From NCBI RefSeq assembly GCF_009881055.1, contig NZ_WXFG01000005.1, positions 1 through 64,000 on the forward strand: a stretch of 64,000 bases of DNA. Reading direction: 5' to 3'. This stretch comes from Peptoclostridium sp. Its GTDB lineage: Bacteria > Bacillota > Clostridia > Peptostreptococcales > Peptostreptococcaceae. Made by a program: the position numbers and the translations under genes. Each line of letters begins with the position of its first letter. Position 1 is the stretch's first letter. Of this stretch, positions 1-64,000 are shown piece after piece. The notes below the pieces were generated by a model that did not search any database, was not told where the DNA came from, and saw only the letters and a list, made by a program, of their open reading frames with translations.

Positions 1-47
1 TAATGCTTTATCATTTGTCTGATTTGGTCTTTACTTAAAATTCCCAT
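1..47 (-). CDS. IS256-family (mutator-type) transposase, N-terminal fragment at window edge
   Basis: Only the first 15 residues or so are in the window (MGILSKDQIRQMIKH). They resemble the start of clostridial IS256-family transposases, which commonly open with a LSKDQI-R-IK pattern. An AGGAGGT ribosome site lies 13 bases upstream of the ATG, a rather long spacing with no better in-frame start. The DDE catalytic core would lie outside the window, so the family call rests on a short N-terminus and on the IS-end-like flank. Confidence 0.5.
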   Translation of the reverse strand, partial: MGILSKDQIRQMIKH

Positions 48-128
48 AGAAAAAGTGCGTACCTCCTTGAATGATAGTTTGATTATATCAATTCTAAGGA
101 AGATACACACTTTATTTTACACACTCAG
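1..128 (-). mobile_element. terminal part of an IS256-like insertion sequence
   Basis: The end of what looks like an IS256-family element runs off the left edge. It comprises the start of a transposase-like gene, a short untranslated leader with a strong ribosome site, and an outer end (about positions 100-128) which on the minus strand reads TGTGTAAAATAAAGTGTGT, a style typical of IS256-family ends as I recall them. It stops next to the short hairpin repeat at 128-155, whose outer left arm looks truncated, so the element may have inserted into that hairpin. Only one end is visible, so terminal inverted repeats and target duplication cannot be tested here. Confidence 0.5.
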
Positions 129-155
129 ACAAGAGAACCGTCCCCATGGTTTTTG
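128..155. repeat. short hairpin repeat with GGGACGGTTCT loop, degenerate copy 1
   Basis: This copy carries the loop AGAACCGTCCC. The left arm GACAAG is partly preserved and the right arm is altered (CATGG instead of CTTGT). It lies 12 bases downstream of the stop codon of the minus-strand gene at 167-607. Intact copy 3 is at 24437-24471 and copy 2 at 5694-5727. The neighbouring IS end probably interrupts the outer left arm. Confidence 0.6.
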
Positions 156-166
156 GTTTTACAGTA

Positions 167-607
167 TTAGTCAAGCACGTGAGGGGTTTCGTCGAATTCC
201 CTGTAGTCTTCCCTCTTGTCCTTTATTTCTTCATATACGCTCTCGAGCTCTGCCATGTGGCGCTCTGTGAGGCTCTGTATGATGGCTTCCATCTTTTCGT
301 CATCATCGTCCATTTTTAGCCTAACCGCCCACACAGGATTGAAAAATGACGTATCTTCCTCCGCGCTCACTATGTCTTCGCCCAGAGCTTCAATGTCGTA
401 GTAGTCAAAAACCGCAGAATACTCCCAATCCTCAAGATCTCTGTCTGTTGTTAGCTTTATGTCTATGACATAGCCATCTGCAGTTTTCTCGGCATGCACT
501 GCTCCTATGAGCTCTCCGCCTTTGTCAATCTTGTAGCTTGTTATCTCGTTTGTGAGCATTCCGGACTCCAGGTCCTTCTCCATGACTATAATTCTGAATG
601 GCTCCAT
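167..607 (-). CDS. DUF6762-like small acidic protein, function unknown
   Basis: A 146-residue soluble, acidic protein with no signal peptide or membrane segment. The N-terminal half is beta-rich by eye; the C-terminal third (about 105-140) is a charged helical stretch. It resembles the clostridial family I know as DUF6762, but no residue suggests an enzymatic function. The ATG follows AAAGGAG at good spacing. It is the second gene of a pair with the DUF1292 protein 11 bases upstream, and a short hairpin repeat follows its stop. Real gene with high confidence; family name with moderate confidence. Confidence 0.75.
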   Translation of the reverse strand: MEPFRIIVMEKDLESGMLTNEITSYKIDKGGELIGAVHAEKTADGYVIDIKLTTDRDLEDWEYSAVFDYYDIEALGEDIVSAEEDTSFFNPVWAVRLKMDDDDEKMEAIIQSLTERHMAELESVYEEIKDKREDYREFDETPHVLD

Positions 608-618
608 GTCTATCTCCT

Positions 619-864
619 TTATTCCTCGTCGAAGTACGATTCGTATTCTTCGACTACTCTTTCGAATTCATCCTCGTCTTCTATAGCCACGTATTTTTTT
701 CCATCTGGAGAGTCTATCACCTTATAAACGTAGGCGTCTTCCTCCTGGCCCACTGGCGCGAGTATCACATACTCGTTGCCGTCAAGTTCTATAGTCTCTA
801 TAAGCTCCAGCTCTATGTCGTTTCCTTCCTCATCCTGCACCTTTATTAGTTCCGCGTCTGTCAT
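619..864 (-). CDS. DUF1292 family protein (YrzB-like)
   Basis: An 81-residue, strongly acidic protein. The pattern of a DE-rich N-terminus, an ELIETIELDGNEYVIL strand pair, then VYKVIDSPDGKKY and an acidic helical tail is that of DUF1292 proteins, which in Firmicutes often sit near the yrzL/yrrK (ruvX) genes and have no established biochemical role. Here it is instead paired with a DUF6762-like gene. The ATG follows AAAGGAG with an 8-base spacer. The small size and acidity suggest a binding or regulatory protein, but nothing shows the partner. Confidence 0.8.
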   Translation of the reverse strand: MTDAELIKVQDEEGNDIELELIETIELDGNEYVILAPVGQEEDAYVYKVIDSPDGKKYVAIEDEDEFERVVEEYESYFDEE

Positions 865-950
865 TTTAAATTCTCCTTTCTCGCTTTCGTATTAAAAGCC
901 TCAAGTCGATTATAGCCATTATATGGCCCAATGTCCATTGCAATATAATT

Positions 951-1409
951 CTACTCCCGCTCGAGCAGCTTGAATGAGCCTTCCAAGTAAGAGCCCTCCC
1001 TGAATTCCAAAACTGCTATCTGGCATTTTTTGAACTCGACGCTCTCTCCCGTTATCGCCTTGACCCATTCACCAAGATAAGGCTCATGCCCAACTATTAT
1101 GAGGCAGTCCGTGCTCCCAGCCACCTTTATGTTAGCTATTAGGTCCTGCGCCGTGCCATCGGCTATAAAATCCATCTGCTGCACATATTTAATCCTGAGC
1201 TCTTCCTCGAGCACCAGGGCAGTCTGCCATGCCCTCGCATATGGGCTTGACCATATGTAGGTGTTGCCGCAGTGCTCTGTTATGACTTTCAGCTGCCTTG
1301 CAGCCTTTTCCGCCTGTTTGTAGCCCTTCTCCACAAGATTTCTCTTTGAATCGTCCTCTGCGCTTCCTCTCTCTTGGGCTTTTGCATGCCTTACTAGTAT
1401 TATCTTAAT
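951..1409 (-). CDS. sixA: SixA-type phosphohistidine phosphatase, probable AUU start
   Basis: Histidine phosphatase superfamily (branch 1) protein of about 152 residues. The catalytic RHA motif is in the first dozen residues (IILVRHAKA) and the second conserved histidine is in IIVGHEPYLGEW. Size and motif order match SixA, which removes phosphate from phosphohistidine on phosphorelay domains; the in vivo target here is unknown. The start is unusual: the only standard start in frame is a TTG at 1424 which itself overlaps a GGAGG (1422-1418), while an ATT at 1409-1407 lies 8 bases after that GGAGG and gives the family-typical N-terminus M-K-I-I-L-V-R-H. I therefore place the start at the ATT. 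The gene stands alone, with a hairpin terminator upstream closing the neighbouring small gene. Confidence 0.82.
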   Translation of the reverse strand: MKIILVRHAKAQERGSAEDDSKRNLVEKGYKQAEKAARQLKVITEHCGNTYIWSSPYARAWQTALVLEEELRIKYVQQMDFIADGTAQDLIANIKVAGSTDCLIIVGHEPYLGEWVKAITGESVEFKKCQIAVLEFREGSYLEGSFKLLERE

Positions 1410-1450
1410 AGCAACCGCCTCCAATCCCTTGCATTCTATATCTGTCGAAC

Positions 1451-1480
1451 AATAAAAAAAGCCTAGACAGGCTTTTTTTC
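1451..1480. terminator. bidirectional hairpin terminator
   Basis: An A-run, GCCT-AGAC-AGGC stem-loop and T-run of seven. It can work on either strand. On the minus strand the stop codon of the 46-residue gene lies inside the stem. Confidence 0.7.
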
Positions 1481-1603
1481 TTTTATGAGGTTAGTGTACT
1501 CTATTATCTGTTTGTCTATTTTATTCCTCATATTGTCGTATGTATTTTCGGTTTCCCTCTCACCCTGCAGCCTCTCTATAAGCTCTATTATCGAATTCCC
1601 CAT
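1463..1603 (-). CDS. small conserved-looking protein of 46 residues
   Basis: A short open frame starting MGNSIIELIERLQGERE and ending KEKKPV. It has an excellent ribosome site, AGGAGGT with a 7-base spacer. The sequence is hydrophilic, charged and almost certainly helical (E/R/K/I/L heptad-like spacing), with no membrane segment. Its stop codon falls inside the stem of the following terminator, which makes a compact independent transcription unit. I do not recognise the family; a small Spo0E-like or coiled-coil regulator would fit the size, but the Spo0E phosphatase signature is not visible. Confidence 0.6.
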   Translation of the reverse strand: MGNSIIELIERLQGERETENTYDNMRNKIDKQIIEYTNLIKEKKPV

Positions 1604-1999
1604 TTATACTACCTCCTGCGCCCCATAACCCCTAGTGTTGTATATATATCCTCGAACAGCCATTGCTGCCTGTAGCTCTTTATCATCATCAGATTACCAA
1701 TTTATTTATGGCATCTTTGAAAAGTCGAGCTGGCGTTTAGCTTATTTATATTTATCTCGAGGACTATACTCTTTTTATACCCAATCCATTCTAAATATCT
1801 CAGCGTTTTTACAAAATCTGTGTTGAAATGGTAAAAAGGGCCTCTGCATATCCCCTCAACACGAGATTAACCTAAAAAAACTCGGCGTTCAAGCATGTTT
1901 ACCTAAAGTTAATGCTGCTTAACCCTCTTTTAACCGTCGTTTCTGACAAACGCTGGGTACAATAAAGATGAGGGACAAACTTTTACAGGGAGTGATACT
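1604..1999. other. intergenic stretch without a recognisable gene
   Basis: About 400 AT-rich bases between two small genes. I see several TTAACC-like repeats around 1867-1940 and an inverted repeat CGTTT-CTGAC-AAACG near 1937-1952, just upstream of a TACAAT that could be a -10 box for the 24-residue gene. No convincing -35 box, RNA gene or riboswitch is visible. Confidence 0.4.
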
Positions 2000-2074
2000 A
2001 TGGAGCTCAACATATGCATAGACATTGAAAAATACGCGGACAGACTCATAAAAAAGGAACAGGAGATAGCTTAA
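2000..2074 (+). CDS. possible 24-residue microprotein ahead of a hairpin
   Basis: A tiny frame (MELNICIDIEKYADRLIKKE and four more residues) begins 5 bases after a GGGAGTG ribosome site. Its stop lies in the loop of the strong hairpin at 2051-2097, so the coding end and the terminator overlap. No gene follows on the same strand, so it is not a leader peptide for a downstream gene. Reality depends on conservation that cannot be checked here. Confidence 0.35.
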   Translation: MELNICIDIEKYADRLIKKEQEIA

Positions 2075-2097
2075 GATTGTCTCCGGTTCCTTTTTTG
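2051..2097. terminator. strong hairpin between convergent genes
   Basis: The arms AAGGAAC-GGAGA and TCTCC-GTTCCTT pair, followed by six T residues on the plus strand and preceded by an A-run. It serves both the plus-strand microprotein frame and the minus-strand exporter operon. Confidence 0.75.
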
Positions 2098-2105
2098 CTT
2101 CTGTT

Positions 2106-2894
2106 TTACTTGCGCTTTTCCTCGTATTTCTTGCAGTACTTGCAGTATATGGGGTATGCCTCCTGCCAGAAGCCCTCGTCGTTTATGGCATCCGTCGGGT
2201 AATCCTTTTGCACTCGGCCGTCCACTATCTCGACTATCCTGTCTGATTTGGAGGCTATCCTCCTGTCGTGGGTTACGACTATGAACGTCGTATGCAGCTC
2301 CCTGTTTATCTCTCTTAGCAGCTCGTATACCTGGCTTGTGGATTCAGTGTCGAGGTTGCCCGTGGGCTCGTCGGCGAGCACTATCGGCGGAGTGTTTATA
2401 AGCGAGCGCGCTATTGCCACCCTCTGCTGCTGGCCACCCGAAAGCTCCGCGGGCTTGCTGTCCATCTTTTCTGAAAGCCCTACCATTGAAAGGAGCTCCT
2501 TTGCCCGCCCTTTAAGCTTTGGCGAAGGGCTTTTGTTCATTATCCATGAGGGCATTAGCACGTTTTCAAGCGCTGTAAAGGCCGGCAGGAGATAGTGGAA
2601 CTGGAATATGAAGCCCAGGCTCCTGTTCCTGAAGTCTGAAAGCTCTACTTCGTTTAGCCGCGTTGTCTCCTTGCCGTCTATCGTGAGCTCTCCCGACGTC
2701 GGGCGGTCGAGGGCCCCTATTATGTTCAGGAGCGTGCTCTTGCCCGAGCCGGATGGGCCTATTATAGACATGAACTCGCCTTTTTTTATCTCCAGGTCTA
2801 TGTCAAACAGCACCTGGTTTCTAATTGTCTTGCCATAGACCTTAGTTATTTTACTTGCCTTCAGCATTATTTCGACAGGTGTTTTGTTATCCAT
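2106..2894 (-). CDS. ABC transporter ATP-binding protein, MacB/LolD type
   Basis: A 262-residue nucleotide-binding subunit. Walker A is GPSGSGKST, the Q-loop region is FQFHYLLPAF, the signature is LSGGQQQRVAIARS and Walker B is VLADEPTGNLD, followed by the H-loop VVTHDRR. The LADEPTGNLD form is typical of LolD/MacB/FtsE ATPases. After the usual end there is an extra tail with CKYCKKYEEKRK, two cysteines that could bind metal. It overlaps the permease gene upstream by 8 bases and is the last gene of an adaptor-permease-ATPase operon, so it most likely powers export of a lipid-like, peptide or antibiotic substrate. Confidence 0.9.
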   Translation of the reverse strand: MDNKTPVEIMLKASKITKVYGKTIRNQVLFDIDLEIKKGEFMSIIGPSGSGKSTLLNIIGALDRPTSGELTIDGKETTRLNEVELSDFRNRSLGFIFQFHYLLPAFTALENVLMPSWIMNKSPSPKLKGRAKELLSMVGLSEKMDSKPAELSGGQQQRVAIARSLINTPPIVLADEPTGNLDTESTSQVYELLREINRELHTTFIVVTHDRRIASKSDRIVEIVDGRVQKDYPTDAINDEGFWQEAYPIYCKYCKKYEEKRK

Positions 2895-4095
2895 TCCTTA
2901 TCACCTCTATCGGTTCCAGCCCCGCCGAGCGCCTTGCAGGTATAAGGGCTGACAGCGTACCTGTGACTAATGCTATTGCCGCTATCCCCGTGATTGCCAA
3001 GGGTCTTATTCTTATGGCAAAGGTCGGCTCTCCGCTTTGAAGTGAGGTTCCAAATATGAAGCCCTCTATAAGAATAATGCCCAGGACTATGCCTATCGCC
3101 GATCCCACTGTTCCAAGCAGCGCTCCCTGAAGCAGGAATACACGGGCTATGCTCCTTGGCCTCATGCCCATGGCCTTTAGTATGCCTATCTCCTTTGATT
3201 TTTGAACGACCGACACCGCAAGCACACTCGAAATGCCTAGAGCCACAGCCGCAACTACGAAGGCCTGTATTGTGTAGGACGAAGAGCTTTGGCTCCTTAG
3301 CGCAGTAAGCAGCGACGCGTTCTCGTCCTTCCAGTTATTGACGCTTGTGTCTGGCAACGACGCTGATATGTCCAGGGCTATCGCGTCAGCTGCAAACACG
3401 TCCTTAACTTGCAGCTCTATCTGCGAAACATAGTTTATCGATTCAAAGAGGCTTTGGGCTCTTTTTATGTCCATAAAGACAAGCCCTTCATTTAGCGCCT
3501 CGCTCTCAAGGTCGAAAATGCCTGATATAATAAAGTCAGAGCTCACGCCGGAGGGAAGCCTGATTGTCACACTGCCTCCGGCCTCGAGTCCGTATTCCTT
3601 TGCAAGCGATGTGCCTATAAGCACGTTACTGCCGCTCACATCGAATCGTCCTTCGCTTATTCTGTTTTTTATGTCGTATATCCTGTCGGCTCTTTCTATG
3701 GATACGCCCCTTATTGTTACCGGTGTGTTATCGCCTGATTTTGTCACAAATCCGCTTCCTGAAACTACCGGTGATACGGCTGTGAGGCTGTCGTTCTTGT
3801 CGAGCTGTTCAACTATCTGCTGATAATTCCTGAGCCTGGCTCTTTCCAACGGTATGTTCCCGCTTGTCGATATCGATATGCCGTCGCGCAGAGACGCCTG
3901 TCCATGCTTGGCTCCTGCTATAGTTATGTGCGGACTTGTACCTATAGTCCTGTTTATAAGGTCCTCCTGGAGGCTTGTTATCAGCGATCCCAGGAACACT
4001 TGGACTGCGACTCCCGCAGATATTCCAAGAAGTATGAGAATAGTCTGCATCCTGCCCTCTTTAAGGAATCTTATCCCTATTTTGAGCTCTAGCAT
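2887..4095 (-). CDS. ABC transporter permease, MacB/FtsX type
   Basis: A 402-residue permease. One N-terminal membrane segment (about 17-38) is followed by a large extracytoplasmic domain of the MacB core type (about 40-260), then three membrane segments in the C-terminal FtsX domain (about 275-390), which ends with the family-typical IPARRSAGLEPIEVIRNG. MacB-type permeases are mechanotransmitters that work with an adaptor rather than classical channels. The start codon follows the adaptor stop by 2 bases, so the two are translationally coupled. The substrate cannot be inferred. Confidence 0.88.
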   Translation of the reverse strand: MLELKIGIRFLKEGRMQTILILLGISAGVAVQVFLGSLITSLQEDLINRTIGTSPHITIAGAKHGQASLRDGISISTSGNIPLERARLRNYQQIVEQLDKNDSLTAVSPVVSGSGFVTKSGDNTPVTIRGVSIERADRIYDIKNRISEGRFDVSGSNVLIGTSLAKEYGLEAGGSVTIRLPSGVSSDFIISGIFDLESEALNEGLVFMDIKRAQSLFESINYVSQIELQVKDVFAADAIALDISASLPDTSVNNWKDENASLLTALRSQSSSSYTIQAFVVAAVALGISSVLAVSVVQKSKEIGILKAMGMRPRSIARVFLLQGALLGTVGSAIGIVLGIILIEGFIFGTSLQSGEPTFAIRIRPLAITGIAAIALVTGTLSALIPARRSAGLEPIEVIRNG

Positions 4096-4097
4096 GT

Positions 4098-5309
4098 CTA
4101 GTCCACCTGCCTTCCAAGGCTTACTCTCTGGCCATCCCGAAGACCTTTAGGAATTAGCACCTTGTCGCCCTGGGCTATTCCTTTTTCAACTATAAACTCG
4201 CCTTGAGACGAATCCTTGCTCATCTGGATTTCAGTCTTTATAGCCTTGCCAGACCTGTATACGAATGCATAGCTCCTGCCTCCATCTGATATGACGTATT
4301 CGCTTGGAAGGGCTATGACAGCCTTGTACTCACCGATTTTGATATCAGCATCAACAGTGAGGTCCCTAATTAGGGTTTCATCTTCTTCAAGTGGCTTTAT
4401 TCTTATTTCGACCGTGCCTGTTTCGCTTTCAACCGACGGGCTGATGTATTCAAGTCTTCCGTTTATCCTTTTTTCCGGATATGCCTTCGGCGATATTACA
4501 GCCTCCTGCCCGACTTTCAAAAGACCTAGGTCCTGCTCGTCTATCCTTATGCTCACATAATTGCTCTGCGTATTGCCCACTGTGAAAAGCAGCTGGCCGG
4601 CCTGGGCGAATTCGCCGTTTTCTGCCTGAGCATCTATTATTGTCCCCTCAATAGGCGTGGCGAGGGTATAGTCTTCGATTTGCCTTCTCAGCTGCGCAAT
4701 GTCGGATGTGCTCCTTTGCACCTGGGAAAGCTTTTCCTTCCTGAGGCTTCCGCCATCTGACAGGGCTCCAATTCGTATTCTCGCCTTTTCGAGCTCGGCT
4801 GCTAGTATATCAAGTCTGCTCTTGGAATTGTCTAGCTCCTGCTTTGAAATACCACCCATCTCATATAGCGATTTGACCCTCTCGTGTGCATCATATGCAG
4901 CCGAATATTCAAGGCTGGCCTTCTCGTAGTCCTTTGCGGCCAGAGGATAGTCGCTGTTTATCAGGTTTTCATAGCCTGCCCTTGCCAATGCGAGATCTGA
5001 CTGCGCCTTAGCAAGCTCCAGCTGTCTCTCACTCGAGTCGAGCACTGCAAGCACCTCTCCAGAAGATATGCGCTCACCTTCACTTTTTTTGATTTCCGTC
5101 AGGGTTCCCGAAACCTTGGCCCTTATTTCAGCCGTTTCCTCAAGCGCCACCCTGCCTGTACTGAGCAGAGTCCTGGCGTAGTCCTTAGCCTTTGCATCTA
5201 TATAGTCAACCTTTGCAGGGCGCGATAATAAAAAAAACGCTGCTGCCACCGCCAGCAGCACGGCGCCGATCAAGTAGATTTTTATTTTCCCCTCAAAATA
5301 ACTCTTCAT
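4098..5309 (-). CDS. HlyD/MacA-like efflux adaptor protein
   Basis: About 403 residues from an ATG preceded by GAGGTGAGG (5316-5324 region). Reading further upstream would add 37 residues without a ribosome site and run into a repeat. An N-terminal membrane anchor (IYLIGAVLLAVAAAFFLL) is followed by a split lipoyl/barrel-sandwich domain (SGTLTEIKKSEGERISSGEVL and the later TPIEGTIIDAQAENGEFAQ), a long helical hairpin (about 100-180), a beta-barrel and a membrane-proximal domain. This is the membrane-fusion-type partner of MacB-like permeases. In a Gram-positive it would reach into the cell wall rather than an outer-membrane channel. First gene of the three-gene exporter operon. Confidence 0.88.
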   Translation of the reverse strand: MKSYFEGKIKIYLIGAVLLAVAAAFFLLSRPAKVDYIDAKAKDYARTLLSTGRVALEETAEIRAKVSGTLTEIKKSEGERISSGEVLAVLDSSERQLELAKAQSDLALARAGYENLINSDYPLAAKDYEKASLEYSAAYDAHERVKSLYEMGGISKQELDNSKSRLDILAAELEKARIRIGALSDGGSLRKEKLSQVQRSTSDIAQLRRQIEDYTLATPIEGTIIDAQAENGEFAQAGQLLFTVGNTQSNYVSIRIDEQDLGLLKVGQEAVISPKAYPEKRINGRLEYISPSVESETGTVEIRIKPLEEDETLIRDLTVDADIKIGEYKAVIALPSEYVISDGGRSYAFVYRSGKAIKTEIQMSKDSSQGEFIVEKGIAQGDKVLIPKGLRDGQRVSLGRQVD

Positions 5310-5370
5310 GTGCCTCACCTCGATTCCATAGAGTTGATACAGGACATGATAACAGTGTCTCACTTTGAAT

Positions 5371-5690
5371 GTGAATCCAAATGAATAATTGCCCTTTAAA
5401 TTTCGTTTTGTGATTTCCAATTGGCTTATTCATTTGGATTCACACTTCGATATGCTGTTTTGACTGTATCTGTAGCTTGTCGACGGTTGAATACAAGAAA
5501 ACAGGAAAGGTCTGATTAGAGGCTGCTTTTGCAGATTTCCCGGCAAAATGCGATGCCATGGCCGCAGAATTTTGAGTGTCTGAGCGCAGCGAGTTCTCAA
5601 AATTCAAGAGCCGTGGTGAGCATGAGCCGTCTGGAAATCAAAAAGCAGCATCAAAGACCGCATGTTTCTTGTATTCCAGCACACTAACAC
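5371..5690. repeat. modular palindromic repeat, copy A
   Basis: This copy has two parts. First, a perfect 18-bp inverted repeat (5371-5388 with 5426-5443) encloses the segment CCTTTAAATTTCGTTTTGTG that is shared with copies B and D. Second, a long imperfect palindrome spans about 5488-5678; its outer arms contain GAATACAAGAAA and TTTCTTGTATTC and its centre is the core at 5567-5605. The core reads GAATTTTGAG, a 19-base loop with GAGCGCAGCGAG, then CTCAAAATTC. The same core recurs at 17165-17203, 20334-20372 and 24311-24347. No open frame is shared. It fills the space between the exporter operon and uvsE. Confidence 0.85.
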
Positions 5691-5693
5691 CTA

Positions 5694-5727
5694 TACAAGC
5701 CACGAGAACCGTCCCCTTGTCTTTTTG
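5694..5727. repeat. short hairpin repeat with GGGACGGTTCT loop, copy 2
   Basis: The loop AGAACCGTCCC and the right arm CTTGTCTTTTTG are intact; the left arm has decayed. It sits 2 bases past the stop codon of the minus-strand gene at 5730-6986, the same placement as copies at 128 and 24437. Confidence 0.7.
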
Positions 5728-5729
5728 TT

Positions 5730-6986
5730 TTAGTTGTTAAAGTAGTATGAGTCGCCAAGGTATGGCGCTGGATATTTGCCGCGAAGCTCCGAAAGGAAGT
5801 TCTTAACATAATCCAGGCCAATTTCACCGCATCTGAAGCCCTCAACCAGCCTTTTGAATTCTTCCTTTTCTTCACTCCCAGCCCGTTTCTTGAAGTATCC
5901 CCATACGTGCTCTGCGGCATTTGCAGCCTCGCCTGCGTGCAGCTCCATCTCCAGAGCCCTGTTTATCATTCCGAATATATACGCAGCTCCTGTCGCCCCT
6001 TGGGCTACTGTCACGCCTATCTCTTTGTAGGCTGCATACGATCTTTCCATGACAGCGTATTTGTAACGGGCCCACTCCCTCTGCAGTTCCCCCCTTGAGC
6101 CTCCAAGAAGCCCTATAATCCGCTCGGCCGATATGTTCTTGTCCTTGACCTCGAGCATTATGTCGGCGTCCGTGCCGCCCAGCTCCTCTAGAAATCCGAA
6201 AAACGGGGCAGCCTCGATCGTCTGCGAATGCGCTCCGCTCCTTTTTCCACGGTCCTGCTGAGAATAGTGGAGCTTTGGCTGCCCGTCTATGCTTTTCCAT
6301 GTCCTTGCGCACTCCCTCACAAGGGTCGCTTCAGCTTCGCCGCAGGAATTTATGGAGTTGTGAAGGTTGTCGAATATGACAGGCGCTCCCGTAGCATCGC
6401 TTATCTGGAGAACCTCGCATGCGTTGTAGTTTTTCTCGTCATTTTCTATTACCAGCCTTCTTTTTACGCTGTCAGGCAGTTTTTTGTAGTTCTCTATGAA
6501 TCTGTTTGATGCCGCCTCCTTGTCCCCGTATACTCCGCCTATGTGGAGCACTATCTTATGCTCGGCAGACGATGTTATGGAGTCCAGGACTCTGGCGTGG
6601 TATTCAAGCTCCCTTACGGCGCTCCTTACCACTTCCTCCCTGTTGGAGTTGAGCACCGTGTACTGCCCTGGATGCATTGAAACCCTCATGCCCTCGCCCT
6701 TTATTATGTCGGCGATACAACCGAGTTCCTCTTCGAACTCTCGATGCCACTCCAGCTTGTTGACCTCATGCGATCCGAAGGGTATCAAGTCTGAGCTTAT
6801 TCTAAAGAGCCTTATCCTTTTTTCACTGTTATATTCGAGTATCTTCCGCAACCCTGCAAGATTCGTCTCTATGAGCTCCCGCAGCCTCTCCGGAGTCGCG
6901 TTTTTCAGGAGGCAGCCCTTGCTTGTTGGCGCGTCTATTGAAAGATTTATGCAGGCATATCCTATTCTAATATTGACCATCTCCAT
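5730..6986 (-). CDS. uvsE: UV damage endonuclease (UvdE/UvsE)
   Basis: A 418-residue TIM-barrel endonuclease that nicks 5' of UV photoproducts and other helix-distorting lesions. Diagnostic stretches are RIGYACIN at the start, FRISSDLIPFGSH (about 63-75), RVSMHPGQYTVLNS (about 104-117) and VLHIGGVYGDK, with metal ligands among H110, H152 and later H/E residues (VIENDE, VIFDNLHN). It is about 100 residues longer than the compact Thermus enzyme; the C-terminal extra third is shared by many clostridial forms. ATG follows AGGAGAA with a 9-base gap. A single-gene unit between repeat-rich DNA and a gene-poor stretch, with no sporulation partner gene adjacent. Confidence 0.93.
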   Translation of the reverse strand: MEMVNIRIGYACINLSIDAPTSKGCLLKNATPERLRELIETNLAGLRKILEYNSEKRIRLFRISSDLIPFGSHEVNKLEWHREFEEELGCIADIIKGEGMRVSMHPGQYTVLNSNREEVVRSAVRELEYHARVLDSITSSAEHKIVLHIGGVYGDKEAASNRFIENYKKLPDSVKRRLVIENDEKNYNACEVLQISDATGAPVIFDNLHNSINSCGEAEATLVRECARTWKSIDGQPKLHYSQQDRGKRSGAHSQTIEAAPFFGFLEELGGTDADIMLEVKDKNISAERIIGLLGGSRGELQREWARYKYAVMERSYAAYKEIGVTVAQGATGAAYIFGMINRALEMELHAGEAANAAEHVWGYFKKRAGSEEKEEFKRLVEGFRCGEIGLDYVKNFLSELRGKYPAPYLGDSYYFNN

Positions 6987-7278
6987 TTCTAATATTTCTC
7001 CTATATATCTGTTTCTAACTATTTATATACCCACAACAGCCAATGCTAGCAGATTATATCCATCAAAATAATTTGAACAGAGGTGCGGATTTTGGACAAA
7101 GCAGTCAAATTAAACAAAATACTCTCGCAAGCGGAAATCCATACAGATCAAAAACTATCCAAGAGCAATTATACTATACAGTGCATGCCAAGCTGACAAA
7201 AAAAGCTGCCGACCGCCGGATTGCATTGATTGCGCCCAGCTGTCTGCAGCTCTGTATACTAGTCCTATACTTTAATTG
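6987..7278. other. intergenic stretch, nothing recognised
   Basis: About 290 bases hold no supported gene. A long plus-strand open frame starting here runs antisense through the threonine aldolase gene and is a composition artefact. No terminator with a T-run follows the aldolase stop at 7279. Confidence 0.4.
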
Positions 7279-8325
7279 TTACTCAAGGGTTTTGTTACAT
7301 GTACTCACGGCCGCTTCAAGCTCTCTTACGAAGCTTTCTACGTCCTCTCTTGTCGTGTCAAACGACGTCACCCATCTGACTTCGCTTTTCTCCTCGTCCC
7401 ATATGAAGAAAAAGTACTTCTTCTGCAGCTCCTCTATCACCTTGGGCGGCAGCACTGCAAACACTGCATTCGTCTGTACTTCGTGGTCCACATTGACTCC
7501 GTCGATTTTGGAAGCCTTCTGCGCCAAGAGCCGTGCCATTTCATTGGCATTTCTGGCGTTCTCCAGCCAAAGATCGTCCTTGAGCAGCTCCTCGAACTGG
7601 GCCGCTATGTACCTCATCTTTGAGTGCAGCTGCATGCCCTGTTTTCTTACATACTTGAAGTCCGAGCACAGCGAGGTGTTGAAAAACACTACGGCTTCCC
7701 CGAACATCATTCCGTTTTTGGTTCCTCCGAATGAAAGCACGTCAACACCCGCGTCCCTAGTCATCTCACACAGGCCTGCTCCAAGCGACGCGGCGGCGTT
7801 GGCAAGCCTCGCTCCGTCCATATGTACGAGCAGTCCATGCTCGTGTGCGAAGTCGCATATGCGCCTTGTCTCCTCGACAGTATACACCTCGCCAAGCTCT
7901 GTACACTGGGTTATTGAGACGGCCCTGGGCTGGGAATGGTGCTGAAAGCCCAGCATGTGGAGCTTGCCTTTTATGTGCTCTATTCCAATCTTGCCGCCGC
8001 TGTGGTCGGTAACCTCAAGCTTTACGCCGCAGAAATTCTCAGGCGCTCCGCACTCGTCTACAGTTATGTGGGCAGTTGAAGGGCATATGACGCTGTTGTA
8101 GGAGTTTACTAGTGCCGATATACCCAGCACGTTTGCGCCTGTGCCGTTGTATACGAAGAATACCTCTGTGTCCTCGCCGAATATACCCTTGAATATCTCC
8201 TTGGCCCGATTTGTGTACTCGTCGTCCCCGTAAGACAGCGCATGTCCCTGGTTTGCCCTTATAAGTGCATCCATTATCCTTGGATGCACTCCCGAATTGT
8301 TGTCGCTGGCGAACATCTTGCTCAA
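7279..8325 (-). CDS. ltaE: low-specificity L-threonine aldolase
   Basis: A 348-residue PLP enzyme of fold type I that splits L-threonine or L-allo-threonine to glycine and acetaldehyde. It opens with FASDNNSGVHP, the usual aldolase N-terminus; the PLP-lysine motif is SFGGTKNGMM and the aspartate that holds the pyridine nitrogen lies in LLVHMDGARLANAA. I choose a TTG start at 8325 because AAGGGG lies about 7 bases upstream; a TTG at 8343 overlaps that site and an ATG at 8316 is too far from it. The gene starts some 20 bases after the cupin regulator ends, so the two form an operon. Glycine made here could feed glycine-reducing metabolism, which is inference. Confidence 0.9.
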   Translation of the reverse strand: MSKMFASDNNSGVHPRIMDALIRANQGHALSYGDDEYTNRAKEIFKGIFGEDTEVFFVYNGTGANVLGISALVNSYNSVICPSTAHITVDECGAPENFCGVKLEVTDHSGGKIGIEHIKGKLHMLGFQHHSQPRAVSITQCTELGEVYTVEETRRICDFAHEHGLLVHMDGARLANAAASLGAGLCEMTRDAGVDVLSFGGTKNGMMFGEAVVFFNTSLCSDFKYVRKQGMQLHSKMRYIAAQFEELLKDDLWLENARNANEMARLLAQKASKIDGVNVDHEVQTNAVFAVLPPKVIEELQKKYFFFIWDEEKSEVRWVTSFDTTREDVESFVRELEAAVSTCNKTLE

Positions 8326-8347
8326 AGGCTCATCCCCCTTCAAATGG

Positions 8348-8887
8348 TTAAAAATACGGCGGCGTGCTTATCCATATAACCTTGGCCTGGACCTTTCCTG
8401 GATTAGATATGAAGTGACTTGCCTTGGCCTTGTAGTAGAAGCATTCTCCTTTCTTGGCCTTGTGCTTTCTACTTCCAAGGTGCACCTCAACGTTGCCGCT
8501 CAGGACGTATCCGAATTCCTCGCCTTCGTGAGGCTCCTCCTCCTTGTACCTTCCGCCCGGCTCTAGCGTTAGCAGTATGGGCTCCATATCGTTCTTCTGG
8601 GCGTTGGGCACTATCCATTCGAGCGTATAGCCCAGCTCCTCGTCGGCTGTTTCGAAAACGTCGTCCCCTGTGAATACAATCTTCTCATCCTCGTATTCGT
8701 TGAAAAAATCCTTCAGATTCGTCCCCAGGCTCTCAAGTATGTCCACAAGCGTCGATATGGAAGGCGACGTCAGATCCCTCTCCACCTGGGAAATGAAGCC
8801 CTTGGAAAGGTCGCACCTGCTGGCAAGCTCTTCCTGGGTAAGGGCCTTGGCCATCCGCAGCTCCTTTATTTTTTTACCTATATTCAT
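8348..8887 (-). CDS. XRE-family regulator with C-terminal cupin domain
   Basis: A 179-residue protein. A helix-turn-helix of the Cro/CI type occupies residues 4-58 (LTQEELASRCDLSKGFISQVERD) and a cupin fold about 105-175 (PHEGEEFGYVLSGNVEVHLG, then KKGECFYYKAKASHFISN). This is the PuuR-like architecture, in which the cupin senses a small molecule such as a polyamine or amino acid. The neighbours are agmatinase and a basic amino acid decarboxylase upstream and threonine aldolase downstream, so polyamine-linked control is a reasonable inference. A terminator separates it from the agmatinase gene, so it has its own promoter, not identified. Confidence 0.88.
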   Translation of the reverse strand: MNIGKKIKELRMAKALTQEELASRCDLSKGFISQVERDLTSPSISTLVDILESLGTNLKDFFNEYEDEKIVFTGDDVFETADEELGYTLEWIVPNAQKNDMEPILLTLEPGGRYKEEEPHEGEEFGYVLSGNVEVHLGSRKHKAKKGECFYYKAKASHFISNPGKVQAKVIWISTPPYF

Positions 8888-8971
8888 ATATATCCCCTCA
8901 CAGAGTGTCTAATTTTATTTTATCCTATAATTATTTATTATAACCGAGCAGGCATTTGAAAAACAATGCAG

Positions 8972-8997
8972 AAAAACCCCGCATTGCTGTGCAGGGT
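8972..8997 (-). terminator. terminator after the decarboxylase-agmatinase operon
   Basis: On the minus strand, ACCCTGCA and TGCGGGGT arms pair with one mismatch around a CAGCAA loop, followed by five T residues. Confidence 0.65.
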
Positions 8998-9020
8998 CTG
9001 GTCTGTGGTTTGATTCTATT

Positions 9021-9875
9021 CTATTTGTACGCTATCGCAAGCAGCAGCTCCCTTAGAACCTTGCAGGCTACCGCTGTGGATGTGCCGCTCTGGTCATAGT
9101 GAGGAGATAGCTCCACCACGTCAGCTCCTACTATGTTGAGCCCCTTGAGCGTGCCTATGGCAGCCATCATCTCCTTGAAGGTGATTCCTCCCGGCTCTAT
9201 CGTGCCAGTTCCGGGGAATACCGAAGGATCCAGTATGTCCAGGTCTATAGTAACGTATACAGGCTTGCCTTTTAGGCTCTCGACAGCCTTTTCAAGCCCT
9301 GTGCAGTCGAACTTAGTAAGGCTCGTGTGAGCTTTGGCCCATTCGAACTCGACCTTTTCGCCTGATCTTATGCCGAACTGGTATATCCTGCCGTCGCCTA
9401 CAAACTCCCATACTCTTCTTATGACTGTGGCGTGTGAGAGCCTCTCGCCCATGTAGTCCTCACGCAGGTCCGTGTGGGCATCGAAGTGAATTATATGAAG
9501 GTCCGGATATTTTTCAAATACGGCTTTGATTGCAGGGTAGCTTACAAGGTGCTCTCCGCCTATCATGACGGGCACCTTCTCGTCGCTTACGACTCTTTGA
9601 GCGTATTCGTGTATCATATCGAGGACTCTTTCTGTGTTTCCAAAGGGAAGGTCAAGGTCGCCTCCGTCGAATATTGCCGCGTCCTCTATTATGTCCATGT
9701 CAAGGTATGGGCTGTACGTCTCAAGTCCGTATGATTCCTGTCTCATTATGGCTGGCGCGAATCTTGTGCCGGGTCTGAATGAAGTAGTCCCGTCAAAGGG
9801 GCTTCCGTAAACAACTATGTCAGCCTCGTCGTACGGGCTTTCAAAGCCTAAAAACGTGTGGATGTTCTTGTTCAT
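9021..9875 (-). CDS. speB: agmatinase (SpeB, ureohydrolase)
   Basis: A 284-residue arginase/agmatinase-family enzyme that hydrolyses agmatine to putrescine and urea. Binuclear manganese ligands are visible in GGEH (about 111-114), FDAHTDLR (about 135-142) and TIDLDILDPS (about 212-221). The N-terminal GSPFDGTTSFRPGTRFAP is the agmatinase signature. A TTG at 9881 and an ATG at 9875 are both possible; the ATG has the better spacing from AAGGGAG. It follows the decarboxylase gene by about 38 bases, giving a two-step arginine-agmatine-putrescine route, assuming the decarboxylase acts on arginine. Confidence 0.94.
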   Translation of the reverse strand: MNKNIHTFLGFESPYDEADIVVYGSPFDGTTSFRPGTRFAPAIMRQESYGLETYSPYLDMDIIEDAAIFDGGDLDLPFGNTERVLDMIHEYAQRVVSDEKVPVMIGGEHLVSYPAIKAVFEKYPDLHIIHFDAHTDLREDYMGERLSHATVIRRVWEFVGDGRIYQFGIRSGEKVEFEWAKAHTSLTKFDCTGLEKAVESLKGKPVYVTIDLDILDPSVFPGTGTIEPGGITFKEMMAAIGTLKGLNIVGADVVELSPHYDQSGTSTAVACKVLRELLLAIAYK

Positions 9876-9913
9876 GCTCAAGCATCTCCCTTCTATTCAA
9901 ATATTCAATCTGC

Positions 9914-11344
9914 CTAGTATCCGAGCACCTCTATGTATTCTACATTCGGGTCCTTCGTGCCTGAAAGCGTCGTCTTCTGGCTCTTTATGAAGCCTATATA
10001 TTCAATCATTTCCTCGCTTATCTTCTCGCCCATTGCAACTATAGGTATCCCCGGCGGATAGGCCATAACCGACTCGGCGCATATCATTCCCTTTGCCTCC
10101 GAGAGCTTTACTGTCCTTTTCATGCCGTAGAACGCATTCCTTGGCGAGACTATAACCTCTGGGTTTTTAAGCGGAGGAGTCTTTATTTTTATCTTTTCCT
10201 TGCCGAATCTCGCTGCCATGTCCCTTAATGCGCCTACGAGCTTTGAAACCGAATCCATGGCGTCTCCAAGGCTTATTATGGCGAGTATGTTGGTCGCATC
10301 GCCAAGCTCGACTTGTATGTTGTATTCGTCCCTGAGCAGGTCGTACGCCTCAAAGCCGGTCATTCCTATTCCCGTTACATTTACTCCGAGCTTTGTCTCG
10401 TCAAAGTTGTAAACGCCCTTGCCGTCGAGCAGCTCCTTGCCGAAGGCATACAGCCCTTCTATGGCGTTTATGCTCTCCCTTGCCCAGCTGGATACCTTGA
10501 GTATCTCCTGCAGAGATTCGCTCCCGCCTGTGGCTAGGCTCTTTCTGGCAACGTCAAGGCTGCTCATGAGCAGATACGACGCGCTTGTTGTCTGGGTGAG
10601 GTTTATAATCGATCTTACCTTTCCCGGGTCTATTAGGCCCTCTCTCATTAGCAGCAGAGAGCTTTGCGTTAGCGAGCCTCCGGTTTTGTGTAGGCTTACA
10701 GAGCTCATGTCTGCCCCCGCGCTCATTGCGTCCTGAGGCAGTCCCTCGCTGAAGCCAAAATGCGCCCCGTGGGCCTCGTCTACAAGCACAGCCATGCCGT
10801 GCCTGTGGGCAAGCTTTACTATCTCCCTTATGTTGCCCGTATAGCCGTAGTATGTCGGATTTATTATGAACACTGCCTTTGCGTCAGGGTTCTCCGCAAT
10901 TGCCAGTTCAACGCTTTCAACTGTCACTCCCATTGCAATCCCAAGCTGCGGATTTATCTGAGGCTGTATATACACAGGCTGCGCTCCGCTGAGTATTAGG
11001 CCGTTTATAGCCGACTTGTGGGCGTTCCTTGGAAGTATGACCTTCTCGCCAGGATTACAGGTGCTCATTATCATCGCCTGAACCGCGCTTGTGGTTCCGT
11101 TCACAAGGAAAAAACAGTGATCTGCCGAAAAAGCCTGGGCTGCCAGCTCCTGAGCTTCCTTTATAACGCCAGATGGATCATTTAGAAAATCCAGCGGCTT
11201 CATTGAGTTTACATCCACCTGCAGGACCTTTTCTCCCAGAAAATCGGCCAGCTCGGGGAGGCCCTTGCCATGCTTGTGCCCCGGCACATCGAATGGCGTA
11301 ACTTTTTTTTCATGGTATTTTTTAAGCGCCTCAAAAAGAGGCAT
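9914..11344 (-). CDS. speA: Orn/Lys/Arg decarboxylase, probable arginine decarboxylase
   Basis: A 476-residue PLP-dependent decarboxylase of the aspartate-aminotransferase fold, in the short form typical of Firmicutes. FDVPGHKHGKG opens the fold, DEAHGAHFGF carries the cofactor aspartate and SLHKTGGSLTQSS holds the PLP lysine. Family members act on arginine, lysine or ornithine; the agmatinase next door favours arginine. No good ribosome site precedes the ATG. A GGGGAG lies a few bases before an in-frame ATA seven codons upstream, and that extension would give a more family-like N-terminus, so a non-standard start is possible but not shown. A promoter lies at 11525-11553. Confidence 0.9.
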   Translation of the reverse strand: MPLFEALKKYHEKKVTPFDVPGHKHGKGLPELADFLGEKVLQVDVNSMKPLDFLNDPSGVIKEAQELAAQAFSADHCFFLVNGTTSAVQAMIMSTCNPGEKVILPRNAHKSAINGLILSGAQPVYIQPQINPQLGIAMGVTVESVELAIAENPDAKAVFIINPTYYGYTGNIREIVKLAHRHGMAVLVDEAHGAHFGFSEGLPQDAMSAGADMSSVSLHKTGGSLTQSSLLLMREGLIDPGKVRSIINLTQTTSASYLLMSSLDVARKSLATGGSESLQEILKVSSWARESINAIEGLYAFGKELLDGKGVYNFDETKLGVNVTGIGMTGFEAYDLLRDEYNIQVELGDATNILAIISLGDAMDSVSKLVGALRDMAARFGKEKIKIKTPPLKNPEVIVSPRNAFYGMKRTVKLSEAKGMICAESVMAYPPGIPIVAMGEKISEEMIEYIGFIKSQKTTLSGTKDPNVEYIEVLGY

Positions 11345-11524
11345 GCTGTGTTGATCTTTTTTTATGGGACTCCCCGCCTTTCTCTTTATATAGTGTCAAT
11401 CAAAATAATCTGGCCGAACCCGCCTCAATTCGTTACAAGGCACGAGCCCATCCAGATTCCCATTGATATCCAAGTCAAGAATACTAAACATTTTGTTTAT
11501 GTCTACTAAACGAACACTTTTATA

Positions 11525-11553
11525 ATTATACTAATTTGAAAATGAAAAATCAA
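11525..11553 (-). promoter_or_regulatory. sigma-A-type promoter of the speA-speB operon
   Basis: On the minus strand TTGATT (11553-11548), a 17-base spacer and a perfect TATAAT (11530-11525). This predicts a leader of roughly 170 bases before speA, long enough for regulation, although I see no known riboswitch in it. Confidence 0.65.
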
Positions 11554-11699
11554 CAGATTTTTTTGTCCTTTTTCGCCAGGGTTTGTCCGGGTTTTCGCCT
11601 GGATTCATCGGGCTTATTTGGCACTTGGATTTATTGTGTTGCCTATAATCAAAAAAAAACTTATCATATTAGTATGACTAGTTATTGGAGGAGATATAC

Positions 11700-12695
11700 A
11701 TGGAAGAGAGGAAAGTAATTTTTAGCGGCATACAGCCTTCCGGCGGGCTGACCCTCGGCAACTATCTGGGTGCCATAAAAAACTGGGTCAAGCTTCAGGA
11801 TGAATATGATTCTTATTTTTGCGTTGTAGACCTGCACGCAATAACTGTAAGACAAGAGCCAAAGAGCCTTCGAGAAAAAACGCTCGAGGTGCTTGCAATA
11901 TATATGGCCTCTGGGCTTGATCCGGAGAAGACGACGCTGTTCATACAGTCGCACGTGCCGGCGCACAGCGAGGCTCAGTGGCTGCTCAACTGCTACACCT
12001 ATATGGGAGAGCTCTCCAGGATGACGCAGTTCAAGGACAAGAGCCAGAGGGCAGGCGAGAGCATTCCTGTAGGCCTTTTCACGTATCCCGTACTCATGGC
12101 CGCCGACATACTCCTTTACAATGCGGACCTTGTGCCTGTCGGCAAGGATCAGATGCAGCACCTTGAGTTCTCAAGGGACCTGGCCGAGAGGTTCAACAAC
12201 TCCTACAGCCCTACGTTCAAGATACCTGAAGGGTACATACCAAAAGAGGGTGCAAAGATAATGAGCCTCCAGGAGCCCCTCAAGAAGATGTCAAAGTCCG
12301 ACGAGAACAAGAACTCTTTCATAATGATACTCGATACGCCTGACGACATAAGAAAGAAAATCTCAAGGGCTGTAACGGATACCGTGGGAGTAATCGCTTA
12401 CAACGACGAGCAGCCGGGAATCAAGAACCTTATAAACATTGCCAGCGCCATAAGCGGAGACTCGCCTGAGACTATAGTTGAAAGATACAGTGGCTGCGGC
12501 TATGCACAGCTCAAGTCGGACGTGGCAGAGCTTGTTGTAGCCGAGCTCTCTCCGATACAGGAAAAAGTACGCCAGCTTCTCTCAGACAAGGCTGAGCTCG
12601 AGAGGATATACAAGCTGGGCGCTGAAAAAGCCAACTACACAGCTTCCAAGATGCTCAGGAAAATGCAAAAGAAAATAGGCCTTATTCCAAGATAG
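11700..12695 (+). CDS. trpS: tryptophanyl-tRNA synthetase
   Basis: A 331-residue class I aminoacyl-tRNA synthetase that charges tRNA-Trp. The HIGH-equivalent is PSGGLTLGNYLGA (about 12-24) and the KMSKS loop is intact (KKMSKSDENK, about 200), with the tryptophan-pocket segment VGKDQMQHLEFSRD between. Length matches bacterial TrpRS. The start is the ATG after GGAGGAG; an earlier in-frame start at 11685 lacks a ribosome site. I looked for a T-box in the 350-base leader (tGGTACC or AGGGTGGNACCGCG elements) and found none. It stands alone with its own terminator. Confidence 0.96.
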   Translation: MEERKVIFSGIQPSGGLTLGNYLGAIKNWVKLQDEYDSYFCVVDLHAITVRQEPKSLREKTLEVLAIYMASGLDPEKTTLFIQSHVPAHSEAQWLLNCYTYMGELSRMTQFKDKSQRAGESIPVGLFTYPVLMAADILLYNADLVPVGKDQMQHLEFSRDLAERFNNSYSPTFKIPEGYIPKEGAKIMSLQEPLKKMSKSDENKNSFIMILDTPDDIRKKISRAVTDTVGVIAYNDEQPGIKNLINIASAISGDSPETIVERYSGCGYAQLKSDVAELVVAELSPIQEKVRQLLSDKAELERIYKLGAEKANYTASKMLRKMQKKIGLIPR

Positions 12696-12704
12696 GGAGA
12701 AATA

Positions 12705-12731
12705 AAAAGGAGCGCCCATGGCGCTCCTTTT
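12705..12731. terminator. terminator shared by trpS and the convergent YkuS-like gene
   Basis: Perfect stem AAAAGGAGCGCC / GGCGCTCCTTTT with a 3-base loop, symmetrical for both strands. Confidence 0.85.
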
Positions 12732-12761
12732 AGATTCCCGATTTCTATTCAAATTTAAGGC

Positions 12762-13052
12762 TTAACCCTCAAACCAGTTGGCTGGCTTTTTGCACATGTT
12801 GTTCTTGACTAGATTCAGTATTTCTTCCTTAGTATACTTGGCAGCATTTATTACGAGCATTTCATTTTCTCCGTCAATCCTGCATTCGGCAGAGCCCATC
12901 TCTTCCCAGTCCGAATCCGGTACGTCCACTATAGATATATCTGCGCCGCCTTTGCAGTTACCCATTACACAAACATCATAGCCGTTCTCTCTAAGATAGT
13001 CTGCGACCTCATTCAAACCAGTCTGAATTGTTATTTTTACATTTTCCGCCAT
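12762..13052 (-). CDS. YkuS-like (UPF0180) small protein
   Basis: A 96-residue soluble protein. The segment TGLNEVADYLRENGYDVCVM followed by a glycine/aspartate-rich turn (NCKGGADISIVDV) fits the UPF0180/YkuS family, which has no known function. The C-terminal half (ECRIDGENEMLVINAAKYTKEEILNLVKN) is a strand-helix unit longer than in Bacillus YkuS. Four cysteines are present (V-C-V-M-G-N-C near 35-41, C in AECR, C in NNMCKK), which is unusual for so small a protein and could mean metal or redox chemistry. The ATG at 13052 follows GGGGG-AAGAGTG. Confidence 0.6.
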   Translation of the reverse strand: MAENVKITIQTGLNEVADYLRENGYDVCVMGNCKGGADISIVDVPDSDWEEMGSAECRIDGENEMLVINAAKYTKEEILNLVKNNMCKKPANWFEG

Positions 13053-13238
13053 CACTCTTCCCCCTTTATATGTTTTAATTATTCTCACTGCTTGCCATAG
13101 TATATTCCCAAATCCTACAGGTTTATTCAGAGTTTTGATTTTTGTTATTGTTTTGTCACCGCGTTCCCCCTAAGGCCTTCTTTTGTATTGCTGATTAAGC
13201 TTTTGAATTAATTTATATTTTATAGTGGATATTTCTCA

Positions 13239-13664
13239 TCACCTTATTACGAACACGGGCATAGACGCATGGTGGACTACCTTGCTGGCCACAGAACCGA
13301 TCAGGAATCTCTTTGCTCCACTCATTCCATGTGTGCATATTATTATCATGTCACATTCTTCCCTTTCGGCCATGTCGATTATCTCTGCAGCCGGGTCGCC
13401 TGTTGCTATGTGGAATGTAACCTTTATGTCACTGCCTTCGAATTTGGATTTTGCTCCTTCTATTATTGTTTCAGCTCTCGCCTTGAGATATTCATCCATC
13501 GTCTGAAAATTTTGCGTTATAAAAGTCTGGGTAAATCCCGGTTCTATGTCTGCCACATTCAGCACTATTATTTCTGCACCGAACTTTTCCGCAAAGCTTA
13601 TAGCAATATCATACGCCTTTAGGCAAAAATCCGAGCCGTCGACCGGCAATAGTATCTTCTTCAT
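13239..13664 (-). CDS. universal stress protein A family protein
   Basis: A 141-residue UspA-fold protein. It opens KKILLPVDGSDFCLKAYDIAI and contains the ATP-binding G-2x-G-9x-G(S) motif in THGMSGAKRFLIGSVASKVVHHASMPV, so it is likely the nucleotide-binding kind. The start is the ATG preceded by GGAGGGG at 6 bases. It is monocistronic. UspA-type proteins respond to starvation and stress; no specific partner is indicated here. Confidence 0.92.
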   Translation of the reverse strand: MKKILLPVDGSDFCLKAYDIAISFAEKFGAEIIVLNVADIEPGFTQTFITQNFQTMDEYLKARAETIIEGAKSKFEGSDIKVTFHIATGDPAAEIIDMAEREECDMIIICTHGMSGAKRFLIGSVASKVVHHASMPVFVIR

Positions 13665-13870
13665 TAAAATCCCCTCCACAATTTGATATTTATTTATACG
13701 CTTATTCAGATTTTCTAATCCCATTTGGAATATCCATGATGTACATTTTTTGTATACCCTCAAACATTTCCTGCAAACCTAATTAAATATACATCAACGG
13801 GGTATATAAATATATACACTCTGATACCGTCACTTTTTCTTCTAAAAAATCCAGGATGGTGATTCGAATT

Positions 13871-15268
13871 ATGAAAGAACTGTTAATAAAAACTGTAATT
13901 GTTTCCCTAATGAGCACAGCGCCCATTTCTACCAATCCCGATGTGACATCTATTACTGCCTCGGCTACTGCAGCGCAGTTGAATTCCTTGATGACGCAGG
14001 GGGTCATGGATACGGCGGATGTGGCGAATTATACTCTTGAGGAGAACGTGAACGCTCAGGATATTTCCGAAGACGAGAAACTGGCCGTTCAGGGAGAAGC
14101 TGATACGCTCGTGCCTCAGGAGGAGGTACCTGCCCAGCAGGAGATTCAGCAGCAGCCTTCTGAGCCTGCAGCCGTGGCTCCTGCCAGCAATGTCATTGAG
14201 ACATACAACACTGTGCTTCCAGCTTCGATAGCCCTTAATCTCAAATACGACAAATACCTACCCGCCTATGACTATGTGCTGCTTTCCAAGGGTTCTGTCA
14301 ATATAAGGGAAGCTCCTAATACAGGCTCGAAAGTGGTAAGGACAGCCGGGTATTTTGAGAAAGTCAATGTGACAGAGGCTGTGACAGGAGAGTTTCTCTC
14401 CAAGTACAACTCCAGCAAATGGTACAAGGTGTTCTGGTATCAAAATGGGACAATACGGTCTGGCTACATGTTCTCTTCTCTTGTCGAAAAACGAGGTTTC
14501 CAGTTCGACAAGATGGCATCCTCGCTTGAAAATCTGCGCACTCAGATATCCAGCGGAAAGATGGGCTATGTTAACAACTACAAGAACAGGAACGGTCTTC
14601 CTCCTCTTTATAAGGGTTCCACAAGCGACAAATACGGCACACTCCGAGACCAGAGCGCCCCGGCATACGCGAGCCTCGGCAACAAGTCAGAGCTTATTTA
14701 CTTTGACGACGGCAAGCTCCTTAGGATAGTCGGCGAACAGGATTCATACTACAAGGTTGAGTCACTTGAACGTCCAGGCAGCTACCTTGTACCCAAGAAG
14801 TACGTATACACAAAAAATGCTCCTTCTTCTCTGGGCCAGGTTATAGTAGTCGACAGAAAGAACCAGAATGAGGCAGTATTCGAATGGACAGGCAGCTCAT
14901 GGCAGATGATTTCCTATACGTTTGCAACCACCGGAGCGCAGGACAAGTACAGGTTTGAAACTCCGCTCGGCTATTTCATGGCGATTGAAAGAAAGTCCAA
15001 ATTCCTGTATCTTGACGATATAACTAAAGAGATTGCCGGCTACGCACCTTATGCCATACGCTTCTCCGGTGGGGCCTATGTGCACGGCGTGCCGGTGGAC
15101 TATATAAAGAAAAACGGCCAGCTTGTCGATCCGGGCCAGAAGGAGACCCTATATACTCTGGGAACAGTCCCCAGATCCCACAAGTGCGTCAGGAACTATA
15201 CGTCACACGCGAAGTTTCTGTATGACTGGGTAAAGATTGGTCAGACTTCCGTAATAGTAATAGAATAG
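13871..15268 (+). CDS. exported SH3-domain L,D-transpeptidase (YkuD family)
   Basis: About 465 residues with an N-terminal signal-like hydrophobic stretch (LLIKTVIVSLMSTAPI), a low-complexity linker rich in E, Q, P and A (about 65-110), a bacterial SH3 domain (KGSVNIREAPNTGSKVVRTA, about 140-200) and a C-terminal YkuD catalytic domain (about 310-460). Catalytic residues are visible as the histidine in VHGVPV and SHKCVR, where the cysteine is the nucleophile. The canonical motif is SHGCVR; the glycine is lysine here. It would form 3-3 or lipoprotein-type cross-links in the cell wall. The ATG at 13871 is chosen for spacing from AGGATGGTG. It stands alone. Confidence 0.85.
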   Translation: MKELLIKTVIVSLMSTAPISTNPDVTSITASATAAQLNSLMTQGVMDTADVANYTLEENVNAQDISEDEKLAVQGEADTLVPQEEVPAQQEIQQQPSEPAAVAPASNVIETYNTVLPASIALNLKYDKYLPAYDYVLLSKGSVNIREAPNTGSKVVRTAGYFEKVNVTEAVTGEFLSKYNSSKWYKVFWYQNGTIRSGYMFSSLVEKRGFQFDKMASSLENLRTQISSGKMGYVNNYKNRNGLPPLYKGSTSDKYGTLRDQSAPAYASLGNKSELIYFDDGKLLRIVGEQDSYYKVESLERPGSYLVPKKYVYTKNAPSSLGQVIVVDRKNQNEAVFEWTGSSWQMISYTFATTGAQDKYRFETPLGYFMAIERKSKFLYLDDITKEIAGYAPYAIRFSGGAYVHGVPVDYIKKNGQLVDPGQKETLYTLGTVPRSHKCVRNYTSHAKFLYDWVKIGQTSVIVIE

Positions 15269-15292
15269 CCTTAGCATAGCATTCAAAAAATC

Positions 15293-15341
15293 AAAAATCC
15301 CGGATCAGCATATTTCTATGAGGCGCTGATTCGGGATATTC
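15293..15341 (+). terminator. terminator after the L,D-transpeptidase gene
   Basis: The arms ATCCCGGATCAGC and GCTGATTCGGGAT pair around a loop; the T-tract after it is weak. Confidence 0.6.
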
Positions 15342-15355
15342 TTTACTTTTGTAAT

Positions 15356-15562
15356 CTATATATGTTTATATTCCAAAGCTCTCTCGAGATTGGATATATT
15401 GTCCTCTGAAAAAAGATCTCTGCCTGTGGCTTTTATGTAAAAGCTGTTTATAGTCCTTATGTCATTGAACATAAAAGCGCTCGGCTTTGTAAGCCTGAGT
15501 CCTGTCAGCAGACTCGCTATTTCCTTTATTTCGTCCTCTGTTATTCTCACCGTGTTCTCCAA
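15356..15562 (-). CDS. small protein of unknown function
   Basis: About 68 residues from a TTG preceded by AGGGGGG at 6 bases. A frame from an ATG at 15604 would add 14 residues but has no ribosome site. The protein looks helical (ITEDEIKEIASLLTGLRL, then a second helix after FMFNDIRTI) and ends with ERALEYKHI. No signal peptide, membrane segment or motif is seen and I do not recognise the family. It lies convergent to the transpeptidase gene. Confidence 0.5.
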   Translation of the reverse strand: MENTVRITEDEIKEIASLLTGLRLTKPSAFMFNDIRTINSFYIKATGRDLFSEDNISNLERALEYKHI

Positions 15563-16947
<1,385 letters not shown>

Positions 16948-16959
16948 GGATAAAAAATG

Positions 16960-16986
16960 AAGGGATGCCCGAGGGCATCCCTTTTT
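16960..16986 (+). terminator. terminator of gap
   Basis: Perfect stem AAGGGATGCCC / GGGCATCCCTT with a GA loop and a following T-run. Confidence 0.88.
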
Positions 16987-17032
16987 GTTTTGAAAAAAGA
17001 CGAAATAAAATTCTTCTGGCTCGCGTGAAAAG

Positions 17033-17345
17033 CTAATCCAAGGAATAATTGGCCTTTAAATTTCGTTTTGTGATTTCCATTTGGCTTATGCTCGAATACA
17101 AGAAACAGTCGGTCTTAGACTCCGCTTTTGGATTTCCGTGCAGCTCATGCTCACTGCAGCTCTTGAATTTTGAGAACTCGCTGCGCTCAGACACTCAAAA
17201 TTCTGCTGCCGCAGCATCGCATTTTGCCGGGAAATCTGCAAAAGCAGACTCCAATAAGACCTTGCCTGTTTTTCTTGTATTCAATCGCCGCGATAATCCA
17301 GATAAGCGCAGCGTAAATCCGATGAAACAAAGCCAGGTCTTTTTT
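17033..17345. repeat. modular palindromic repeat, copy B
   Basis: The left flank repeats the shared GGCCTTTAAATTTCGTTTTG segment of copies A and D. A palindrome spans about 17092-17285 with arms containing GAATACAAGAAACA and TTTCTTGTATTC, and the core is inverted relative to copies A, C and D (17165-17203). The right flank (about 17320-17345, with AAAGCCAGGTCTTTTT) matches part of copy C. It fills the space between gap and the end of saoB. Confidence 0.82.
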
Positions 17346-17346
17346 A

Positions 17347-18141
17347 TTAGTCAAGCTGCAGGAACTTAACCCGCAATTCTCCGAGTGTGTGTCTGTCTGC
17401 GGGCGAAAACTCCATGTCCTTGTATTTTTCCAGCTGCTTTGCCAGGACGTTTGTGTCTGAGAGTTCTTTGGCGCAATGGTTGTAGAGTTTTATGAATTCG
17501 CGGAAGCCTTCGCTTTTTTTGAATTCCTTGTTTACTACAAGCACGCAGGTTATGTGGTCGGCTTTGATGGCCGCGCTTTCTTTTTGTCCCGCGAGAAAAA
17601 ATCCGCTTGTGAAGTCGGCAAGTACCGAGTCTACCTGTCCGTTTTCAAGCGCATACGGCAGGGCCGTACCCATCAATTTTTTCATTTGCGCGTTCTTGCC
17701 AAGGTTCTCAAGCACTATGTTGTCCAGATGCGGTCTGTTCTGTGGCACTCCCGTTATGCCTGGATTTTCCCTGTCTTTGAATACGAACATGCTTGTGTTT
17801 TGCATTACATCGCCTATTATTTCAAATTCCCTGTTAGTTTTTACAAACTCCCTGGCAGCGTCGGGACACAGAAATGCCATGTCCATCACATCCGAGCTCA
17901 ATGCCCATTGAGCCGATGCGCTTCAGCAGTCGCCTATTATATATGCTTCCAGCTCGCGGCCTTCTACCTTGCCCGCGGCTTCTGTGCTGCTCGAGATGTA
18001 GTCTAGAAGCAGCCCAGAGCTTTCAGTGGATGCTCCTACTCTGACATTGCTGCTGAGACTCTCCTTTGGCATGAACGTGAAGACTGCAATTGCTAAGGCT
18101 ACCATTAACACGGCTTTTTTTAGGAATCCCATGTTAATCAC
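17347..18141 (-). CDS. saoB: probable selenoprotein SaoB, ABC-type substrate-binding protein with in-frame UGA
   Basis: The two open stretches 18141-17926 and 17922-17347 are in the same frame and separated by a single TGA (17925-17923). Read as selenocysteine, this gives 264 residues with a Cys-Sec pair (I-G-D-C-U-S, U73). An N-terminal signal (KKAVLMVALAIAVFTF) is followed by a periplasmic-binding-like sequence on both sides of the UGA (VRVGASTESSGLLLDYI before; ALSSDVMDMAFLCPDAAREFV and GITGVPQNRP after), so this is one protein, not two. A hairpin follows the UGA immediately. It matches my memory of the NCBI family called ABC transporter substrate-binding (seleno)protein SaoB. The GTG start overlaps saoC by 8 bases. 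No ATPase or permease of its own is adjacent. Confidence 0.78.
17887..17925 (-). promoter_or_regulatory. candidate bacterial SECIS hairpin in saoB
   Basis: Starting at the UGA (17925-17923), the mRNA can form a perfect 6-bp stem GCTCAA / TTGAGC (17913-17908 with 17901-17896) around the loop TGGGCA, extended by an outer CATC / GATG pairing. The apical loop starts 15 bases after the UGA, within the range bacterial SelB needs. Confidence 0.6.
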
Positions 18142-18610
18142 AGCAGTCTTCCATGCCTTCTCCGAACAGGTTTATTATCTGGTTGTCTACAATTCTGTAT
18201 ATTGCATAGCCTACGCTTCCGTTTTTGGAGCCTGACACTATGAACTCAAGCTCGTCCTTTTCGTCTATGTCCTTGAATTGAATTTTCTGGTTCTCCGCTG
18301 GCGCTGGTATGGGTTCTGTCAACTGGTGCTTTTCATTTTCTTTTGCGATGACTGCACACATTTGCTTTTTGCCCTTTTCGTTATCGAATATAACTATCAA
18401 ATCCTTGCCGCCATCGTTTGTTATATCGTCGTATGCGCATTTTACGGGCTCTCTGTCAGGATGCTGGGTCTTGAAATATGCAAGCAGCTGGTTGTCTGCT
18501 GAGACTCCAAGGTCTGCTGTTTTGTTTTCACTCGCTGGTTTGCTGCTGCAACCACTTAATCCTGCTATGACCATCATAATTGCCATGATGCATGAAATTT
18601 TTCTTATCAT
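18134..18610 (-). CDS. saoC: SaoC-like lipoprotein ending in a Cys-Cys pair
   Basis: A 158-residue lipoprotein: signal peptide with lipobox LSGC, a polar linker, and a folded domain (about 38-150) with strands such as DLIVIFDNEKG and ELEFIVSG typical of small periplasmic domains of FG-GAP or calcium-loop appearance (DITNDGGKDLIV). The C-terminus is EDCCD, a vicinal cysteine pair one residue from the end. This agrees with the family I recall as Cys-Cys-COOH (seleno)protein SaoC, with one extra aspartate here. Vicinal cysteines at an extracytoplasmic tail suit capture of a soft metal or organometal. The ATG follows GGAGGGAG. Position between saoE and saoB supports the name. Confidence 0.75.
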   Translation of the reverse strand: MIRKISCIMAIMMVIAGLSGCSSKPASENKTADLGVSADNQLLAYFKTQHPDREPVKCAYDDITNDGGKDLIVIFDNEKGKKQMCAVIAKENEKHQLTEPIPAPAENQKIQFKDIDEKDELEFIVSGSKNGSVGYAIYRIVDNQIINLFGEGMEDCCD

Positions 18611-18625
18611 TTTTCTGCTCCCTCC

Positions 18626-19723
18626 TTACGCCGCTTTTTTCGATATTGACGCCATGGCAGTCTTTATTCCTGGCATAACTGCGCGAATAAAAAAAACAAA
18701 TATTATGAATGAGCACATATACTCTACAGGCTTTGGAAAATCTATGAGCAGCGTGTTTGCCGCCTTTATCGAATTGGATGTCCTGTCAAAGTTCATCGCA
18801 GGCTCAAAGCCCGGCATGAGCAGCAGATTGGCAACATACCCGAATGCAAGCGCCGTAAGCGTTATTACTGTGCTGTATATGATTGCCGTCCTTTTTCCCA
18901 TGAGGTTAAGCATGCTTATGAGCTCGGGGAAATTCGTGGCGGCTCCCGCCATCAGAAATGTTATGCCCACTCCTGGCGCTGCGCCGCTTGCAATAAGCGC
19001 GGCTATAAATGGTATGTGGCCAACTGCACACACATACATTATTGTAGCAAGAACAGCTATGCTTCCAAGCGACAACATGTTGGGATTGCCAAGGAAGCTT
19101 TGTATGTAATCCTGAGGAACTGCCGTAAGCAGAAAGCCGGCGAACAGCATTCCCGGTATCACATACTTGCTTACCGCAAGCGCAAGGTCGTTTATTGCCC
19201 AGTTGAGTCCCGATTTTATTCTTTCGGCAAGAACCGGCCTTGTGCCCTCCTCCAGCTCAAGCATCCTGGCCTGTATATTCTCCTCCACTCCTGGAGCCAC
19301 AAGCTCAGGACCTGCGAACATATTGCCTATAATGCCTATCAGCATAGGCACTGTAAAGCCCGCTATTACGTATATTATGGTTATCTCCGGACCCAGGAGG
19401 CCATAGCAGAGTATAACTGCTATCGGGTTGATTATAGGCGTTGCTGTCATAAAAGCAAGCACAGGTCCAAGATACGCACCTGAGTAGTATAGGCTTATCC
19501 CAAGAGGTATTACGCCGCAGCTGCATATAGGAAGGAGCATTCCTGATATCGTGCTCTTTAGAAGCGAAGACAGCTTCTTGTTTCCCAGCATCCTCTGGAA
19601 CTTGTCGGGCGACATTATGTCATGAAGCACCCCTGCCAGTATGAAGCTGAAAACAAGCCAGGCCGATGCGCTGTTTAATATGTTAAAGCCTGCAAGTACC
19701 ATTCTTTCAATAAATCCTAACAT
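18626..19723 (-). CDS. saoE: SaoE-like efflux permease (DUF318/ArsP-type)
   Basis: A 365-residue membrane protein with about eight to ten hydrophobic segments in two similar halves, separated by a cytoplasmic loop (about 150-180, PGVEENIQARMLELEEG). The family hallmark LLPICSCGVIPLGISL places it in the DUF318 permease superfamily; its best-known member ArsP exports trivalent organoarsenicals. The CSC pair in a membrane segment would suit a thiophilic cargo. The start follows AAAGGAT and is 6 bases after the saoT stop, so translation is coupled. Co-occurrence with two UGA-containing redox proteins points to the sao set; the true cargo is not known from sequence. Confidence 0.85.
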   Translation of the reverse strand: MLGFIERMVLAGFNILNSASAWLVFSFILAGVLHDIMSPDKFQRMLGNKKLSSLLKSTISGMLLPICSCGVIPLGISLYYSGAYLGPVLAFMTATPIINPIAVILCYGLLGPEITIIYVIAGFTVPMLIGIIGNMFAGPELVAPGVEENIQARMLELEEGTRPVLAERIKSGLNWAINDLALAVSKYVIPGMLFAGFLLTAVPQDYIQSFLGNPNMLSLGSIAVLATIMYVCAVGHIPFIAALIASGAAPGVGITFLMAGAATNFPELISMLNLMGKRTAIIYSTVITLTALAFGYVANLLLMPGFEPAMNFDRTSNSIKAANTLLIDFPKPVEYMCSFIIFVFFIRAVMPGIKTAMASISKKAA

Positions 19724-19729
19724 GTTTAT

Positions 19730-19984
19730 CTATCCTTTCACGGCCTCTTCAATGGCCTCAGTTATGCTTTTTTCAGACAGGTTCTGAATTTTCTTCTTTT
19801 CACCTATTACTATCATGCTCTTTGTGACCATACCGTATTTTTTTATGTATCCAAAATCCTTCCCAGCCCTGTAAATGACCAGCTCCAGCTTGTCTTCATG
19901 CTGCTTTGCCAAGCTTTCTACGAAAGCTCCATATTTGTCACATCAAGCGCAGGTGTTTATGAACTCAATCAGTATTTTTCCCAT
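19730..19984 (-). CDS. saoT: probable thioredoxin-like selenoprotein SaoT with in-frame UGA
   Basis: Reading from an ATG (19984) with an excellent GGAAGGAG site, the frame meets TGA at codon 14 (19945-19943) and continues openly for another 70 codons to TAG. Decoded as selenocysteine this is an 84-residue thioredoxin-fold protein with the active site T-C-A-U-C-D, followed by AFVESLAKQHEDKLELVIYRAGKDFGYIKKYG, a helix-strand pattern of small redoxins, and MVTKSMIVIG, which holds the conserved turn before the third strand. A conventional annotation would start at the TTG at 19912 and lose the active site. A hairpin follows the UGA. First gene of the sao operon with a promoter 34 bases upstream. 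Confidence 0.8.
19906..19945 (-). promoter_or_regulatory. candidate bacterial SECIS hairpin in saoT
   Basis: After the UGA (19945-19943) and a 14-base spacer, AGCTTTC (19928-19922) pairs perfectly with GAAAGCT (19918-19912) around the loop GTA. The loop contains GU, as in known bacterial SECIS elements, and lies about 21 bases from the UGA. Confidence 0.62.
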
Positions 19985-20025
19985 AACGTACTCCTTCCTT
20001 ATTTTTATCTTTCGTCTTAGCCCTA

Positions 20026-20053
20026 ATTATATATACTAGTGCCTCGACTTCAA
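20026..20053 (-). promoter_or_regulatory. promoter of the sao cluster
   Basis: On the minus strand TTGAAG (20053-20048), a 16-base spacer and TATAAT (20031-20026). The predicted transcript starts about 34 bases before saoT. Confidence 0.55.
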
Positions 20054-20197
20054 AATATATAATACAGGTTTTCTCTCATGTTTCGGACTATTATTCGAAT
20101 ATTTTATTGTACAGTGTTTTATTATTAATAACTCTAATGATTTTGCGCACCTTTTTATTCAAGTAAAAGCAGAGTTCATCAATTCATATTCATATCG

Positions 20198-20491
20198 CTG
20201 AATCCAAACGGAATAAATCAGCCTTAATTTAATGAGCTTTACTTTACAGGGCGCAAAACCGATGAAAAAAAGCCAGGTCTTTTTGAGGCTCGTTTTGATG
20301 AGGTTGCAGGCGATGCATGTGTACAAAGTCGCAGAATTTTGAGTGTTTGAGCGCAGCGAGTTCTCAAAATTCCAGAGCTTTGAAATATGCTAGCCTTTGC
20401 AACCTCCAAAACGAGACATAAGACCGGCTTTTTCATCGATAATAGCCACCTCTGGCTGGTGTGTTTTAAAGGCCAATTATTTCACCGGATT
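20198..20491. repeat. modular palindromic repeat, copy C
   Basis: It starts with GAATCCAAACGGAATAA as in copies A and D. A long imperfect palindrome runs from about 20256 to 20443, with arms around AAAGCCAGGTCTTTTT / AAGACCGGCTTTTTC and GGTTGCAGGC / GCCTTTGCAACC, centred on the core 20334-20372. It ends with TTTAAAGGCCAATTATT, the inverse of the shared flank in copies A and B. It separates pstB from the sao promoter. Confidence 0.82.
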
Positions 20492-20503
20492 GCGCTAACA
20501 CAT

Positions 20504-21253
20504 CTACCCAAAAATCCCTTCGATATACTGCCTTGTCCTCTCGTCCTTCGGATTTGAAAACACCTCCGAGGTCCTTCCAAATTCAACAAGCTCGCCTGAC
20601 ATCATGAACATCGTGTAGTCGGCTATCCTTCTTGCCTGCGCAAGGTTGTGGGTTACTATTACTATTGCGTAGTCTCTTGAAAGCTCTTTTAGCATGGCTT
20701 CTATCTTGGCCGTGTTCTGGATGTCAAGGGCCGAGCAGGGCTCGTCGAGCAGGAGCACTGAAGGCTCAACAGTGAGCGCTCTTGCTATGCAAAGCCTCTG
20801 CTGCTGTCCTCCTGACAGCTTCCTTGCCGGCATGTCCAGGCAGTGCGACACCTCGTCGTATAGGCCAGCAACCTGGAGCTTTTCCCTTGCAATCTGGCCA
20901 AGACGCTCCTTGTCCCTTATGCCGTGGTACCTTGGAGCATAAGTCATGTTATCCTTTATGCTTAGGGGAAACGGCGCCGGATTTTGAAAAACCATGCCCA
21001 GCTTGCTTCTTAGCTTTTCTCTCGGAATGTTCCTTGCATCCTTGCCCTCAAGCAGTATGCTGCCCTTTACGGAGCCGTCCTTCTCGTCCTCGACAAGAAG
21101 GTTGAGACTCTTTATGAACGTGGTCTTGCCGCAGCCAGAAGGGCCTATTAATGCTGTGATTGAGTTTTTGTATATGTCGACGTTTATGTCACTTAGAACG
21201 ATTTTGCTCGCATAAGTTGCGCACATTCCTTTTATTTGCATTATTCTATCCAT
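20504..21253 (-). CDS. pstB: phosphate ABC transporter ATP-binding protein
   Basis: A 249-residue ATPase of the phosphate-specific PstB type. Walker A GPSGCGKTTFIKSLN, signature LSGGQQQRLCIARAL, Walker B LLLDEPCSALD and the H-loop VTHNLAQARRIADYTMFM are all intact; the CSALD form and the LAQARRIAD segment are PstB-typical. It overlaps or abuts the pstA stop. Last gene of pstSCAB; the usual phoU regulator does not follow, a repeat does. Confidence 0.93.
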   Translation of the reverse strand: MDRIMQIKGMCATYASKIVLSDINVDIYKNSITALIGPSGCGKTTFIKSLNLLVEDEKDGSVKGSILLEGKDARNIPREKLRSKLGMVFQNPAPFPLSIKDNMTYAPRYHGIRDKERLGQIAREKLQVAGLYDEVSHCLDMPARKLSGGQQQRLCIARALTVEPSVLLLDEPCSALDIQNTAKIEAMLKELSRDYAIVIVTHNLAQARRIADYTMFMMSGELVEFGRTSEVFSNPKDERTRQYIEGIFG

Positions 21254-21254
21254 G

Positions 21255-22088
21255 TCATTCTCCTCTGTTCACTTTTCCAAAGAGCATCGCCGCTCCGTTT
21301 ATCGCAAGTATCAAAAGCATGAGCACAGTAGCCGTTCCATATACGTATTCTGTAGGAGCTCCTTCTCCAATGAGCACATAAAGATGGTAAGAAAGCGCCA
21401 TGGCCGGAGACATAATGCTTTCCGGAGCCTTTGCGTATATTACCGCACCTGTAAATATTATTGGCGCTGTGGCTCCCATTGCAAAGCCTCCTGCAAGCGC
21501 CACAGCGCTGATAATGTCTGGAAGCGCCTTGCGCAGCACAAGCCTTTTTATGGTATAGTACCTTGAAACGCCAAGCGCATACGATGACAGCAGCATATCC
21601 TGCTCAATCTCGCCCAGCCTTTTTTCAACCCTAACCTCAATAAAGGGAAAAATCATTATGCCAAGTACAAGTCCTCCAGAGAGAACCGACACGCCAAAAC
21701 CCATCTTGAGAACAAAGAGTGTGTAGCCGAAAAGTCCAAGAACTATTGAAGGCATCCCGGCAGTAGATTCTATGACCAGCCTTACTATGCTGTAGAGCCT
21801 TCTGCTGCCGCAGTAAAACTTGAGGTATACTGCCGTTGAAATTGCAAGTAGAGATGCTACTGCACAGGCAACTCCTGTAAATGCCAAGCTGCCTATTATG
21901 GCGGGGTATATGCCTCCGCTTGAGCCCAGAGGAAAGCCCTTTGGCGAATCCAGTAGAAACTCTGTACTTACCATCCCGCCCCCTTTTAGGAGTATATAGC
22001 CTAATATGAAAAATGCTACAGCAAATGTGAGCGCCGCGCTGAGCACGCTCCATATCAGAAATCTATTGTATTTGCTTTTTTTGTCCAT
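21255..22088 (-). CDS. pstA: phosphate ABC transporter permease PstA
   Basis: A 277-residue inner-membrane permease with six predicted membrane segments (first about 11-33) and the EAA-like loop in LGVSRYYTIKRLVLRKALPDIISAVAL. The sequence AGMPSIVLGLFGYTLFV matches PstA. It pairs with PstC to form the phosphate channel. ATG with GGGAG at 7 bases; closely spaced with pstC and pstB. Confidence 0.92.
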   Translation of the reverse strand: MDKKSKYNRFLIWSVLSAALTFAVAFFILGYILLKGGGMVSTEFLLDSPKGFPLGSSGGIYPAIIGSLAFTGVACAVASLLAISTAVYLKFYCGSRRLYSIVRLVIESTAGMPSIVLGLFGYTLFVLKMGFGVSVLSGGLVLGIMIFPFIEVRVEKRLGEIEQDMLLSSYALGVSRYYTIKRLVLRKALPDIISAVALAGGFAMGATAPIIFTGAVIYAKAPESIMSPAMALSYHLYVLIGEGAPTEYVYGTATVLMLLILAINGAAMLFGKVNRGE

Positions 22089-22106
22089 TTGGATTCTCCC
22101 ATAACG

Positions 22107-22964
22107 TTATAAGTCTGCACCTTTTTTTATGTGCGACACCAGCATACTGACTGCGAACCTCATAATTATCAGTATGAAACCCGCCGCAAAGAGCGCATGA
22201 TAGTGCAGGCTGCCGACAGGCGCACCACCCATCTCGAGCGCTATTAGAGCCGGTATTGTCTCGCATTTTCCAAGCAGCCTTGGAAATATCGGGCTGTTGC
22301 CTATGACCATCATTACAGCCATCGTCTCGCCCATGCCCCTTGCAAGCGCAAGCACCGCGCCTGCAAGCACGCTTCTGCTCGCTGCCGGCAGCACAAGATA
22401 CCTTACCATGTGCCATTTAGAAACTCCAAGGCTGTCAGACGAGGTCTTGTACGACTTCATTATGCCAACCATTGTTGTGTCGCATGTTGATATAATGTAC
22501 GGCAAAATCATTATCGCAAGCACCATTCCGCCCGCAAGCGCACTCTCTCCGGACGACATTGAAAAGTGTCTCTCAAAATATCCAACGACCACCATGAGCC
22601 CCATGAAGCCAAATACAACAGAAGGCAATCCCGCCATGAGATCAATGAACGGCTTTAGCAGCCTCCTTGCCGCTTCCCCCGCAACGCACGACAGGAATAC
22701 TGCCGTACCGACACCTATCGGAAGCGCTATTACAACCGCGAGAAATGAAACGTATACAGTGGCAAACACCATAGGCAGTATCGAAAGCACGGGATCCGTC
22801 CCCATGGGGTGCCACCTTTCATTTGTAAAAAATCCAGCCACTCCCGAATGCCTGAAGGCCGGGAGGCTCTCAGCCCCTATAAAGAATATTATGAAGCCAA
22901 GTATAGCAACCGAAACAAGCGTGAACGCCTTTATTATAAACTCAAAAACCTTATCCCTTTTCAT
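22107..22964 (-). CDS. pstC: phosphate ABC transporter permease PstC
   Basis: About 285 residues from the ATG following AAAGGGGAG; an upstream extension of 39 residues has no ribosome site and covers the intercistronic hairpin. Six membrane segments, the segment FFTNERWHPMGTDP with the PstC-typical W-P pattern after the first helix, and the loop LGVSKWHMVRYLVLPAASRSVLAGAVLALARGMGETMAV are diagnostic for PstC. First permease of the operon, separated from pstS by a hairpin. Confidence 0.92.
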   Translation of the reverse strand: MKRDKVFEFIIKAFTLVSVAILGFIIFFIGAESLPAFRHSGVAGFFTNERWHPMGTDPVLSILPMVFATVYVSFLAVVIALPIGVGTAVFLSCVAGEAARRLLKPFIDLMAGLPSVVFGFMGLMVVVGYFERHFSMSSGESALAGGMVLAIMILPYIISTCDTTMVGIMKSYKTSSDSLGVSKWHMVRYLVLPAASRSVLAGAVLALARGMGETMAVMMVIGNSPIFPRLLGKCETIPALIALEMGGAPVGSLHYHALFAAGFILIIMRFAVSMLVSHIKKGADL

Positions 22965-22993
22965 ATACTCCCCTTTCATGTAGAGTCGACAAG

Positions 22994-23023
22994 AAAATCC
23001 AGAAGATAAACCTTCTGGATTTT
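22994..23023 (-). terminator. intercistronic hairpin between pstS and pstC
   Basis: Perfect 12-bp stem AAAATCCAGAAG / CTTCTGGATTTT with a 6-base loop, followed on the minus strand by a weak T-run. It is a partial terminator or RNA-stability element, the usual device that makes pstS transcript exceed the permease genes. Confidence 0.7.
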
Positions 23024-23049
23024 GTTCTGGACTCACGTATTTTATTTTA

Positions 23050-23952
23050 CTACTTTGCAGGGACAAAACCCATCTTTTCAACGGTTTTCATGCCTTCCTC
23101 AGAAAGCATAAGGTCTACGAAAATCCGCTCCTGAGGCAGAAGTTCCCCGCTTTTTATTACTATAAGGGGTCTTGATATCTTGTATGCTCCGCTTATTATG
23201 TTTTCCTTTACAGGTGCCACGCCATCAACTTCAAGAGGCGTTATCTTTCCTGCATTTTGATTCACAAGACCGTAAGATGCATAGCCTATCGCATCCTTGT
23301 TCTCCATTATCTTAGTAACGAGTGCTCCCATTGAAGGCTCCTGTATAGCCTCGGCTTTAACCTGAGCATCTCCCATGACCTTGTCCTGGAAAACCTGGTG
23401 AGCACCGCCGCCTATGTCTCTTGTAACTACAACTATCTCGTTGTGAGGAAGTCCTGGTGCAACCTCATCCCAGTACTTATACTCACCTGAGAATATCTTC
23501 ATAACCTCTTCTGTAGTGAGGTTCTTTTTTACATCAAGTATAGGGTTTTCAGGGTTTACCGATATTGTAAGTACGTCAAGACCGAGTCTGAATTCCTTGT
23601 AGTCCTTTATCTGCTCTTTCTCCTCGTCCTTTACTTCCCTTGAAACCATTCCAAAATCGCTTGTACCGTCTATTACAGACTTAACGCCGGCACTCGAGCC
23701 TCCCGCTGATACGAAGAGGTCTATGCTCTTTTCAGGAAAATCAGCACTAACCTTGTTCCAGGTCTCGTTAGCGTCAATAAAATCGGTAGCTATCTGGGAT
23801 ACAACAGGTGCAAGCGTAGACGAGCCCTTGAAGAATATTTGCGACTTGAACTCATCCTTTGACGCTTCCTCCGCCGGCTGCTGAGAACATCCTGTAAGCG
23901 CCAGTGAAAGAATCATCATTGAAGCTACTATAAGACTCCAAAATCTCTTCAT
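23050..23952 (-). CDS. pstS: phosphate-binding lipoprotein PstS
   Basis: A 300-residue lipoprotein with signal peptide and lipobox LTGC, followed by the PstS pocket motifs IFFKGSSTLAPVV, SAGGSSAGVKSVIDGTSDFGMVSRE and VVVTRDIGGGAHQVF. The conserved SS and RD/GG phosphate contacts are visible. The ATG at 23952 follows AAAGGGG at the right distance; an upstream in-frame start lacks a site. It captures phosphate outside the membrane for PstCAB. Confidence 0.93.
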   Translation of the reverse strand: MKRFWSLIVASMMILSLALTGCSQQPAEEASKDEFKSQIFFKGSSTLAPVVSQIATDFIDANETWNKVSADFPEKSIDLFVSAGGSSAGVKSVIDGTSDFGMVSREVKDEEKEQIKDYKEFRLGLDVLTISVNPENPILDVKKNLTTEEVMKIFSGEYKYWDEVAPGLPHNEIVVVTRDIGGGAHQVFQDKVMGDAQVKAEAIQEPSMGALVTKIMENKDAIGYASYGLVNQNAGKITPLEVDGVAPVKENIISGAYKISRPLIVIKSGELLPQERIFVDLMLSEEGMKTVEKMGFVPAK

Positions 23953-23994
23953 CCAAATTCCCCTTTCATCTCTTAACATATTTTTTACATACTT

Positions 23995-24011
23995 TACAAT
24001 ATTAAATTGTA
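23995..24011. promoter_or_regulatory. palindrome upstream of pstS
   Basis: TACAAT-ATTAA-ATTGTA is a perfect 6-bp inverted repeat 43-59 bases upstream of the pstS start and could be an operator or part of the promoter. It does not look like the Bacillus PhoP direct repeats. Confidence 0.35.
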
Positions 24012-24138
24012 TCAGAGATGAAATCCCACGTATAATCGAATATTCTTATCATATGCCATTTCTATATAATGTTTTTCAATGGTATTTCGTCCTATCCCCC
24101 CCGCCCTGCATTAGCAAAGTCTTTTGTACAATTTGTAT

Positions 24139-24420
24139 GCTTGATGCAGCGCAAATCCGCTGAAAAAGCCGGTCTTATATCGAATTTACACTGTCTAGCG
24201 CCGAAATTTGTTTGATTATATCTGAGCAAGAATCCAAATGGAATCAAGCAGGCCTGATTTAATGAGTTTTGAATGATTTCCTGGCAAAATGCATGAATGA
24301 AATCGTCGTGATTTTGAGTGTCTGAGCGAAGCGAGTTCTCGAAATCACAGATTTCAGAATGGATAAGCCAATTGGAAATCACAAAATGAAATTTAAAGGC
24401 CAATTATTCCTTTGGATTCA
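24139..24420. repeat. modular palindromic repeat, copy D
   Basis: The left part (GCGCAAATCCGCTGAAAAAG) resembles copy C. The main palindrome runs from GAATCCAAATGGAAT (24230-24244) to ATTCCTTTGGATTC (24406-24419) and is centred on the core 24311-24347, here GATTTTGAG / CTCGAAATC. The inner right flank, GGCCAATTATT after AAATTTAAA, is shared with copies A and B. It lies between the apgM-type gene and pstS. Confidence 0.82.
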
Positions 24421-24436
24421 TCTATAACCAGACATA

Positions 24437-24471
24437 CAAAAAGACAAGAGAACCGTCCCCTTGTCTTTTTG
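24437..24471. repeat. short hairpin repeat with GGGACGGTTCT loop, intact copy 3
   Basis: A perfect 12-bp inverted repeat, CAAAAAGACAAG / CTTGTCTTTTTG, around the 11-base loop AGAACCGTCCC. It begins 1 base after the stop codon of the gene at 24473-25735 and, on the minus strand, ends in a form that could act as a terminator. Confidence 0.8.
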
Positions 24472-24472
24472 C

Positions 24473-25735
24473 TTATTCAGCTTCCAGCTTGTTCACCTGC
24501 TGAGGTGTGTAGAGTATGTCCCTTGGTCCGGAGCGCAGGTGGCAGAGCTTAGCCCTGTCTGTCATGTTGAGTATCATAGGGATGAGGTCTGTGCCATTCA
24601 TCCTTATGCTGCCCTTTGCGCAGCTCCTCTCTCCGAAGGTTTCCACATCATCCACCCTAAGGCCTTCCCCTATGAACATTATGGGAACAGGCTCCCCCGA
24701 ATGTATTAGAGCTCCGCCACTTGGTGTCGAGTGGTCGCCCGTCACTATGAGCAGTGTATCCTCAAGTCCTTCGACAAGTTTTCCGATTCTATTGTCTATG
24801 TCCTCTATTGCCTTGACCTTGTTGAACGGATTCTTGGTGTGCGCCGCCTCGTCGGGAGCCTTGGTGTGCATGTGCACAAAGTCCCAGTCGCCCTCTATGG
24901 CAGTTTCTATGGCGTTCTCGAGCGTGTCGTATTTTATGTAGTCCATGCCCAACAGCTGTGCAAGCCCTCTCATGAGCCTGCTCTGCCCGAGCACGGCCCC
25001 TCTCATGCCGTTTTGCACGTGAAACGGCGTCAAAACGCTGTGCTCAGCTGCCCATTTTATCATAAGGAAGTTGGCAGGCTGCATGCCCGCCGCCATCCTC
25101 CTGGCGTTTATCTCATGGGCGTAGAGTCTCCTTGAGCACTCCAGAAGGTATCTATTCATTATGCCGGCTGTGCGCACGGCCCTTTCATCGTCTGTTTCAA
25201 AAGGCTCTATCTTCATTACATGCTGGTCCTTGTAGAAGGGATCTGCATCGGATATCATGCTGCTTAGGCCTTCTCCTTCCACAACCAAAAAGCCGTGGCT
25301 GTCGTATGAAAACACCCACTCGAAGCTGCAGCCTTCGAATTCCTTGGGAAGCGCCCTTGAAAGCTCCATGGCCTCGTCCTTTGAAAGCTCCTGAGTGAAC
25401 CGATCACGCAGCATGAAACCGCCATCCAGCTTCTCAGTCCACGCCCAGGAGGTCCTCATGTAGACTCTGCCCTTTTCTATGATCAGGCCTTCACCCTGGG
25501 CATCTATTACTGTCCTGCCCGGGTACTTGTCTGGATTGTAGCCAAAGAGTATGAAGTGTGCCATCTCAGTGCCAAGGGGCACGCCCTGTCTCCAGGGCAC
25601 CATTATCCCGGTTTCGGCCCTCTTGCAGATGGCGTCGAGCTTTGGAGTCCTGGCGTACTCGAGCGGCGTCTTGCCGCCGAGCTCGGCGAAGGTTCTGTCT
25701 CCTACGCCGTCCAGAAGCAGTATTATAGTCTTCAT
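24473..25735 (-). CDS. apgM: aPGM-type cofactor-independent phosphoglycerate mutase-like enzyme
   Basis: A 420-residue member of the alkaline phosphatase superfamily. Metal sites are visible in ILLLDGVGDR at the N-terminus, in HMHTKAPDEAAH (about 300) and in VTGDHSTPSGGALIHSGEPVP near the C-terminus. The order and the HSGEPVP segment match archaeal-type 2,3-bisphosphoglycerate-independent mutases, which interconvert 3- and 2-phosphoglycerate; related proteins act on other phosphate esters, so the substrate is not certain. The ATG shares ATGA with the stop of the PP-loop gene, a 4-base overlap. An upstream extension of 27 residues lies inside that gene and is not used. Confidence 0.82.
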   Translation of the reverse strand: MKTIILLLDGVGDRTFAELGGKTPLEYARTPKLDAICKRAETGIMVPWRQGVPLGTEMAHFILFGYNPDKYPGRTVIDAQGEGLIIEKGRVYMRTSWAWTEKLDGGFMLRDRFTQELSKDEAMELSRALPKEFEGCSFEWVFSYDSHGFLVVEGEGLSSMISDADPFYKDQHVMKIEPFETDDERAVRTAGIMNRYLLECSRRLYAHEINARRMAAGMQPANFLMIKWAAEHSVLTPFHVQNGMRGAVLGQSRLMRGLAQLLGMDYIKYDTLENAIETAIEGDWDFVHMHTKAPDEAAHTKNPFNKVKAIEDIDNRIGKLVEGLEDTLLIVTGDHSTPSGGALIHSGEPVPIMFIGEGLRVDDVETFGERSCAKGSIRMNGTDLIPMILNMTDRAKLCHLRSGPRDILYTPQQVNKLEAE

Positions 25736-26526
25736 AGCAAGCCCTCTACAGCTTTCATCATTTCCTTCTTGCCTGCATGCTCGTCTTTTATTATCACCTC
25801 TGTAAGTCTTGCGCACACGGGATACAGGTACTCTTCAAGGAATCGGTCAAGCTGCGCCTCATCGAATATCGCCTTGCCCGATGCATCGTTGTAGTTTCCG
25901 CTATATACGCACTCCGGGTGCTTTGAGCTTTCTGCCCAGTCCCAGCCTATTATTTCAGATATTTCATTGCCTGCGTATATCTTCCTTAGCGGCTCGACAA
26001 GCTCCACTCCGAAGCTCTCGACTATCCTCTTGTATGTGTCCAGGCTCCTTGGAAGCTGGTTGACCTTTATCCTGTTGTCGTGGTATTCCCTTTCTCCGGC
26101 TATTATCTTCCTGCCAAGCCTTAGAGCCATTGGAATCCTTAGTATGTGGAAATACGCATGGCAGCCTATGCATGGATTGTAGAAGCCGAATTTTTCAATC
26201 AGCATTGTTGCGAACCTGCCGTTTATGACGCTCCACAGCTGTGGATTGCTGTATACCACGAGTTCGTGCACCTTCTTCCTGCCGCCATACATTCTGTCTA
26301 TCTGCTCAACCAGCAGGGCATGATTTTCCCTTATGGCGTCCAGATTGCCGTATTCAGTGCCGGCAAAGCTTGCCACAGGAAGCACGTCGTTTATGTCGTC
26401 CCTTTCCATTGCCTTTATTATAGCTGCTGCGCTGTCCCTTCCCGAGAACTCGCCTATGGCTGTGTCTTTTGGAAGGGAATTTATTATGCTTTCTATCTTG
26501 TCGTTTTCCGTGTTGAAATATATCAC
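25732..26526 (-). CDS. PP-loop ATP pyrophosphatase-like protein, function unknown
   Basis: A 264-residue protein with a PP-loop-like ATP-binding motif near the N-terminus (GEFSGRDSAAAIIKAM, about 24-40). PP-loop enzymes adenylate a substrate with loss of pyrophosphate, as in tRNA thiolation or QueC. Residues about 115-125 contain CIGCHAYFHI, a cysteine-histidine cluster that could hold metal or take part in sulfur transfer. The rest does not match a specific family I know. Start: GTG after AAAGGAGTG. It lies 4 bases after the flavoprotein gene and overlaps the mutase gene, so the three are one operon; the shared pathway is not evident. Confidence 0.65.
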   Translation of the reverse strand: MIYFNTENDKIESIINSLPKDTAIGEFSGRDSAAAIIKAMERDDINDVLPVASFAGTEYGNLDAIRENHALLVEQIDRMYGGRKKVHELVVYSNPQLWSVINGRFATMLIEKFGFYNPCIGCHAYFHILRIPMALRLGRKIIAGEREYHDNRIKVNQLPRSLDTYKRIVESFGVELVEPLRKIYAGNEISEIIGWDWAESSKHPECVYSGNYNDASGKAIFDEAQLDRFLEEYLYPVCARLTEVIIKDEHAGKKEMMKAVEGLL

Positions 26527-26530
26527 GCTA

Positions 26531-27916
26531 TCACTCCTTTGAGCTTATTACTCTGGCTACGTGTACTCCGCTTGCACTCGCCTGAGAGAGCGACCTTGTA
26601 GTGCCGCTTCCGTCTCCTATGGCATACATGCCCTCTATCTCCGTCTCAAGGTCTTCATTGAGTTCGAGCCTTGAGCTGTAGAATTTGACCTCTACGCCGT
26701 AAAGGAGCGTGTCCTCGTTTGCCATTCCGGGGAACATCTTGTCGAGCTGGAATATCATCTCTATTATATCATCCAGCTGCCTCTTTGGCAGTACCAGGCT
26801 GAGATCTCCCGGAGTGGCTTCCAGCGTAGGCCTTGTGAAGCTCTGCGTGAGCCTGTGGTGGTTCGTCCTTCTTCCTCCTATCAGATCCCCAAAGCGCTGC
26901 ACCAGCACGCCTCCGCCAAGCAGATTTGAAAACGACGCTATCCGCTTGCCGTATGCGTATGGGTCGTCGAAGGGCTCTGTAAAGCGGCTGCTTACCAGCA
27001 GGGCAAAGTTGGTGTTCTCGCTGCCTAGGCTCTTGTCGGAAAAGCTGTGCCCGTTTACAGTTATTATGCCGTCCGTGTTCTCGGTAACCACGTAGCCATT
27101 AGGATTCATGCAGAAGGTCCTTACTATGTCGCCGTAAGCCTTTGTCCTGTACTTTATCTTCGCCTCATATATCTCGCTCGTTATATCCTCAAGCACCTGC
27201 GAGGGCACCTCCACCCTTACACCCACGTCCACCTGGTTGTTTATAAGATGCAGCCCCAGGTTCTCCCTGCACTGCTTGGCAAACCACTCGGCGCCGCTTC
27301 TTCCGACTGCTATTATCAGGTAGTCGCTCTTGAATATGTCCTCGTCGCTTTCAAGCTCGAACCTGTGCCTTGAATCCTCATATGCATTGACATTTTTTAT
27401 CCTCGTCCTGAAGTGGAACTTTACACCGCTGGACTTAAGCTGCTCGTACATATGCTTTAGTATGCGAAGATTCTTCTCTGTCCCAAGGTGCCTGACCCTG
27501 CCTTCAAGCAGGTGAAGGTCGTGCTTTAGGGCCTCCTTCTTGTAGCCGCTCTTTGGCTCGTAGACCTCCTCGAGCTCCTCATCGGACGTCTCAAGTATGA
27601 CCTGGTCCACATATTCCATAAGGCTGAGCGCGTCCTTGTCGTCTATATAGTCTGTGAGCCAGCCTCCGTACTCTGTTGTTATGTTGTACTTGCCATCCGA
27701 AAAGGCACCCGCTCCCCCAAAGCCGCTCATTATGGCGCATGGCTTGCAGTTTATGCAGTTTCTTGTCTTGCCCTCGAGTATAGGACACTTCCTGTCGTAT
27801 ATGCTCTGTCCCTGCTCGAACACGTTTATCTCCAGCTTGTCGCCCAGGAGCTTGTGCAGCTCATATGCTGCGAATAGGCCGCTGGCGCCCGCCCCTACAA
27901 TGTTTACAGTTTTCAA
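26531..27916 (-). CDS. COG2509-type FAD-dependent dehydrogenase
   Basis: About 461 residues. A dinucleotide fold opens the protein (VNIVGAGASGLFAAYELHKL) and the FAD motif at the C-terminus is MYAIGDGSGTTRSLSQASASGVHVARV. Residues about 45-65 carry four cysteines (KCPILEGKTRNCINCKPCAIM), a conserved feature of COG2509 that could be redox-active or bind a cluster. The function of the family is not established. I place the start at a TTG (27916) because the run GGGGGTGG is suitably spaced from it; the GTG at 27925 is itself part of that run. First gene of a three-gene operon with the PP-loop protein and mutase. Confidence 0.78.
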   Translation of the reverse strand: MKTVNIVGAGASGLFAAYELHKLLGDKLEINVFEQGQSIYDRKCPILEGKTRNCINCKPCAIMSGFGGAGAFSDGKYNITTEYGGWLTDYIDDKDALSLMEYVDQVILETSDEELEEVYEPKSGYKKEALKHDLHLLEGRVRHLGTEKNLRILKHMYEQLKSSGVKFHFRTRIKNVNAYEDSRHRFELESDEDIFKSDYLIIAVGRSGAEWFAKQCRENLGLHLINNQVDVGVRVEVPSQVLEDITSEIYEAKIKYRTKAYGDIVRTFCMNPNGYVVTENTDGIITVNGHSFSDKSLGSENTNFALLVSSRFTEPFDDPYAYGKRIASFSNLLGGGVLVQRFGDLIGGRRTNHHRLTQSFTRPTLEATPGDLSLVLPKRQLDDIIEMIFQLDKMFPGMANEDTLLYGVEVKFYSSRLELNEDLETEIEGMYAIGDGSGTTRSLSQASASGVHVARVISSKE

Positions 27917-27975
27917 ATACTCCACCCCCGTCAGTTGTTGAGATATTTTAATCTCATACCCTAAATCTTCTTTTA

Positions 27976-28842
27976 CTATTGCTCCTTAAGCGTCTGCGTA
28001 AGCTTGTTTATCTCGTTTTGAACCGTAGGTGTCAGCTTAAAGCCCTCAGCCTCCAGCACTTTATAGTACTGCTTGAAAAGCTCGAGGAACCGGCTGTCCT
28101 CCTCCATAGCTATCGCCTTCCTGTAGCCATCCATGGCCTCCTGCGAGAGCGTGTTGCCCGGCTGCTCGAATACGGCCCAGTTCAGATACGCCGCAATATA
28201 AAACATATACAGCTCTTTTATGTCAGCCACCTTCTGCGACTCCGGGAATTCTTCCATGAACTTTTCTGCTGCCAGTATTCTTCCAAGAAACTCCTCCATT
28301 GATATTGCAGCATGGCCGTCCACCATTGCAAATTCGCTGTATTCGGCGTTCATTATCTCTATATACGATTTCCAGTCTTCTGTGACATACTTCGAATACT
28401 CCTTGTACATGCTGTAGTCTATATAGGGATAGAAGTTGCCTTCAAGCGATATAAGTGTGTAGCCCCTTTGCCTCGTTGTCTCCACGAATTCTTTTAGGTC
28501 CTGGTCCTGCACCTGGTCTTTGCTGTCTATCTTGGCCGCCATTCCTGACTGCTCTATGAGCCTCTGCTGCAGATCCCCTTCAAATGCCTCTGAAATTCTC
28601 TGTTCTACGAGCTCTTTTTGTGTTTTTTCAAGCTCCGCAATCACTCTTGAGGCATTTACAGGCGAAAGCTTGCTCATGTTCTCCTTGGCAAAGTCAAGCA
28701 CACTCTTTTCATCATGCTCTGCTGCCACCATCTTCTCAAAGCTCTGCATCAGGCCCTTCGCGACATCCTCCGGCGTTTTTGTCGAGCATCCTGCAATAGC
28801 AACGGCTATGACGGCTAGTAGTGTAACTATAAGTCTTCTCAT
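27976..28842 (-). CDS. lipoprotein of unknown function
   Basis: A 288-residue lipoprotein: signal peptide RRLIVTLLAVIAVAIAGC with the lipobox cysteine at about 19. The mature part is highly helical and acidic, with many E/K/Q residues and several aromatic-rich segments (NFYPYIDYSMYKEYSKYV). No enzymatic motif is seen. The ATG at 28842 has GGGG six bases upstream. It starts 16 bases after the LCP gene stop, so it is probably co-transcribed with that cell-wall ligase, which suggests an envelope role. Confidence 0.65.
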   Translation of the reverse strand: MRRLIVTLLAVIAVAIAGCSTKTPEDVAKGLMQSFEKMVAAEHDEKSVLDFAKENMSKLSPVNASRVIAELEKTQKELVEQRISEAFEGDLQQRLIEQSGMAAKIDSKDQVQDQDLKEFVETTRQRGYTLISLEGNFYPYIDYSMYKEYSKYVTEDWKSYIEIMNAEYSEFAMVDGHAAISMEEFLGRILAAEKFMEEFPESQKVADIKELYMFYIAAYLNWAVFEQPGNTLSQEAMDGYRKAIAMEEDSRFLELFKQYYKVLEAEGFKLTPTVQNEINKLTQTLKEQ

Positions 28843-28857
28843 GTTCATCCCCCCGTC

Positions 28858-29886
28858 TTAGTTGGTGCCCAGCTTCTTGAAGGCCGAGCTGTTGTCGGGA
28901 ACAGCCACCTGCGAGGCGTCCATTCCCGGATATGCGAACTGGTGAAACTTGGCTGACGTCTCCTTGAGCCTTGGGACCATTACCCACTGCTTGTTTATCT
29001 TGCCTGTGGCATAGTCACCGTTGGCGGGAAGCCTCAGGCTTTCGATTTTCATGCCTTCCGCCTGCGTGTAGCTGTAGCCGAATGCAAGCATGTCCCCGAT
29101 GCTTATGTCGCTCCTTAAATAAGGGTAAATCTGCTTTGCCATTTCCGCCCCGTCCTTTAATCCCAAGCCTTTGACCTTGTCTATTATAAGGGCTATGACC
29201 CTTCTTTGGCGCTCAGTCCGCTCATAATCTCCGTTTCCAACAAATCTTATGCTCGTGTATGCAAGCGTCTGGTCTCCGTTGAGATTATACACGCCTGGTC
29301 CGCTCAGATAGTTCTGCGGCCCCTGCTTGATGTAGTTGTTGAGCTCGTCCACCTCATACGGCTTGACATCGACTATGACTCCCTCGAGCATGTCTACTAC
29401 CTTCTGGAAGCCGTAAAAATCTATGACCGCATAGTGCCCTATGTCTATGTTGAAATTGTACTTGAGTGCCCTCATCAGGAGCTCGGGTCCGCCGTATGTA
29501 TAGGCTGCATTTATTTTGGAATATCCCTTGCCGGGTATGTCTACATACAAATCCCTCATTATTGAAGTAAGCCTCGTGGTTTTGTTTTTGAAATCAAGCG
29601 TGACTACCATTATGGAGTCGGTTCTTCCCTTGAACTCCATGCCTCTGTCGTCAATCCCCAGTAGCAGTATGTTTATGGTTTTACCGCTCTGCGCAGGCAG
29701 CTGGATGTCCTTGTTTGCCTTAGCCATCAGCTTTTCCTTCTTAGTGGGCTCCGGCTTTTGTATGGCCCGGCTCTCCTCGAGAGGCTTCCACTGCAAAAAA
29801 ATGTATGCTGTGATGGCCAAAAGTATAGCTGCTATAAGCAGCGGTGCAAATTTTCGTCTGGTGTTTTTCCCTTTCGCCTTTTCCAT
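28858..29886 (-). CDS. LytR-CpsA-Psr (LCP) family cell-wall ligase
   Basis: About 342 residues with one N-terminal membrane anchor (FAPLLIAAILLAITAYIFLQW) and an extracellular LCP domain: NILLLGIDDRG, RTDSIMVVTLD, TSIMRDLYVDIPG and YERTERQRRVIALII are the conserved blocks, including the arginines and aspartates that bind the lipid pyrophosphate. LCP enzymes attach teichoic acids or other glycopolymers to peptidoglycan. The ATG at 29886 has only a weak ribosome site; longer in-frame starts would put a polar stretch ahead of the anchor. The next gene (lipoprotein) follows closely. Confidence 0.9.
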   Translation of the reverse strand: MEKAKGKNTRRKFAPLLIAAILLAITAYIFLQWKPLEESRAIQKPEPTKKEKLMAKANKDIQLPAQSGKTINILLLGIDDRGMEFKGRTDSIMVVTLDFKNKTTRLTSIMRDLYVDIPGKGYSKINAAYTYGGPELLMRALKYNFNIDIGHYAVIDFYGFQKVVDMLEGVIVDVKPYEVDELNNYIKQGPQNYLSGPGVYNLNGDQTLAYTSIRFVGNGDYERTERQRRVIALIIDKVKGLGLKDGAEMAKQIYPYLRSDISIGDMLAFGYSYTQAEGMKIESLRLPANGDYATGKINKQWVMVPRLKETSAKFHQFAYPGMDASQVAVPDNSSAFKKLGTN

Positions 29887-30074
29887 GCCATATGTCCGGC
29901 AAGCAAAACCCTGCCAGCCTCCTTTCAGTTTTCTTATAGAGTTTATACACTCAAAGCGGGCATTTGAAACTGCCGGTGCAGTCATTCGGAACTATTTCAA
30001 TTTCAATTTTGTTGCCTTCACATTTTTTCGGGGTAGAAATATCTCATACAATATATTTTTCGGAGGTGGCTTTT

Positions 30075-30473
30075 ATGCTCAAGGAATTCAAAGATTTTGC
30101 GCTCCGAGGTAATGTAATAGATCTTGCAGTCGGTTTTGTTATAGGCGGCGCTTTCGGCAAGATAGTTGCATCTTTTGTGAATGATGTGCTTATGCCACTT
30201 TTGGGCCTCGTAATAGGCGGCGTTAATTTTGCAGATCTTAAGTATGTATTCAAGGCCGCACAGGGGGATATCCCGGAGCTCGCGCTTCGGTACGGGGCTT
30301 TCATGCAGTCCATTATTGACTTCCTGATAATTGCGTTCTCCATTTTCATGTTCATAAAAATGCTCTCCAGAATGAAAAAGAAACAGGAGGAAGCTCCTGC
30401 CGCTCCTCCTGAACCAAGCAAAGAGGAGGTTCTGCTTGGTGAGATAAGGGACATACTCAAGGAACAAAGATAA
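30075..30473 (+). CDS. mscL: large-conductance mechanosensitive channel MscL
   Basis: A 132-residue channel subunit. The amphipathic N-terminus [30 protein letters not shown] leads into the first membrane helix, and the second is [28 protein letters not shown], followed by a charged C-terminal bundle ([31 protein letters not shown]). It opens on membrane tension to release solutes after hypo-osmotic shock. The ATG follows CGGAGGTGG with an 8-base spacer. Divergent from the LCP gene, with its own terminator. Confidence 0.96.
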
Positions 30474-30477
30474 CATT

Positions 30478-30526
30478 TAAAAACCGAGTGCCGAGGCGCT
30501 TTACCACTCCTCTTCACTCGGTTTTG
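30478..30526 (+). terminator. terminator of mscL
   Basis: The arms AAAACCGAGTG and CACTCGGTTTT enclose a long loop. It is symmetrical and also serves the convergent exporter operon. Confidence 0.7.
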
Positions 30527-30545
30527 TGTTGATTTTCAAATTTTG

Positions 30546-32357
30546 CTATTCTCTTCTGAACTGACTATTGTAAAGGTCGTGATAAAACCCGCCTTTTCTG
30601 AGAAGCTCCTCGTGGCTGCCTCTTTCTATTATTTCTCCTCCGTTTATCACTAGTATGGTGTCAGCATTCTTTATTGTACCCAGTCTGTGGGCTATTACAA
30701 AGCTCGTCCTGTTCTTCATTAGCTTAAGCATGGCCTCTTGTATGTGCATCTCCGTGCGCGTATCCACGCTGCTTGTAGCCTCATCCAGTATGAGTATTGC
30801 CGGGTCTGCCAGCACAGCCCTTGCTATGGCTATGAGCTGCTTTTGTCCCTGGCTCAGGTTGCTTCCATCCTCCGAGAGGATGGTGTCATAGCGCTGAGGC
30901 AGCCTTCTTATAAAGCAATGAGCGTTTGAGAGCCTTGCTGCCAGCTCGACTTCCTTGTCTGTCGCATCAAGCCTTCCATACCTTATGTTGTCCATTACCG
31001 TGCCTGAAAACAAATAGGTGTCCTGCAGCACTATTCCAAGAGACGACCTGAGGCTGTCGCGGCTTATATTTCTAATGTCAATTCCGTCTATTAGTATTCT
31101 GCCCTCGCTGACATCGTAAAAGCGGGTTAGCAGGTTTACTATGGTCGTCTTTCCTGCTCCTGTCGGACCTACCAGCGCCACCGAGTGCCCTGGCGGCACG
31201 TGCATGCTTATGTTCCTCAGCACGCTTTGCCCCTCCTCATATCCAAACGCCACCCCCTCGAGTGTCACCTCGCCCCTTACGCGCTCGAGCTTTATTGCGT
31301 CCGGAGCGTCCTCGGGCTCCGGCTGCTCATCCGCTATTTCAAACACCCTCTCCGCCCCCGCTATTGCTGTCTGGAATGTGTTGAACTGATTGGCAAGCTC
31401 GTTTAGAGGCCTGGAAAACTGCCTTGAGTAGTTTATGAAGCTGGCTATGACTCCCACGGTTATTGTTCCCTTCACCGCCAGGTAGCCTCCTGCTCCCGCA
31501 ACTATGGCGAAACCCATATTGTTCAGAAGGTTCATAAGCGGTGGAATTACTCCTGAGAATATCTGAGCAGGTATGGCGCAGTCTCTGAGCCTGATGTTCC
31601 CTTTTTCAAATGCTTCAAGACCTTCTCTCTCGCGTGTGAACACCTTCACTGCCTTTATGCCGGATATGCTCTCCTCTATGTAGCCGTTGAGCTCCCCTAT
31701 AGCCCTTTGCTGCTCGAGGAAGCGCTCCTTAGTCGCTTTGGCTATGGCATCAGTCGTATAAAGCATCAGCGGCACTATGGTCAGTGTCAGCAATGTCAGC
31801 AAGGGGCTCAGATAAAGCATCATGGCTACTGTTCCTGCCAGCATCAGCACGCTTGATGCTATCTGCGTTATGCTCGTGTTGAGTGTGCTGCTTATATTTT
31901 CAACATCGTTGGTCAGCCTGCTCATCACATCTCCATGCTGTCTGCTGTCAAAGAATTTCAGCGGCAGCTCCTGAAGCCTGACAAAGACATCTAGTCTTAT
32001 ATTTCGGACTGCGTCCTGAGCCATGCCTATTATTACGTAGTTCTGAAGCCATGTTGCTGCCGCTCCCAGGATGTATAGCATAGCCATTAGCAATGTTATG
32101 CCAAGAAGGCCCCCGTAGTCTCCCGGTATTATGTACTTGTCGATTGCTATGCCTATCAGGAGGGGTCCGGCAAGCATTAAGGACGAGCTTAGCGCGACAA
32201 GCAGCGCCGAAACCGCAAGCGCCCCCTTTTTTCTTGACATGTAAGGCCAGAGCCTCTTTATGACGGCCTTCCTGTCCCTTGGCTTTTCTCCCGGAATCCT
32301 GGCTCCGTGAGCTCCTCCGAATCTTGGCTGCTGTCTTTGCATTGGCCTATTCTCCAT
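30546..32357 (-). CDS. ABC exporter half-transporter B, canonical Walker B
   Basis: A 603-residue type IV ABC exporter subunit: six membrane helices (about 45-335) then a nucleotide-binding domain. Walker A is ALVGPTGAGKTT and Walker B ILILDEATSSVD with the catalytic glutamate, but the signature is the non-standard NLSQGQKQLIAIARA. Together with its partner upstream this is the asymmetric heterodimer pattern of TM287/288 and BmrCD: one site degenerate, one consensus. The ATG at 32357 follows GGGGAGG by 9 bases and overlaps the partner gene by 11 bases. Likely drug or lipid export. Confidence 0.9.
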   Translation of the reverse strand: MENRPMQRQQPRFGGAHGARIPGEKPRDRKAVIKRLWPYMSRKKGALAVSALLVALSSSLMLAGPLLIGIAIDKYIIPGDYGGLLGITLLMAMLYILGAAATWLQNYVIIGMAQDAVRNIRLDVFVRLQELPLKFFDSRQHGDVMSRLTNDVENISSTLNTSITQIASSVLMLAGTVAMMLYLSPLLTLLTLTIVPLMLYTTDAIAKATKERFLEQQRAIGELNGYIEESISGIKAVKVFTREREGLEAFEKGNIRLRDCAIPAQIFSGVIPPLMNLLNNMGFAIVAGAGGYLAVKGTITVGVIASFINYSRQFSRPLNELANQFNTFQTAIAGAERVFEIADEQPEPEDAPDAIKLERVRGEVTLEGVAFGYEEGQSVLRNISMHVPPGHSVALVGPTGAGKTTIVNLLTRFYDVSEGRILIDGIDIRNISRDSLRSSLGIVLQDTYLFSGTVMDNIRYGRLDATDKEVELAARLSNAHCFIRRLPQRYDTILSEDGSNLSQGQKQLIAIARAVLADPAILILDEATSSVDTRTEMHIQEAMLKLMKNRTSFVIAHRLGTIKNADTILVINGGEIIERGSHEELLRKGGFYHDLYNSQFRRE

Positions 32358-34086
32358 TTGCGCACGCCTCCCCGCCAAGCTGAGACTTGCATATATCCTG
32401 ATATATGGCGCTCTTTGAAAGAAGCTGGGAATGCGTACCCTGATCAGCTATCTCACCGTCCTCGAGCAGCAATATATTGTCGGCGTCGATAACCGAGCTC
32501 ACCCTCTGAGCTATTATTATGGTGGTGGTGTCCTTGAGCATTGCTCTCAGCGCGTTTTGGAGCCTTGCTTCAGTCCCCATGTCGATGGCGCTTGTGCTGT
32601 CATCGAGTATTAGTATTGGCGCTTTTTTTAGCAGAGCTCTTGCAATGGATATGCGCTGCTTCTGGCCGCCTGATATGTTGACGCCTCTTTGCCCTAGCAG
32701 CGTATCATAGCCGTTTTCAAAATTCATTATGAAATCGTGAGCCTGAGCAGCCTTTGCAGCCTCAATCACCTCACCCATGCTGGCATCCCGCCTGCCCCAG
32801 CGTATATTTTCCTCCACAGTGCCCGAAAACAGTATCGACTCCTGGAGGACGAGGCTTATTCCTCCTCGCAGAGCTGCGAGCCGCATGCTGCGCACGTCCC
32901 TGCCGTCCACAATAACACTGCCCTCCGTCACGTCATAAAGCCTCGGTATAAGACTCACAAGCGTGGACTTGCCCGAGCCTGTCGAACCGAGTATTGCCAC
33001 CGTCTCTCCGGACTTTATTTCGAAGGATATGTTCTTTAGTACCATGTCTCCGCTGGCTCCTTCGTACCTGAATGATACGTTTTCAAAAACTATATCCCCT
33101 CCCGATACCGGCTCGTTGCTTGCACCTTCAATCTCAGCTATGTCCTGCCTCGTTTCGAGCACTTCGCTTATTCTCTGTGCCGAGGCCTTCGCCCTTGAAA
33201 ACATCATGAGCACGAAGGTTACCATTAACAGGGAAAACAGTATGAGGGTCATGTAGTTTATGAAAGCCATTATCTCCCCTACCTTTATTGCTCCGCCCCT
33301 TACCTGTATTCCGCCAAACCAAAGCACAGCGGCGATGCTGAGGTTCATTATGAGCATCATCAGAGGCATGGTCAGCGCCATAAGCCTCAATGCCCTTACC
33401 GTCACATCGACGAGCTCCTCGTTTGCATTTGCAAATCTATCTCTCTCAAATGCCCCTCTTACAAAGGCCTTTACCACCCTGACTCCCACCAGATTCTCTC
33501 TTGTAACGAGGTTGACATTGTCCAGCTTCTGCTGAAGCTTTGCAAACAGCGGAAAACCCTTTCTTATTACGGCCGAAAGCGCCATTATCAGCACCGGAAT
33601 TGACACCCCCATTATGAGAGCGAGTCCTGGATTTATGCCTATTGCCATTACAAGGCCTCCTACTGCAAGCAGAGGTGCCCTGACAAGTATCCTCAGCGAC
33701 ATCATCACTACGTTCTGCATCTGTGTGACATCGTTTGTAAGCCTCGTTATGAGCGTCGCTGTCTGGAAGCTGTCTATGTTTTCAAATGAAAAGCTCTGTA
33801 TCTTCCTGTAAAGCGCCGAGCGCAGGTCTGTTCCAAAATTCAAACTCGCATGGCTTGAAGCCGCTATGCAGCCCAATCCTCCGAGGAAGCCCAAAATGGC
33901 AATCCCTATCATTACTGCACCTGTTCTGATTATCAAATCCACGTCGCCTGATGCTATCCCTTTGTCTACTATGCTTGCCAGGAGCCTTGGCTGCAAAAGG
34001 TCTGCCACCACCTCGACAAGCATGAGCAGCGGCGCCAGCAGGGCTGATTTCCAGTAGGGCTTTATATATTTTAAAAGCTTGACCAT
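32347..34086 (-). CDS. ABC exporter half-transporter A, degenerate catalytic site
   Basis: A 579-residue ABC exporter subunit with six membrane helices and a nucleotide-binding domain. Walker A is AILGSTGSGKST, signature NISGGQKQRISIARAL is canonical, but Walker B reads ILILDDSTSAID, so aspartate replaces the catalytic glutamate. This is the degenerate-site partner, as in TM287. The start is the ATG preceded by GGAGG; 69 further residues of open frame upstream belong to another gene's 3' region. The product forms a heterodimer with the downstream gene, with which it overlaps. Confidence 0.9.
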   Translation of the reverse strand: MVKLLKYIKPYWKSALLAPLLMLVEVVADLLQPRLLASIVDKGIASGDVDLIIRTGAVMIGIAILGFLGGLGCIAASSHASLNFGTDLRSALYRKIQSFSFENIDSFQTATLITRLTNDVTQMQNVVMMSLRILVRAPLLAVGGLVMAIGINPGLALIMGVSIPVLIMALSAVIRKGFPLFAKLQQKLDNVNLVTRENLVGVRVVKAFVRGAFERDRFANANEELVDVTVRALRLMALTMPLMMLIMNLSIAAVLWFGGIQVRGGAIKVGEIMAFINYMTLILFSLLMVTFVLMMFSRAKASAQRISEVLETRQDIAEIEGASNEPVSGGDIVFENVSFRYEGASGDMVLKNISFEIKSGETVAILGSTGSGKSTLVSLIPRLYDVTEGSVIVDGRDVRSMRLAALRGGISLVLQESILFSGTVEENIRWGRRDASMGEVIEAAKAAQAHDFIMNFENGYDTLLGQRGVNISGGQKQRISIARALLKKAPILILDDSTSAIDMGTEARLQNALRAMLKDTTTIIIAQRVSSVIDADNILLLEDGEIADQGTHSQLLSKSAIYQDICKSQLGGEACANGE

Positions 34087-34159
34087 GTTTTCCTCCAAAA
34101 TAAGCCTATATTCACCAAAGCAGCTGCTTAGATATATTATATATCCCACTTTCAATGTG

Positions 34160-34206
34160 AAAAAGCACATGCCTTGTAAATATGCAAATGGCATGCGCTT
34201 TTTTTT
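34160..34206. terminator. terminator after the hydrogenase-chemoreceptor gene
   Basis: The arms AAAAGCACATGCC and GGCATGCGCTTTT pair around a 15-base loop with A- and T-runs outside. It lies between the stop of the 34223 gene and the start of the exporter operon. Confidence 0.75.
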
Positions 34207-34222
34207 ATTCCCTACTGTTGCT

Positions 34223-36145
34223 CTATTCAGTTTTTTCCACAAGAGCCGATGCAGTGTCTGCAATCTCCTGGTTCTTGGCTGCAAGCTCCTCAAGCGCCGC
34301 GCTTATGTTGAGCACTGCGCTGTTTATCATGTCCGTCTTGCTCTCAAGCTCTTGCGAAACCTTGTTTACAGCCTCTATATGCTCGAGTATTATATTCTCT
34401 TCGTTTTGAGTCTGATATGCTATTTTTTTGGAGCTGCCCGCCAGATTTCTTACCTCGTCTGCCACGACAGCAAACCCTCTGCCTTGCTCGCCTGCGCGGG
34501 CGGCCTCAATTGCGGCATTAAGCGCCACAATGTTGGTCTGGTCAGCAAGCTTTACTATCTGTATGGAGCTTTGTATGAACTCATGTATCTTGTCCTGTAT
34601 TGTGCCCATGTCTGAAGTGAGTATTCTCGCGGAATCAAGCAGCTCCTTTATCTTGAGCGAGATTGTCTCAACATTCTCCGATATGTCTTCATTGCCCTTG
34701 TAAACCTCGTTTATAGAGTCAATTATAAAATTAACATTCTCTTTGAGGCTATTGTAGCTGGCCTCCTTTTCAATGTTTAGCTGCTCTATTTCTGTCATTG
34801 TCGCCAGGAGCTCATCCTGCTTGTGGTTCAGCTCTTTTTCGAGGTCTACTGCCCTCTTGTTGAAGGATATGCAGTTTTGAGGTACATTTAGTCCGTAATG
34901 CACGGCCTTTGCCATCTCACGGCATTTTCCGTAGCCGCAGGCATTGCAGTCAATCTTTCTGTCGGCTTCGCCGTCCTTTAGCATGAGTTCGTATGCTCTG
35001 TCGTACTCTTCAGCTGATGGCTCGCCGTATATCCTTACAGATTTCTTGCTGTATGTCCTAAGGAAATCCTGATACGAAAGCTCCTTTTCAAAGCCGTTAT
35101 AGAGTGGATTTTTGAATTTCCCTTTGCCAAACAGCCCCGGGCTCTTTTTGACAGCCTTCATCTTGCTGCGCTTTAATTCCTTGAATATGTAGTCCATCTC
35201 GTCAAGTGTGAGCTCATTGTCTGTTGCAGTTCCCTTGTTGCAGCCGTATTCGCAGTTGAGCGCGTCCACAAGCAAAGGCACCGGTCGGCCCAGCTTTATG
35301 TTCCTGCAGTAGTCCTTCAGATAGCCATAAACGTGTCCTATTCCCTCTATCTGCTTTATCCAGGCGTCCTCTACCTCCGCCTCTATGTTCTCCCTTAGGC
35401 CTCCCTGCATGGAGTAGAGAACGCCCAGCGAAGGCGAGACGTTGTCCCAATCCTTCTTTTCATATCTTCCGATGTTTATGTTGTTGCGCTTTATGTATTC
35501 AGCCAGCCTGCCGAAGGTTACGTTGTATTCTATGAGACCCCTGGAGTCGCGTATTTCATTTATTTTTGCAATGCAGGGGCTTAAAAATGCAATCCTGTCG
35601 CTGCAGCTTCTATATTTTTTAAGGTATATCGCCATACAGCTCATAGGGCTGTGTACAGGCGACAGATGTTCCAGCAGCTCGTGGTGGTGCTTTTCTATGA
35701 AATTGACTATTGCGGGGCATGGCTGCGATAGAAGTGTCTTTACGTTTTTTTCCGTGTAGAGCTTAAGATGCACATAAGAGGTTATGTCAGCGCCGAAGCT
35801 TACATCGTATATTCCCCTGGCTCCCAGGCTTTTTAGCCATGCAAACGTTTGCCTGTACTCCGGCATGTTGACCCTTATGGCCGGTGCAACCATTACTGAT
35901 ATTGGCTTGCCTGCCTTGAGATCGCTGAAGAATCTTTCCGTATCGTCGTCATACACCCTCGCATCGTGTGTACATGCCTTCATGCATGAGCCGCAGTTGA
36001 TGCACTGTTCCTGATTCACTTTGACCTTGTTTTGATGATTTTCGTCAAAATATGCTATGTTGGCTTCATGCACCGGGCATACGGCTATGCATTTGTTGCA
36101 GCCTGTGCACTTTTCTTCTACTATGTACATAGTCTCCTGAATCAT
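34223..36145 (-). CDS. ferredoxin-hydrogenase-like-chemoreceptor fusion protein
   Basis: A 640-residue soluble protein with three modules. Residues 1-65 carry two [4Fe-4S] ferredoxin motifs (C13, C16, C19, C23 and C48, C51, C54, C58). Residues about 80-340 resemble the catalytic C-terminal domain of [FeFe]-hydrogenase, with cysteines at the four H-cluster positions: C143 in SQPCPAIV, C191 in LSPCIAK, and C298/C302 in NCEYGC. A further CNACGYGKC motif (C400, C403, C408, C425) suggests another cluster. Residues about 440-640 are a methyl-accepting chemotaxis signalling domain with the tip [20 protein letters not shown]. There is no membrane segment. It probably senses H2 or redox state and signals through CheA-type kinases; whether it has an H-cluster or a bare cluster is unknown. 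ATG after GAGGTGG. Confidence 0.88.
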
Positions 36146-36407
36146 TTTTCCACCTCGTTTTAAGGTATTTTCATCCCTGTTCTTGTCATGTATAGCTATT
36201 TTTTTAACGATTTCCCTCAGTTTAATGATATCAAATTTTTTAACAATTTTACATACTTATGTTTACATTTATTGACGTCCTGCCACTTGACGCAATTGAA
36301 TTATGAATATAATGTCATTTTAAACATGTATATATGCATACAGCAATGCATCCCCAATGGTTGTGTGTCTGAGTTATACATCTGCGGTGAATATTTATGA
36401 GTAAAAA

Positions 36408-36758
36408 TTATTTCAATTCTTTTATTTCCTTATCAAGGAAGTAGCTTATGAATGTCCTCATTACTACTATGCTTGCAAGTATGAGGACTTCCTGTGTCGT
36501 AGGATTTGCTACGGTCTCTATGATGTCGGCAGCTATTAGCACCTCAAGGCCCAGCAGCAGATAGCCTCCCAGGTTCTGGCGTATCTCCTTTCTTGTTTTG
36601 AAATTGTCCTCGGGTGTATTTCTGGCGATTTCATTTTTCAAAAATCCTGACACTGCAACTACTACTCCCCAGATTATTATGGCCATGGCTGTCAGGCCTA
36701 TTACAGATGAAATATTTTCAAGTATTTCTCTCAATCCAATCCCTGCCTTTCTAATCAT
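36408..36758 (-). CDS. DUF1622 family membrane protein
   Basis: A 116-residue membrane protein with about three hydrophobic helices (VIGLTAMAIIIWGVVVAVSGFL; GGYLLLGLEVLIAADIIETV; VLILASIVVMRTFISYFL). The pattern RKEIRQNLGGYLLLGLEVLIAADII is that of DUF1622 (YhhN-independent, often called COG4828), whose function is unknown. A TTG nine codons in, after AGGCAGGG, is an alternative start. It is a single gene in AT-rich DNA. Confidence 0.8.
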   Translation of the reverse strand: MIRKAGIGLREILENISSVIGLTAMAIIIWGVVVAVSGFLKNEIARNTPEDNFKTRKEIRQNLGGYLLLGLEVLIAADIIETVANPTTQEVLILASIVVMRTFISYFLDKEIKELK

Positions 36759-36859
36759 CCCAAAAATTCATTGCTGGTCGAAAAGCCTCTACATGGCAAA
36801 AGCTTTTGAGATTGTCAAATATGGTAGCTTTAATTACTAAAGTCACAAGAGTTCGCGGC

Positions 36860-37925
36860 TTAGTCTTCAACTGATGTGAATTCAAATCTCGACACGTCAA
36901 AGAGGCCTCTTGCTGTAAGCTTAAGCTCCGGTATTACGGGCAGCGACAGAAATGAAAGCGTCATGAACGGATCCATGCCCTCTTGCACGCCGTGCTCCCT
37001 GCAAATCTTAAGCATCTCTCTAAGGTCAGCTGCGACTTCGCGTATTCCTCTGTCTGACATCAAGCCTGCAACTGGAAGGGGAAGAGTCTTAATCACCCTT
37101 CCTCCCGAGCAGATTGTCAAGCCTCCGCTGCATGTCTTCGGGGGTAAAGGCCTTTATGTCCATCCTAGCCTTCATGCACTCACTTGTTCCAGGCTTGACT
37201 TCAAACAGCGGCACGCCGTCCCTTGCTGCAAGCCTTCCATCCTTGAATACCATGTTCGGCCTGAAATCCTTCAAATCAGCAAATACCACCATATCTGCCT
37301 TATAGCCGGGGGCTATCGCACCCGTATTCTTAAGGCCATAGCACAGGGCTGGATTTATTGTGGCCATCCTTATCGCGTCCACGACATCCAACCCCCGTTT
37401 CACAGCTTTTCTTATTATGCTGTCTATGTGACCTTCTTCGAGCAGCTCATGCGGGTGCTTGTCGTCCGTACAGAAGGTGCATCTTGAGCTGTTGCGCAGT
37501 GTTACACCCTCTAGAAGCGCCTCGAGGTTCCTGGCCGCGGAGCCCTCCCTTATGTGGACATACATTCCCAGCCTGAGCCTTTCTCTCATCTCGTCTGTGC
37601 TTGAGCACTCGTGGTCAGTCCTTACCCCGGCCGCTGCATATGCGCTCAGAGCGTTGCCGGTCAGTCCCGGGCTGTGGCCGTCAATTGGCTTATCTATGTG
37701 CACATGACTGTCTATCAGGCCGGGCGATACGTACATGCCCTTCATGTCAAGCTCCTTGCTGCCTTCATAGGTTCCAACACCTGCGATATATCCGTTTTCA
37801 ACTGCTATGTCGCCTTCTATTATATCCCCCGTAAACACGCATACTATTTTGCAGTTTTTGAGCACCAGCTGCGCCTTCTCCCTTGCGCAAGCTATATCTA
37901 TTGTTTTTCTGAGTTCCATTGTCAT
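36860..37925 (-). pseudogene. ade: adenine deaminase, decayed by internal deletion and frameshift
   Basis: The N-terminal part (KTIDIACAREKAQLVLKNCK through GLIDSHVHI) and the later parts (DGHSPGLTGNALSAYAAAGV; CTDDKHPHELLEEGHID; MATINPALCYGL) belong to adenine deaminase. After DSHVHI the sequence jumps directly to DKPIDGHSPGL, so roughly 100 residues with several metal ligands (normally ESS and DPHE motifs) are missing in frame. The first frame stops at 37089, and the C-terminal end (LPLPVAGLMSDRG, LSFLSLPVIPELKLTARGLFDVSRFEF) continues in another frame from 37120, with the stretch in between also lost. At least two lesions show a dead gene. An intact ribosome site AAAGGAG remains. Confidence 0.85.
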
Positions 37926-38003
37926 ACATGTCTCCTTTAATTCGCTTTTGGATATGATACCCACTCCAGCAATGGAAACAATCGTTTTATAGATTATATA
38001 GCA

Positions 38004-38054
38004 AAAGGCTCCTTACGCATCCGGCATTTGTTCCGGTTTGCTAAAGGAGCCTCG
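38004..38054 (-). terminator. terminator after the DEAD-box helicase gene
   Basis: The arms GAGGCTCCTT and AAGGAGCC (long loop with a second small CCGG stem) are followed on the minus strand by TTTTGCTA. Confidence 0.7.
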
Positions 38055-38125
38055 AAATGTTCATATATTAAATTCCTTTACTTACTCTGCGTACTCTGCG
38101 GATTTTTGAGTCCACATTGCAATTG

Positions 38126-39562
38126 TTACCTGCCCTGTCTTCCTCTTGAAGAACCTTGTCTGCCTCTTGAAGAGCCCTGTCCTCTTGACGAGCTTGCTCC
38201 TCTTGAAGGTCCTGCTTCTCTCGAAGCATTTGCTCCCCTTGGATTAGCACCGCTTTTGCCTGAAGCGCTTCTCGCATTGAAGCCGCCTTCTTTCTTTGCC
38301 GGTTTGCCGAATCTGGACGACTCACCCTGGCCGCCTCTTCTGCCACCCCTCGGGCCTGATTCGCCGTGCCTTTCCTTATGGCCTTCGCGCTTTACAAAAG
38401 CTTCGCCCCTTGCGCCTGAACCCTTTTTCTTCGAATTCATATCTTTATCGTCAGTCATTCTGCGCTTTTTGATGACCATTTTTATCTCGTTTTCGATAAG
38501 AGCAAGTGTCTGAGCGTCCCTTGGCGTTGCAAACGTTACTGCTACTCCAGTCTGTCCCGCACGGCCAGTACGCCCTATTCTGTGGATGTAGTTTTCGGCG
38601 TCAAAAGGCATATCGTAGTTGAATACATGTGTCATGCCCTCGACATCCAGACCTCTTGCGGCCACATCCGTGGCAACAAGGAATTGAAGCCTTGTTTTCC
38701 TGAACTCTTTCATTACCTTCTCACGCTTGGCCTGGGTTATGTCTCCGTGCAGCTCATCGCAGCTGAAGCCTTTGCTGCTGAGCAGCTCGTTGAGCGCCTT
38801 TGCTCGGTGCTTTGTGCGGCAGAATATTATCGACATAAAAGGCTTGTGCTCGTCGATTATCCTCAACAGCGCCTCCTGCTTGCCTCTGTCTGTAGTCTCG
38901 ACTACAAGCTGCGTTATTCCATCAAGTGTCACTCCGCTTCCCTGGACCTTTATGTGAGCCGGAGAGTTCATATATCTAGAAGCTAGAGCACGTATGTCCT
39001 TTGGCATTGTAGCTGAGAAAAGAAGCGTCTGCCTGTCCTTTGGCGTCTGGTGAATGACTGCTTCAACGTCGCTTAGGAATCCCATGTTGAGCATCTCATC
39101 CGCCTCGTCGAGCACAAGCATCCTGAGCTTTTTAAGATTTATGCTTTTCCTTCTTATGTGGTCAAGCAGTCTTCCTGGAGTTGCTATCACCATGTGGACC
39201 CCATTTTTGAGCTTTCTAAGCTGCTGCTCGACGTCTTGCCCTCCGTAAACGGAAAGTATGCTTACCCCTCTGGCCTCCGCCAGCTTCTTTGCCTCTGCTG
39301 TTATCTGTATTGCAAGCTCACGTGTTGGCGCAACTATAAGAGATTGCACATCATGGCTTTGCGTGTCTGTCATCTCCATTATTGGCAGCAAAAATGCAAG
39401 CGTCTTTCCTGTTCCTGTCTGCGCCTGCGCTATAACGTCGTCGCTTTGTAGTATTGCCGGTATTGCCTGTTCCTGAACAGGCATGGGCTCTGTGATTCCA
39501 TTTTGCAAAAGTGCTTCATTAAGCTCGGCACCTATGCCAAGCGCTTTAAAATCCAATTTCAT
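38126..39562 (-). CDS. DEAD-box ATP-dependent RNA helicase, CshA/DeaD type
   Basis: A 478-residue RNA helicase. The core (about 1-370) has motif Q (F-PMPVQEQAIP), motif I AQTGTGKT, Ia [26 protein letters not shown] and [12 protein letters not shown]. The C-terminal tail (about 395-478) is basic and rich in R, G and S, with RGG-like and repeated SSRGRQG units, an RNA-binding extension typical of cold-shock helicases. A second helicase gene, dbpA type, lies at 57280. ATG after AGAGG. Monocistronic. Confidence 0.93.
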   Translation of the reverse strand: MKLDFKALGIGAELNEALLQNGITEPMPVQEQAIPAILQSDDVIAQAQTGTGKTLAFLLPIMEMTDTQSHDVQSLIVAPTRELAIQITAEAKKLAEARGVSILSVYGGQDVEQQLRKLKNGVHMVIATPGRLLDHIRRKSINLKKLRMLVLDEADEMLNMGFLSDVEAVIHQTPKDRQTLLFSATMPKDIRALASRYMNSPAHIKVQGSGVTLDGITQLVVETTDRGKQEALLRIIDEHKPFMSIIFCRTKHRAKALNELLSSKGFSCDELHGDITQAKREKVMKEFRKTRLQFLVATDVAARGLDVEGMTHVFNYDMPFDAENYIHRIGRTGRAGQTGVAVTFATPRDAQTLALIENEIKMVIKKRRMTDDKDMNSKKKGSGARGEAFVKREGHKERHGESGPRGGRRGGQGESSRFGKPAKKEGGFNARSASGKSGANPRGANASREAGPSRGASSSRGQGSSRGRQGSSRGRQGR

Positions 39563-39815
39563 TATTTTAATTACCTCTTTTATATGTTATTTCGACCTTG
39601 TTCTCTTTCAAAATATAACAAACGTGCGCCGATTCCTGCACACTTATCGCATATTATGCGGTCAACTAATCTATTGTATCACAAAAAAATCATGAAGAGT
39701 AAACTATTATTCGTATCTAGTCTGCAGATACCAGTAATATATTCGCCTGCATTATCCAAAAATATCTGATATCATTAATAGTATAGGGAAAAAAATTTGT
39801 GAATGAGGTGATATT

Positions 39816-40451
39816 ATGGATTACTCCACAAGAGAGGAAATAGCAAACAGCATCACGCACGGAATAGGAGTGCTATTTAGCGTTGTCGCCCTCACCATAC
39901 TTCTCATATACTCCATATGGCAAAAGAGCGCGGTTTCGATAGTCGCATTCAGCATATACGGCTTATGCTCAATACTGCTTTACCTCTCGTCAACGCTTTA
40001 CCACAGCTTCCGGAAAGAGAAACTAAAGCGGCTTTTCAGGGTGTTCGACCACTCTTCGATATACCTGTTCATAGCAGGCACATACACTCCTGTAGCGCTG
40101 CTTACGCTCGAGGGCGCTTGGCGAATCGGAATACTGTCAAGCGTATGGATAATAGCTGTTTTGGGGATTGTATTCAAGATTTGCACATATAAAAAAATGG
40201 ACCGCCTCAAGGTGGTTTCGCTGGCCATATACATAGCCATGGGGTGGATTGTCGTAATAGCAGTAAAACCAATGCTGCAGACAGTACCGGTTGGCTTTTT
40301 CAAATGGCTGCTGGCCGGCGGAATTGTATACACCCTGGGCACGATTTTTTATGCGGCCAAGAGGATACCTTACAGCCACGCCATTTGGCACTCCTTTGTG
40401 CTCGCAGGCAGCACGCTTCATTTTATAGGATTGTTTAAATACCTGGTTTAA
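39816..40451 (+). CDS. hemolysin III / PAQR family membrane protein
   Basis: A 211-residue protein with seven membrane helices. It starts TREEIANSITHGIGVLFS and has conserved residues in STLYHSF (S-x3-H), DHSSIYLFIAGTYTP and HAIWHSFVLAGSTLHF; the histidines and aspartate form the zinc site shared with PAQR receptors. Bacterial members (YqfA/TrhA) affect membrane energetics and lipid homeostasis and are rarely true hemolysins. ATG after GAGGTG. It is 25 bases upstream of mprF, so the two envelope genes are probably one operon. Confidence 0.93.
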   Translation: MDYSTREEIANSITHGIGVLFSVVALTILLIYSIWQKSAVSIVAFSIYGLCSILLYLSSTLYHSFRKEKLKRLFRVFDHSSIYLFIAGTYTPVALLTLEGAWRIGILSSVWIIAVLGIVFKICTYKKMDRLKVVSLAIYIAMGWIVVIAVKPMLQTVPVGFFKWLLAGGIVYTLGTIFYAAKRIPYSHAIWHSFVLAGSTLHFIGLFKYLV

Positions 40452-40476
40452 TAATTGATTTTCACGGAGGTTATGC

Positions 40477-43050
40477 ATGCTGGATACTAGCAGTAAAAAA
40501 ACAAACGGCTTCTGGAACACACAATACCGCAAGTATCTTAAATATATTATTTCAGTTGTCTTCGTTGCAGTACTTTTTACAAAGCTAAAAAGTGAGATAG
40601 CAAGCATAGACTATGCCAAAACAGTGCTCCTGTTTAGAAGCATACCTTCGGCGCAGATTCTGGCCTTCTTTATGCTTGGTCTTGCAGCCGTTTCATTCAC
40701 GACGCTTTACGACTTCACGCTGAGAAGCCATCTGCAGGCTGACATAAAACCCTTGAGGCTCTTTAAGCTTTCATGGATAACAAATTGCATGAACAACTTC
40801 ATAGGATTTGGAGGCGCAGTGGGTGTCGGCCTAAGGAATCTTTTTTTCAGGAATGCGAGCGTTGACAATTCGAAGATACTCAGCGGCTCTCTTGTGCTTG
40901 CCATTGCAAATGTCACCGGTCTTTCGTGCCTATTTGTTATAGGCCTTTTCGGAGGATACGATGTAGGCTTTTGGACAAGGCAGGGTCTGGTATACAGTGC
41001 TATAGTCTATGGCTTCGCCCTATATCTTCCTGCATACCTATTTGTGCCCCGCTTCAGGGCCGTGAGGAAAATCCTGAATGCTTCGGGAGATGACAGCGAT
41101 CATATGAAATTCAGGCTGCAGCTGCTTGCCGCGTCGTTTGTGGAATGGTCAGCCGCCGCACTTTTTTTTGTTTTTGTAATAGGCCACTTCCAGTCGGCGC
41201 CTTCCTACTCTGCGATAATAGCTGTATACGCCATTGGCGTTTCCGTGGGCATTGCGAGCATGGTCCCTGGCGGGCTTGGCTCCTTTGACATGGTAGTCCT
41301 ATTTGGACTCAAAACCATGGGCATGGATATAGACAGCGCAAGCGCCGCCCTCATAGTATACCGAATATTTTATTATATAATACCGTGGGTTATATCTGGC
41401 TTTATTGCAGTCGACGAATTCCTGATAAAGCAGTCGAAGCTTAAAATCAAGCTTCCTCCATTCATAGAAGAACTCGGTGTACATTCGCTTGCAGCACTCG
41501 TATTTTTCTCCGGTTTGGTACTTATCGTATCCTCACACACTCCACCGGTCGTCGAGAGATTGAGACTGATGAAGGATTTGCTTTCACTGCCAGTCCTACA
41601 AATGTCAAATAGGATATCCCTTGTCTTCGGCTTCATGCTGATAGTGCTTTCCTTTGGGATACGAAACAGGACAAGAGCTTCATGGAAGATAACCGTGGCT
41701 TGCCTTGTGCTTGGAGCCATATCCACGTTTATCAAAGGATTTGACTACGAGGAGGCATTTATACTAGTAGTGATAACTGTGCTTACGGTTGTTTCAAAGA
41801 ACGCATTTTTCAGGAAGAACGCCACATTCAGCATAAAATCACTGACGGAGACATTTGTAATCACGCTTTGTATAGCTCTTTTCTACGGCGAGTCAGGTGC
41901 TCTTGTCCATACGGGTTTTGCTAGATATCTGGGCGTTGGCAATCTCCTGTATACTAGCTCCAATGCATTCTGGCAAAATATAGCCTACGGATTTATGTCA
42001 TCGTGGCTAATACTTGGCATGCTGCAGCTTGTATACTTTGAAAAGCTCCCCATTGAAAGTCCATCAGAAGGCGACTATGAGCGCCTCCGTAAATTCTTGG
42101 AAATACATCCTGGAAATATCATGACCCATCTCTTTTTCCTTGGAGACAAGAAACTCTTCTTTGCTCAGGAGGAAAGTGTAGTAATCGGCTACTCACGGAT
42201 ACGAGACAAGGTGATAGTACTTGGCGATCCGATAGGCGAAAGGAGCCGTTTTGGGGGCGCCCTGCTCGAGTTCATGAGTTTCATGGATGTGTATGGACTC
42301 AAGGTGGTATTCTACGAGGTCTCGCATGAATTCCTGCACGTATATCACGACTATGGATACACATTTTTCAAGATGGGTGAGGAGGCGGTTATAGACATAG
42401 TCAACTTTAGCCTATCAGGCAAGAAAAAACACGATTTGCGCCTCGCCATGAATAGATTTGAAAAGGATGGGCTGAACTTTGAAATCATGCATCCTCCTTT
42501 TGACAAGGCTTTAATAAAAGAGCTAGATCTCATAAGCAAGCAATGGCTCGCCGGGAAAAGGGAAAAGAAATTCTCCCTTGGCTGGTTTGATGAGCACTAT
42601 CTCAGCCTCAGTCCTATTGCCACAATAAAGGATGCAAGCGGAAGGACTCTGGCATTTGCAAGCATAATGCCGCTGTATGACAAATCCGCTATTTCTGTTG
42701 ATCTGATGCGCTTTGGTGGTGATGCTCCCAACGGCATAATGGACATGCTTTTTGTCAGCACAATGGACTGGGCAAGACAAAACGGCTACCGCCAGTTCAA
42801 TCTTGGCATGTCGCCGCTTTCCAACGTGGGCCAAAGCCCTTATTCAATGCGCGAGGAGAGACTTGCAAGCTTCGCATACAGATACGGCGGCAGCATTTAC
42901 AGGTTCTCCGGACTCAGAAAATACAAAGAGAAATTCGGCCCTGAATGGCAGCCAAAATACCTTGCATATCCTTCCGGGCTCAATATTTATATTCTGCTTG
43001 CCGAGATATTCATGCTTATCTCGGGGATAAATCTTTTCAAAAACAAATAG
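40477..43050 (+). CDS. mprF: phosphatidylglycerol lysyltransferase/flippase MprF
   Basis: An 857-residue protein, close to the usual MprF length. The N-terminal two-thirds have about 13-14 membrane helices, including the flippase domain (NNFIGFGGAVGVGLRN, AIGVSVGIASMVPGGLGSFD), and the last third (about 525-850) is the cytosolic GNAT-like DUF2156 synthase that transfers an aminoacyl group from tRNA to phosphatidylglycerol (VVIGYSRIRDKVIVLGDPIG; QFNLGMSPLSNVG). It adds positive charge to the membrane and protects against cationic peptides. Which amino acid is used (Lys or Ala) cannot be read. Co-transcribed with the hemolysin III-like gene. Confidence 0.95.
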   Translation: MLDTSSKKTNGFWNTQYRKYLKYIISVVFVAVLFTKLKSEIASIDYAKTVLLFRSIPSAQILAFFMLGLAAVSFTTLYDFTLRSHLQADIKPLRLFKLSWITNCMNNFIGFGGAVGVGLRNLFFRNASVDNSKILSGSLVLAIANVTGLSCLFVIGLFGGYDVGFWTRQGLVYSAIVYGFALYLPAYLFVPRFRAVRKILNASGDDSDHMKFRLQLLAASFVEWSAAALFFVFVIGHFQSAPSYSAIIAVYAIGVSVGIASMVPGGLGSFDMVVLFGLKTMGMDIDSASAALIVYRIFYYIIPWVISGFIAVDEFLIKQSKLKIKLPPFIEELGVHSLAALVFFSGLVLIVSSHTPPVVERLRLMKDLLSLPVLQMSNRISLVFGFMLIVLSFGIRNRTRASWKITVACLVLGAISTFIKGFDYEEAFILVVITVLTVVSKNAFFRKNATFSIKSLTETFVITLCIALFYGESGALVHTGFARYLGVGNLLYTSSNAFWQNIAYGFMSSWLILGMLQLVYFEKLPIESPSEGDYERLRKFLEIHPGNIMTHLFFLGDKKLFFAQEESVVIGYSRIRDKVIVLGDPIGERSRFGGALLEFMSFMDVYGLKVVFYEVSHEFLHVYHDYGYTFFKMGEEAVIDIVNFSLSGKKKHDLRLAMNRFEKDGLNFEIMHPPFDKALIKELDLISKQWLAGKREKKFSLGWFDEHYLSLSPIATIKDASGRTLAFASIMPLYDKSAISVDLMRFGGDAPNGIMDMLFVSTMDWARQNGYRQFNLGMSPLSNVGQSPYSMREERLASFAYRYGGSIYRFSGLRKYKEKFGPEWQPKYLAYPSGLNIYILLAEIFMLISGINLFKNK

Positions 43051-43100
43051 CTCTTGAGGAATTAAAGCCGTATTTGGTGCGGCTTTAATTCCTCAAGAGC
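43050..43100. terminator. very long perfect hairpin after mprF and siaC
   Basis: A 21-bp perfect inverted repeat (43050-43070 with 43080-43100) with a 9-base loop begins within the mprF stop codon. There is no T-run on the plus side; on the minus strand it is followed by TATTTGTTTTT, so it best fits termination of the sia operon and stabilisation of the mprF transcript end. Confidence 0.75.
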
Positions 43101-43140
43101 CAGTAACGGCATTATATAAAAAGGCATTATTATGCCTAGG

Positions 43141-43524
43141 CTATGCCTGCTCTATTATGTTGAATGTCATATCAGATTCGAGGTCTTCCTGCAGCTCAAT
43201 TCCGCACTCCTTTATGTTCCTGTTTCTTTTGTCGTAATGCCAGTTGACCGCTATGTCATGTCCCTTGCAGGATTCCTGCTCAAGCCTGTATATTAAGTCC
43301 ATTATACATTTTATGCTGCTCGTGTTGAGGTATACAAGTCCTATGTCCACCTGAAGTTTTCTGGATTCAGATTTGAAATATTCATCCATCCAGCCAAATA
43401 GCGGCTCATAGAATTTGAATGCATTCTCAGGATATGATTCTCCCTTTATATTCAACCTGTTTAGTTCACTCTCAAAGCTCACTTCAGGCGATGACTTTGT
43501 TTTTTCTATGCAAATGTCAAACAT
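43141..43524 (-). CDS. siaC: SiaC family regulatory phosphoprotein (DUF1987)
   Basis: A 127-residue protein of the SiaC/DUF1987 fold. The central segment GESYPENAFKFYEPLFGWMDEYF and the following VDIGLVYLNTSSIKCIMDLIY fit the family; the threonine/serine in NTSS is the expected phospho-acceptor, as in Pseudomonas SiaC. Unphosphorylated SiaC activates the diguanylate cyclase SiaD. Last gene of siaA-siaB-siaD-siaC. ATG after GGAGG. Confidence 0.88.
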   Translation of the reverse strand: MFDICIEKTKSSPEVSFESELNRLNIKGESYPENAFKFYEPLFGWMDEYFKSESRKLQVDIGLVYLNTSSIKCIMDLIYRLEQESCKGHDIAVNWHYDKRNRNIKECGIELQEDLESDMTFNIIEQA

Positions 43525-43544
43525 ATATTCCTCCGCTTATAGTT

Positions 43545-44306
43545 TTATTCGCACAAGCCGATTTCCCTCTTGAGGGTCTTGTTTTTATACATAAGGCTGT
43601 CGGCTGCGCTTATAATCTTGTCCATGCAGTCCATGCCAAGTTCCCGGTTAATCTCCATTATTCCATAGCTGAAATCTACAGCGTATGGTTTTGTCTGGCT
43701 GTTTTTAAAGCTCTCGATTTTTTTCAATATCTGCTTCATCACAGCTTCTACATCCTGCTCTGTGCGCTCGGGCATAAGGAGCAAAAACTCGTCGCCCCCT
43801 ATTCTGCTTACAACATCGGATGCTTCTATGGAATCCCGTATTATATCTGCAATCGTCTTTATTATGAAGTCACCTTCGACATGCCCATAGCCGTCATTTA
43901 TAGTCTTGAGCCCGTCTATGTCTATGAAGCATATCGAAAAATATGTGTCCTCATTATTTTGCAGTCTCTTGAGCTCTCTGTCAAGAGCCATGAACCCTGT
44001 TCTTCTGTTGGGCACTCCAGTCATCATGTCTGTGAATGCGTAATATTCAAGCAGCTCCTGCTGGCGCCTTCGCTCGTCTATCTCCCTCGCCAGCTCCGAT
44101 TGAACTTCTTTCAGATAAACCTGCTGTCCGTCACTTATGCTTGTGAGCTTTATGGTGGTCTTGAGGTTGCGCTCGAAAACGGCAACCAGCTCCTCGAACT
44201 CCTCTATCAGCTCATTTTTACGGTTTTTATGGTCGCTGCAGATTTTTTTCGCCGTTTCCAGCTTTTCAAGCTCTTCCCTGAAAAGGGCTCTTGTGCTTTC
44301 ACTCAT
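43545..44306 (-). CDS. siaD: SiaD-like diguanylate cyclase (GGDEF)
   Basis: About 253 residues: an N-terminal helical segment with coiled-coil potential (about 5-90) and a GGDEF domain (about 95-250) with an intact RIGGDEF active site. There is no RxxD inhibitory site at the usual position five residues before GGDEF, so product inhibition may be absent. In the Pseudomonas system SiaC binds the helical region to turn on c-di-GMP synthesis. The ATG at 44306 follows AAGGTG; an earlier ATG (44321) has no close site. It is placed between siaB and siaC, unlike the Pseudomonas order ABCD. Confidence 0.87.
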   Translation of the reverse strand: MSESTRALFREELEKLETAKKICSDHKNRKNELIEEFEELVAVFERNLKTTIKLTSISDGQQVYLKEVQSELAREIDERRRQQELLEYYAFTDMMTGVPNRRTGFMALDRELKRLQNNEDTYFSICFIDIDGLKTINDGYGHVEGDFIIKTIADIIRDSIEASDVVSRIGGDEFLLLMPERTEQDVEAVMKQILKKIESFKNSQTKPYAVDFSYGIMEINRELGMDCMDKIISAADSLMYKNKTLKREIGLCE

Positions 44307-44339
44307 ATTATTCACCTTCATATCTATTTTTCACATCTC

Positions 44340-44909
44340 CTATGACACTACCGCCTTCAACGTAAAGAAAGAATATTTTTCGTCCCTTTCTATGAACATA
44401 TATTCGAGCTTGCTGCTTGATCTTCTCGCCATCTCTATAAGTCCTAGTCCTGCTCCCGAGCCGTCACAGTTTTCGGATCTCAGTTTTTCCTTGTATAGCT
44501 TTTTGAGTTCCGATTTATCAAGGGAATTGATATGGTCTATGCTGTCCTTTAACATGTTTCTGTCCTCGTTGCTCAGCACATTACCAGAGCATACATAGTA
44601 GCCACCCTCCTCCTTGCCTATTACGATTATGCTTTCAAAAGCCGCCTTGAAAAATTCCAAGTTGCTTTCGCACTCTAATTTTTTTTGTATGTAATTTTTG
44701 ATGTTTTGAGACTGCTCAATATATATTGAAAATACGTTGTAGCTGACACTTTCATTATCTTCCTGCCCGCTCATGTCTTTTTCTATGTATTTTTTTATGG
44801 CTTCGCCTATGTCTTCGATTATATTCTGGGTGAATGAGCCGTTAAAGCTTATGACTACTCCACTTTCACTCAGTTCCTTGACCATTGAGTTCATCTTTTC
44901 TTTTATCAT
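44340..44909 (-). CDS. siaB: SiaB family protein kinase (DUF6272)
   Basis: A 189-residue protein with the GHKL-like ATP-lid motif GSGAGLGLIEMARRS (about 154-168) and an N-terminal VISFNGSFTQNIIEDIGEAIKKYI. SiaB-type kinases phosphorylate SiaC, the opposite of the SiaA phosphatase. ATG after GGAGGAG with a good spacer. The gene lies between the phosphatase and cyclase genes. Confidence 0.87.
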   Translation of the reverse strand: MIKEKMNSMVKELSESGVVISFNGSFTQNIIEDIGEAIKKYIEKDMSGQEDNESVSYNVFSIYIEQSQNIKNYIQKKLECESNLEFFKAAFESIIVIGKEEGGYYVCSGNVLSNEDRNMLKDSIDHINSLDKSELKKLYKEKLRSENCDGSGAGLGLIEMARRSSSKLEYMFIERDEKYSFFTLKAVVS

Positions 44910-44953
44910 AAGTTATGCTCCTCCAATAGTATTTCGAGCGTATCCCGCGCTTG

Positions 44954-46270
44954 TTATAATGGCTTTACTGCCAGCACCGTTACATCATCACGCTGCTCTA
45001 CGCTGCCCTTGTGCGCTGAAAAACGCTTTATAAGCTCACTTCTTTGCTTTTCAAAGTCGTATTTTGCCACGGTGTCTATCGCTTCAGCGAATCTCTCGGC
45101 GCCAAATGGATATATGTCTTCATAGCCGTTCTGGTCTAAAAAGCCGTCTGTTGTTATGTAAAATGAGTCTCCCGGCAGATATTCAATCACCTTATCCTCG
45201 AACGCGTGACATTTTTTCCTTCTTTCATCGCTATAACCAAGGCTTTTGCTTGCTCCCCTGAGCTCCCTTGTGACTCCCTGGCTGTGTGTGAAAAGAGACA
45301 TGCGAGCCCCTGAGTATACAAGCCGCCTTGAATCCTGGTCGAATATACACAGCCCCATGTCGAGCCCTGCATGAAAACCGTCAAACTTGTTGAATTTGTA
45401 AAATGTGTCCTTTACCATTGTATTGATTTTGTCGAGTATTTCGCTTGCGCTCTCGTGGCTTGAATCCTCGAAAGCTCCTGAAAGCATCTGGTTCAGGGCT
45501 ATTGTCATAAAGGCTCCTGCAACTCCGTGTCCTGTGCAGTCCATGACTGCAGTGCAAAAGCCCTTTTGTGTCGGCGCAAACCAGTAAAAGTCGCCACCCA
45601 CTATGTCCTTGGGCTTCCATATAGCAAAAGCGTCGGCTGCATGTTTTTTTATGAAAGACACATCAGGCAGCAGTGAGTTTTGTATCACGCTTGCATATTG
45701 GACGCTTTCCACTATCTGCTCGTTCTTCTGCCTCACTTCTTCCTGAGCTTTCCTTCTCTCTTCTTCAAAGTGCTTTGCATTCTCAGACGCTATTGATATT
45801 TGAATTGAGAGCGAGCCGAAAAAGTCTATTTTGGAATTCGTAAAATAGTCTTCCGAGCTGTGCTCCGCTATTATGACTCCCACCCTTTCTTTGTTCTTGA
45901 AGTCATTCAGCGGCGAAATGAGCACTGACTTTGTATTCCTGCCCTGTATGAACCAATGACTCTCGCCGTTGCTGTCGAATACGCAGGTGTCTTTGACGTG
46001 TATTATATGCGTTGGGAAATCGCTCGATTCTTCAGCTAAAAATCTATTCTCATTTTGTATGCCCCTTGAGTATGACTTAAAGCCGTCGTCGCTTTTCATC
46101 CAGATTGTGCACGTGTCAAGACCCATGACACCCATTAACATGTCTGTTGTGACCTCCATGAGACCTATGAACGAATCCAGGCTGGAAGAAATTTTTATGA
46201 CCTCTCCCAAAAGCCAGGTCATGGCCTTCTGTTCCTGAAGCTCCTCTATGTATTTCAAATCGATATCCAT
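44954..46270 (-). CDS. siaA: SiaA-like PP2C/SpoIIE phosphatase with GAF-like sensor domain
   Basis: A 438-residue protein. The first 170 residues form a GAF-like domain (LMEVTTDMLMGVMGLDTCTIWMK; VLISPLNDFKNKERVGVIIAE), followed by a coiled coil (about 175-200) and a SpoIIE-type PP2C phosphatase (about 205-438) with metal-binding aspartates in DIVGGDFYW, VMDCTGHGVAGAFMT and QRDDVTVLAV. It would dephosphorylate SiaC. Pseudomonas SiaA is membrane-anchored with a HAMP domain; this one is soluble with a GAF sensor, so the signal is different, probably cytoplasmic. ATG at 46270 after GGAAGGG. First gene of the sia operon. Confidence 0.87.
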   Translation of the reverse strand: MDIDLKYIEELQEQKAMTWLLGEVIKISSSLDSFIGLMEVTTDMLMGVMGLDTCTIWMKSDDGFKSYSRGIQNENRFLAEESSDFPTHIIHVKDTCVFDSNGESHWFIQGRNTKSVLISPLNDFKNKERVGVIIAEHSSEDYFTNSKIDFFGSLSIQISIASENAKHFEEERRKAQEEVRQKNEQIVESVQYASVIQNSLLPDVSFIKKHAADAFAIWKPKDIVGGDFYWFAPTQKGFCTAVMDCTGHGVAGAFMTIALNQMLSGAFEDSSHESASEILDKINTMVKDTFYKFNKFDGFHAGLDMGLCIFDQDSRRLVYSGARMSLFTHSQGVTRELRGASKSLGYSDERRKKCHAFEDKVIEYLPGDSFYITTDGFLDQNGYEDIYPFGAERFAEAIDTVAKYDFEKQRSELIKRFSAHKGSVEQRDDVTVLAVKPL

Positions 46271-46531
46271 CGCAAGCCCTTCCTTTATGCTCAAATCACA
46301 GCTTTTTCAAGTGTTTTCAGTCACTCATATGTACTAACTTTGACAGAATTGTACTATCATATAAAATAATACCATACCATTTATTTTTTTTATGCAATTT
46401 TTCATGTTTTTTCACAATGTGAAGGTTAATATCGATTCTGTGGTATATTATTTATATAAATACAAACCTTAAATTTATACCCTATCAAGCAGCATTGTAA
46501 TCTTCAGCTAAAGTTTAAAGGAGAAATTTCG

Positions 46532-47818
46532 ATGACTACATCAAATTCAATAAAAATAATTAAAGGCAACATAATATTCACGCCAACCCCCGAGGAATTT
46601 ATGATAACAGAGCAGGGATTCATAGTGATACAAGACGGCTGTGTGGAGGGCGTATACAAGTCGCTTCCAAGTATGTACTCAGGAATTGAAATAACCGACT
46701 ACAGCGACAAACTCATAATTCCCGGCATGAATGACCTTCACTGCCATGCCCCACAGTTTAGAAATCTTGGCATGGCAATGGACAAGGAGCTGCTTCCCTG
46801 GCTTGACAATTATACATTCCCTGAGGAGTCAAGGTTCAAAGATGAGGAATACGCCCACAGCGTCTATTCAGAATTCGTACGCGAGATATGGAAGCAGGGC
46901 ACAACAAGAATAGCAGTGTATTCTACAGTCCACAAGAGCGCAGCCCTGCAGCTTATGGAACTCTTCGAGAATGCGGGCCTTGGCGCATACGTGGGCAAGG
47001 TCAATATGGACCGCAACTGCCCTGATTCCATACGTGAATCTGCCGAAGGCTCGCTCGCAGACACCCGGGAGCTGCTTGAAGCCATGGCCAACAAAGACAG
47101 CCTTGTAAAGCCTATAATAACGCCCCGCTTTGTACCAAGCTGCAGCGATCATTTGCTTGATGGGCTTGGCAAGCTGGCCACACAATACGGCACTCCCGTG
47201 CAGTCGCACCTTTCAGAGAACAGGGGCGAAATCGAGTGGGTAAAAGAGCTGCATGCGGATTCAAGCTTCTACGGGGAAGTTTACGACAGGTACGGGCTTT
47301 TCGGCCAGACTCCTACGCTCATGGCCCACTGCGTCTATTCAGACGAGCAGGAGATGTCTCTCATGCGTTCGAGGGGCGTCATTGCTGTCCATTGCCCTAC
47401 CTCGAATATGAATGTGGGCAGCGGCATGATGCCTGTTAGAAATTTTCTGGATGCCGGCATACGAGTGGCCCTTGGCTCAGACATAAGCGGAGGACACACA
47501 TGCTCAATATTCAAGACTATGGTATATGCGATACAGATTTCGAAGCTGCTGTGGGCTGATTCCGGAAAACAGACGGCATTTCTTTCGAATTCTGAGGCGT
47601 TCTACATGGCCACAAAGGGCGGAGGTAGCTTCTTTGGCATGGTGGGGAGCTTTGAGAAGGGATATGATTTCGATGCCCTCATAATAGACGATTCCGAGCT
47701 GAACAGATTTGGCTACACACTTGAGCAGAGGCTCGAAAGATTCATATATGTAGGCGATGACAGGCACATACTCCACAGGTATGTGCAGGGCAAACTGATA
47801 GAAGAGCCTGCCATATAA
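46532..47818 (+). CDS. guaD: guanine deaminase
   Basis: A 428-residue amidohydrolase that converts guanine to xanthine. Metal ligands are visible in PGMNDLHCHAPQFRNLG (H-x-H), in SHLSEN (H), in LMAHCVYSDEQE (H) and in ALGSDISGG (D). The HAPQFRNLG segment marks guanine deaminase. ATG after AAAGGAG. Together with the dead adenine deaminase it points to purine salvage or fermentation in which only the guanine branch is kept here. Divergent from siaA, with a possible operator TTCACA-A-TGTGAA (46412-46424) between. Confidence 0.93.
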   Translation: MTTSNSIKIIKGNIIFTPTPEEFMITEQGFIVIQDGCVEGVYKSLPSMYSGIEITDYSDKLIIPGMNDLHCHAPQFRNLGMAMDKELLPWLDNYTFPEESRFKDEEYAHSVYSEFVREIWKQGTTRIAVYSTVHKSAALQLMELFENAGLGAYVGKVNMDRNCPDSIRESAEGSLADTRELLEAMANKDSLVKPIITPRFVPSCSDHLLDGLGKLATQYGTPVQSHLSENRGEIEWVKELHADSSFYGEVYDRYGLFGQTPTLMAHCVYSDEQEMSLMRSRGVIAVHCPTSNMNVGSGMMPVRNFLDAGIRVALGSDISGGHTCSIFKTMVYAIQISKLLWADSGKQTAFLSNSEAFYMATKGGGSFFGMVGSFEKGYDFDALIIDDSELNRFGYTLEQRLERFIYVGDDRHILHRYVQGKLIEEPAI

Positions 47819-47894
47819 GCAATACGCCAATTTGACCTGCAATCTGCCAGGCAGCATTAGTACATTTTTAAATCCTGTTAAATCTGAGTATTAC

Positions 47895-47931
47895 AATGGC
47901 CCCCGGCATTTGTATTTTGCCGGGGGCCATT
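47895..47931 (+). terminator. terminator of guaD
   Basis: Perfect 14-bp stem AATGGCCCCCGGCA / TGCCGGGGGCCATT with a 9-base loop. Confidence 0.8.
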
Positions 47932-47972
47932 TATATGATTTTCAAAAGGGATTATATTTACTCGTTATCTCG

Positions 47973-49682
47973 TTATTCTCCCATGAACATCTTTATGTCT
48001 TCGTCCACGCTGCCTATTCCGCCTATGCCGAAAGTCTCAACAAGTATGTTGGCTACGTTTGGCGAAAGGAAAGCTGGAAGTGTAGGTCCAAGGTGTATGT
48101 TTTTCACGCCAAGGTGAAGCAGGGCCAAGAGCACTATTACAGCCTTCTGCTCGTACCATGCTATATTGTATGATATAGGAAGTTCGTTGATGTCCTCAAG
48201 TCCAAATGCCTCTTTCAGTTTAAGCGCTATTACTGCCAGCGAATAAGAGTCGTTGCACTGTCCTGCATCCAGAACTCTTGGTATTCCGCCTATGTCCCCC
48301 AGATTAAGCTTGTTGTACTTGTACTTTGCGCAGCCTGCTGTCAGTATCACTGCATCCTTTGGAAGCTTTTCCGCAAATTCTGTATAGTAGTTTCTGCTCT
48401 TAGCTCTTCCGTCGCAGCCCGCCATTACGAAGAATCTCTTTATTGCGCCCGATTTCACGGCGTCAACCACCTTGTCTGCAAGGGCCATTACCTGGTTGTG
48501 GGCGAATCCCCCTATTATCTCTCCCTTTTCTATTTCAACAGGAGGAGAGCATTTCTTCGCCTGCTCTATCAGAGCCGAGAAGTCCTTAGGCTGGCCACTC
48601 TTGCCGTCTTCAATATGTTTTACGCCGCTAAAGCCTGTAACGCCTGTAGTGTATAGTCTGCCCTTGTATGAATCCTTCGGAGGCACTATACAGTTTGTAG
48701 TCATAAGTATAGGTCCGTTGAAGCTTTCGAACTCGCTGTCCTGCTTCCACCATGCGTTTCCGTAGTTTCCTACAAAGTGGTCGTATTTCTTGAATGCAGG
48801 ATAATAGTTTGCAGGAAGCATTTCACTGTGAGTATATACGTCCACGCCTGTACCTGCTGTCTGCTTGAGCAGCTCCTCGAAATCTTTGAGATCGTGTCCG
48901 CTCACGAGTATTCCTGGATTGTTTCTTGTGCCTATGTTTACCTTTGTTATTTCAGGATTGCCGTATGTCGATGTGTTGGCCGAATCAAGCAGAGCCATCG
49001 CGTCCACGCCGAACTTTCCAGCCTCCATTATTATACCTACAAGGTCGTCTGCAGAAAGCGTATCGTCAAGCGTTGCCGCAAGAGCCTTGTGCATGAAGCC
49101 GTGTATCTCGTCGCTGTCGTGTCCTAGGTTCATGGCATGGTGCATGTAGGCAGCCATTCCCTTTATTCCGTATACAAGAAGCTCTCTTAGCGATCTTATG
49201 TCTTCGTTTTCAGTCGCAAGCACGCCTACCTTTTCAGCCTTGCTGTCGAAATCAGCCACGCTTGAAGCAAACCATACCGCCGCATCAGGAAGCGAAACTC
49301 CCTGAGCCTCCATTCCAACAAGTCTTTTGAGCTTGTCGAAAATACCATCTGCATTAGACGACGGAAGCTTGCCTGCAACCTCGAGCTTGCTTCTTAGAGA
49401 CTCTTTGAGCGCAAGCCCTTCTCTTACTCTGTTTATTATGCCTTCCCTATCGAAATTCGCATTTGTTATTGTGGCAAACAGGCTGTTCATTACGTATTTG
49501 TCAGCCGCCTTGTCTACTATGCCGGCTTTTCTTGCCATGTCACTGTATACCGCCACTCCCTTGGCCACATATACAAGCAGGTCCTGAGCCTTTGCCACGT
49601 CCTCTGTCTTTCCGCATACTCCTCTTGATGTACAGCCTTTGCAGCCAGCAGCTTCCTGGCACTGATAACAAAACATACCCAT
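47973..49682 (-). CDS. hcp: hydroxylamine reductase / hybrid cluster protein
   Basis: A 569-residue Hcp. The N-terminal cluster motif is [20 protein letters not shown], with the short clostridial cysteine spacing. Hybrid-cluster ligands appear as [12 protein letters not shown] (H, E), [10 protein letters not shown] (C), [10 protein letters not shown] (C), [13 protein letters not shown] (C) and [15 protein letters not shown] (C) plus the C-terminal E/K region. It reduces hydroxylamine or NO and protects from nitrosative stress. ATG after GGAGG at 8 bases. Monocistronic, with a regulator-binding palindrome upstream. Confidence 0.96.
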
Positions 49683-49737
49683 AATATATACCTCCGCGTT
49701 TTATTTGTTTTATTTTTTAAATGTTATTTTCAACTTG

Positions 49738-49786
49738 TGAGTTAATTATATTATCAGGCCGGCCTTCGAGTTGTAACTTGAGTTAC
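49738..49786 (-). promoter_or_regulatory. hcp promoter with CRP/FNR-family-like operator
   Basis: On the minus strand a perfect TATAAT (49750-49745) predicts a start near 49738. The perfect inverted repeat GTAAC-TTGA-GTTAC (49773-49786) is centred at 49779.5, about 41.5 bases upstream, the class II activator position of CRP/FNR-family regulators. There is no good -35 box, as expected for an activated promoter. The site resembles those I recall being proposed for clostridial HcpR. A weaker AACT-TGTG-AGTT lies at about 49733-49744. No such regulator gene is in the window. Confidence 0.62.
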
Positions 49787-49809
49787 GGTTTTGGGAATAT
49801 AATAACAAA

Positions 49810-49840
49810 AGCCGCAAAAATCTTTTCAGATTTTGCGGCT
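49810..49840 (-). terminator. terminator containing the stop codon of the Mut7-C gene
   Basis: The arms AGCCGCAAAATC and GATTTTTGCGGCT pair on the minus strand, followed by TTTTG. The TGA of the upstream gene (49828-49826) lies in the loop. Confidence 0.7.
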
Positions 49841-50605
49841 CTCTGCGCATACCTCCATTATTCTGTCTATGAGCTTTTCCATGTTGTCGTAGTGGCTTCC
49901 TCTCCAGTATATCTTTCCGCACCTTATGCAACGCTGGTACTCGCTGCACCAGGACTTTACTCCAGGCGGAATATGTTCTTGAAGCTCCTTGTATTCCTGT
50001 GAATCAAATGGAACCGATTCAATGGTTCCGTTGCACTGTATGCAGCGAGTAAAGGGGTTAATATTTCCGCAAAGTCCAAACCGTTCGAGCACCTCGGAGG
50101 CCTGGAGCAATGGATCTTTGTTCCTTATTATACGTCCTCGCTCAACGCTGTTTCTCATCAGAAGCCTCCTGTCACGTGTAAGAAGTATCCTATCTTCCTC
50201 ATATGCAATCCTGGCTATCTCAGGATCGTCGCGCTGTGAGTCGTAGTCAGCGTCGAAACCCATGATTCTGAGATATCGAGCAAGCGTCCCAAGGTGCACA
50301 TCAAGCACAAATCGGCTTCCTCCCTGCTCGCTCCTTTGAATCTTCGTTACTTCGCCTATTTCAATGCCTCCAAATCCCGGATATACACTCACTCTGTCGC
50401 CGTCACCGACTATATGCTCAAACCCTGCGGATTCTCCGTTTACAAGAATGAGGTCGACTTCCACATGCGGAACGCTGAAACTCTCTATTAGATCCTTTAC
50501 TGACCTTATGCCATAGAAATAGCAGTCCTGCTCCTTTTGCCTGCTCTTTGCATCCAGAAAGTCATTTAACTCACCGTAGAATCTTATCGTCACATGGCTT
50601 TTCAC
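49826..50605 (-). CDS. Mut7-C RNase domain protein with N-terminal ubiquitin-like domain
   Basis: A 259-residue protein. Residues about 1-85 look like a beta-grasp ubiquitin-like (MoaD/ThiS-type) domain: VTIRFYGELNDFL at the start and GDGDRVSVYPGFGG near the end, without a free diglycine terminus. Residues about 92-240 are a Mut7-C/PIN-like RNase domain (FVLDVHLGTLARYLRIMGFDADY; ILLTRDRRLL) followed by a zinc ribbon with cysteine pairs CIQC and CIRC. The natural target is unknown. A GTG at 50605 after GAGGTGG is the best start. Confidence 0.8.
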   Translation of the reverse strand: MKSHVTIRFYGELNDFLDAKSRQKEQDCYFYGIRSVKDLIESFSVPHVEVDLILVNGESAGFEHIVGDGDRVSVYPGFGGIEIGEVTKIQRSEQGGSRFVLDVHLGTLARYLRIMGFDADYDSQRDDPEIARIAYEEDRILLTRDRRLLMRNSVERGRIIRNKDPLLQASEVLERFGLCGNINPFTRCIQCNGTIESVPFDSQEYKELQEHIPPGVKSWCSEYQRCIRCGKIYWRGSHYDNMEKLIDRIMEVCAESRKI

Positions 50606-50740
50606 GCCTACCACCTCATAATTTATATACCCGAAATAGCTTTAATTTTCTAATTTAAATCTGCCAAATGTATATTTTTATGTTCAATATGCCCTCACAA
50701 TTTTCTCATCAAATTCTCATTTATTATTTTTCATATTTAC

Positions 50741-50769
50741 TTGAACCGTTCAAACCACAACTGTATAAT
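50741..50769 (+). promoter_or_regulatory. promoter of the His-rich protein/kinase pair
   Basis: TTGAAC (50741-50746), a 17-base spacer and a perfect TATAAT (50764-50769). The -35 box forms part of a palindrome TTGAA-CCG-TTCAA, a possible repressor site. Confidence 0.7.
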
Positions 50770-50841
50770 ATGTCATATGCATTATCAATTGATATTAGGT
50801 TGGCATATAACACCACTTTTGATATTTCGGGAGGTTTTTCA

Positions 50842-51060
50842 ATGGGTTTGTTTTCAATTTTCTCCAGGTCATCAAGCAAAGGCCATCACCGCAAGCATAA
50901 TCAAGGCAGCAGCTATTACAAGAGGCACCATTCGGGATTGCTCGGGGCCCTCGTAAATAAGCTGATGTCCCGCAGCTCTCACTCGCACCACGGCCACCAC
51001 CATCACAACGAGCACCATTCTCACAGAAGGCATAAACGATACTCCAGCTCATGGTCCTAG
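50842..51060 (+). CDS. His-rich small protein upstream of a kinase
   Basis: A 72-residue protein that begins GLFSIFSRSSSKGHHRKHN and has its last 30 residues dominated by His, Ser and Arg (SRSSHSHHGHHHHNEHHSH). About a quarter of all residues are histidine. The short hydrophobic segment LLGALVNKLMS is the only non-polar part. It would bind metals such as zinc or nickel; the basic C-terminal tail could also bind nucleic acid or phosphate. The ATG follows GGGAGG at 7 bases. It overlaps the kinase gene by 10 bases, so the kinase likely depends on it for translation and may phosphorylate its many serines (inference). Confidence 0.72.
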   Translation: MGLFSIFSRSSSKGHHRKHNQGSSYYKRHHSGLLGALVNKLMSRSSHSHHGHHHHNEHHSHRRHKRYSSSWS

Positions 51061-51776
51061 ATATTTTCAGGAAGGACAAGCTGTATCCCGTACATCATAA
51101 GCTCTTCGGTTATGAGATACTCAGCATTCTTGGAGAGGGACGCTATGGGATTTGCTATATTGCCGAAAAGGACGGCAAGAAATACGTACTCAAGCAGCTT
51201 AAGCTGAAGATGTTCAAAAAAATCGGCCACAAAGCCGAGTTCGAGGAGAAAATCCTCTCGTGCGTAAGCCATGAAAGAATACCTCGCTTCATACAGAATA
51301 TAAAAACATGCGATTCCAGCATATACATCATGGATTTCATAGATGGCAAGACCTTCGAGGAAATTATATTCGCTGACGGACGAGTATTTTCCGTCGGCGA
51401 AATTCACGATATCGCCCTCCAGCTTATCGACATACTCAAGCATCTCCACGGTCTTGGCATAGTGCACAGGGACATAAGAGTTCCCAACGTTGTATACAGC
51501 GCAGGCCGTGTCTACCTTGTCGACTTCGGGCTTGCAAGACACATTGACGGCAGGAAGTACACAGCTGATGTAGATTTTTCATATCTGGGAGATTTCCTTA
51601 TTCACCTCCACTATACCTCCTTCAAGCCATCCGGCAAAAAAAGCAGGCCCTGGTATGATGAACTTGAACTCCCTGACAGGGAAATGCTTATTCTGAAAAA
51701 ACTGATGGGCATCGATGGAAAGTATGAGAGTATCTGCGAAGTTGAAAATGATTTTATCGACCTGAAAACTATATAA
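51051..51776 (+). CDS. Ser/Thr protein kinase, short form
   Basis: A 241-residue kinase-fold protein. The glycine loop is LGEGRYGICY, the ATP lysine is in KYVLKQLK, the catalytic loop is IVHRDIRVPNVV (H-R-D, N) and the metal motif is VDFGLARHID. The C-lobe is short, similar to the small YrzF-type kinases of Firmicutes rather than the PASTA-domain PrkC. There is no membrane segment. Its start overlaps the end of the His-rich gene, and no independent ribosome site is present, consistent with coupled translation. Confidence 0.85.
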   Translation: MVLDIFRKDKLYPVHHKLFGYEILSILGEGRYGICYIAEKDGKKYVLKQLKLKMFKKIGHKAEFEEKILSCVSHERIPRFIQNIKTCDSSIYIMDFIDGKTFEEIIFADGRVFSVGEIHDIALQLIDILKHLHGLGIVHRDIRVPNVVYSAGRVYLVDFGLARHIDGRKYTADVDFSYLGDFLIHLHYTSFKPSGKKSRPWYDELELPDREMLILKKLMGIDGKYESICEVENDFIDLKTI

Positions 51777-51778
51777 AA

Positions 51779-51824
51779 ACAAACAAAAGAGCATGGAGCT
51801 TTCTCCATGCTCTTTTGTTTGAAT
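51779..51824 (+). terminator. terminator of the kinase operon
   Basis: Long stem CAAACAAAAGAGCATGGAG paired with its exact complement around a short loop, followed by a T-run. Confidence 0.85.
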
Positions 51825-51986
51825 TTTTTTCACCATTTGAACACATTTTCAAAACAATTTTGTGATAAATTATAAATTATAATCATATATAAGTTGCTGC
51901 TATTGTTAATGTTTGAATCCTCCACAAACTTTTAGCAACACTGAATTTAGCGGCCACTATATATATATTATGAAAGGAGTATCCCA

Positions 51987-53102
51987 TTGGAAAAAATTCA
52001 AAAATTACGTTTTACCGTCCAGGCTATATGCCTTGTTCTGACCGTCACCTCATTCTTCATAAACTTCAAAATCGCCATGATTGCCATTGCAGTTCTAACA
52101 GTGTTTGCCGGGGTCTTTTACTGCGGCTGGATATGTCCCTATGGCTTCATGCAGGATCTTTTCGGCAAGTTCGGAAGCCTTTTGGGAATTAAAAAGATAA
52201 AAATGCCATCTTCACTTCAAAGGATTCTTGTTTTTAGCAGATATGTTCTGCTTGCCCTTGTGCTCTTAATTGGTTCCAACTTTGTATTCGGCTTGATGGC
52301 CTTTGACCCACATGCTAATTTCTTGAATATGCTAGTTGGAAGCGTTGCCGGATTTGCAGCAATATCAGTCATAGCGTTTTTTCTAATAGTTTCACTGCTT
52401 TTCGAAAGGCCTTTTTGCAACTACCTTTGCTCTGAAGGTGCCCGATACGGCCTGCGGGGAATCCTTAGAATATTCACTATAAAAAGGGACCAGTCCTTAT
52501 GTGTGAATTGCAAAAAGTGCGATAAGGCATGTCCTATGAACATAAAAGTTTCAAAAGCAACAAATCTGCGATCACCCCAGTGCATAAACTGCTTCCAGTG
52601 TATTTCAGTCTGTCCTTTCAAAGGGGCTCTATCATTTGGACCTATGAGCACCGATGAAAAGGAAAAGAGAAAATATATAGCAATTGCATTGTCAGCACTT
52701 GTGCTGTTTGGGTCTTTTGCCGCTTACAATTTTTTCGGCGGAAAAAAAGGTGTATCAGAGGAAGTCACTACTCCGGCTGCAGGCGAGTCTAATTCAGTTC
52801 AAGGCGGCGGTGACGCTTTTTCCGATGCGCATGGAATCGCTGACGGCACCTATATCGGAGAAGGGGTTGGCTTCAAAGGTACCACTGTGGCTCAAGTGAC
52901 AGTAAAAAATCAGATGATTACATCTATTGAAGTTACACAGACCCGTGATGATAAACCGTGGTTTGACAGAGCCAATTCGGCAATACCCGATAGTATAATA
53001 CAAGCCCAGAGCACTGACATAGACCTTGTGAGCGGGGCTACCTATTCTTCAATTGGAATTAGAGATGCCGTGAAAAATGCTCTTGAAAATGCAAGACAGT
53101 AG
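51987..53102 (+). CDS. NapH-like 4Fe-4S membrane protein fused to an FMN-binding domain
   Basis: A 371-residue membrane protein. It has about five membrane helices; the NapH/NosR-type motifs YCGWICPYGFMQDLFG and FCNYLCSEGARYGL are cysteine motifs near the membrane. Two [4Fe-4S] ferredoxin motifs follow (CVNCKKCDKACP and CINCFQCISVCP, about 172-210), then a last helix and a C-terminal FMN-binding domain (about 280-371) with the flavinylation motif DLVSGATYSS, where the threonine would carry FMN. This is an electron-transfer module moving electrons across the membrane to an unknown acceptor. The start is TTG after AAAGGAG. ApbE flavin transferase is not in the window. Confidence 0.87.
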   Translation: MEKIQKLRFTVQAICLVLTVTSFFINFKIAMIAIAVLTVFAGVFYCGWICPYGFMQDLFGKFGSLLGIKKIKMPSSLQRILVFSRYVLLALVLLIGSNFVFGLMAFDPHANFLNMLVGSVAGFAAISVIAFFLIVSLLFERPFCNYLCSEGARYGLRGILRIFTIKRDQSLCVNCKKCDKACPMNIKVSKATNLRSPQCINCFQCISVCPFKGALSFGPMSTDEKEKRKYIAIALSALVLFGSFAAYNFFGGKKGVSEEVTTPAAGESNSVQGGGDAFSDAHGIADGTYIGEGVGFKGTTVAQVTVKNQMITSIEVTQTRDDKPWFDRANSAIPDSIIQAQSTDIDLVSGATYSSIGIRDAVKNALENARQ

Positions 53103-53124
53103 CCATTCCATTGGAAACCGCCAT

Positions 53125-53170
53125 GAAAAACCCCCAAACCCATTGATTTTCAATGAGTTTGGGGGTTTTT
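53125..53170. terminator. bidirectional terminator at the island edge
   Basis: AAAAACCCCCAAACCCATT and its near-complement form a stem of about 19 bp with A- and T-runs at both ends, directly before the tRNA remnant. Confidence 0.85.
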
Positions 53171-53175
53171 GTCCT

Positions 53176-53203
53176 TGGAGGCGACACCCAGATTTGAACT
53201 GGG
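53176..53203 (-). other. 3' remnant of a tRNA-Cys gene, putative attachment site
   Basis: On the minus strand these 28 bases are a complete T-arm (CCCAG-TTCAAAT-CTGGG) followed by the acceptor half TGTCGCC, discriminator T and CCA. A U discriminator is characteristic of tRNA-Cys, and the stretch equals the 3' end expected for a clostridial tRNA-Cys. There is no 5' half: upstream on the same strand lies the stop codon of the U32 gene, 6 bases away. Such 3' tRNA fragments are left as att duplications by integrating elements. The AT-rich genes begin exactly here. Confidence 0.75.
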
Positions 53204-53209
53204 ATTTCC

Positions 53210-55453
53210 CTACAAAATCTCTTTATTAAAATGTCCTCTTGAGTCTGTGTCCTGATTAAAGACAGCTTTATTCACTCCGCCCTTTAATTTGCTTAGGGCC
53301 TCATTAATGGTTTTCACAACCTGCTCTTTTGATTCAATTGTGAAGCTTAATCTGAATGCCTCTATTCCTTTTATGCTTTGTAGCTCATCTAAAAGATTAA
53401 GCGTCTTCCCATTAAGGATAGTCGTTGTACAATCATCATGAGAAATGATAGGGAAGGTTCCGTGCTCATCTTTTAACTCATAGCTCTTCGTTTTGCAAAT
53501 ACCGCACTGATTCATTTTTTTCAGCGGACAATATTTTGTAAACAGCAAAGGAGCCTTGCCATATACAATCATTTCCAGCGCAGGATAGCCGTCATTTTCT
53601 TCATAATAGGCATTAATTAAATCTTCAATTTGTCTCTTATTCAATTCATAAGATAAAGTTACTCGTTTCGCGCCTAATCTATATAATTCATAGCAGCTAG
53701 TAGAATTAACAACATTTAGAGAATAGTCCGCAACAAAAGGATTAGTTTTTCTGTAGTGGTAAATTCCGCCATATCCTCCGATTAACAGCTGCCCTTCTTT
53801 TTCCTTATAATCGTTCTGGTTTCTTCTAACCACGTTTTCAAAATAAATTTCCTTAATTCCACAGCTCACGCAAGCATCATACTGTTCCCTGGTCGTTACA
53901 GAGACTGTAAGGTATGGTTTTTGCGGGGCAAAGCTTATTTTTTCTTTTGCTTTCAAAGCTTTGGTTCTTTTCTTTTGGCTGTTAAGCTTTAAGTCATATA
54001 AGCCCTGTACAATATCTCTTCTTGCTGCATTTAACAGTTTGGCTGGAATAAATGCATTGCATTCCTTGAAATCTACATGCTTAAGTTCGAATATAGTATC
54101 ATTTAATCTTGAGAATTGCTTTATTACCTGTTCTTTTGTAGTTGGATTATTAATTGCTTCGCCTAGTATTTCCTCGCTTTCATATAAATAATTAAAGCCT
54201 AGGCCCTCCGCATCTATGATAAGCTTTGAATCTGGATATGCATACACTCTAATATCTAGGTTAAAGCGTTTAAATTCTTTTTCCAGTGATGATTCTAACT
54301 CTTTGTAATAGAAATAATCCTTCGTTATATATACTAAATCACCCTTGGACAGCTTTTCTTTGATTTTGATATAGCAGACATTATCTGCTTTGTTGATTAA
54401 ATTGCCATCTTTATCGTAGAGTTTTACAACAGTTAAAATAACATCTTCATTTTTATGACTTATTCTGATTATATCGTTTTGATTTAAAGGACGTGTAAGT
54501 GTTATTTCATACATGTCTTTAACAGTCTTGCTGATTCTACCAATTTCATAACCAGCGTTATTAGGTCTTAAGATGTTTGTAATATCTTTTATATCTTCGT
54601 GAAACAAATATCCCTTAGTAAATGTTCTGTTGAATGTTTTGCTCAGATTTTCTTTATCTTCTTCGGTTATTTTATTATCTAAGGCCATGCGATATTTTGA
54701 TACAGCATTAGCAACATACGCAGGCTCTTTCATTCGACCTTCTATTTTTAAAGAATCAATTTCTTTTAAATCATTGATATAATCGATTGTGTTTAAGTCC
54801 TTGGTAGATAGAATATAGTTTTTCCCTAAAGATGTATCTGTTGTCTTATCAATTAGTTCATACTCCTTACGACATGAACCAACACATCTTCCACGATTTC
54901 CGCTTCGATAGCCGATTAATCCAGACATTAGACAGTTTCCGGAATAAGATACACATAAAGCGCCGTGAACAAAAATTTCCAAAGGTATTTTGGCTATTCT
55001 TTTTATCTCTTTTACTTTTTCAATCTCAAGCTCACGGGACAGAACAACTCTTTTAGCGCCAAGTTCTTTAAATAATAAAGTTCCGTCTAAATCGTCTATT
55101 CCCATTTGAGTTGAACAATGTGCTTCCATATCAAGAAAGTTTTTAACTATATAATCGAAAGCAGCCAGATCCTGGACTATAATTCCATCAACACCGATTT
55201 CATTTAATTCGTCCACCTGCTCTTTCATCTCTTCAACTTCGTTTTCGAAAACGATGGTATTCATTGTAACATAGATTTTGACATTCCTCAGGTGCGCATA
55301 CCTAACAGCCTCTTTTAACGATTCCAAATCAAAATTAGATGAGTATGCACGCGCACCAAATTTTTGCATTCCCAGGTATATGGCATCACAGCCATTAGAA
55401 ATTGCCGCTTTTAAAGCTTCCATACTTCCTGCCGGAGCTAATAATTCAGTCAT
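53210..55453 (-). CDS. U32 family peptidase-like protein (RlhA/DUF3656 type)
   Basis: A 747-residue protein. The N-terminal U32 domain (about 1-330) has ELLAPAGSMEALKAAISNGCDAIYLG, TQMGI, and the signature EIFVHGALCVSYSGNCLMSGLIGYRSGNRG-RC with the cysteines that bind an iron-sulfur cluster in relatives. A DUF3656-type middle domain (about 380-480) and a second half-barrel (about 500-730, with CPLKKMNQCGIC) follow. This is the architecture of RlhA, which hydroxylates C2501 of 23S rRNA in E. coli, rather than of a protease. Base composition is visibly more AT-rich than neighbours. Start ATG after GGAGGGG. Second gene after the ABC-F gene. Confidence 0.82.
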   Translation of the reverse strand: MTELLAPAGSMEALKAAISNGCDAIYLGMQKFGARAYSSNFDLESLKEAVRYAHLRNVKIYVTMNTIVFENEVEEMKEQVDELNEIGVDGIIVQDLAAFDYIVKNFLDMEAHCSTQMGIDDLDGTLLFKELGAKRVVLSRELEIEKVKEIKRIAKIPLEIFVHGALCVSYSGNCLMSGLIGYRSGNRGRCVGSCRKEYELIDKTTDTSLGKNYILSTKDLNTIDYINDLKEIDSLKIEGRMKEPAYVANAVSKYRMALDNKITEEDKENLSKTFNRTFTKGYLFHEDIKDITNILRPNNAGYEIGRISKTVKDMYEITLTRPLNQNDIIRISHKNEDVILTVVKLYDKDGNLINKADNVCYIKIKEKLSKGDLVYITKDYFYYKELESSLEKEFKRFNLDIRVYAYPDSKLIIDAEGLGFNYLYESEEILGEAINNPTTKEQVIKQFSRLNDTIFELKHVDFKECNAFIPAKLLNAARRDIVQGLYDLKLNSQKKRTKALKAKEKISFAPQKPYLTVSVTTREQYDACVSCGIKEIYFENVVRRNQNDYKEKEGQLLIGGYGGIYHYRKTNPFVADYSLNVVNSTSCYELYRLGAKRVTLSYELNKRQIEDLINAYYEENDGYPALEMIVYGKAPLLFTKYCPLKKMNQCGICKTKSYELKDEHGTFPIISHDDCTTTILNGKTLNLLDELQSIKGIEAFRLSFTIESKEQVVKTINEALSKLKGGVNKAVFNQDTDSRGHFNKEIL

Positions 55454-55473
55454 TTTCCCCTCCATACTACTCG

Positions 55474-57210
55474 CTACTTGACGCTAAGTACTTCTAACTG
55501 ATTGCAAAGTTTTTCTACAGTTTTCAGCTCATTTTTTTTAAAGGCTAATGTGATATTGGATTCTAATTCTTGTTTTTTCTTGTCTATTTCTAAATACTTC
55601 TGATCGAAATATTTATCATACACCATTTTACGGAAAGTACGTGTACGCATACGTCTAATCGTATTGTCTTCTACAAGTAAAACATAATCCGCACAATTAG
55701 CTACAAGATAGAAATCATGGCTTACCATGAGTACGGCCCCTTTATATTCGGAAATGGCTTTTTCCAGAGCCATTTGTGCGTAAATATCCAAATGGCTAGT
55801 CGGTTCATCAAGAATAAGAAATTCTGCATTTGTATTTGCAATCATCGCAATTTGGAGCAAATTCTTTTCTCCGCCTGATAACTGGCCTACCTTCTGCTTT
55901 AAGGTGTCACCTTCCAAACAATATTTCCCGAGATACTCACGGATACTTTCACTTGTCCCAAAACCCAAGTTTTCCATAAGCTCGTATAGCGTTTTTGTTT
56001 CATCCATATTCTCGTCCTTAAGCTGAGACAAACATGCATGGCTTGTATTCTCATCTATATGGATGGAAGGATGGTTATTTTTTAAGATATCGCGCACCAA
56101 AGTAGTTTTTCCTGTACCATTTGCACCAACGATGGCTACTTTTTCGCCAGATAGTAATTCAAAATTGATATTTTCCAATAAGCTTTCATCAAATGAAACA
56201 TTATAATCTGTAATGCTTAAAACAGTATGCCCTGTTTCAACTTCTATTGACTGCAATTCAATCTTTGGCTCACGAAGTTCAATAAAAGGTGCCTTAATTT
56301 GTCTTGCAAGTAAACGGTCCAGTTGTGTTTGCTTTGCATTTACGGCGCTTCCAATAACAGGATTAGCAACCAGCGTAGCTCTTGTGCGCAGACTATCAAC
56401 CATTTTCTCGGTACGCTCAATTTCTTCCTGTTCTTCAATACTCTGCAGTTTAAGTTTTAATTTTTCCTTTAGCTGGGAACAACGATATTCAGCATAGTTA
56501 CCCTCATATTCCTGAATATCACCGTTTTCCAAATGTAAAATCTTATCGAAACAATGATTCAATAAATATCTGTTATGTGTAATAACCAATAATGTGCCCT
56601 TGTAGCCATTAATCAGCTGACAAAGTCCATTTAAGTTGCCAAAATCGAGAAATACATCCGGTTCGTCCAAAACAAGAAGATTTTGAGATAATAACATTTC
56701 TTTCATAATCTGAAGTAATTTATACTCTCCGCCACTAAGCTGCGATAGCTTTGTTTCTTTTAATTCACGCATACCGGCTACATATAGCTGTTTATGGATA
56801 TTGTTTTCATAATTGTCTCCGTCCATGGCCTCAAAGGCGTCTACAAGAGCCTGATATTGCTCAAATAAGGGCTCCACATCCTCAGCCACTGCCATTTCGT
56901 CACACACAGCAAGTGTCGCCTTTTGATTTTGCACGAATCTCTCACTTAGATATTCAAAAACAGTGCATTCCTGCTCTTTATCTCTCACAGCAAACTGGCT
57001 GGCATACCCAATACGGCAACTTTCATCTTTGATTATCTTTCCATCGTACCAATACTTATCAGGATGAATAATCATATCAACAAGAGTTGATTTTCCAGCG
57101 CCATTGCTTCCAATAAAAGCAGCGTGCTGCCCCATTTCCAATGTAAACGAAACCTCTTTATATAAATCTTTTGCGGGAAAACCATAGGAAAGTTTTTCTA
57201 TTTGAATCAT
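55474..57210 (-). CDS. ABC-F family ATPase, probable ribosomal protection protein
   Basis: A 578-residue soluble protein with two ABC domains and no membrane segment. Domain 1 has Walker A IGSNGAGKST and signature SQLSGGEYKLLQI; domain 2 has VGANGTGKTT, GQLSGGEKNLLQI and LILDEPTSHLD. The linker (about 230-320) is long and basic with an extended region (ERTEKMVDSLRTRATLVANPVIGSAVNAKQTQLDRLL), which in resistance-type ABC-F proteins reaches the peptidyl transferase centre to dislodge antibiotics. The first Walker B reads LVLDEPDVFLD. The C-terminal extension (about 520-578) is coiled. Base composition is AT-rich as in the adjoining U32 gene. ATG after GAGG. Confidence 0.85.
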   Translation of the reverse strand: MIQIEKLSYGFPAKDLYKEVSFTLEMGQHAAFIGSNGAGKSTLVDMIIHPDKYWYDGKIIKDESCRIGYASQFAVRDKEQECTVFEYLSERFVQNQKATLAVCDEMAVAEDVEPLFEQYQALVDAFEAMDGDNYENNIHKQLYVAGMRELKETKLSQLSGGEYKLLQIMKEMLLSQNLLVLDEPDVFLDFGNLNGLCQLINGYKGTLLVITHNRYLLNHCFDKILHLENGDIQEYEGNYAEYRCSQLKEKLKLKLQSIEEQEEIERTEKMVDSLRTRATLVANPVIGSAVNAKQTQLDRLLARQIKAPFIELREPKIELQSIEVETGHTVLSITDYNVSFDESLLENINFELLSGEKVAIVGANGTGKTTLVRDILKNNHPSIHIDENTSHACLSQLKDENMDETKTLYELMENLGFGTSESIREYLGKYCLEGDTLKQKVGQLSGGEKNLLQIAMIANTNAEFLILDEPTSHLDIYAQMALEKAISEYKGAVLMVSHDFYLVANCADYVLLVEDNTIRRMRTRTFRKMVYDKYFDQKYLEIDKKKQELESNITLAFKKNELKTVEKLCNQLEVLSVK

Positions 57211-57279
57211 TTTTGTTATCCTCTATTCTAAAAAAATTTGTCTAAATCTGTCACAGTAGAATTATAACAATTCACACTG

Positions 57280-58725
57280 CTATCTACAAGCTCTACTAAC
57301 GTTGCGCAGCCTGCCCTTGATTGGGGTGCTCTGGAGCTTTTCAAGCACCATTTCGCCCTTGTTGTTGAGTATCTCCACAAATGTGGAGACATCAAGTATG
57401 CTTATTATTCCTATGTCCTGTGCGCTCATGCCTTCTATGTTGCACAGCGTGCCTACAATGTCTACAGGCCTCATCTTAGTTTTCTTGCCTGCATTGACAT
57501 GGAGCTTCATGATTTCTTTGCTCACCTGCGCGCCTCTTGTCTCCTTTATTTCAGGGCTGGCGCTCGCTTTCTTTTCAAACTCATGCCTGGAGCTGTCCAC
57601 GGCTTCCTGTTGAGGTCTCTCCTTCAAAGCGATCTCTCTGCCTATATAGCTGTGGATTTCATTTAAAAACTTGTCTTCGTAGCGGGTCACGAAGGTCATT
57701 GCCTTTCCGGAGCTGCTCGCTCTTCCCGTTCTGCCTATCCTGTGAACATAGCTTTCCTTGTCCTGGGGGATGTCATAGTTGATTACATGCGTTATGTTGT
57801 CTACGTCTATCCCTCTGGCCGCAACATCCGTGGCAACAAGATATCTGAAAGCTCCCTGCTTGAAATCATCCATGACACTGAGCCTGTCCTCCTGCTCCAT
57901 TCCTCCATGTATCTTATCGCAAGGGTAGTCGAGCCTTGAAAGCCCTAGGCAAACCTCGTCCACCTTCTGCTTTGTGTTGCAAAATATTATGCAGCTGTCC
58001 GGATTTTCAACTATAGTCAGGTCTCTTAGCAGCTCCAGCTTATCCGCTTCATTCACGCTGTATCGTTCCTGCTCCACCTTGTCTGCAGTCATGCCATTGG
58101 ATTCTATCTCTATGTTCACTGGAGCTTTCATATATTTGCTGCACAGCGACTGTATATCCGAAGGCATAGTGGCCGAGAAAAGCATAGTCATCCTTTCTTT
58201 AGGCAGACTGCCTATCACAGCTTCTATCTGCTCTATGAAGCCCATGCTCAGCATCTCGTCCGCTTCGTCTAGCACGAGATATTTGATGCACGATGTGTCG
58301 AGCGTCCCTCTTTCTATGTGGTCTATAATTCGGCCCGGCGTGCCAACAACAACGTGAGTTTTTTGCTTGAGTTCCCTCTCCTGCCTTCTGTATGGAGACT
58401 TTCCGTAAATTGCAGCCACCTTTAGCCTTTTGAATCTGCCTATGTTGAAAAAATCCTCCTGTACCTGTATGGCAAGTTCCCTTGTAGGGGTAATCACAAG
58501 CGCCTGCGGCTTGTTATCCTCCCATTCCACCATTTGGCATATTGGTATGGCGAATGCGGCCGTCTTTCCGCTTCCAGTCTGAGACTTGACTGTTATATCA
58601 TGCCCCTCCAGCGCAGCGGGTATTACCTGCTGCTGGACCTTGGTAGGGCTTTTGAAATTAAGCAGCTCTATCGCCTTTAGCAGCTCATCGCCTATATTGT
58701 AAGCCTTGAAATTTGTTATTGTCAT
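57280..58725 (-). CDS. dbpA: ATP-dependent RNA helicase DbpA
   Basis: A 481-residue DEAD-box helicase: [31 protein letters not shown] and [10 protein letters not shown] are present. The C-terminal 75 residues form the DbpA/YxiN RNA-binding domain ([47 protein letters not shown]), which recognises hairpin 92 of 23S rRNA and targets the protein to late 50S assembly. Composition returns to the genomic norm here, so this gene lies outside the AT-rich block. Monocistronic, divergent from prfC. Confidence 0.94.
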
Positions 58726-58986
58726 TTAGTCATCTCTTTCTTTATAATTAGTTTTTCAATTTTGTTAGTATTACAGCTTTATCATTATAGCATAAAAAAT
58801 GCAGCATGCGATATTCCATAAAAATTAAACTGATTGCAATTTCATCAGCTGTCTTTTGCGTGCCGTTTGGTTTTTTTGTTGACATCTAAACGATAAAAGT
58901 ATATTCTCATTAAGGTTACAATTTTAAACTGCGCTAACTATAGGTTTTTTTGATCTTAATAAATTATACTAAAAAGGAAGATAAAT
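58726..58986. other. divergent intergenic region dbpA-prfC
   Basis: About 260 bases with the prfC promoter at 58879-58907 and no other feature that I can support. Confidence 0.4.
58879..58907 (+). promoter_or_regulatory. promoter of prfC
   Basis: Perfect TTGACA (58879-58884), 17-base spacer, TATTCT (58902-58907). The leader is about 73 bases. Confidence 0.65.
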
Positions 58987-60591
58987 ATGTCGGATAAAAA
59001 TTTCACTTTCATAGAAGAGGTCCGCAGAAGAAGGACCTTCGCAATAATCTCTCACCCGGACGCCGGAAAGACCACGCTGACTGAGAAGTTTCTGCTTTAC
59101 GGAGGAGCCATAAGGGCTGCAGGCTCTGTAAAATCAAGGCGTTCTCAAAAGCACGCCGTTTCTGACTGGATGGAGATCGAAAAGCAAAGGGGTATATCAG
59201 TAACCTCAAGTGTGCTCCAATTCGAATATAACGACTTTTGCATCAACATACTCGACACACCGGGCCACCAGGACTTCAGTGAAGACACCTACAGAACGCT
59301 GATGGCCGCAGACAGCGCCGTGATGGTAATTGACTGCTCAAAAGGTGTCGAGGCTCAGACCAAGAAGCTGTTCCAAGTATGTAAGATGAGAGGAATCCCT
59401 ATATTCACATTCATAAACAAGATGGACCGTCAGGGTATGAATCCTTTTGAGCTGCTAGAGGACATAGAAAACGCTCTTGGAATACGCTCTTGCCCTATGA
59501 ACTGGCCTATAGGCTCGGGCAAGGATTTCAGAGGCGTTTTCAACCGCCACAAGAACCAGATAGAGCTCTTTAATGACGGCAACCACGGGCAGTCAATCGC
59601 CAAGTCTACAACAGGAGACATGGCCGACGACAAATTCAAGGACCTGCTGGGCAGCGCCCTTTACGACCAGCTGCTAAGCGACATAGAGCTGCTTGACATC
59701 GCTGGCGACGAGTACAACCTGGATGAGATACTAAGCGGCAACCTGACGCCAGTATTCTTCGGAAGCGCCCTTACAAACTTCGGCGTGGAGCCGTTCCTGG
59801 AATCGTTCCTTGAGATAACACGGCCTCCGCAGCCTCGCAGCAGCAACCTTGGAGATATTGACCCGGAGTCGTCAAATTTCTCGGGCTTCATATTCAAGAT
59901 ACAGGCCAACATGAACCCGGCCCACAGAGACCGTATAGCATTCCTTAGAATCTGCTCGGGCAAATTCGAAAAGGGCATGGCAGTAAATCATGTCCAGAAA
60001 AATAAGAGCATAAAGCTGGCTCAGCCTCAGCAGTTTGTAGCCCAGGACAGGGTGGTTGTAGATACAGCATATCCAGGAGACATAATAGGCATACACGATC
60101 CCGGAATATTCAATATAGGCGACACGCTCTGCCAGGACAACTCAAAACTCAAATACAGTGGTATTCCTCAATTCGCTCCGGAGCACTTCGCGACTATATC
60201 CACGCCGAATTCCCTAAAGCGTAAGCAGTTTCTTAAGGGTATAATGCAGCTTTCCGAGGAAGGCGCGATTCAGGTATTCAGGCGTCCGCAATCGGGCATG
60301 GAGGAGGTAATCGTTGGCGTTGTGGGCGTGCTTCAGTTCGAGGTGCTCGAATACCGCCTCAAGAACGAATACAATGTCGACATCACAATGCATATGCTTC
60401 CATACCGACATATACGCTGGATTGAAATGGACAAATTCGATCCAGCCAAATTCACGCTGGCAATGGACACAATGCTGGCCGAGAGCAAGCAGGGAGACCC
60501 GGTTGTACTCTTCCAGAACGATTGGTCCATAAGGAATGTGCTCGAAAGAAACAAAGGGCTTGTTTTGAGAGAAACGTCCCGCATCGAATAA
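58987..60591 (+). CDS. prfC: peptide chain release factor 3
   Basis: A 534-residue translational GTPase that recycles RF1/RF2 after peptide release. G1 is HPDAGKTT, G2 region RGISVTSSV, G3 DTPGHQDFS and G4 NKMDRQG; the C-terminal domain III carries QLSEEGAIQVF and VGVVGVLQFEVLEYRLKNEY, as in RF3. Length is normal. ATG after GGAAG. prfC is patchily present in Firmicutes; here it is next to an RNA helicase gene for the large subunit but is divergently transcribed. Confidence 0.97.
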   Translation: MSDKNFTFIEEVRRRRTFAIISHPDAGKTTLTEKFLLYGGAIRAAGSVKSRRSQKHAVSDWMEIEKQRGISVTSSVLQFEYNDFCINILDTPGHQDFSEDTYRTLMAADSAVMVIDCSKGVEAQTKKLFQVCKMRGIPIFTFINKMDRQGMNPFELLEDIENALGIRSCPMNWPIGSGKDFRGVFNRHKNQIELFNDGNHGQSIAKSTTGDMADDKFKDLLGSALYDQLLSDIELLDIAGDEYNLDEILSGNLTPVFFGSALTNFGVEPFLESFLEITRPPQPRSSNLGDIDPESSNFSGFIFKIQANMNPAHRDRIAFLRICSGKFEKGMAVNHVQKNKSIKLAQPQQFVAQDRVVVDTAYPGDIIGIHDPGIFNIGDTLCQDNSKLKYSGIPQFAPEHFATISTPNSLKRKQFLKGIMQLSEEGAIQVFRRPQSGMEEVIVGVVGVLQFEVLEYRLKNEYNVDITMHMLPYRHIRWIEMDKFDPAKFTLAMDTMLAESKQGDPVVLFQNDWSIRNVLERNKGLVLRETSRIE

Positions 60592-60596
60592 ATTGC

Positions 60597-60652
60597 AAAA
60601 AAGCGTCGCTGACCTTCTGTATTTTACAGAGCATCAGCGGCGCTTTTACAAT
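60597..60652. terminator. terminator between prfC and parB
   Basis: AAAAAGCG-CGCTGA and TCAGCG-CGCTTTT pair around a loop with an inner CTGTA / TACAG stem; symmetrical, serving prfC and possibly the convergent parB. Confidence 0.75.
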
Positions 60653-60695
60653 GGAAACGGAAACCGGTTTCCACCTTTTATTAATTTTTAACAAA

Positions 60696-61613
60696 CTATT
60701 GTTTTGTCTTCGACTTAAGCCACCTGTGTGCCATCGCTATGAATTCATTCCGAAGTTCTGCCGGAACCTCCATTTTGACAAAACTCACTTTCTCAACTCC
60801 CGGATTGAACAACGTGCTAAGTTCCTCTTTGCCCATGCCCGCCTTAATGGCATTTGCAATCTTGTTTTCGCACACGGCTTCTCCGAAACTGTCGTAAATC
60901 CACTGCTGCATTTCGCTGTCAAAATAAGTGAGCTTGACGCCAGCCTTTACGCCCAGTTCCTGGCTCCTGAGCATCTCTTGAAACGGCTCTATCAGCTCGG
61001 AAAGCTTTCTGTAGTTGTCCACCTGCCTGCCAGTTATGTTGTACTCCTTTGCTATTATGTCCCGCCTTAGAATGTTGGCGTGTGCCTTCTTTTCCTTGCT
61101 GCCGAGTATCATGTATTTTCTTATAATCGACTGGCTCTTCTCATATGCGCTCAGCTGCCTGCTTACCCAGTTGGTGTCGATGACTATCTCTTTAGCCTGT
61201 TCCTCGTCTATTTCGTGTGGCTTTTTGACGTGCGCCATTATAACTGCGTACTTCCTGTCGCCCGTAGACTCGTATAGCCTTCTGAAAGCCTCCACTCTGT
61301 TGTGCCCTGAGAGTATCGTGTATCTTGCCGGCTCCGGATATTCCGCTGCCCGCTCCCACACGACTATCGGATGGAGCAGCCCTTTTTGCTCTATGGACTC
61401 AATAAGCTCATCCATCTTGTCCTCAGCAAGAGGCTTATAAAAGTTCCACTCCTGCGGCGCAGCATCAAGCAACTCTAGTTCCAGCTGCAGCACGTATGCT
61501 CCTGATTTTGCACTCATGAATCCGAAGGGATCCTTATCTGTATCGCCCCTTTTTATGAAAAAATCGTCCGCGAAGCTGGAGCTGGCCCAGTCCTTCTTGC
61601 CCTTACCTGCCAT
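60696..61613 (-). CDS. ParB-like partition protein
   Basis: A 305-residue protein. The N-terminal ParB/Srx nuclease-like domain (about 60-150) contains EDKMDELIESIEQKGLLHPIVVW and the CTP-binding-like motif ILSGHNRVEAFRRL, with GHNR in place of the chromosomal GHRR. The helix-turn-helix region is YNITGRQVDNYRKLSELI (about 205-225). The C-terminal part is not the usual dimer domain of chromosomal ParB, more like plasmid forms. The ATG at 61613 after GAGGTGG overlaps the parA stop by 11 bases. It would bind parS-like sites, not identified. Confidence 0.85.
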   Translation of the reverse strand: MAGKGKKDWASSSFADDFFIKRGDTDKDPFGFMSAKSGAYVLQLELELLDAAPQEWNFYKPLAEDKMDELIESIEQKGLLHPIVVWERAAEYPEPARYTILSGHNRVEAFRRLYESTGDRKYAVIMAHVKKPHEIDEEQAKEIVIDTNWVSRQLSAYEKSQSIIRKYMILGSKEKKAHANILRRDIIAKEYNITGRQVDNYRKLSELIEPFQEMLRSQELGVKAGVKLTYFDSEMQQWIYDSFGEAVCENKIANAIKAGMGKEELSTLFNPGVEKVSFVKMEVPAELRNEFIAMAHRWLKSKTKQ

Positions 61614-62592
61614 ACTTGACCACCTCTTTCGCAAGCGCCATATACTGCTTTGCAGCTCTTGATCTCGGATCGAAATCGCTTATGTGTTCCCTGCTCCACT
61701 GAGCCTTCTTGACATTCGTATCGATGGAAATGTAGCTTTCAAATATCCTGACATTGTCGAACACGGACTCGAGAGTCCTGTCCGCCGTATCTGTAACCGC
61801 TTCCCTCCTGTCCACCTTTGTCTTTAAGACTCCGAGTATCTCGAGCTTATGGTTGACTTCCTTTATCTTGTTGATGTATCTGAATATGGTGTCGAGCCCC
61901 TGCAGGCCGTAGGCCGAGAGCTCAACCGGCACTATCACGTAGTCGCTTATGCTGAGTATGTTGAAGTTCAGGAGCCCAAGATTCGGGGAGGTGTCTACTA
62001 CTACGTAGTCATACATCCCCTTTTCTAGTATTTCGCTCATCCCGCGCTGAAATATAGTCTCCTGGTACTGCTTTCTGGAGAGCTCAAAGTCCACGGTGGC
62101 AAGCGAGTAGTCTGCTATTATGATGTCGAGATTATCAGTTCCCGTTGGCTGAATGTATCCGGCGAAGTTGTCCTCTCGCATAAGCGCTGCATACAGGCTC
62201 CTGCCTGTGTCCTCGGATATGCCGAGCCCGAAGCTCAGATTTCTTTGCATGTCTGCCTCTACTATGAGCACCTTGTTGCCGTCAAGCCTTGAGAGCGCAT
62301 GTGCAAGGCCGAGCACCGAGCTTGTCTTTCCCACTCCCCCCTTTGAATTTGAGAGTGTTATTATTGTCGTATTTCGAAAATCCTCTATGTATATTTCCTC
62401 TAGCGGGACCTGAAGAGCCGACGCAATGGCAGCTGCCACTTCCTTTGTGGTTCCGTTCCTGCCTATCTCGATATTTTTTATCTGCATTATGGATACGCCC
62501 GCTTTGTCAGCTAATGCGCTTTGTGTAAGATCATGCTCATCACGCAGATGCCTGATTCTCTCTCCGAATACCTTGCCTCTTTGCCTCGCCAT
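61603..62592 (-). CDS. HTH-ParA fusion, partition ATPase
   Basis: A 329-residue protein. An XRE-type helix-turn-helix (about 8-62, LTQSALADKAGVSIMQIKNIEIGRN) is fused to a ParA/Soj-type deviant Walker ATPase (about 75-329): SNSKGGVGKTSSVLGLAHAL, VEADMQRNLSFGL, VVVDTSPNLGLL. This resembles type Ia partition ATPases of plasmids, in which the ParA represses its own promoter. A 16-bp palindrome in the promoter spacer (62634-62649) would be the operator. ATG at 62592 after GGAGGTG. Overlaps parB; no replication gene is near. Confidence 0.92.
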   Translation of the reverse strand: MARQRGKVFGERIRHLRDEHDLTQSALADKAGVSIMQIKNIEIGRNGTTKEVAAAIASALQVPLEEIYIEDFRNTTIITLSNSKGGVGKTSSVLGLAHALSRLDGNKVLIVEADMQRNLSFGLGISEDTGRSLYAALMREDNFAGYIQPTGTDNLDIIIADYSLATVDFELSRKQYQETIFQRGMSEILEKGMYDYVVVDTSPNLGLLNFNILSISDYVIVPVELSAYGLQGLDTIFRYINKIKEVNHKLEILGVLKTKVDRREAVTDTADRTLESVFDNVRIFESYISIDTNVKKAQWSREHISDFDPRSRAAKQYMALAKEVVKYGR

Positions 62593-62625
62593 TTTTGCAC
62601 CTCCACATATCATGCATTTACACTC

Positions 62626-62654
62626 AGTATAAGAAAAGTGCGCACTTTTGTCAA
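62626..62654 (-). promoter_or_regulatory. parA promoter with embedded palindromic operator
   Basis: On the minus strand TTGACA (62654-62649), a 17-base spacer and TATACT (62631-62626). The spacer is almost wholly the perfect 16-bp palindrome AAAAGTGCGCACTTTT (62634-62649), so a bound dimer would block RNA polymerase. The HTH of the parA product is the obvious candidate. Confidence 0.8.
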
Positions 62655-62689
62655 TCGGCGCGGTGCTTCATTCCTATTGAATATCAGGC

Positions 62690-62727
62690 AAACTAGCCAG
62701 GCAAGAGTATTCTTGCCCGGCTAGTTT
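62690..62727 (-). terminator. terminator after the DUF4179 gene
   Basis: ACTAGCC-GGCAAGA and TCTTGCC-GGCTAGT pair with one mismatch and a 4-base loop, directly at the stop codon. Confidence 0.75.
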
Positions 62728-64000
62728 TATTTTACAGGGACATCAATGGACTTATCATATTCTTTAGAGTATGTCATCCTTCTTATATCTAGCTTGCAGT
62801 CCGTTCCTGTTCCTGCAAACTCGAGCGTCCTTGTATGGAGTATTCTTCCATCATTTAGCTTTTCGTATTTGTCGTCGGTTGTCCTGCTGAGTTCTAGCTG
62901 CTCACCATCAGTGTCCAGATATACCCGTGTTAGAACTGTGCCTTCCTGCGTCGTTATGCTCACAAAAGTATTTCCGTTTGACTCGAGCAACTTGTTTATA
63001 ATTATCTCCTGCCCCTTTACATTAAGCTTTTGAACCTCGTTGCCGCCGATTATATTAAAAACCTCGTTCACATCGTGGTCTGCTGAAAATCTTGCAAGCT
63101 TCAGCTCGAGGGACTTAACTTCCTGAGGCAGCGCGTCGTATTCGCATTGAAACTTTATCCCATCTAAATTTGTGCTGACTCCGTAACCCTGAGCCTGAAC
63201 CTCTTTTCCGTTTGCGTAAAGCCTTAGCTCCATAGCATTTGGCCTAAGCCTTTGCTTTGTCATATCGTCTATGGCCAACTCGAGCGTATTTTGGATAGTT
63301 CCCTTGATGACCGTCTGAGTCGGGGTCGCAAGTATTGATTCAAATCGGATATTGGCCTTGTCTGCCTTTATACTTTTGCCTATGGCCGCTTTCAATGTGT
63401 GGCCCATTGCCTCCTGCCTGTCTATCTTGAATGTTATCTGATTCTGCTCTGCTTTGCCGTCTCCCCAAATCCGAAAATCCATGTGCAGCGTCTTTTCAAA
63501 GAATTTTGGCGACTCAAAGCTTTGCATGTTTTTCATGAGAGTCCCTCCATCGTTCATTAAGCCCTGCCCGCCCCGGGGGGTGCATTCCCCAAGCAGCCCT
63601 CTGAGACTGACTGTCGGCACTGTATCATCCACGTTGCCCTTTGGTGCGCTTACCGTGTAAAAGGCTATGAGGTGATTTTCATCCAGCATTATCCCATCCA
63701 GCGTTACTATGACTCCGTTTTTAAAACTGCAGCTCTTGCCTATTGCCTGGCCCTTGCCCAGTTCGTTTAGCTCCTTTAGTGTTCCGTTCATGACATCGTT
63801 GTAGCCCAGCAGCTTCTTGCCATAATATGCAAGTGTGTCGAAATGGTAGCCAATTAGCATAAATACAATGATGGCGACTGCAATCCTTCCCGTCATTCTA
63901 CTTCTTCGTTTTGCAAATGTCTTGCTCTCGAGTGCTCCTTTTAGCCTTGTTTCAAGTTCACATGGTACTTCTATGCTCTCCAGTTCATCTTTGCTTTCCA
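62727..64000 (-). CDS. DUF4179-type membrane protein, likely anti-sigma factor, 5' end beyond window
   Basis: The frame is open past the ATG at 63896 to the window edge, so the annotated start would be an internal methionine. Visible residues before it are charged (ELESIEVPCELETRLKGAL), typical of the cytoplasmic segment of anti-sigma factors of this family. Then one membrane helix (RIAVAIIVFMLIGYHF) and a large extracytoplasmic part of about 360 residues with beta-rich DUF4179 features (ITFKIDRQEAMGHTL; VIKGTIQNTLELAIDDM). It probably holds an ECF sigma factor, encoded outside the window. The gene is cut off, so length is unknown. Confidence 0.7.
   Translation of the reverse strand, partial: ESKDELESIEVPCELETRLKGALESKTFAKRRSRMTGRIAVAIIVFMLIGYHFDTLAYYGKKLLGYNDVMNGTLKELNELGKGQAIGKSCSFKNGVIVTLDGIMLDENHLIAFYTVSAPKGNVDDTVPTVSLRGLLGECTPRGGQGLMNDGGTLMKNMQSFESPKFFEKTLHMDFRIWGDGKAEQNQITFKIDRQEAMGHTLKAAIGKSIKADKANIRFESILATPTQTVIKGTIQNTLELAIDDMTKQRLRPNAMELRLYANGKEVQAQGYGVSTNLDGIKFQCEYDALPQEVKSLELKLARFSADHDVNEVFNIIGGNEVQKLNVKGQEIIINKLLESNGNTFVSITTQEGTVLTRVYLDTDGEQLELSRTTDDKYEKLNDGRILHTRTLEFAGTGTDCKLDIRRMTYSKEYDKSIDVPVK

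What the first reader, a model, noticed from the sequence alone, without database searches (positions are those of the whole stretch)
17347..19984. Selenoprotein cluster (sao-type): two in-frame UGA codons with SECIS-like hairpins, an ArsP-like permease and a Cys-Cys lipoprotein
Seen: saoT carries TGA at codon 14 in T-C-A-U-C-D and saoB carries TGA after a cysteine (D-C-U-S); in both, the frame is open and homologous-looking on each side, and a perfect hairpin begins 9-14 bases after the UGA. They share an operon with a DUF318/ArsP-type permease and a lipoprotein ending in Cys-Cys-Asp. Known: this set corresponds to the families I recall named SaoT, SaoE, SaoC and SaoB, proposed as selenocysteine-assisted organometal transport. 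Inference: capture by extracytoplasmic vicinal Cys/Cys-Sec, reduction by the CxUC redoxin and export by SaoE. The lyase and ABC subunits of the full system are absent from this window, so this may be a reduced version with a lone substrate-binding protein.
Basis: partly seen in the sequence, partly recalled or inferred. Interest (0 to 1): 0.93.

Follow-up and report, generated by a model that had tools for sequence, protein, structure and literature searches.

The report
Split selenoprotein gene set for organometals

Summary
Four minus-strand genes (window 17347-19984) are saoT, saoE, saoC and saoB; each passes its NCBIfam cut-off. The UGA codons of saoT (codon 14) and saoB (codon 73) behave as coding: the frame is conserved on both sides in a sister species, the saoB position is UGA or Cys in 62 of 62 SaoB hits elsewhere, and selA, selB, selC and selD are in the genome. 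The 'reduced version' inference is wrong: saoX, saoP (UGA), saoA, saoD, saoL (UGA) and a double-cubane reductase gene lie together on contig C21 of the same genome, all above cut-off. The sister species has the same split, about 320 kb apart on one contig. Peptoclostridium litorale keeps saoT to saoL in one run between the same flanking genes, so the run most likely broke between saoB and saoX. In 53 of 54 named-genome loci with room, saoX and saoP stay near saoE. Selenium incorporation, substrate and chemistry remain untested. A new member of a known kind with an unusual two-locus layout. In passing: one relative's SaoE has UGA at an invariant Cys.

The parts
19730..19984 (-). saoT, thioredoxin-like (seleno)protein SaoT, 84 aa, active-site motif C-A-U-C
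   Evidence: NF040730 116.6 bits, cut-off 65; alignment with 12 relatives
19943..19945 (-). in-frame UGA, codon 14 of saoT, predicted Sec
   Evidence: 17 synonymous and 0 nonsynonymous codon changes after it versus the sister species
19912..19928 (-). hairpin 14 nt after the saoT UGA, candidate SECIS
   Evidence: not significant on its own (22 of 200 shuffles fold as well)
18626..19723 (-). saoE, ArsP_1-type permease (efflux transporter SaoE), 365 aa; invariant Cys67, Cys69, Cys232 in 12 sequences
   Evidence: NF040736 550.1 bits, cut-off 325; PF03773 181.4 bits, cut-off 32.3
18134..18610 (-). saoC, lipoprotein-like Cys-Cys-COOH protein, 158 aa, FG-GAP/beta-propeller-like model
   Evidence: NF040734 193.1 bits, cut-off 80; model pLDDT 91.1; terminal CC in 61 of 65 SaoC hits elsewhere, CC within the last few residues in 3, followed by a longer tail in 1
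17347..18141 (-). saoB, substrate-binding (seleno)protein with an N-terminal helix that likely anchors it, 264 aa
   Evidence: NF040727 234.1 bits, cut-off 140; model pLDDT 92.3, substrate-binding-protein fold
17923..17925 (-). in-frame UGA, codon 73 of saoB (D-C-U-S), predicted Sec
   Evidence: UGA in 25 and Cys in 37 of 62 SaoB hits elsewhere
17896..17913 (-). hairpin 9 nt after the saoB UGA, candidate SECIS
   Evidence: not significant on its own (43 of 200 shuffles fold as well)

Best explanation
The window holds saoT, saoE, saoC and saoB, one of two separate loci that together carry a full SAO (selenocysteine-assisted organometal) gene set in this genome; its two UGA codons are predicted to be read as selenocysteine, and its products likely catch an organometal compound outside the cell and export the metal. 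Inferred mechanism. (1) SaoB, whose invariant Asp71, Cys72, Sec/Cys73, Cys92, Asn115 and Asp176 likely line the cleft of a binding protein, and SaoC with its terminal Cys-Cys, likely bind the soft metal or metalloid centre outside the membrane. (2) SaoX (four invariant Cys), SaoP (predicted Sec) and SaoA, on contig C21, likely import it as an SsuABC/TauABC-type ABC importer. (3) SaoL, a MerB relative with Cys-Sec, likely breaks the carbon-metal bond. (4) SaoT (C-x-U-C redoxin) likely keeps thiols and selenols reduced or hands over the ion. (5) SaoE, an ArsP-type permease, likely exports the product. Shown: gene content, family membership, UGA conservation, the two-locus split. Predicted by model: the SaoB and SaoC folds. 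Not shown: selenium incorporation, substrate, direction of transport, lyase activity.
For: All ten genes exceed NCBIfam cut-offs: T, E, C, B; X 530.5/300, P 425.4/295, A 447.3/360, D 191.7/169, L 224.1/140 and double-cubane reductase 546.3/350. Among 61 genomes the same 13 have SaoE, SaoB and SaoP above cut-off, and 12 of those 13 have SaoL. The split is not an assembly artefact of this draft: sister genome G001 has saoB at C1:2153250 and saoP at C1:1832859 of one 2.25-Mb contig. Trees for SaoE, SaoP and SaoA each join both genomes to P. litorale (support 92/74, 98/96, 100/99), so both halves look inherited together. SaoL matches MerB2 (5c17) at E=1.6e-15, with its Cys-Sec pair on MerB's C-terminal Cys motif. 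The genome has no MerA over cut-off, so export rather than reduction of a metal product fits.
Against: No experiment. Among the 17 neighbour clusters found in 4 or more of 74 loci I recognised no mer or ars gene (four representatives scanned with models, the rest read by eye), so the context does not name the substrate. An importer plus a lyase plus an exporter is an odd route for pure detoxification. Downstream hairpins are not significant singly, and the saoP and saoL contrasts are not significant. SaoT position 14 is neither UGA nor Cys in 29 of 71 relatives. Nothing shows that the two loci are co-regulated.
Confidence: 0.6

Rival explanations
1. The system mainly handles organoselenium, for example methyl-selenium compounds: it would scavenge or recycle selenium for the cell's selenoproteins and not remove a toxic metal.
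For: PMC10418091 (passages seen): a figure legend lists Sao genes and dicubane cluster proteins among putative selenium genes of type I mlp clusters, which the text argues act on methyl-selenium. A double-cubane reductase gene follows saoL on C21, and proteins of that cluster are near SAO in 33 of 74 loci (one representative scanned).
Against: SaoL is related to the alkylmercury lyase MerB and SaoE to ArsP-type permeases. All-Cys SaoB forms are common (37 of 62), so dependence on selenium is not strict.
Confidence: 0.12
2. The substrate is specifically an organoarsenical, with SaoE acting like ArsP on trivalent methyl- or aromatic arsenicals and SaoL as a carbon-arsenic lyase.
For: SaoE is in the ArsP_1 family.
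Against: SaoE also scores 180.8 bits against the SO_0444 Cu/Zn efflux model (cut-off 300), so the family does not fix the metal. SaoL's only solved relatives at E below 0.01 are MerB proteins.
Confidence: 0.15
3. The UGAs are stops and saoT and saoB are broken or re-started genes.
For: The hairpins are not significant singly. Plain ORFs of 72, 184 and 60 aa exist in the fragments.
Against: Mostly synonymous change on both sides; UGA or Cys in 62 of 62 SaoB hits; 12 of 12 relatives align across the saoB site; selA, selB, selC and selD in the genome, selD itself with UGA.
Confidence: 0.02
4. The saoXPADL locus was gained from elsewhere and the window locus is an older remnant that lost its own copies, so there was no simple operon split.
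For: The C21 locus also has saoD and a double-cubane gene, which the P. litorale run lacks. The SaoE grouping is weakly supported by one measure (74).
Against: SaoP, SaoA and SaoE all join P. litorale. SaoX of C21 is 65.6% identical to X2, which directly precedes saoP in P. litorale, versus 54.1% to X1.
Confidence: 0.15

Closest known systems
SAO system (Haft & Gwadz 2023, J Bacteriol 205:e00259-22; paper not held, known here from its reference entries and from passages of the review PMC13188914)
   Same: All nine Sao families that have NCBIfam models found here (T, E, C, B, X, P, A, D, L) present above curated cut-offs, with UGA in saoT, saoB, saoP and saoL.
   Different: Two loci and not one run; SaoB and SaoX fall in different loci; SaoC is Cys-Cys, where the review lists a Cys-Sec form.
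MerB alkylmercury lyase (MerB2, PDB 5c17; 1s6l)
   Same: SaoL aligns with MerB2 over residues 78-228 at E=1.6e-15, and with other MerB chains over a Cys-Ala-x-Asp motif and the C-terminal Cys motif.
   Different: Sec after Cys in the C-terminal motif; 53.9 bits against the MerB model, cut-off 193; no merA over cut-off in the genome.
SsuABC/TauABC/NrtABC-type ABC importers
   Same: SaoX, SaoP and SaoA score against them. SaoB's model resembles TauA, SsuA, MetQ and PqqT.
   Different: Below the cut-offs of those models that are listed; invariant Cys or Sec in binding proteins and permease.

Membership tests
SAO system | SaoT, SaoE, SaoC, SaoB above NCBIfam cut-offs | tested here: met
   116.6/65, 550.1/325, 193.1/80, 234.1/140
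SAO system | ABC subunits SaoX, SaoP, SaoA in the genome | tested here: met
   530.5/300, 425.4/295, 447.3/360 on contig C21, not in the window
SAO system | MerB-like lyase SaoL and DsrE-like SaoD | tested here: met
   224.1/140 and 191.7/169 on C21; SaoL
SAO system | Sec or Cys at the UGA positions of relatives | tested here: met
   SaoB 62 of 62 (25 UGA, 37 Cys); SaoP 69 of 72 by the motif used, SaoL 37 of 39 by the motif used. SaoT position 14 only 42 of 71, because Sec moves within the motif or is absent.
SAO system | genes form one run (usual layout; not a defining feature of the families) | tested here: not met
   Two loci. 53 of 54 named-genome loci with 8 kb of room have saoX and saoP near saoE.
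Bacterial selenoprotein | selA, selB, selC, selD in the genome | tested here: met
   selA 618.5/267.9 and selD 366.6/125, the part after its UGA; selB 388.6/242.25; selC 73.8/47 and ARAGORN
Bacterial selenoprotein | SECIS hairpin downstream of UGA | tested here: inconclusive
   Hairpins present but not significant singly; group contrast significant for saoT and saoB, not for saoP and saoL
Bacterial selenoprotein | selenium in the protein | not testable with these tools
   needs 75Se or mass spectrometry
SAO system | acts on organometals | not testable with these tools
   no assay

The most novel reading that the evidence does not exclude
SAO is two separable machines: SaoTECB is a stand-alone capture-and-expel arm in which SaoB and SaoC feed the ArsP-type pump SaoE from outside, and SaoXPADL plus the double-cubane reductase is an uptake-and-cleave arm. 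The window's genus has pulled them apart. The pump itself uses a metal-binding chalcogen, since one relative has Sec in place of SaoE's invariant Cys232.
Probability: 0.2. Interest if true: 0.6.

Novelty: new member of a known kind. Interest (0 to 1): 0.42.

Why it matters
SAO is predicted from sequence, and the review passages read here say that the precise roles of these proteins still need study. A genome in which the system is naturally cut in two invites separate deletion of each arm, which makes the question of what SaoB and SaoE do without the ABC importer directly testable. The Cys/Sec census and the confident SaoB and SaoC models name the residues to test.

Tried and rejected
A reduced SAO system: rejected, the missing genes are on C21. 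Repeats as the cause of the split: the repeats beside saoTECB belong to a family with 39 matches in the genome, but the equally split sister species has only about 50 bp between gapA and saoB and about 220 bp between saoT and pstB, and the repeat has no BLAST match in its two sao stretches, in the P. litorale stretch or in the C21 stretch; so it came later or is incidental. The neighbouring pst operon as the missing ABC part: its PstB- and PstS-like proteins score just under the phosphate cut-offs (320.5/343.2, 197.5/206.6), are not Sao proteins, and the same operon also flanks the intact run in P. litorale, so it is conserved neighbourhood. SaoB and SaoX as homologues: the profile comparison gave probability 2%, so shared ancestry is not shown although both look like binding proteins. 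Fold search with SaoC: no PDB match with E at or below 0.001, best an integrin propeller at E=0.015. SaoB by sequence: no Pfam family for the window protein, scattered weak hits in relatives, no solved structure at E below 0.05. Two papers by Haft and co-workers are not held, so whether they describe split layouts is unknown to me. A literature search on Peptoclostridium selenoproteins gave nothing used.

Rows left out: the SaoB alignment used 54 of 55 non-redundant candidates plus the window, the SaoC alignment 52 of 59 plus the window, the SaoX alignment 29 of 51 plus the C21 protein; the trees used 22 of 74 named-genome loci plus two genomes. Counts are of hits over score thresholds that I chose; 12 of 74 loci gave no SaoB hit over mine, some of them with a divergent or cut-off SaoB.
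Full report
Observation. Reading 15500-22000 and listing ORFs with UGA as a residue gives, on the minus strand, saoT (19730-19984, UGA codon 14), saoE (18626-19723), saoC (18134-18610) and saoB (17347-18141, UGA codon 73). A ribosome-site-like AAGGAGT precedes saoT, and saoB as listed starts over the end of saoC. All four exceed the curated NCBIfam cut-offs for SaoT, SaoE, SaoC and SaoB. In Pfam only SaoE passes a cut-off (ArsP_1).

UGA as selenocysteine. The genome (G000, 2.04 Mb, 33 contigs, 99.74% complete) has selB (388.6 bits, cut-off 242.25), selC (73.8/47), selA (618.5/267.9) and selD (366.6/125, scored on the part after its UGA) side by side on contig C10. selD has an in-frame UGA 18 codons into the reading from ATG 13357 of L028. 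Against the sister species G001, codon changes on both sides of each UGA are mostly synonymous (saoT 4/1 and 17/0, saoB 18/5 and 46/25). In 13 sequences (window plus 12 relatives), SaoB has Cys-UGA in 11 and Cys-Cys in 2, and SaoT has C-A-U-C in 5, U-P-x-C in 6 and C-P-T-C in 2. In the wider set of 74 loci from named genomes found with SaoE, SaoB is CU in 25 and CC in 37 of 62, SaoP has U in 56 and C in 13 of 72 (3 not matched by the motif), and SaoL has CU in 35 and CC in 2 of 39 (2 not matched). For SaoT the count of 71 is 14 CxUC, 28 CxCC, 19 UxxC, 1 CxxU and 9 plain CxxC (my tally of the list). The hairpins after the UGAs are real but not exceptional one by one (22 of 200 and 43 of 200 shuffles). 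As groups, UGA-bearing saoT and saoB genes fold better downstream than their UGA-free homologues, while saoP and saoL show no significant difference; related sequences are not independent, so these p-values are too good.

The rest of the system. A SaoL search over 61 genomes found the lyase in this genome on contig C21. The stretch around it (L064) holds saoX, saoP (UGA codon 222), saoA, saoD, saoL (UGA codon 197) and a double-cubane-cluster reductase gene, in that order, all above NCBIfam cut-offs. C21 ends 191 bases after the last gene, so what follows is unknown there. Sister genome G001 has the same two groups (L039 and L065), about 320 kb apart on a 2.25-Mb contig. The same 13 of 61 genomes have SaoE, SaoB and SaoP above cut-off, and 12 of the 13 have SaoL. 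G039 keeps E, X, B and P together but has saoL 62 kb away, so partial splits occur elsewhere.

How the split arose. The window has gapA (458.1 bits, cut-off 367.2), saoB-C-E-T, pst, an apgM-like gene (312.6, just under its cut-off of 320) and a gene without an NCBIfam name that resembles the P. litorale one by eye (the P. litorale genes other than sao and pstB were named by eye). SaoX of C21 is 65.6% identical to X2 and 54.1% to X1. Trees of SaoE, SaoP and SaoA (24 rows each) all put G000 and G001 with P. litorale (92/74, 98/96, 100/99). The simplest inference is that one run broke between saoB and saoX2, with X1 lost; saoD and the double-cubane gene are extra to the P. litorale run, so a more complex history is possible. 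Of 54 named-genome loci with at least 8 kb downstream of saoE, 53 have saoX and saoP near saoE (within 6 kb before to 8 kb after); the exception, L127, lacks a SaoP hit. That set leaves out the window's genome and possibly its nearest kin (note).

Structure and sites. AlphaFold2 models from 55 SaoB and 53 SaoC rows are confident (pLDDT 92.3 and 91.1). SaoB has a two-lobed substrate-binding-protein fold (PDB 3un6, TauA 6ssy, PqqT 9b1u, MetQ, SsuA) with an N-terminal helix that likely anchors it. Its invariant residues are Asp71, Cys72, Cys/Sec73, Cys92, Asn115 and Asp176 in 55 rows; most sit at or just after strand ends, where such proteins bind ligand, so a cleft site is inferred (coordinates were not inspected). 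SaoC resembles a piece of an FG-GAP beta-propeller (FG-GAP_3 in 17 of 53 members at E up to 0.01; fold match weak) with a C-terminal Cys-Cys in 61 of 65, near the end in 3 and with a longer tail in 1. SaoX has invariant Cys56, Cys201, Cys230 and Cys231 in 30 rows. SaoE has invariant Cys67, Cys69 and Cys232 in 12 rows. SaoL aligns with MerB2 and other MerB structures over the Cys motifs; that those Cys are catalytic in MerB is recalled.

Context of substrate. MerA: no match over cut-off; HgcA: no match; four activase matches over cut-off elsewhere in the genome could serve the double-cubane protein. Recurrent neighbours in the 74 loci are double-cubane-type proteins (33 loci), activases (15) and molybdopterin oxidoreductases (13); I recognised no mer or ars gene among the 17 clusters found in 4 or more loci (four representatives scanned with models, the rest read by eye). 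PMC10418091 places Sao genes among putative selenium genes of mlp clusters (passages and a legend), which keeps an organoselenium rival open. PMC13188914 (passages) lists SaoB, SaoC, SaoL, SaoP, SaoT and SaoX as selenoproteins and says their precise roles need study; SaoE is not named in it (0 occurrences).

Rarity. In 391 genomes drawn from the class, 4, this one included, have SaoE at E up to 1e-90.

Verdict. The finding is a genuine member of the SAO system with two predicted selenoprotein genes. The interpretation as a reduced version is replaced by a complete gene set in two loci. Function stays a prediction.

Noticed in passing
L110:6995-8104 (CANAZK010000077.1, uncultured Lachnospiraceae MAG): SaoE itself has an in-frame UGA at the Cys that is invariant in the 12 aligned sequences (M-Y-V-U-A-V-G-H; Cys232 of the window protein). 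saoT, saoB, saoP and saoL of the same locus also have UGA. The motif with UGA was in 1 of 141 loci and in no viral contig. One MAG only; a base-call error is not excluded.
   Followed up: partly
L122, L123, L125, L126 (Flavonifractor and similar genomes): Two neighbouring saoP-like genes, each with UGA at the same motif, as if the permease were a heterodimer of two selenoproteins.
   Followed up: no
L080, L082, L086, L087, L088 upstream of saoT: A molybdopterin oxidoreductase gene ends within about 25 bases of the saoT match, or overlaps it; 13 of 74 loci have such a gene nearby.
   Followed up: partly
window 17000-17345, 20251-20379, 24311-24418: A dispersed repeat family with 39 matches in the genome lies in the gaps on both sides of saoTECB; no match in the corresponding stretch of the sister species.
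   Followed up: partly
window 20504-23979: A pst-type ABC operon whose PstB- and PstS-like proteins score just under the phosphate cut-offs (320.5/343.2, 197.5/206.6); the same neighbour flanks sao in P. litorale and G001.
   Followed up: partly
L028:12314-13357(-), UGA at 13304-13306 (G000 contig C10): selD reads through an in-frame UGA near its start (S-G-U-A-A-K), so SelD is probably a selenoprotein too.
   Followed up: partly
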